In this document: one piece after another, positions 1 to 14,622 of the stretch
How positions within the stretch are numbered: the stretch's first letter is position 1
Layout of the letters: each line of letters begins with the position of its first letter
From: Candidatus Cloacimonadota bacterium
GTDB taxonomy: Bacteria > Cloacimonadota > Cloacimonadia > Cloacimonadales > Cloacimonadaceae
Length of the DNA: 14,622 nucleotides
NCBI GenBank assembly: GCA_017995495.1
Contig: JAGOIS010000019.1
Span: 1 to 14,622 of the forward strand
Reading direction: 5' to 3'
Notes under the pieces: model-generated
The model's database searches: none
Told to the model about the DNA's origin: nothing
Seen by the model: only the letters and a program-made list of their open reading frames with translations
Made by a program: the position numbers and the translations under genes

Positions 1-1316
1 CACCAGGCTACTCCGGCAAAGGAATTTGGATCCCGCCCATCCAACTGGTAATTGTTGTTCAGCCAGAGCATCAGTTGGAAGGCAGTTTCCGGATCCGGGG
101 TCCATTCGATGATCTTCTTGCCCCAATACATGCGCATGTAATTGTGCATCTTGCCTGTAAGCCTCATTTCTGTCTGAGCGGCGTTCCAGAAAGGATCGCC
201 GGTTTCAGCCTGCTCCAGCTCCGCGGCGGAATGGATGACAGGCCGGGGGTCAAACAGGTGGTCATTGAGGCTTTGTCTGGCCCAGAGCGGAATGCAGGCG
301 TAGCTGTCGTATTCAGAGTTGAACCAGCAGAAATTGCAGCTCAGTTCCCTGCGTATTATCAATTCTTCCAAAAAGGATGCCAGTCCGGCCTGTGGAGGGT
401 CAAGGTTGTTTTTGTCGCTGATGAGTCCAGCCGTGGCATAGGCCGGGACTTCGCAGTATTCGAGCGCCCGCAGGGCCACCTCCAGGGCGGAGATCTGGCC
501 AAAATGCAGATAGGGGCTCAGATTGCTCTGGATCGACAGGGAGGGATCGTTGCGTAGAGTGGAATAGCGGTGCAGCCGGTCAGATAAAAACAGTTCCAGT
601 CTCCTGATCGCCTCGCCCCGACCTCCGCGAAAGCCTGGCGCTGCACCCACGTCAGAATCTGTATTCAAGTGTCTGATGGCAAATTCTTGAAAACCCCCAA
701 TACCCATACCCGGCCTGAATGTCAGATGAGGAATTGCCGCCGGGATCCGCGGTGCCACGCGTCCGGGGGCTTGAATTCCCAGTTCTTCCACCGGTTCCAG
801 AAAGGCTTCCAAGTGTTTCAAGATCTTGCGCCGGATGGTGGCGGCAGCGTATTCCTCTTTGTTGGATACAGTCTCGACAGGAACAACAACATCGCTTTCA
901 ACCTCTATCCAGCGGCCCTCGCTGAGTTTTGCGGCCAGTTTTTGACGCCAGTTCCGCTGCCAGCGCAGATAGCCCCGGTCCATCACCACAAATCCACTTT
1001 TCCCGGCGATCGCTGCCACCACTTCGTCCGGGCTTCCGGAACACAGATGGAACGGGATCCCCTTTGTAGAGAGGCGCGCAGCCGTCTCTGCCAGGCCTTC
1101 CATCATGAACAGATAGTGGCGCTGATTGGCCTCGGGTACATCACCGCTCAGAACGAAAACTGTGATCAGGGGCGCTTTCCAGGCTCGGGCGAGTTCCGCG
1201 GCCACACTCAGCGCGTGGTTGCCCTCCACCCTCTGGGCTTGTTGCATCCAATATAGCACATATTCTGGTGGTGGTCCGGACACTTCTGTCCAGCCTGTCA
1301 TCCGGGCTGCATTCAT
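1..1316 (-). CDS. phr: Class II CPD photolyase (deoxyribodipyrimidine photo-lyase), C-terminus off the left edge
   Basis: Repairs cyclobutane pyrimidine dimers in DNA with blue light, using FAD and normally an antenna chromophore. About 438 residues are visible with no stop before position 1. From memory of archaeal class II enzymes, roughly 25-35 C-terminal residues are missing. The N-terminal antenna domain begins near 'VLYWMQQAQRVEGNHAL'. The FAD-binding catalytic half carries NLSPYLHFGQIS (about residue 265), SCNFCWFNSEYDSY (about 326), TGKMHNYMRMYWGKKI (about 388) and LDGRDPN (about 426), all hallmarks of class II rather than class I enzymes. I chose the ATG at 1316 because AGGAAAA lies just upstream. 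In-frame ATGs at 1340 and 1352 are alternatives that would add 8 or 12 residues. It is transcribed away from the pgsB operon across a 195-bp divergent gap. Family assignment is firm; only the start and the unseen end are uncertain. Confidence 0.93.
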   Translation of the reverse strand, partial: MNAARMTGWTEVSGPPPEYVLYWMQQAQRVEGNHALSVAAELARAWKAPLITVFVLSGDVPEANQRHYLFMMEGLAETAARLSTKGIPFHLCSGSPDEVVAAIAGKSGFVVMDRGYLRWQRNWRQKLAAKLSEGRWIEVESDVVVPVETVSNKEEYAAATIRRKILKHLEAFLEPVEELGIQAPGRVAPRIPAAIPHLTFRPGMGIGGFQEFAIRHLNTDSDVGAAPGFRGGRGEAIRRLELFLSDRLHRYSTLRNDPSLSIQSNLSPYLHFGQISALEVALRALEYCEVPAYATAGLISDKNNLDPPQAGLASFLEELIIRRELSCNFCWFNSEYDSYACIPLWARQSLNDHLFDPRPVIHSAAELEQAETGDPFWNAAQTEMRLTGKMHNYMRMYWGKKIIEWTPDPETAFQLMLWLNNNYQLDGRDPNSFAGVAW

Positions 1317-1511
1317 GGTTTTTCCTGTGCTGATGATCATTTTGGCCAGCATCCGGTGAAGCCGAAATATGTCAACAGTTATCGCGGCAGTGGGTCATTA
1401 CTGCGTTTCGGGAAATTCAGCAGGCTGGAATGGAATTTGCATCTATTAATGGATAAATATGCATAACGAACCATTCCGTCCCGGCTTGAAAAAACTGATA
1501 TTGAGGAACTG

Positions 1512-2711
1512 ATGACTGTGTTGATCGTTTCCACGGTGCTTCTTATAGGATACTGGATCCATGAATACTGGCGGCACCAGCGCAATGTGCAAGCCATCCC
1601 GATCCGGATCCACGTGAACGGCACCCGGGGAAAATCAAGCGTGACCCGTCTTATCGCGGCCGGACTGCGCGCTGGAGGCAAACGCACGGTGGCCAAGATC
1701 ACCGGCACCCTTCCGCGGGTGGTGCTGCCGGACGCGCGTGAAGCCGCGATCATCCGCCTGATGGGGGCGAACATCATCGAACAGAAATACATTTTCCGCT
1801 ATGCCGTGAGCGAGAAGCCGGATGCAGTGGTGATCGAGTGCATGGCTGTCAATCCTGTCTATCAGTGGATCACGGAGCAGAAATTCATCCGGAGCACGAT
1901 CAGCGTGATCACCAACTGCCGGGCCGACCACCTGGACCTGATGGGTTCAACGGAGCAGAGCGTGGCGATGTCGCTCAGCAACACAATTCCCCCAAACGGG
2001 ATCTGCTTCACCGCGGAAAACTCCCATTATGGTTTGCTGGAAGCAGTTGCCAGGAAACGCCACTGTCAAATCCATAAAGTCCGTCCCGTGGACGTCACCC
2101 AGGAGGAGATGGCCCGGTTCCGTTACATCGAGCACACCGAAAACGTCCAGCTTGCCCTGGCTGTATGCGCCGAGGCTGGTATCCCCAGGGATGTCGCGCT
2201 GCGCGGGATGCAGAGCGCCAATCCAGATCCGGGTGCCCTGCGTAAATACCAGATCAGGGACGCTGGCAAGCTCATCACTTTCTACAATATCTTTGCCTCC
2301 AACGACCCCGAGTCCACTGCCCTGGTGATCAGGATGGTCACCGGACACCTCGTGGACTCGCAACAGATCATCATCCTGAACAACCGCGCCGACAGGCTGT
2401 TCCGCTCTCATCAACTGGTGGACGAGGTAAACAAGCTGGAGTTTTCCCACCTTCTGCTCACCGGCGAGATCACGGACAAGGTTGAGGTCTATGCCCTGCA
2501 GGCGGGAATTCCGAAAGCCAAGCTTGTCAACCTGGGCGAACCTGATCCCGACGAGGTTTACAAGAAGGTGGCGGAGCTCACCCTCGGCGAATCCCACGTT
2601 CTGGGGATCGGCAATATGGCCGGCAGGATCAAGTATGGCGCTCAGATCGTGGCGCGGTTCAAACATCAAGCGAGCAAACAAAATGAGGAATTACAGTGGT
2701 TGAAGCAGTGA
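1512..2711 (+). CDS. pgsB: Poly-gamma-glutamate synthase PgsB/CapB (Mur-ligase-like ATPase)
   Basis: Amide-ligase subunit that activates glutamate with ATP and extends the gamma-linked poly-glutamate chain at the inner face of the cytoplasmic membrane, working with PgsC. Its 399 residues are close to the roughly 393 of Bacillus PgsB. A hydrophobic N-terminal anchor (about residues 2-18) is followed by the P-loop HVNGTRGKSSVTR (34-46), the ECMAVNP motif (109-115), NCRADHLDLMG (135-145) where Bacillus has an ExDHxDxMG motif, and a C-terminal Mur-like domain with the pair NPDPGALR and NNRADR. GAGGA lies 5 nt before the ATG. It is the first gene of a seven-gene plus-strand run. I found no convincing -35/-10 pair in the 195 bp upstream. 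The last 16 nt overlap pgsC. Mur ligases and folylpolyglutamate synthase share the fold, but the ECMAVNP motif and the pgsC neighbour exclude them. Confidence 0.95.
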   Translation: MTVLIVSTVLLIGYWIHEYWRHQRNVQAIPIRIHVNGTRGKSSVTRLIAAGLRAGGKRTVAKITGTLPRVVLPDAREAAIIRLMGANIIEQKYIFRYAVSEKPDAVVIECMAVNPVYQWITEQKFIRSTISVITNCRADHLDLMGSTEQSVAMSLSNTIPPNGICFTAENSHYGLLEAVARKRHCQIHKVRPVDVTQEEMARFRYIEHTENVQLALAVCAEAGIPRDVALRGMQSANPDPGALRKYQIRDAGKLITFYNIFASNDPESTALVIRMVTGHLVDSQQIIILNNRADRLFRSHQLVDEVNKLEFSHLLLTGEITDKVEVYALQAGIPKAKLVNLGEPDPDEVYKKVAELTLGESHVLGIGNMAGRIKYGAQIVARFKHQASKQNEELQWLKQ

Positions 2712-3151
2712 TACAGGCCGCGGTAGGCTTGGGCGTGATCATCAGCCTGATCTTCAGCGAAATGCTGGGCGCGTCAGCGGGGGGGATAGTTGTGCCAGGC
2801 TATCTGGCCCTCTATCTGGACAAGCCGATGCAGATCCTGGGAACTCTGATCGTCAGTTTACTCACCTGGGGGATCATCCGGATCATCGGCCGGTTCACCC
2901 TGATCTACGGAAAACGCCGCATGGTGCTGAGCATCCTGATCGGCTTCATCCTGGGCTGGGCTTCCCGGCTGCTGGTGTTTCAAAACACCACCGTCTACAC
3001 ATATCAGTTGCAGTCGATCGGTTACATCGTACCCGGCCTCATCGCCAACTGGTTCGAGCGGCAGGGCTTTGTGAAAACCATCACCGCCATGGGCGTCGCC
3101 GCGATCGTTGTCCGCCTGGCCGTGATCGTCATTTTCAACGGGGAGGCTTAG
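2696..3151 (+). CDS. pgsC: Poly-gamma-glutamate biosynthesis membrane protein PgsC/CapC
   Basis: Integral membrane partner of PgsB, needed for polymerisation and probably for passing the polymer through the cytoplasmic membrane. It has 151 residues (Bacillus PgsC has about 149) and is almost entirely hydrophobic, with about four to five membrane segments. It starts with a segment carrying GVIISLIFSEMLGASAGG and the nearby VVPGYLALYLDKP, typical of CapC. It starts with GTG at 2696 inside the 3' end of pgsB, preceded by GAGGAA at 2685-2690, so it is probably translated by coupling to pgsB. The stop is one base from the start of the next gene. The assignment is strong from length, topology, motif and position. 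Confidence 0.93.
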   Translation: MVEAVIQAAVGLGVIISLIFSEMLGASAGGIVVPGYLALYLDKPMQILGTLIVSLLTWGIIRIIGRFTLIYGKRRMVLSILIGFILGWASRLLVFQNTTVYTYQLQSIGYIVPGLIANWFERQGFVKTITAMGVAAIVVRLAVIVIFNGEA

Positions 3152-3152
3152 C

Positions 3153-4274
3153 ATGTACCGGCCATCCCTGAAATCGCCCTGGTCCCTGATCCTGCTTTTC
3201 ATTTTGAGCATTGTCCTCTATTTGTTCGCCCAAAACAGCCATTTGACGATCAAGGCCGATTACTATGAGCAAAAAGTTGCCGCGGCCAGATTGATGGCCT
3301 CATGCCTGGACAGCCTAAAAACCGCAAGGCAGGATCTCGGCTTGCCCGTTGACCCCATCGATGATCCTCTGCAGACAGGACTGATCGGCGCCGTCCGCAC
3401 CACCATCACCACCGACCGCGGATTGCTGGCGGATAAACAGGCCGCTCTCAATCCCAACCTGGCGGCTGTCTTCATCGAAGAGCTTTCCAAACAAGGCCTC
3501 AGTGCAGGCGACCACGTTGCCGTGGCGATCACAGGCTCAAATCCCGGGGCAAACCTGGCCCTCTATGCCGCCCTGAGCGTGATGCAACTGAAGCCCGCCG
3601 TCATTGTCGCGCTGTCTTCAGCCTCCTACGGCGCCAACCAGGAAGCGTTCACCTGGCTGGACATCGAAGAAGTCCTCAGGGAAAAAGGCCTGATCGATTT
3701 TGGCAGCAGCCTGGCTTCGCTGGGAGGCAAGGACGACCTGGGCGTGGGCCTTTCCGACAGCGGGATCGCGGCCCTCTACGCCGCCATGTCCCGCAACGGT
3801 GTGGGCCAGATCGTCGGGGCCAATTTTGAAGAGAGCATCAAGGCAAGGGTGAGCGCCTATAACCGATTGCTGCCGGAAGGCAAACGTTACCGTATGTTCA
3901 TCAACATCGGCCGCGGCCTGGCCACCGTTGGCAGCATTCCCAACGCCAATCAGATCCGCGAAGGCATGAATCCCAAACTGGCGGAGGAAATATTCTATCC
4001 GGAAGGTGCGATGATGATCATGGCGAGGGAAGGCGTGCCGGTTTTCAGCCTGCAGCATCCCCGGCGCTGGATCCGGAAATACAGGCTGGAAGAAGCTTCC
4101 GTCCAGATGCCGAAGCCTGGAGTGGGCCCCGCCTTCAGTGTGGAAAAACACAACGTCACCATAGCTGCCATCTGCCTTGCCCTGCTGGTGGCTGCCATAG
4201 TAACCGTCATCGTGCTGGATCGCCACGACCGCCAATTCCTGGCCAACATTGTTGATCCGGATGAAGAATTATGA
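3153..4274 (+). CDS. pgsW: Poly-gamma-glutamate system protein, PgsW type
   Basis: This 373-residue protein matches what I recall of the poly-gamma-glutamate system protein family found beside pgsB/pgsC in diderms such as Leptospira; its biochemical role is not established. A membrane segment at residues 10-26 and a second at about 334-356 flank a large central domain, so the middle is probably periplasmic and anchored at both ends. The central region has small-residue-rich stretches (VAVAITGSNPGAN 122-134, NIGRGLATVGS 251-261, the latter reading like a nucleotide- or sugar-binding loop) and no enzyme motif I can name. GGGAGG at 3141-3146 lies 6 nt before the ATG. PgsA/CapA, which occupies this slot in Bacillus, is absent here, so this protein may fill a related need. 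The family name rests on context plus recall of the family. Confidence 0.75.
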   Translation: MYRPSLKSPWSLILLFILSIVLYLFAQNSHLTIKADYYEQKVAAARLMASCLDSLKTARQDLGLPVDPIDDPLQTGLIGAVRTTITTDRGLLADKQAALNPNLAAVFIEELSKQGLSAGDHVAVAITGSNPGANLALYAALSVMQLKPAVIVALSSASYGANQEAFTWLDIEEVLREKGLIDFGSSLASLGGKDDLGVGLSDSGIAALYAAMSRNGVGQIVGANFEESIKARVSAYNRLLPEGKRYRMFINIGRGLATVGSIPNANQIREGMNPKLAEEIFYPEGAMMIMAREGVPVFSLQHPRRWIRKYRLEEASVQMPKPGVGPAFSVEKHNVTIAAICLALLVAAIVTVIVLDRHDRQFLANIVDPDEEL

Positions 4275-4287
4275 CCTTGGAGTATAC

Positions 4288-5112
4288 ATGTTCAAACGCC
4301 TGATGCTTGTCCTGGCCTGCCTCGCGGCCTTGTCCGCGTTTCCGGCCAAGGTCAGGCCACTCAATTTCCAAAACCCCGGCAACCGCCGCCTCCTGAAGAC
4401 GGAGCAAGGCAATTACTGGTATTACCGGTCACTGCCGGAAAAATCCATGATCCTCAACGTTGAGGGCGTCTCCACCCTCGAGTTGCGTGCTTTTGGACTA
4501 CAGGAACTGCGCAAACCCCAGGTGATCACCATCATCAGCCGGCAAAAAAAGACCTGGGATCTCAGCCTTCAGCAGCGCCTGGACGGATTCCACCTATACC
4601 GCGAGCTCAGCATCCCCATCCCGGCAGGGACCCAGACCATCGAGATACTCTGTTATGAACGCGGCATCTATTTCCGCCCCTTTCATACAGTCGGGACAGA
4701 GCCCAAGCCGAAAACTGCCAAACCCGCCAACCTGGCCATCGGCGCCCATGGCGGAGTGATCACCGTCAGCCACAACGGCACCGACAGCCCCTATTACGTA
4801 TTCAATACCGCTCAGGGACTCAAATTCACCGTGAACAACGGCCGGGAAGCGATCGTCTTTGTTCGCGCCAGATTGCTGGACCGCAGCCTCCCCGTCTTCG
4901 CGCTCTACCGCGACGGCGATTTGCTTGGCACCCACGAATTCACGCTGCGCCGCAGCACCAAATACAAGGCCGCGGGGGTGGACCATCTGACCATAGGCCT
5001 GAAGCTGGAACTTCCCCCCAACAGTGGCTCCGCGCAATATGAACTCCGCGCCCTGAGCGACCATTTGTTTTTCGCGCGGCCACTCTTGCTCAAAACCGGC
5101 CGGGGTCAATGA
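4288..5112 (+). CDS. Exported protein with two tandem beta-rich domains, pgs operon
   Basis: I do not recognise a named family. From the ATG at 4288 the protein has 274 residues. It begins MFKRLMLVLACLAALSAFPA, a clear signal peptide, so it should reach the periplasm. This start is preferred over an in-frame ATG at 4249 inside pgsW because GGAG at 4279-4282 sits at the right distance and the signal peptide then begins at residue 1. The mature part splits into two similar halves (about 40-145 and 168-270), joined by a Pro/Lys-rich linker around EPKPKTAKPA. Each half has an alternating beta pattern and begins with a YY pair. It follows pgsW by 13 nt and overlaps the next gene by the four bases ATGA, so it is translated with the pgs genes. 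A periplasmic scaffold or polymer-guiding role is inferred from context only. Confidence 0.7.
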   Translation: MFKRLMLVLACLAALSAFPAKVRPLNFQNPGNRRLLKTEQGNYWYYRSLPEKSMILNVEGVSTLELRAFGLQELRKPQVITIISRQKKTWDLSLQQRLDGFHLYRELSIPIPAGTQTIEILCYERGIYFRPFHTVGTEPKPKTAKPANLAIGAHGGVITVSHNGTDSPYYVFNTAQGLKFTVNNGREAIVFVRARLLDRSLPVFALYRDGDLLGTHEFTLRRSTKYKAAGVDHLTIGLKLELPPNSGSAQYELRALSDHLFFARPLLLKTGRGQ

Positions 5113-6245
5113 TGCCTGATCCGATCAAGACCGAATCACCGGAACCCGAGGTTGACACCCTGCCCGGCGGCACCCATAAACGCAACCCCAAAGAGAAACC
5201 GGAAGCCCGGACCAAGGAAAAACAGCCGCCCAAGGTGCCGCGCAACATCGTGCCGATCATTATGGGGTTAGCCGCGATCCTGCTGCTGGCGCCCGCACCC
5301 CTGATGGCGCAACTGCAGTGCGGCGTCTCGATTGGAACCACTTATTCCGATAATGTATTCCAACTTTCGCCCTATGACCTGAGCCGCTGGGACAACAGCC
5401 ATCCCAACCTCGGCTATGTGAACACCACAGACGATCTAAGCCTGAACGCCAGCTTCGATCTGGCCTGGCCTCTCCGTTACCAGTGGTGGAAGATCACTCC
5501 TTCGGTTACTGCCAACCTGTCCCAAAACTATGCCAATCCGGATAAACAGCGCCAGGATGCCCTCTTCCGCCTGCGTGTCGACCGCCACTACTGGAATTTC
5601 ACCGCCTTATACGGCTATTTTCCCCAAAATTACGTGCGCAGCTACATTGATGCCGACGGAACCGGAAACCTTGAGAAATACAGTTATGAACGAAACCTCT
5701 GGCGCGGCGACCTCAACCTCAAACCCTTCAAAAACACCACCCTGAGCCTGCAGGGACGCTATGAGCAATACTATTACAACCAGTATTGGACAGAGTTCGA
5801 CGCCAACGCCACCACTCTCGGCTTCGGTGCCCGCCATGCTTTTCCAGCCTTCAGTCTGGGAGCCTCCTACCGCTACCGCATCCATGACAACCATCGCCAC
5901 GGCATCCGGGACGGCAGCTATGAAAGCAACCGCTACAGCGGAAACATCCGCCTGGCTGCCACCCCCCTTGATAATGACAAACCCGGCAGCCCCACTTTCC
6001 AGCCCGAACTTGCCCTCTCCTACGAACAGCGGTATTTCCAGTCCAACGATCCCTGGTATGGCGGCCGCGCGGACCATATCTACAACACCGAAGCAACCGT
6101 CAATATCGGCTTCGGCCCGCGCTGGAATTTAAAACTTGACTACTCTCACGCCTATAGGAATATAGAATCGCCTGTGGAGGAAGTCCGCCGCGCCAGGGAA
6201 TACAGCGAGAATAAGGTCTCTGCCACAGTCAAATACAGCTTTTAG
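5109..6245 (+). CDS. Predicted outer-membrane beta-barrel protein, pgs operon
   Basis: Probable outer-membrane barrel. After a cleavable signal ending near PLMA (about residue 67) come roughly 310 residues of alternating aromatic and polar strands (for example YQWWKITPSVTANLSQNY, FRLRVDRHYWNFTALYGY, TTLSLQGRYEQYYYNQYW, WNLKLDYSHAYRN), ending in KYSF with the terminal Phe typical of outer-membrane proteins. I estimate 12-16 strands. It overlaps the previous gene by ATGA. The N-terminus is odd: about 42 Pro/Glu/Lys-rich residues precede the signal-like segment. A GTG at 5235 would instead give MPRNIVPIIMGLAAILLLAP, an ordinary signal peptide, but its AAGGAAA is about 14 nt away. Its place behind pgsBC suggests a polymer exit channel or anchor; that role is inferred, and no enzyme or transporter family is recognised. 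Confidence 0.75.
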   Translation: MMPDPIKTESPEPEVDTLPGGTHKRNPKEKPEARTKEKQPPKVPRNIVPIIMGLAAILLLAPAPLMAQLQCGVSIGTTYSDNVFQLSPYDLSRWDNSHPNLGYVNTTDDLSLNASFDLAWPLRYQWWKITPSVTANLSQNYANPDKQRQDALFRLRVDRHYWNFTALYGYFPQNYVRSYIDADGTGNLEKYSYERNLWRGDLNLKPFKNTTLSLQGRYEQYYYNQYWTEFDANATTLGFGARHAFPAFSLGASYRYRIHDNHRHGIRDGSYESNRYSGNIRLAATPLDNDKPGSPTFQPELALSYEQRYFQSNDPWYGGRADHIYNTEATVNIGFGPRWNLKLDYSHAYRNIESPVEEVRRAREYSENKVSATVKYSF

Positions 6246-6254
6246 GTGAACACC

Positions 6255-6587
6255 ATGGAATTCAGAAAAGAAAGCGACATCAAGAAGATCAGGGAATTCA
6301 TCGACCTTTCCGAGAACCACAAGATCGAGCTTCGTCACTACAAAAGCCCCATTTTGGTCTGGGCGGTTTCGGACGGCACCGCCTATTATGCTGTCTGGGA
6401 GGATGAGCTTCTTCAGAGGTACGGCTTGGAAAACGTCGATGGCTGGGATTTTGAGGAGGACCTGCTCTTTTGTCCGGATTGGATGGCGGAAGACTGGGAT
6501 GATGAAGATTCCGACCTTGATGATGACGACGACGAGGACCTGAGCCTCATCTGCGACATCAAGCTGCCGCCTCCGGAAAAGGAATGA
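6255..6587 (+). CDS. Small acidic hypothetical protein
   Basis: A 110-residue protein without a signal peptide or membrane segment, so probably cytoplasmic. The first 75 residues look folded, with basic and aromatic stretches (MEFRKESDIKKIREF, HKIELRHYKSPILVWAV, GTAYYAVWEDELLQRYG). The rest becomes strongly acidic, with DWDDEDSDLDDDDDEDL at about residues 81-97, and ends LPPPEKE. The ATG at 6255 is preferred because AGGTGA at 6244-6249 is well spaced; a GTG at 6246 would add three residues. It sits 9 nt after the barrel gene and 14 nt before gpsA, inside the same run. No family recognised. Confidence 0.7.
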   Translation: MEFRKESDIKKIREFIDLSENHKIELRHYKSPILVWAVSDGTAYYAVWEDELLQRYGLENVDGWDFEEDLLFCPDWMAEDWDDEDSDLDDDDDEDLSLICDIKLPPPEKE

Positions 6588-6601
6588 TCCCGGAGTAAAC
6601 C

Positions 6602-7621
6602 ATGCGAATCGCGGTGATCGGCGGAGGCGGATGGGGACTGGCTTTGGCTAAACTCCTGGCTGAAAACTCACATCAGGTGCTGGTCTGGGAACATGATCCC
6701 GGATTTCTAAGCACCCTGCAAACCACCGGCTCCAATCCCCTGCTGCTGCCCAATGTGGTTATGCCGCAGTCGGTTGGCTTCACCGGCGATTTTTCCGCCC
6801 TGGCCGAATTCCAACCCCAACTGCTCCTGCTCGCCACGCCCACCCAGTTCATCCGCGCCTCCCTGGCTCAGATTTCCCCGGCAGACCAAGATGCCATCTG
6901 GAACGCGGACCGCCTGAAGGCTGTGATCAACGTGGCCAAGGGCATCGAGGAGAATTCACTGCTCACGGTCAGCGGTATCCTCAGGGAAATCCTGCCAAGG
7001 GCCATCCACTCCAGGATCTGCACACTCTCCGGACCCAGCCACGCCGAAGAGGTGGCCCGCCAGATCCCCACCACAGTGGTCATCGCCGGGCCGGATGACG
7101 CTCTGCTGAGGGAATTGCAAAGCGTTTTCAGCAACCCCTATTTTCGCGCCTACCGAAGCTCTGACCTAATTGGGGTGGAGCTGGGCGGCGCGGTGAAAAA
7201 CGTGATCGCCATCGCCGCCGGGATCGTTGCCGGGCTTGGTTTTGGCGACAACACCATGGGCGCCCTGCTCACCCGGGGTCTGGTGGAGATCCAGCGTCTG
7301 GGTGTGGCCAGCAAAGCGCTTCCGGAAACCTTTTTGGGCCTCTCCGGCGTGGGGGACCTCATCACCACAGCCATTTCACCTCACAGCCGCAACCGCCATG
7401 TGGGCTTCGAAATCGGCTCCGGGCGCAAACTGCGGGATATCGTGGCCGAAATGAAGATGGTGGCAGAGGGCGTGGTCACCACCAAGTCCGTATTTGACCT
7501 TGCCCACCAGCTGAACGTGGAAATGCCCATCACAACCCAGGTGCACGCCACCCTCTACCAGGACAAAGACCCCCGCCAGGCCATCCTGGAACTGATGACC
7601 CGCGAACTGAAAGCGGAATAA
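6602..7621 (+). CDS. gpsA: NAD(P)+-dependent glycerol-3-phosphate dehydrogenase
   Basis: Reduces dihydroxyacetone phosphate to sn-glycerol-3-phosphate, the backbone for phospholipids, in the cytoplasm. The 339 residues match the family length. The N-terminal Rossmann motif is IGGGGWG (residues 6-12). NVAKGIE (110-116) and SGPSHAEEV (143-151) follow. The catalytic and substrate region is GAVKNVIAIAAG (196-207) with Lys199, followed by GLGFGDNTMGALLTRGL, LSGVGDL (247-253) and SRNRHVG (262-268). GGAG at 6592-6595 lies 6 nt before the ATG. It is the last gene of the plus-strand run; a housekeeping lipid gene ending a capsule operon may be incidental. Assignment is unambiguous. Confidence 0.98.
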   Translation: MRIAVIGGGGWGLALAKLLAENSHQVLVWEHDPGFLSTLQTTGSNPLLLPNVVMPQSVGFTGDFSALAEFQPQLLLLATPTQFIRASLAQISPADQDAIWNADRLKAVINVAKGIEENSLLTVSGILREILPRAIHSRICTLSGPSHAEEVARQIPTTVVIAGPDDALLRELQSVFSNPYFRAYRSSDLIGVELGGAVKNVIAIAAGIVAGLGFGDNTMGALLTRGLVEIQRLGVASKALPETFLGLSGVGDLITTAISPHSRNRHVGFEIGSGRKLRDIVAEMKMVAEGVVTTKSVFDLAHQLNVEMPITTQVHATLYQDKDPRQAILELMTRELKAE

Positions 7622-7632
7622 GCTTCGCGCGA

Positions 7633-7650
7633 TTCCGGGCCGACCCGGAA
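7633..7650 (+). terminator. Possible terminator of the pgs-gpsA operon
   Basis: A perfect 7-bp stem, TTCCGGG / CCCGGAA with loop CCGA, begins 11 nt after the gpsA stop. It has no T-tract (AGAAGCACC follows), so it may be a weak or factor-dependent terminator, or only a 3'-end stabilising hairpin. Confidence 0.35.
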
Positions 7651-7759
7651 AGAAGCACCAACATAAGCCACGGACAGTCCAAATGGGTTGAAACGAGCAA
7701 AAAATAAACCGGCCAGGTTCTGCGGTATTCACCTCAGGCAATAAATTCCACTCCTCCCT

Positions 7760-7842
7760 CCCGCGATCAATACGGAATAAATACGGAATCAATACGGATT
7801 TCATCCGTATTGATTCCGTATTTATTCCGTATTGATCGCGGG
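7760..7842. repeat. Perfect palindrome with 40-bp arms made of three 11-bp units
   Basis: Arms 7760-7799 and 7803-7842 are exact reverse complements, separated by only three bases (TTC). Each arm carries three head-to-tail 11-mers: ATCAATACGGA (7766-7776), ATAAATACGGA (7777-7787) and ATCAATACGGA (7788-7798), mirrored at 7804-7836. The central unit differs by one base (C to A) and the mirrored unit carries the matching change. A CCCGCG / CGCGGG clamp closes the base. No T-tract follows on the plus strand, so it is not a standard intrinsic terminator. It could form a cruciform in DNA or a long double-stranded hairpin in read-through RNA. Identity unknown. Confidence 0.9.
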
Positions 7843-7903
7843 GGCCATGTCTCGTCCTAAAATAGTTGAAACCCGCATTGTTTCTTAGAGTCGACGGTTA
7901 AGG

Positions 7904-7936
7904 CACAAAAAAGCCCGGTTTGTGACCGGGCTTTTG
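7904..7936 (-). terminator. Intrinsic terminator of the deiminase gene
   Basis: Read on the minus strand, a 9-bp stem AAGCCCGGT / ACCGGGCTT (7925-7933 with 7911-7919) and a 5-base loop are followed by TTTTTTG, ending about 17 nt after the stop codon. The A/T flanks are symmetric enough that it may also stop plus-strand read-through. Confidence 0.85.
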
Positions 7937-7949
7937 CCAAGCTGGATTT

Positions 7950-9539
7950 CTATTTGGCTGAAAAATAGGACTCATCCGCAGCCAGGACCCTGTAAAAACG
8001 CCGGTCGTGGCTGAGATCCATATCGTTCCAGTTGGTGTCGGTGGTCTCGCCCAGGAATTCGAAAGTCCCTGCGGGATCGTCACTCACCCAAACCTGGTAA
8101 TAGACAGCGTTGGGGACAGAGTTCCATTCTATTTGGATGAAGTTTCCGCTTTCCGACACGTAGCTGATGGCAACATCCGGCACTGCAAGCGAGTTTACAT
8201 CCACCAGGATCTCGAAGGGATCCTGAGCTCCGCAAAGCGGCAGTTTGGTGGTTCTGTTTGTGGTGTCGGTTACCAGGATGTAGTAATAGAGGGTTTCTCC
8301 ATACTGCGGGGTGGGCACTTCAGCGGTCCAGACCTCTCCACTCACATAGGCAAGGTCCGCATACTGCCATTCTCCGGAAGCGCCATGCCGGTAGGCCACA
8401 TATGTGTTTGCCGCCAGCGGATTGCTGTGGCTGATCTCCGCGTTGATGGCAATGGTGCTGTTGGCAGTGGCAGAGCTGGGTGGCACGTGCCAGACGTGGA
8501 TCATCTGGCTGTCGAAGACCGTATTTATCCTGCAGTGCAGGGCGTCGGTGGATTCGTAGCTTGCGTAGTAATAATTGGTCACCGTGTAACCCGGCATCGC
8601 GGCTTGGTAGGCCGCAACGGCTGCCGCGTCGTTGCTGTTGTTCACCTTGGGTATGTAAATGTTGTTGTTCAGGATATAGCCATTGGTGTAGGGTTCGTTG
8701 TTCGGGGTATAGACCCGGAAGATCTGGTAGGGAGTACCGTAACCTGAGGTTTTGGCTTCCCACTCATTCACCGTGGCCTCGATCTCGTCGTATTGGGGAT
8801 GGCTGGTGGGAACGCTCCGGATGATCACTTTGTCCACATCCAGGAGTTTTGCCCAGCAATCGATGTGATCGATATAGGTGTTGTTGGGATCGGTGTAGAT
8901 CTGATAATCTGTCACTCCGAGGTACTGCTGCATCAGGTTTTTGACCTGTGCCAGGGTGAGGTTGGTGTTTTCCTCCACCACGAGGTGGGTGGACATCGCC
9001 GCTTCGTGGCCGTCGCACATGATGTTTCCCCCAGTGTGTACAATTGGCATGAAGTAGTAATCCAGACCGAGGAAATTCGCTATGGTCACTGGGATCACTT
9101 CGTCATAGGGGCGGGGACGGTTGTAATCGGTGTCAATGATCTTCATTACCCCGCCGTCGAAAATGGTCCAGGGCCCGTAGTCGCGCACCCAGTAGCTGTC
9201 GGTGGTGGCGTTGATGAAGATCACGTTGCTCATGTTTACACCGTTTGCAGACAGATTGCTGGTGGCGGCAGACTGTGATCCCGCGGTGACGATCACATAG
9301 AGCTTTGTTTGCTGGGAGATGTTGGCCAGCAAATTATAGGGCTGGCCCAAAGGATAGCGGACGATCGCGCCCTGGGCGGGTTCCCATTCCGCCACAAACC
9401 TTGGCGCTGCCGGATAATCTCTTGCCTGGGTTGTTTCAATCGGGGTGGATGCCGGATCTGCGAGGTTGGCGGCATCGGCCATGAGGCCTGTTGCCAAGAG
9501 CGCCAGGCAGATGATCAGAACTGTTTTGAATGCATTCAT
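7950..9539 (-). CDS. Secreted PPAD-like peptidylarginine deiminase (agmatine-deiminase superfamily)
   Basis: Predicted to convert arginine side chains, or a related guanidino substrate, to citrulline outside the cytoplasm. It has 529 residues. A signal peptide (1-23) precedes the deiminase domain (about 47-350), an Ig-like beta domain (about 352-447) and a C-terminal domain (about 453-529) shared with two other proteins here. Catalytic residues are visible: Asp120 in YWVRDYGPW, HTGGNIMCDG (168-177), His225 and Asp227 in IDHIDCWAK, and Cys336 in DALHCRI. Spacing closely follows Porphyromonas PPAD (Asp130, His236, Asp238, Cys351 from memory), and an Arg-Pro-Arg at 141-143 fits the substrate-carboxylate arginines Arg152/Arg154. 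True agmatine deiminases are cytoplasmic and lack the signal and trailing domains. GGGGAG precedes the ATG by about 7 nt. The gene lies downstream of the C25 peptidase in the same direction, with a terminator between. Substrate remains inferred. Confidence 0.88.
   Translation of the reverse strand: MNAFKTVLIICLALLATGLMADAANLADPASTPIETTQARDYPAAPRFVAEWEPAQGAIVRYPLGQPYNLLANISQQTKLYVIVTAGSQSAATSNLSANGVNMSNVIFINATTDSYWVRDYGPWTIFDGGVMKIIDTDYNRPRPYDEVIPVTIANFLGLDYYFMPIVHTGGNIMCDGHEAAMSTHLVVEENTNLTLAQVKNLMQQYLGVTDYQIYTDPNNTYIDHIDCWAKLLDVDKVIIRSVPTSHPQYDEIEATVNEWEAKTSGYGTPYQIFRVYTPNNEPYTNGYILNNNIYIPKVNNSNDAAAVAAYQAAMPGYTVTNYYYASYESTDALHCRINTVFDSQMIHVWHVPPSSATANSTIAINAEISHSNPLAANTYVAYRHGASGEWQYADLAYVSGEVWTAEVPTPQYGETLYYYILVTDTTNRTTKLPLCGAQDPFEILVDVNSLAVPDVAISYVSESGNFIQIEWNSVPNAVYYQVWVSDDPAGTFEFLGETTDTNWNDMDLSHDRRFYRVLAADESYFSAK
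8014..8057. repeat. Copy 1 of a dispersed DNA repeat encoding the shared C-terminal domain
   Basis: This stretch encodes the LGETTD...WNDMDL core of the terminal domain and closely matches 14464-14507 in the same orientation, including runs such as TCGTTCCAG and CGCCCAGGA. The similarity at DNA level suggests recent duplication or gene conversion between exoprotein 3' ends. Confidence 0.7.
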
Positions 9540-9862
9540 TTACGTACTCCCCGTTCGTTAAATGGAACGGTTTCATTATTGTTGTACTCAATTCCGCGGC
9601 CTGGTTCAGCAGCTTGGTCACATAAACAGGGTCTTTGGCTTGCCAAGCTCCACGAAAATATATGTTGAAAAACTCTATAAGGGATTTGTTACCCGTATTT
9701 GGAAGTGTGATAATCTGTCAACGGCAACTCTAGTTTCTACGGAGTATGGGAATTTACTCATGAAATGAAGCTGGTCCAGACACCCAAGGTGCTGACATGA
9801 AAGGCACTGCGCAAAAAGGCCGGCCCCGCTGAGCGACAGGCTTGGCGGGGCCGGAATTATGG
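9540..9862. other. Intergenic region between peptidase and deiminase genes
   Basis: These 323 bp hold the peptidase terminator at one end and the deiminase ribosome-binding site at the other. On the minus strand a TTGACA (9721-9716) could be a -35 box, but no good -10 lies 16-18 nt on. A TATATTTT near 9663-9656 is another weak candidate. Small open frames here have no supporting features, and I see no RNA gene. Confidence 0.6.
9815..9859 (-). terminator. Intrinsic terminator of the C25 peptidase gene
   Basis: On the minus strand a 10-bp GC-rich stem CCGGCCCCGC / GCGGGGCCGG (9845-9854 with 9820-9829) closes a 15-base loop and is followed by CCTTTTTGCGC. It starts just past the stop codon at 9863, so the peptidase is probably transcribed alone, with the deiminase needing its own promoter or read-through. 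Confidence 0.85.
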
Positions 9863-12800
9863 TTATTTCTTGGTGGTTCTTTTTACCGGGGGCTCGGACA
9901 GGGCTCTCACTTTGTAGAAAGCCATGTCGTTTGCTTCGGTGTCGTTGTAGCTGAGATCTTCAGTATAGGCCAGGTGCTCATAGGTGCCGTAGGGCTCCAA
10001 GGCACGGAGGATCTGGTATTGGCCGGCGTTGGGCACGGCCGGCCAGGAGACGGTCACGCCCGCGGTTTCGCTGGTGGCGATGGTTACCGCCGGGGTGGCA
10101 AGCGCCTCGGACATGTAAGCGATCCTGAGGTTGGGACGGTAGGCAACTGATGTGCCGCCACTGAAGACATTGCTCATATCCGCCGCATTGCTGACGGCTG
10201 TCCGGTAACCAGTGGTGATGCTGGTATATTGGGTTTGTCCGCTGGTGTGGGTGGATCCGATCAGGCCAAAGGCGGTGTCAACCACGATGTTGTCCGTGCC
10301 GTTCCAGGTGAAGGGGGTGGCCAGGGCCAACAGGTTCCAGCCGGTCTCTGTGGGCCGGTAGGAAGTGGAAGACCAGACCTGGGTGAGGTTGGCAGCGGGG
10401 ATCCAGCTTGCTCCGTTGATGGCAGTGGTATGGCCCATGCGGATCACGTAGTTGGGCATGCTCAGGGTGGGTATTCCGGTCACGTTGAAGCCGATCTTCA
10501 TGATCTGGACGGGGCCGAACACTCCGGCAGCGTTAAGTTCCGCGGCAGTGTAAACCGACTGTCCGTGCAAACTCTGGAAGTTGATGTTCACCGGGCAGGG
10601 TGTCGCGACGCCGCTGCTGAAGCTGCCGGTGCCGAGGGTGGCTTCCACCGGCAGATTGGAGGTCGGGGTGGCCTGAACCGTGTTGGAGGGATCCGCGGCC
10701 TCGCCGTTGTAAACCGCCACCACGTAGTAGCTGTAGGTGGTCTCATTCACCACGGCGCTGTCCGTGTAGGTGAGCCCAGTCACAGTGGTGAGCAGGCTGC
10801 CGTCGCGGAAGATCCGGTATCCACTGGGGGCTCCGAAATAGGGCGCGTCCCAACTGAGTGCCACAAAGCCGTTGCCGGCTTCCGCGAACAGATTCTGGGC
10901 GGGATAGAGCTCGGCTGACATCGGGAAGAGCCTCAGCATCAGGTTGGGCTGGTTGTTGCTGGCGGTCAGCGAGGTCGGCTGGGATGTATCGCTGCGGGCC
11001 TGGCGCGCGCGGGTGGAGGAGGAGGTGGTGTAGGACCAGTAGGGATAATTGGTGATATAGGCTTGATTCCCCTTGATGGTGAGGATGGAGAGGTTGGTGC
11101 CGTCATAGGGGAACAGGGTGTTCAGGTTCACTTCCATCCAGCCGCTGGTGGATGTGTTGGGCCAGTTGCCGCTATACACCTGGGTGTAACCGGTGGTGGA
11201 ATAGGTCCCGGTGGCCAGGGTGGACGCGGTGGTGTTCTTCATGTAGATGGTCACAGCCTCGATGGGGTTCACGTCTGCTCCGCTGGCCTTGTGGAAGGCG
11301 ATGGACTTGATGGTTCCCGCGGTGCCTATCTCAGTGGACAGGTAGATGGCCTCGTGGCTGGAGTAGTTGTAGTAACGGTCGATGGGATAGGATTGTGTGG
11401 AGGTGCCGGTGCCGATGATCACCTGCAGGGGGGCGCCGATCTCCACATTCACGGTGGTGTCGGCTTCATATGCTCCCGCGGCGGCTTGGAAGACAAACGG
11501 GGCCAGGGTGCCTTCAGCCATGGAGGCTTCGGCCGAAGCCGTGAAGCTGAGGGTGGCATAGCCTCCGGCGGGGATGGCCGTGAAGCTGGAACTGCCGTTG
11601 ATGATGGTGATGCCAGTGGTGGCACAGGTAACTGTCCCGCTTCCGTCCAGGGAGGCGGCTCCACCAGTGTTGTTCAGAGGGATGGTCAGGGTCACGGTTT
11701 CACCCGGATCGAACAGACCATCGTTATCACCGGTCGGATCGCTGACGGTCATGCCGCCGAAAGCCAGCTCCGGCGCGTTGATCGTGAGGGTGAAGTTCTT
11801 CACCCAGGTGTCACTGCCGCTGGTCATGGTGATGGTGAAGTTCGCCACAGAGCCATCGGCGAAGTCGTCTGCGATCGAGATGGCATAGGCATTGTCGATG
11901 GTGGTGGCTGTGTCCGGGGCCAGGGAGGCGAAGTTGGCGGAGTTGTCGGTGATGGTGATACCTTCTGTCGCGCTGGTGAGAATGGCAGTGACAGCGCTGG
12001 CGGGGTCGGAACCCACGTTTTTGAAGGTAACGTCCAGATAGCCGCTTTCGTTGTAGTCCGGCAGGTCGTTGTTGGCGTCGTCATAGACGGTGGCGGTCAC
12101 GCTCATCCAGGGGCCGTCGTTGGCGATGATATCGATCTCGTCCAAGATGGTGATCTTGTTTAGGGCCGTGATCACGAGGGTGGCGGTGCCGGCATCGGTG
12201 AAGGGGGTGAGAGGCAGATTGAGGTAGCCGCTGGCATCGGCGAGGGCTGTTCCGTAGATCACGCCGTCCAGGGTGATGGCCACGTGGGAATAGGGGGCCG
12301 CGCCGGTGATCTCAACTTCGGTCTGACCGATGAAGATCTGGGCGGGATACACAGCGGCGTTGGCCGAAGGGGTCTTGGAGCGGGCCAACAAACTGGCGTC
12401 ACCGAAGATGTGCCAGGTTTTGAACATGTTCACGCCGTCGGAACCAGAAGTGCTTCCATATATGTCCATCATCTTGCAGGAACCGTTGAAAAAGAGACCG
12501 CCAATAGTTGTTTTGGATTCGGCGATCAGCAGGTCTGTCACCTCATCCTGGGCGCGCATCGGCGAATTCCAGGATTGGTTGATGGAGGAGGCGTACATAG
12601 CCACAGAACCGCCGTTGGCATTGCGTTGCCAGGCCTCGGCAAAGCAGGTGATGGAAACGAAATTTCCGTTAACGCAGGCTACATCGACTATGAAGGGAGT
12701 CTTGTTACCATTGGTGAGAGCACTGGCATTGCTATTGCTGAAGCCGGTGGTCCCCCAGGTCGTGTCGGATCCGTGGCCCACGTAGTTCACGAAGCCGCGG

Positions 12801-14071
12801 CCGGCGTTGATGTTGGTGGTCACAGTGGAAGCGGAGGCGCCTGGATCGTAGATCTGATCGACTGTGGTGTAACCGTAGTTGAGCAGGTCGGTGCGGATCA
12901 GGTTCGAGTGCGCTATGTCCGATTCTCCCATGTCGCCCAAGCCGCCGCCGCCTTCAGAGGAAGCGATGCCCATGGCCTTGCTCAGCCAGACGGCGGTTTC
13001 GTTCAGGTCACGTTCATAAACTATAGCTTTGTTGATCTGGGCGGTCACATCCCCTGTGGTCTGAGCGGAAAAACGACCGATGAAAATATCCGGATAGTTG
13101 TCCGAACCGGCAACCAACGAGAAAGTTGGGTCTGAACCGCCGCCACCGGACGATAGAGACGGGATCTGCGGGGCGTCGCCCACGATTTGCACATAGCTGA
13201 TGTTGTTATCCGCGTTGTAGCGATTCTGAATATAGGTCTGCAGCTGCGCGGCGGTGGTGCCGATGGTGGACCATTCGATCAGCTCTGTATGGATACCCTT
13301 TTGGATCTTCCAATTCACATAAGGTTGGATGGCGCTCAGGTAATTGGTGTGGCAGATAACCAGCAGTTTGCCAAAAGTGTCGTCCACCGGGGTATAGCGA
13401 TAATTTTCCCAGTTCAGGAAATGGTTGCTATAGATCGGTTCAAAATCACGCGCGATGCTGTTTCTCTCTCTGGTGAGAACGTTTACCGTGTCCAAGCCAT
13501 TGGCAAACACGCGGATTTTGTAAGATGTGTAAACACGTAAAACACCTGTCTTTGGGTTGAAGGCAAAGGGAATGGTTTTGACTGTGATTCCTCTGAAGTC
13601 CCTCATGATATAGGGCTCAGAGAGTTCAGCCACGGCCTGGGGATAGAACTCGTCTTTCTCATAGACATCCCCGAAGGTGTAGGGAACCGTCGCGGGGTCG
13701 ATGTTACGGGTGATTACACCTTTGGACGGGGCAACGCGGATCTGGTAATCCTGATATTGCGCATCGAAGAGCTCAAGCCGCATCCGGGCTGTGGTGTCAA
13801 TTATGATACTGCGATTAAAAACGGGAAGCTGGGGCAAGCCCTTGTCCTGAGTGATCCCTTCCTTGGGAAGGTTGATATGGAACCATTCATCCCCCCCGAT
13901 CCTCACAGGCAGGGTGTCAAATTTGCCGATCTGATACTGCAATACAGTTTCAGACGCTGAAGAGCTGAGAACGGCAACGGAGTTGACTCCGCTTCCGGTC
14001 GTGATCGTCTCCGCGGCTAGAGCGAATGTTAGCAGCATCAGCAGAGACGGCAACAAGAGTGTTCTTTTCAT
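9863..14071 (-). CDS. Secreted gingipain-family cysteine peptidase (C25), modular
   Basis: Predicted extracellular cysteine endopeptidase of 1402 residues. Signal peptide MKRTLLLPSLLMLLTFALAA (1-20); gingipain-like propeptide (about 21-225); C25 catalytic domain (about 235-570) with His433 in NYVGHGS and Cys466 in DVACVNGNF. The 33-residue gap equals that in RgpB (His211/Cys244, from memory). Then an Ig-like domain (573-650), two CARDB-like beta domains (about 655-765 and 768-878), a beta-sandwich unit (884-1049), an fn3 domain (1056-1137), a second copy of the unit (1143-1320) and the shared C-terminal domain (1325-1402). The ATG at 14071 is chosen over 14116 because AGGAGG precedes it and the signal peptide then starts at residue 1. 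Arg or Lys specificity cannot be read here. The C-terminus ends VKRTTKK and does not look like a classical type IX sorting signal to me. Confidence 0.92.
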   Translation of the reverse strand: MKRTLLLPSLLMLLTFALAAETITTGSGVNSVAVLSSSASETVLQYQIGKFDTLPVRIGGDEWFHINLPKEGITQDKGLPQLPVFNRSIIIDTTARMRLELFDAQYQDYQIRVAPSKGVITRNIDPATVPYTFGDVYEKDEFYPQAVAELSEPYIMRDFRGITVKTIPFAFNPKTGVLRVYTSYKIRVFANGLDTVNVLTRERNSIARDFEPIYSNHFLNWENYRYTPVDDTFGKLLVICHTNYLSAIQPYVNWKIQKGIHTELIEWSTIGTTAAQLQTYIQNRYNADNNISYVQIVGDAPQIPSLSSGGGGSDPTFSLVAGSDNYPDIFIGRFSAQTTGDVTAQINKAIVYERDLNETAVWLSKAMGIASSEGGGGLGDMGESDIAHSNLIRTDLLNYGYTTVDQIYDPGASASTVTTNINAGRGFVNYVGHGSDTTWGTTGFSNSNASALTNGNKTPFIVDVACVNGNFVSITCFAEAWQRNANGGSVAMYASSINQSWNSPMRAQDEVTDLLIAESKTTIGGLFFNGSCKMMDIYGSTSGSDGVNMFKTWHIFGDASLLARSKTPSANAAVYPAQIFIGQTEVEITGAAPYSHVAITLDGVIYGTALADASGYLNLPLTPFTDAGTATLVITALNKITILDEIDIIANDGPWMSVTATVYDDANNDLPDYNESGYLDVTFKNVGSDPASAVTAILTSATEGITITDNSANFASLAPDTATTIDNAYAISIADDFADGSVANFTITMTSGSDTWVKNFTLTINAPELAFGGMTVSDPTGDNDGLFDPGETVTLTIPLNNTGGAASLDGSGTVTCATTGITIINGSSSFTAIPAGGYATLSFTASAEASMAEGTLAPFVFQAAAGAYEADTTVNVEIGAPLQVIIGTGTSTQSYPIDRYYNYSSHEAIYLSTEIGTAGTIKSIAFHKASGADVNPIEAVTIYMKNTTASTLATGTYSTTGYTQVYSGNWPNTSTSGWMEVNLNTLFPYDGTNLSILTIKGNQAYITNYPYWSYTTSSSTRARQARSDTSQPTSLTASNNQPNLMLRLFPMSAELYPAQNLFAEAGNGFVALSWDAPYFGAPSGYRIFRDGSLLTTVTGLTYTDSAVVNETTYSYYVVAVYNGEAADPSNTVQATPTSNLPVEATLGTGSFSSGVATPCPVNINFQSLHGQSVYTAAELNAAGVFGPVQIMKIGFNVTGIPTLSMPNYVIRMGHTTAINGASWIPAANLTQVWSSTSYRPTETGWNLLALATPFTWNGTDNIVVDTAFGLIGSTHTSGQTQYTSITTGYRTAVSNAADMSNVFSGGTSVAYRPNLRIAYMSEALATPAVTIATSETAGVTVSWPAVPNAGQYQILRALEPYGTYEHLAYTEDLSYNDTEANDMAFYKVRALSEPPVKRTTKK

Positions 14072-14399
14072 CAGTTTTCCTCCTGACGGTTTATATGAGT
14101 ATTGAATGTATCCCAAGTAATGTAGTGCTTGGGGGCGAAAAATATCACATCACGAATAAGCTGCATTTCCACTTCATCAAGTGGTGGTAGTCAGAATCGC
14201 TATTCTACCGCTTTGTCCAGCGGAATTATCAGCGAATTCTGCAAACCAGGAAACACGTGCCCATAATAAAGCATTTTCTTTGCCAATTGAAAAATTTCTG
14301 TGGTGCTCCTGATACCATATGAAGATCAATCATCAAGGAAGCCGTATAAACAACAAGCCCGGCTTTGAGGGCCGGGCTTGAGGGTATCTGGTTTGTTGG
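14072..14399. other. Intergenic region upstream of the C25 peptidase
   Basis: These 328 bp should hold the peptidase promoter on the minus strand. The best pair I can see is TTCAAT (14291-14286), 17 nt, TATTAT (14268-14263), about 190 nt before the start codon, which would leave a long leader. A small hairpin CCACTT / AAGTGG lies at 14169-14184. The right end contains the terminator of the next upstream gene. No gene is supported. Confidence 0.5.
14350..14380 (-). terminator. Intrinsic terminator of the right-edge gene
   Basis: On the minus strand a 9-bp stem AAGCCCGGC / GCCGGGCTT (14371-14379 with 14355-14363) and a 7-base loop are followed by GTTGTTTATA. The tail is less pure in T than the other two terminators, but position 20 nt after the stop and the stem are typical. 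Confidence 0.75.
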
Positions 14400-14622
14400 T
14401 TATTTGGTTATCAGGTACGATTCATCCGAGGCGATGATCCTGTAGAAGCGCATCATCTGGCCGAGGTCCATGTCGTTCCAGTAAGCGTCGGTGGTTTCGC
14501 CCAGGAAGCTGTAGGTCCCGAAGGGATCGTTGCTGCCCCAGACCTGGTAGAAGTTGGCGTTGGGGATGGCGTTCCACTCGACCTTCACGTAGTCGGAAGC
14601 GGCGTCCACGTAGCTGATGGAG
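14400..14622 (-). CDS. C-terminal fragment of a secreted protein with the shared terminal domain
   Basis: Only the last 73 residues are in the window; the frame stays open to the right edge. They form one fn3-like beta domain, from SISYVDAASDYVKVEW to FYRIIASDESYLITK. By hand alignment about 42 of 72 positions are identical to the end of the deiminase, including YQVW, FLGETTD, WNDMDL and DESY. A GTG at 14609 could be mistaken for a start, but the homology continues upstream of it, so this is a 3' fragment of a longer gene. The main domain, and thus the function, is outside the window. Confidence 0.85.
   Translation of the reverse strand, partial: SISYVDAASDYVKVEWNAIPNANFYQVWGSNDPFGTYSFLGETTDAYWNDMDLGQMMRFYRIIASDESYLITK
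14464..14507. repeat. Copy 2 of a dispersed DNA repeat encoding the shared C-terminal domain
   Basis: Counterpart of 8014-8057 in the same orientation, about 6.4 kb away. It lies inside the right-edge gene fragment and encodes the same LGETTD...WNDMDL core. Confidence 0.7.

Follow-up and report, generated by a model that had tools for sequence, protein, structure and literature searches.

A predicted Arg-gingipain-type protease and PPAD-type deiminase, neighbours in a Cloacimonadota genome and fused in many relatives

Results

The window, by which we mean the whole 14,622-nucleotide stretch of Candidatus Cloacimonadota DNA that was analysed, carries a C25 protease gene and a PPAD-type deiminase gene side by side, both on the minus strand. 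We are fairly confident that these represent a pair—a predicted secreted, Arg-specific protease and a PPAD-type deiminase, found in one frame at 23 distinct loci of the phylum—whose members are likely to act in series; a mode of working suggested by the observation that in many close relatives the C25 and peptidylarginine deiminase (PAD) domains are one protein. The initial annotation had named a gingipain-like protease beside a PPAD-like deiminase, and both identities are confirmed by domains and active-site residues.

Layout of the gene pair

Read along the minus strand, the gene for the Arg-gingipain-type (RgpB-like) C25 protease comes first (9863..14071; 1,402 aa). It has its own N-terminal hydrophobic, signal-like segment, then a propeptide domain (13481..13981; residues 31–197 by Pfam match), the catalytic domain (12389..13363) and a C-terminal Ig-like domain (12134..12370; PF03785); beyond these, a spacer homologous to the one that links the two enzymes in fused relatives (10103..12133) leads into a C-terminal FN3-like tail (9893..10102). 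The deiminase gene (7950..9539; 529 aa) also has its own signal-like N-terminus, followed by a deiminase and Ig-like region superposable on PPAD (8193..9428; residues 38–449) and an FN3-like tail (7953..8189). The same tail, 58% identical to that of the deiminase, closes a third minus-strand gene, of which only the end lies inside the window edge (14400..14621).

Directly 3' of the protease stop codon sits a GC-rich, terminator-like hairpin of 15 pairs (9820..9854, minus strand), followed on that strand by CCTTTTT (the stem listing covers the plus strand; the minus-strand letters were read directly). With such a hairpin and run of T just after the stop, the two genes are probably transcribed separately. 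The extracellular arginine-processing module originally proposed for this locus is supported in part: the operon-like unit that it implied sits badly with the hairpin and TTTTT, whilst the module itself emerges stronger than proposed, by way of the fusions described below.

An Arg-gingipain-type protease

The catalytic domain of the protease matches PF01364 (E = 9.1e-56), with H433 and C466 as the His-Cys dyad and E373 also noted within the domain. Alignment with RgpB places D385 at Asp163, Q499 at Gln282, W501 at Trp284 and M505 at Met288 of the S1 pocket; the roles of the S1 and catalytic residues of RgpB are those given in PMC9559808 and PMC4357240. D385 thereby supplies the acidic S1 residue on which the initial annotation had made Arg specificity depend. 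Identity as a Lys-gingipain was rejected, given the match to Kgp (3.8e-34) versus RgpB (1.4e-88) and the presence of the S1 aspartate. Upstream, the propeptide matches PF08126 (5.4e-23) and the propeptide of RgpB (3e-30), with R122 equivalent to Arg126 of the RgpB inhibitory loop, a residue that the RgpB propeptide puts into S1 (PMC4357240); R225 (nt 13397–13399) lies directly before the mature start, YTPV. Judged by its sequence, the protein is predicted to be a secreted, Arg-specific protease.

A PPAD-type deiminase

All five catalytic residues of PPAD are present in the deiminase (D120, H225, D227, N286 and C336, equivalent to Asp130, His236, Asp238, Asn297 and Cys351), as are the residues that bind the substrate carboxylate (R141, R143 and Y222, equivalent to Arg152, Arg154 and Tyr233); the roles of these residues in PPAD, including binding of the C-terminal carboxylate, are described in PMC4893104. 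Superposition of our model of the window protein shows the arrangement seen in PPAD, a deiminase fold with an Ig-like domain after it. The match to PPAD (6.6e-87) far exceeds that to the best agmatine-deiminase entry (4.6e-8), and scores against agmatine-deiminase models fall well below their curated cut-offs (TIGR03380, 51.6 vs 381.8 bits; NF010070, 55.2 vs 483); taken with the retained carboxylate-binding residues, these led us to reject an agmatine deiminase. Action on agmatine alone, the outcome that would have undone the original proposal, is therefore not what the PPAD match and the two C-terminal-arginine-binding residues predict. We predict that this peptidylarginine deiminase of PPAD type is secreted and, from its residues, expect it to depend on a free carboxylate at the C-terminus of its substrate.

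The equivalents of Arg152 and Arg154 are found in 36/36 fused rows and in 150/152 other PAD rows (the remaining two being gapped), whilst the Tyr233 position is S, T or N in 14 of the 36 fused rows; these residue counts, like the tail count, include duplicate loci, whereas the 23-locus counts that follow exclude them.

Fusion of the two enzymes in relatives

Among the matches listed, a single stop-free frame encodes both C25 and deiminase at 23 distinct Cloacimonadota loci. These account for 23 of 147 distinct PAD domains, counted once PAD domains shorter than 300 aa had been set aside together with locus L001, which duplicates the window. These fusions, our main point here, were missed by the initial annotation. 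The fused proteins are mostly 1,130–2,600 aa long, always place C25 before PAD, and keep both the S1 Asp and the S1 Trp in 23/23 cases; the propeptide is also in frame in 21/23, and in the nearest fused relative of the window (L120) it lies in a different, overlapping frame. One fusion, of 1,134 aa, comes from a single-contig genome, its C25_C domain joined almost directly to the PAD. A separate search of predicted proteins (301 matches) found both domains in one chain in 111 of the 120 long PAD proteins listed, C25 being first in all 111; many of these differ little from a single 1,132-aa form. An AlphaFold model of one compact fusion (P0008), N-terminally cut and built from a 10-row alignment, has a mean pLDDT of 47 and a pTM of 0.25, values too low to place the two active sites relative to each other. 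Our literature search found no description of a C25–PPAD fusion.

The linkers of the fused proteins carry 6–22 arginines, two compact forms excepted, and show no depletion of arginine relative to lysine (R/(R+K) 0.55) such as resistance to self-cutting might leave; since the linker arginines are undepleted, the fused protein may cut itself apart.

The window pair as a split fusion

In the PAD tree, the clade that includes the window (support 100/99) is made up of 21 fused rows, 3 adjacent ones and 6 others, and an inner set of 17 rows (97/92) again includes it. This careful tree was built from 50 of the 147 distinct PAD domains and omits L199 and L217, clade rows on long branches; a quick tree took in all 147. 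In the C25 tree, the window's clade (98) consists of 21 fused rows and 3 adjacent ones and contains none of the 54 sampled unlinked C25s, these being drawn from five genomes only; the tree is a short search of 98 rows with no bootstrap, and came with a warning that long branches meet in parts of it remote from the window. As the fused clade encloses the window's PAD in one tree and its C25 in the other, the likeliest reading of the pair, from sequence comparison, is of a fused gene split in two. The spacer tells a similar tale: stretches of 231–490 aa are 45–68% identical to the spacers of fused relatives, one of which reaches 68% over 490 aa. That the split is an artefact of a single assembly is unlikely, given a database protein (P0001) 88% identical to the window deiminase that likewise has 529 aa and a signal segment of its own.

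Linkage and S1 type across genomes

Our sample of phylum loci comprises 100 stretches, mostly the best rows of a longer match list, so that its 105 PAD rows are part of the phylum's PADs; 28 belong to the clade of the window, 3 are of uncertain place and 74 are other Cloacimonadota PADs, clade labels having been set by us from the trees. Of the 28 clade rows, window included, 20 are fused and 3 are immediately adjacent on the same strand, with 1 further row having a C25 elsewhere in the stretch, 1 having none and 3 having too little flank. Within the clade, then, relatives do not as a rule carry the two genes apart, as they might have done had the original proposal been wrong. As to individual clade members, L149 has no C25 in its flank, L023 has its only C25 on the other strand, 2 kb away, and L199 and L217, long-branch PADs assigned to the clade by the quick tree, have no C25 in their stretches. 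The 74 other PADs divide into 44 without a C25 in the stretch, 14 with short flanks, 6 with a C25 further off, 7 adjacent on the same strand, 1 adjacent on the opposite strand and 2 fused; none of the five same-strand neighbours that align over the C25 domain is of Arg type (one is gapped at the site).

In five genomes with 60 C25 matches, one of which (L246) was unaligned, the S1 Asp is found in 5/5 linked C25s versus 8/54 aligned others (hypergeometric 2.6e-4); the five linked genes are orthologues and not five independent events. Two of the 54 ‘others’ lie near a PAD, and both are without the Asp: L253 follows a fused gene at a distance of 260 bp, and L243 neighbours a stand-alone PAD encoded on the other strand. 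Outside the phylum, a C25 with the S1 Asp adjoins a PPAD-like gene, in either order, in 12 Bacteroidota and Marinimicrobia loci, 4 of the 12 C25s missing the S1 Trp. Chance adjacency is rejected on the evidence of the one-chain fusions and the co-nested trees.

Secretion

The type IX secretion translocon protein SprA (PF14349) is encoded in the genome of the window (1.2e-14) and in 45/49 genomes of the family. Neither window protein matches a type IX tail model (PF18962 or other) at E ≤ 0.001, and the clade relative L149 does carry PF18962. The tail region is barely covered in the structural alignment list (VIA-align); among proteins of solved structure, its sequence comes closest, though weakly, to an Fn3-like protein (E 0.0033). 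We infer type IX export, with the shared tail as signal.

Discussion

The history that we propose begins with a fused gene, which would have split in the lineage of the window, the protease half gaining a duplicate of the C-terminal tail together with a stop and the hairpin, and the deiminase half a signal peptide of its own. The protease would likely activate itself by cutting its propeptide after Arg, and would then cleave outside proteins after Arg, exposing C-terminal arginines; these the deiminase would turn into citrulline, with release of ammonia. Genes for ornithine carbamoyltransferase and carbamate kinase are present in the genome, compatible with, and not specific to, protein fermentation, ammonia release or acid buffering. 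The citrullinated peptides might be taken up and their citrulline degraded by way of these two enzymes.

An alternative is that the deiminase mainly serves the protease: the C-terminal Arg of the cleaved propeptide could stay in S1 as a product inhibitor, with deimination stripping its charge and so fixing the active form. A fusion would provide both a 1:1 ratio and closeness, the loop Arg that occupies S1 in RgpB is conserved wherever fused rows could be aligned there (21/21), and all 22 fused rows that extend to the propeptide junction have Arg at that position. The same loop Arg, however, is kept in 8/8 unlinked Arg-type C25s with no neighbouring deiminase, from which it seems that activation does not need one, and the PAD is unlinked in most other Cloacimonadota loci; we regard this account as improbable. 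That the two genes are simply neighbours in a cluster of secreted, tail-sharing proteins with unrelated substrates would suit the third tail-bearing gene adjoining the pair, the hairpin between the genes and the commonness of C25 genes, present in 124/124 Cloacimonadota genomes; but this is already hard to hold, and very improbable, against the one-chain fusions (23 distinct loci, and 111 of the 120 database proteins listed), the co-inheritance of both domains in the trees and the selectively Arg-type character of linked C25s in the clade. Least credible is an exported agmatine or free-arginine deiminase, the pair then serving nutritional arginine release with peptide citrullination as a side reaction, since the far better match to PPAD, the two retained peptide-carboxylate-binding arginines, the extra PPAD-type Ig domain and the signal-like N-terminus all speak against it.

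Returning to a protease and deiminase acting in series, the nearest comparison is with Porphyromonas gingivalis, whose RgpB and PPAD correspond to the two window enzymes in type and share their catalytic, S1 and carboxylate-binding residues. There, RgpB and PPAD are separate proteins from unlinked genes; in contrast, the window genes are adjacent and form one chain in relatives, with different tails and spacer, and in another phylum. RgpA and Kgp also continue from a C25 protease into further domains of one chain, these being adhesins, whereas the extra module of the Cloacimonadota fusion is a second enzyme. The AguA agmatine deiminases, which are cytoplasmic enzymes, have the guanidino-modifying fold in common with the window deiminase; their alignments to our model (18–22% identity) stop at residues 342–346, before the PPAD-type Ig part. 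Outside Porphyromonas, PPAD-like proteins of bacterial origin are known as the centiPADs of centipede venoms, which keep the catalytic residues and have changes at two specificity residues, both kept in the window protein; the portion of that article available to us mentions no protease partner (PMC7864903). According to a 2024 article, no bacterial PAD other than PPAD has been described at the level of species (PMC11121387).

Arguments over what PPAD is for, and why it acts on C-terminal Arg in step with gingipains, draw chiefly on a single oral pathogen; the fusion of both enzymes into one chain, in anaerobes of a different phylum, is independent evidence that the two activities belong together, and lets the function be tested with one recombinant protein. 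We lean, with less assurance than we give to the pair itself, towards a broader reading: that Cloacimonadota own a natural bifunctional, single-chain, secreted ‘cut-and-citrullinate’ exoenzyme, split back into two genes in the window; that the Rgp–PPAD couple of gum disease is one dispersed form of an ancient environmental module for arginine processing, whose parts are fused or adjacent in Cloacimonadota, Marinimicrobia and Bacteroidales; and that protein breakdown in anoxic digesters and sediments commonly yields citrullinated peptides. The fusion also suggests that C-terminal citrullination need not have begun in virulence and that citrullinated peptides may be present in anaerobic digesters; the same gene pair is seen in uncultured Bacteroidales and Marinimicrobia.

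Conserved active-site residues in the adjacent protease and deiminase

Aligned to RgpB, whose S1 pocket comprises Asp163, Gln282, Trp284 and Met288 and whose catalytic dyad is His211 and Cys244 (PMC9559808, PMC4357240), the window protease (9863–14071, minus strand; 1,402 aa) is complete at both sites, with D385, Q499, W501 and M505 in the pocket and H433 and C466 as the dyad; D385, the equivalent of Asp163, is the acidic S1 residue set beforehand as the test of this pocket. Its propeptide retains the arginine of the inhibitory loop, and another immediately precedes the mature start, YTPV. The window deiminase (7950–9539, minus strand; 529 aa) retains Asp130, His236, Asp238, Asn297 and Cys351 (PPAD numbering), together with Arg152, Arg154 and Tyr233, the residues with which PPAD binds a C-terminal arginine by its free carboxylate (PMC4893104). 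The Arg-gingipain-like and PPAD-like gene pair proposed in the initial annotation is confirmed, the catalytic, S1 and carboxylate-holding residues all being present; a series mechanism, predicted protease first and predicted deiminase second, is likely.

C25 and PAD domains are fused in close relatives

A search of named genomes with the window deiminase gave 80 loci, the closest of which hold the gingipain-type (C25) and peptidylarginine deiminase (PAD) domains in a single frame without a stop. With 100 stretches from the window's phylum added, the non-redundant set stands at 147 PAD domains. Of these, 23 are fused to C25 and a further 23 have a C25 frame on the same strand closer than 600 bp; in 11 C25 is more distant or on the opposite strand, 67 show none in the stretch and 23 have too short a flank. 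In the fusions C25 always precedes PAD, and the propeptide is in frame in 21/23; the exceptions are L120, with its propeptide in an overlapping frame, and L018, where the contig end falls within C25 and the fused frame starts there. A further fusion, L019, is truncated by the contig end downstream of PAD. The spacer between the domains is 512–1,268 aa in 21 fusions and 4–5 aa in two; one of these short-spacer forms, L127, has a frame of 1,134 aa and comes from a genome assembled as a single contig.

When the PAD portion of one fusion was used to query predicted proteins, 301 matched; among the 120 matches listed, 111 are single chains with both C25 and PAD, and C25 comes first in every one. 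Where databases give these fusions a name, it is that of one half, either ‘C25 family cysteine peptidase’ or else ‘agmatine/peptidylarginine deiminase’, or just ‘hypothetical’ or ‘uncharacterized’; P0224 alone bears both half-names, from two sources. Two fused proteins, L147 and L150, sit outside the main, mostly fused Cloacimonadota clade that holds the window, in other families of the order; the fusion may have originated a single time or as many as three times.

In P. gingivalis the Rgp and PPAD genes are not known to be linked. Their interplay in that species has already been described (PMC9559808, PMC4893104), a published tree includes PPAD-like enzymes outside Porphyromonas (the centiPAD paper, PMC7864903), and gingipain-like peptidases are reported both for Cloacimonadota (PMC8542988) and in a MAG set including Cloacimonetes (PMC8359207). 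In the text brought up by searches of open-licence papers, whether on the pairing, on its fusion or on Cloacimonadota PPAD, we found no description of a C25-PAD fusion; as far as literature searches show, the fusion of a protease to a citrullinating enzyme, with the window pair as its apparent split form, is new.

The window pair as a probable split fusion

In the PAD tree (IQ-TREE) the window lies in a 30-row clade of 21 fused, three adjacent and six other rows (support 100/99) and, within this, in a 17-row set (support 97/92); the C25 tree places it in a 24-row clade (support 98) made up of 21 fused and three adjacent rows, the 54 unlinked C25s in the sample all falling elsewhere. Fused L120 has the top identity to the window in both domains (64% PAD, 76% C25), the spacer of the window protease matches those of fused relatives in stretches at 45–68% identity, and its C-terminus bears an FN3-like tail resembling the final tail of the fused proteins. 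The protease stop and a hairpin of 15 pairs, with TTTTT after it, separate the two genes, and the deiminase begins with a new, signal-like N-terminus. Given the nested trees, the related spacer and tail and these intervening elements, we read the window pair as the split form of the fusion; a fused gene would have divided in the window's lineage, its tail being copied to the protease's new end.

Two further clade members are split otherwise, L014 via a single in-frame stop and L022 via overlapping frames. L014 (=L126), L022 (=L137) and L120, with its propeptide in a different frame, may represent alternative split states or else errors in sequencing. Some PPADs of the clade lack a fused C25 (L023, L149, L199, L217); their ORFs end in RKAVLMK-like tails, and that of L149 matches Por_Secre_tail (PF18962).

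Linkage and Arg-type specificity

Across the five genomes with C25 genes listed, the S1 Asp is present in 5/5 PAD-linked C25s versus 8/54 aligned others (hypergeometric 2.6e-4, a value that overstates independence, the five linked genes being orthologues); two of the 54 nonetheless lie near a PAD. Each of the 23 distinct fusions has both Asp and Trp at the S1 site. Of the 13 C25s that neighbour a PAD on the same strand outside Cloacimonadota, 12 have the Asp and group within the Rgp-like clade of the C25 tree (support 99). Four of these 12 lack the S1 Trp; PAD precedes C25 in five of the loci, all Bacteroidales, and follows it in seven. Among the 74 non-clade Cloacimonadota PAD rows, seven have an adjacent same-strand C25, with the S1 Asp in none of the five that align over the domain (one gapped at the site); 44 show no C25 in the stretch, 14 have short flanks, six have C25 more distant, one has it on the opposite strand and two are fused. 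With most non-clade Cloacimonadota PADs unlinked, linkage characterizes a single clade, along with several scattered cases, rather than PPAD-like genes in general.

In four of the same five genomes a Kgp-like and an Rgp-like C25 lie in tandem (G001 C1:1148877-1153740; G011 C2:98815-103716; G032 C4:16186-21096; G045 C7:4052-8862). The Kgp-like member is without the S1 Asp and has the TAHG motif, as in Kgp; the propeptide junction residue of the four Rgp-like members is Lys, not Arg, as if these were activated by their Lys-type neighbour.

Secretion, product fate and neighbouring elements

SprA, the T9SS translocon, is found in the window's genome and in 45/49 family genomes. Cloacimonadota have been listed among phyla possibly having T9SS (PMC11285876). 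Thirteen tail matches occur across the window's genome, the window's own among them, and in the retrieved loci 71 of the 74 matches finish no more than 15 aa from the C-terminus of a frame, as expected of a sorting domain; known T9SS tail models gave no match to the window tail, which we infer to be a putative sorting signal. Matches to ornithine carbamoyltransferase occur in 47/49 family genomes (32 above cut-off) and to carbamate kinase in 44/49 (42 above cut-off), the window genome's own copy of the latter being partial and below cut-off. Together these enzymes would allow citrulline breakdown; ornithine carbamoyltransferase is also biosynthetic, so its presence decides nothing here.

Genes for poly-gamma-glutamate synthesis occupy 1512–4274 (PgsB, PgsC and a system protein of the TIGR04332 type, each scoring above its cut-off); further downstream, 5109–6245 weakly matches an outer-membrane barrel, with a score under the cut-off. 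In L179, L063, L162, L167, L203, L206 and other loci, phr or pgsB lies within ~10 kb of a stand-alone PPAD-like gene; because of this proximity in relatives, and because the window starts inside phr, a stand-alone deiminase may lie just past the left contig end. Between gpsA and the deiminase (7760–7842) is an exact 40-bp inverted repeat with a 3-bp loop and ATACGGAAT-like units, which BLAST (80 matches on both strands; 40 of 44 candidates scored) locates at ~40 places in the 1.49-Mb genome with 88–100% identity; it is a member of a dispersed palindromic repeat family.
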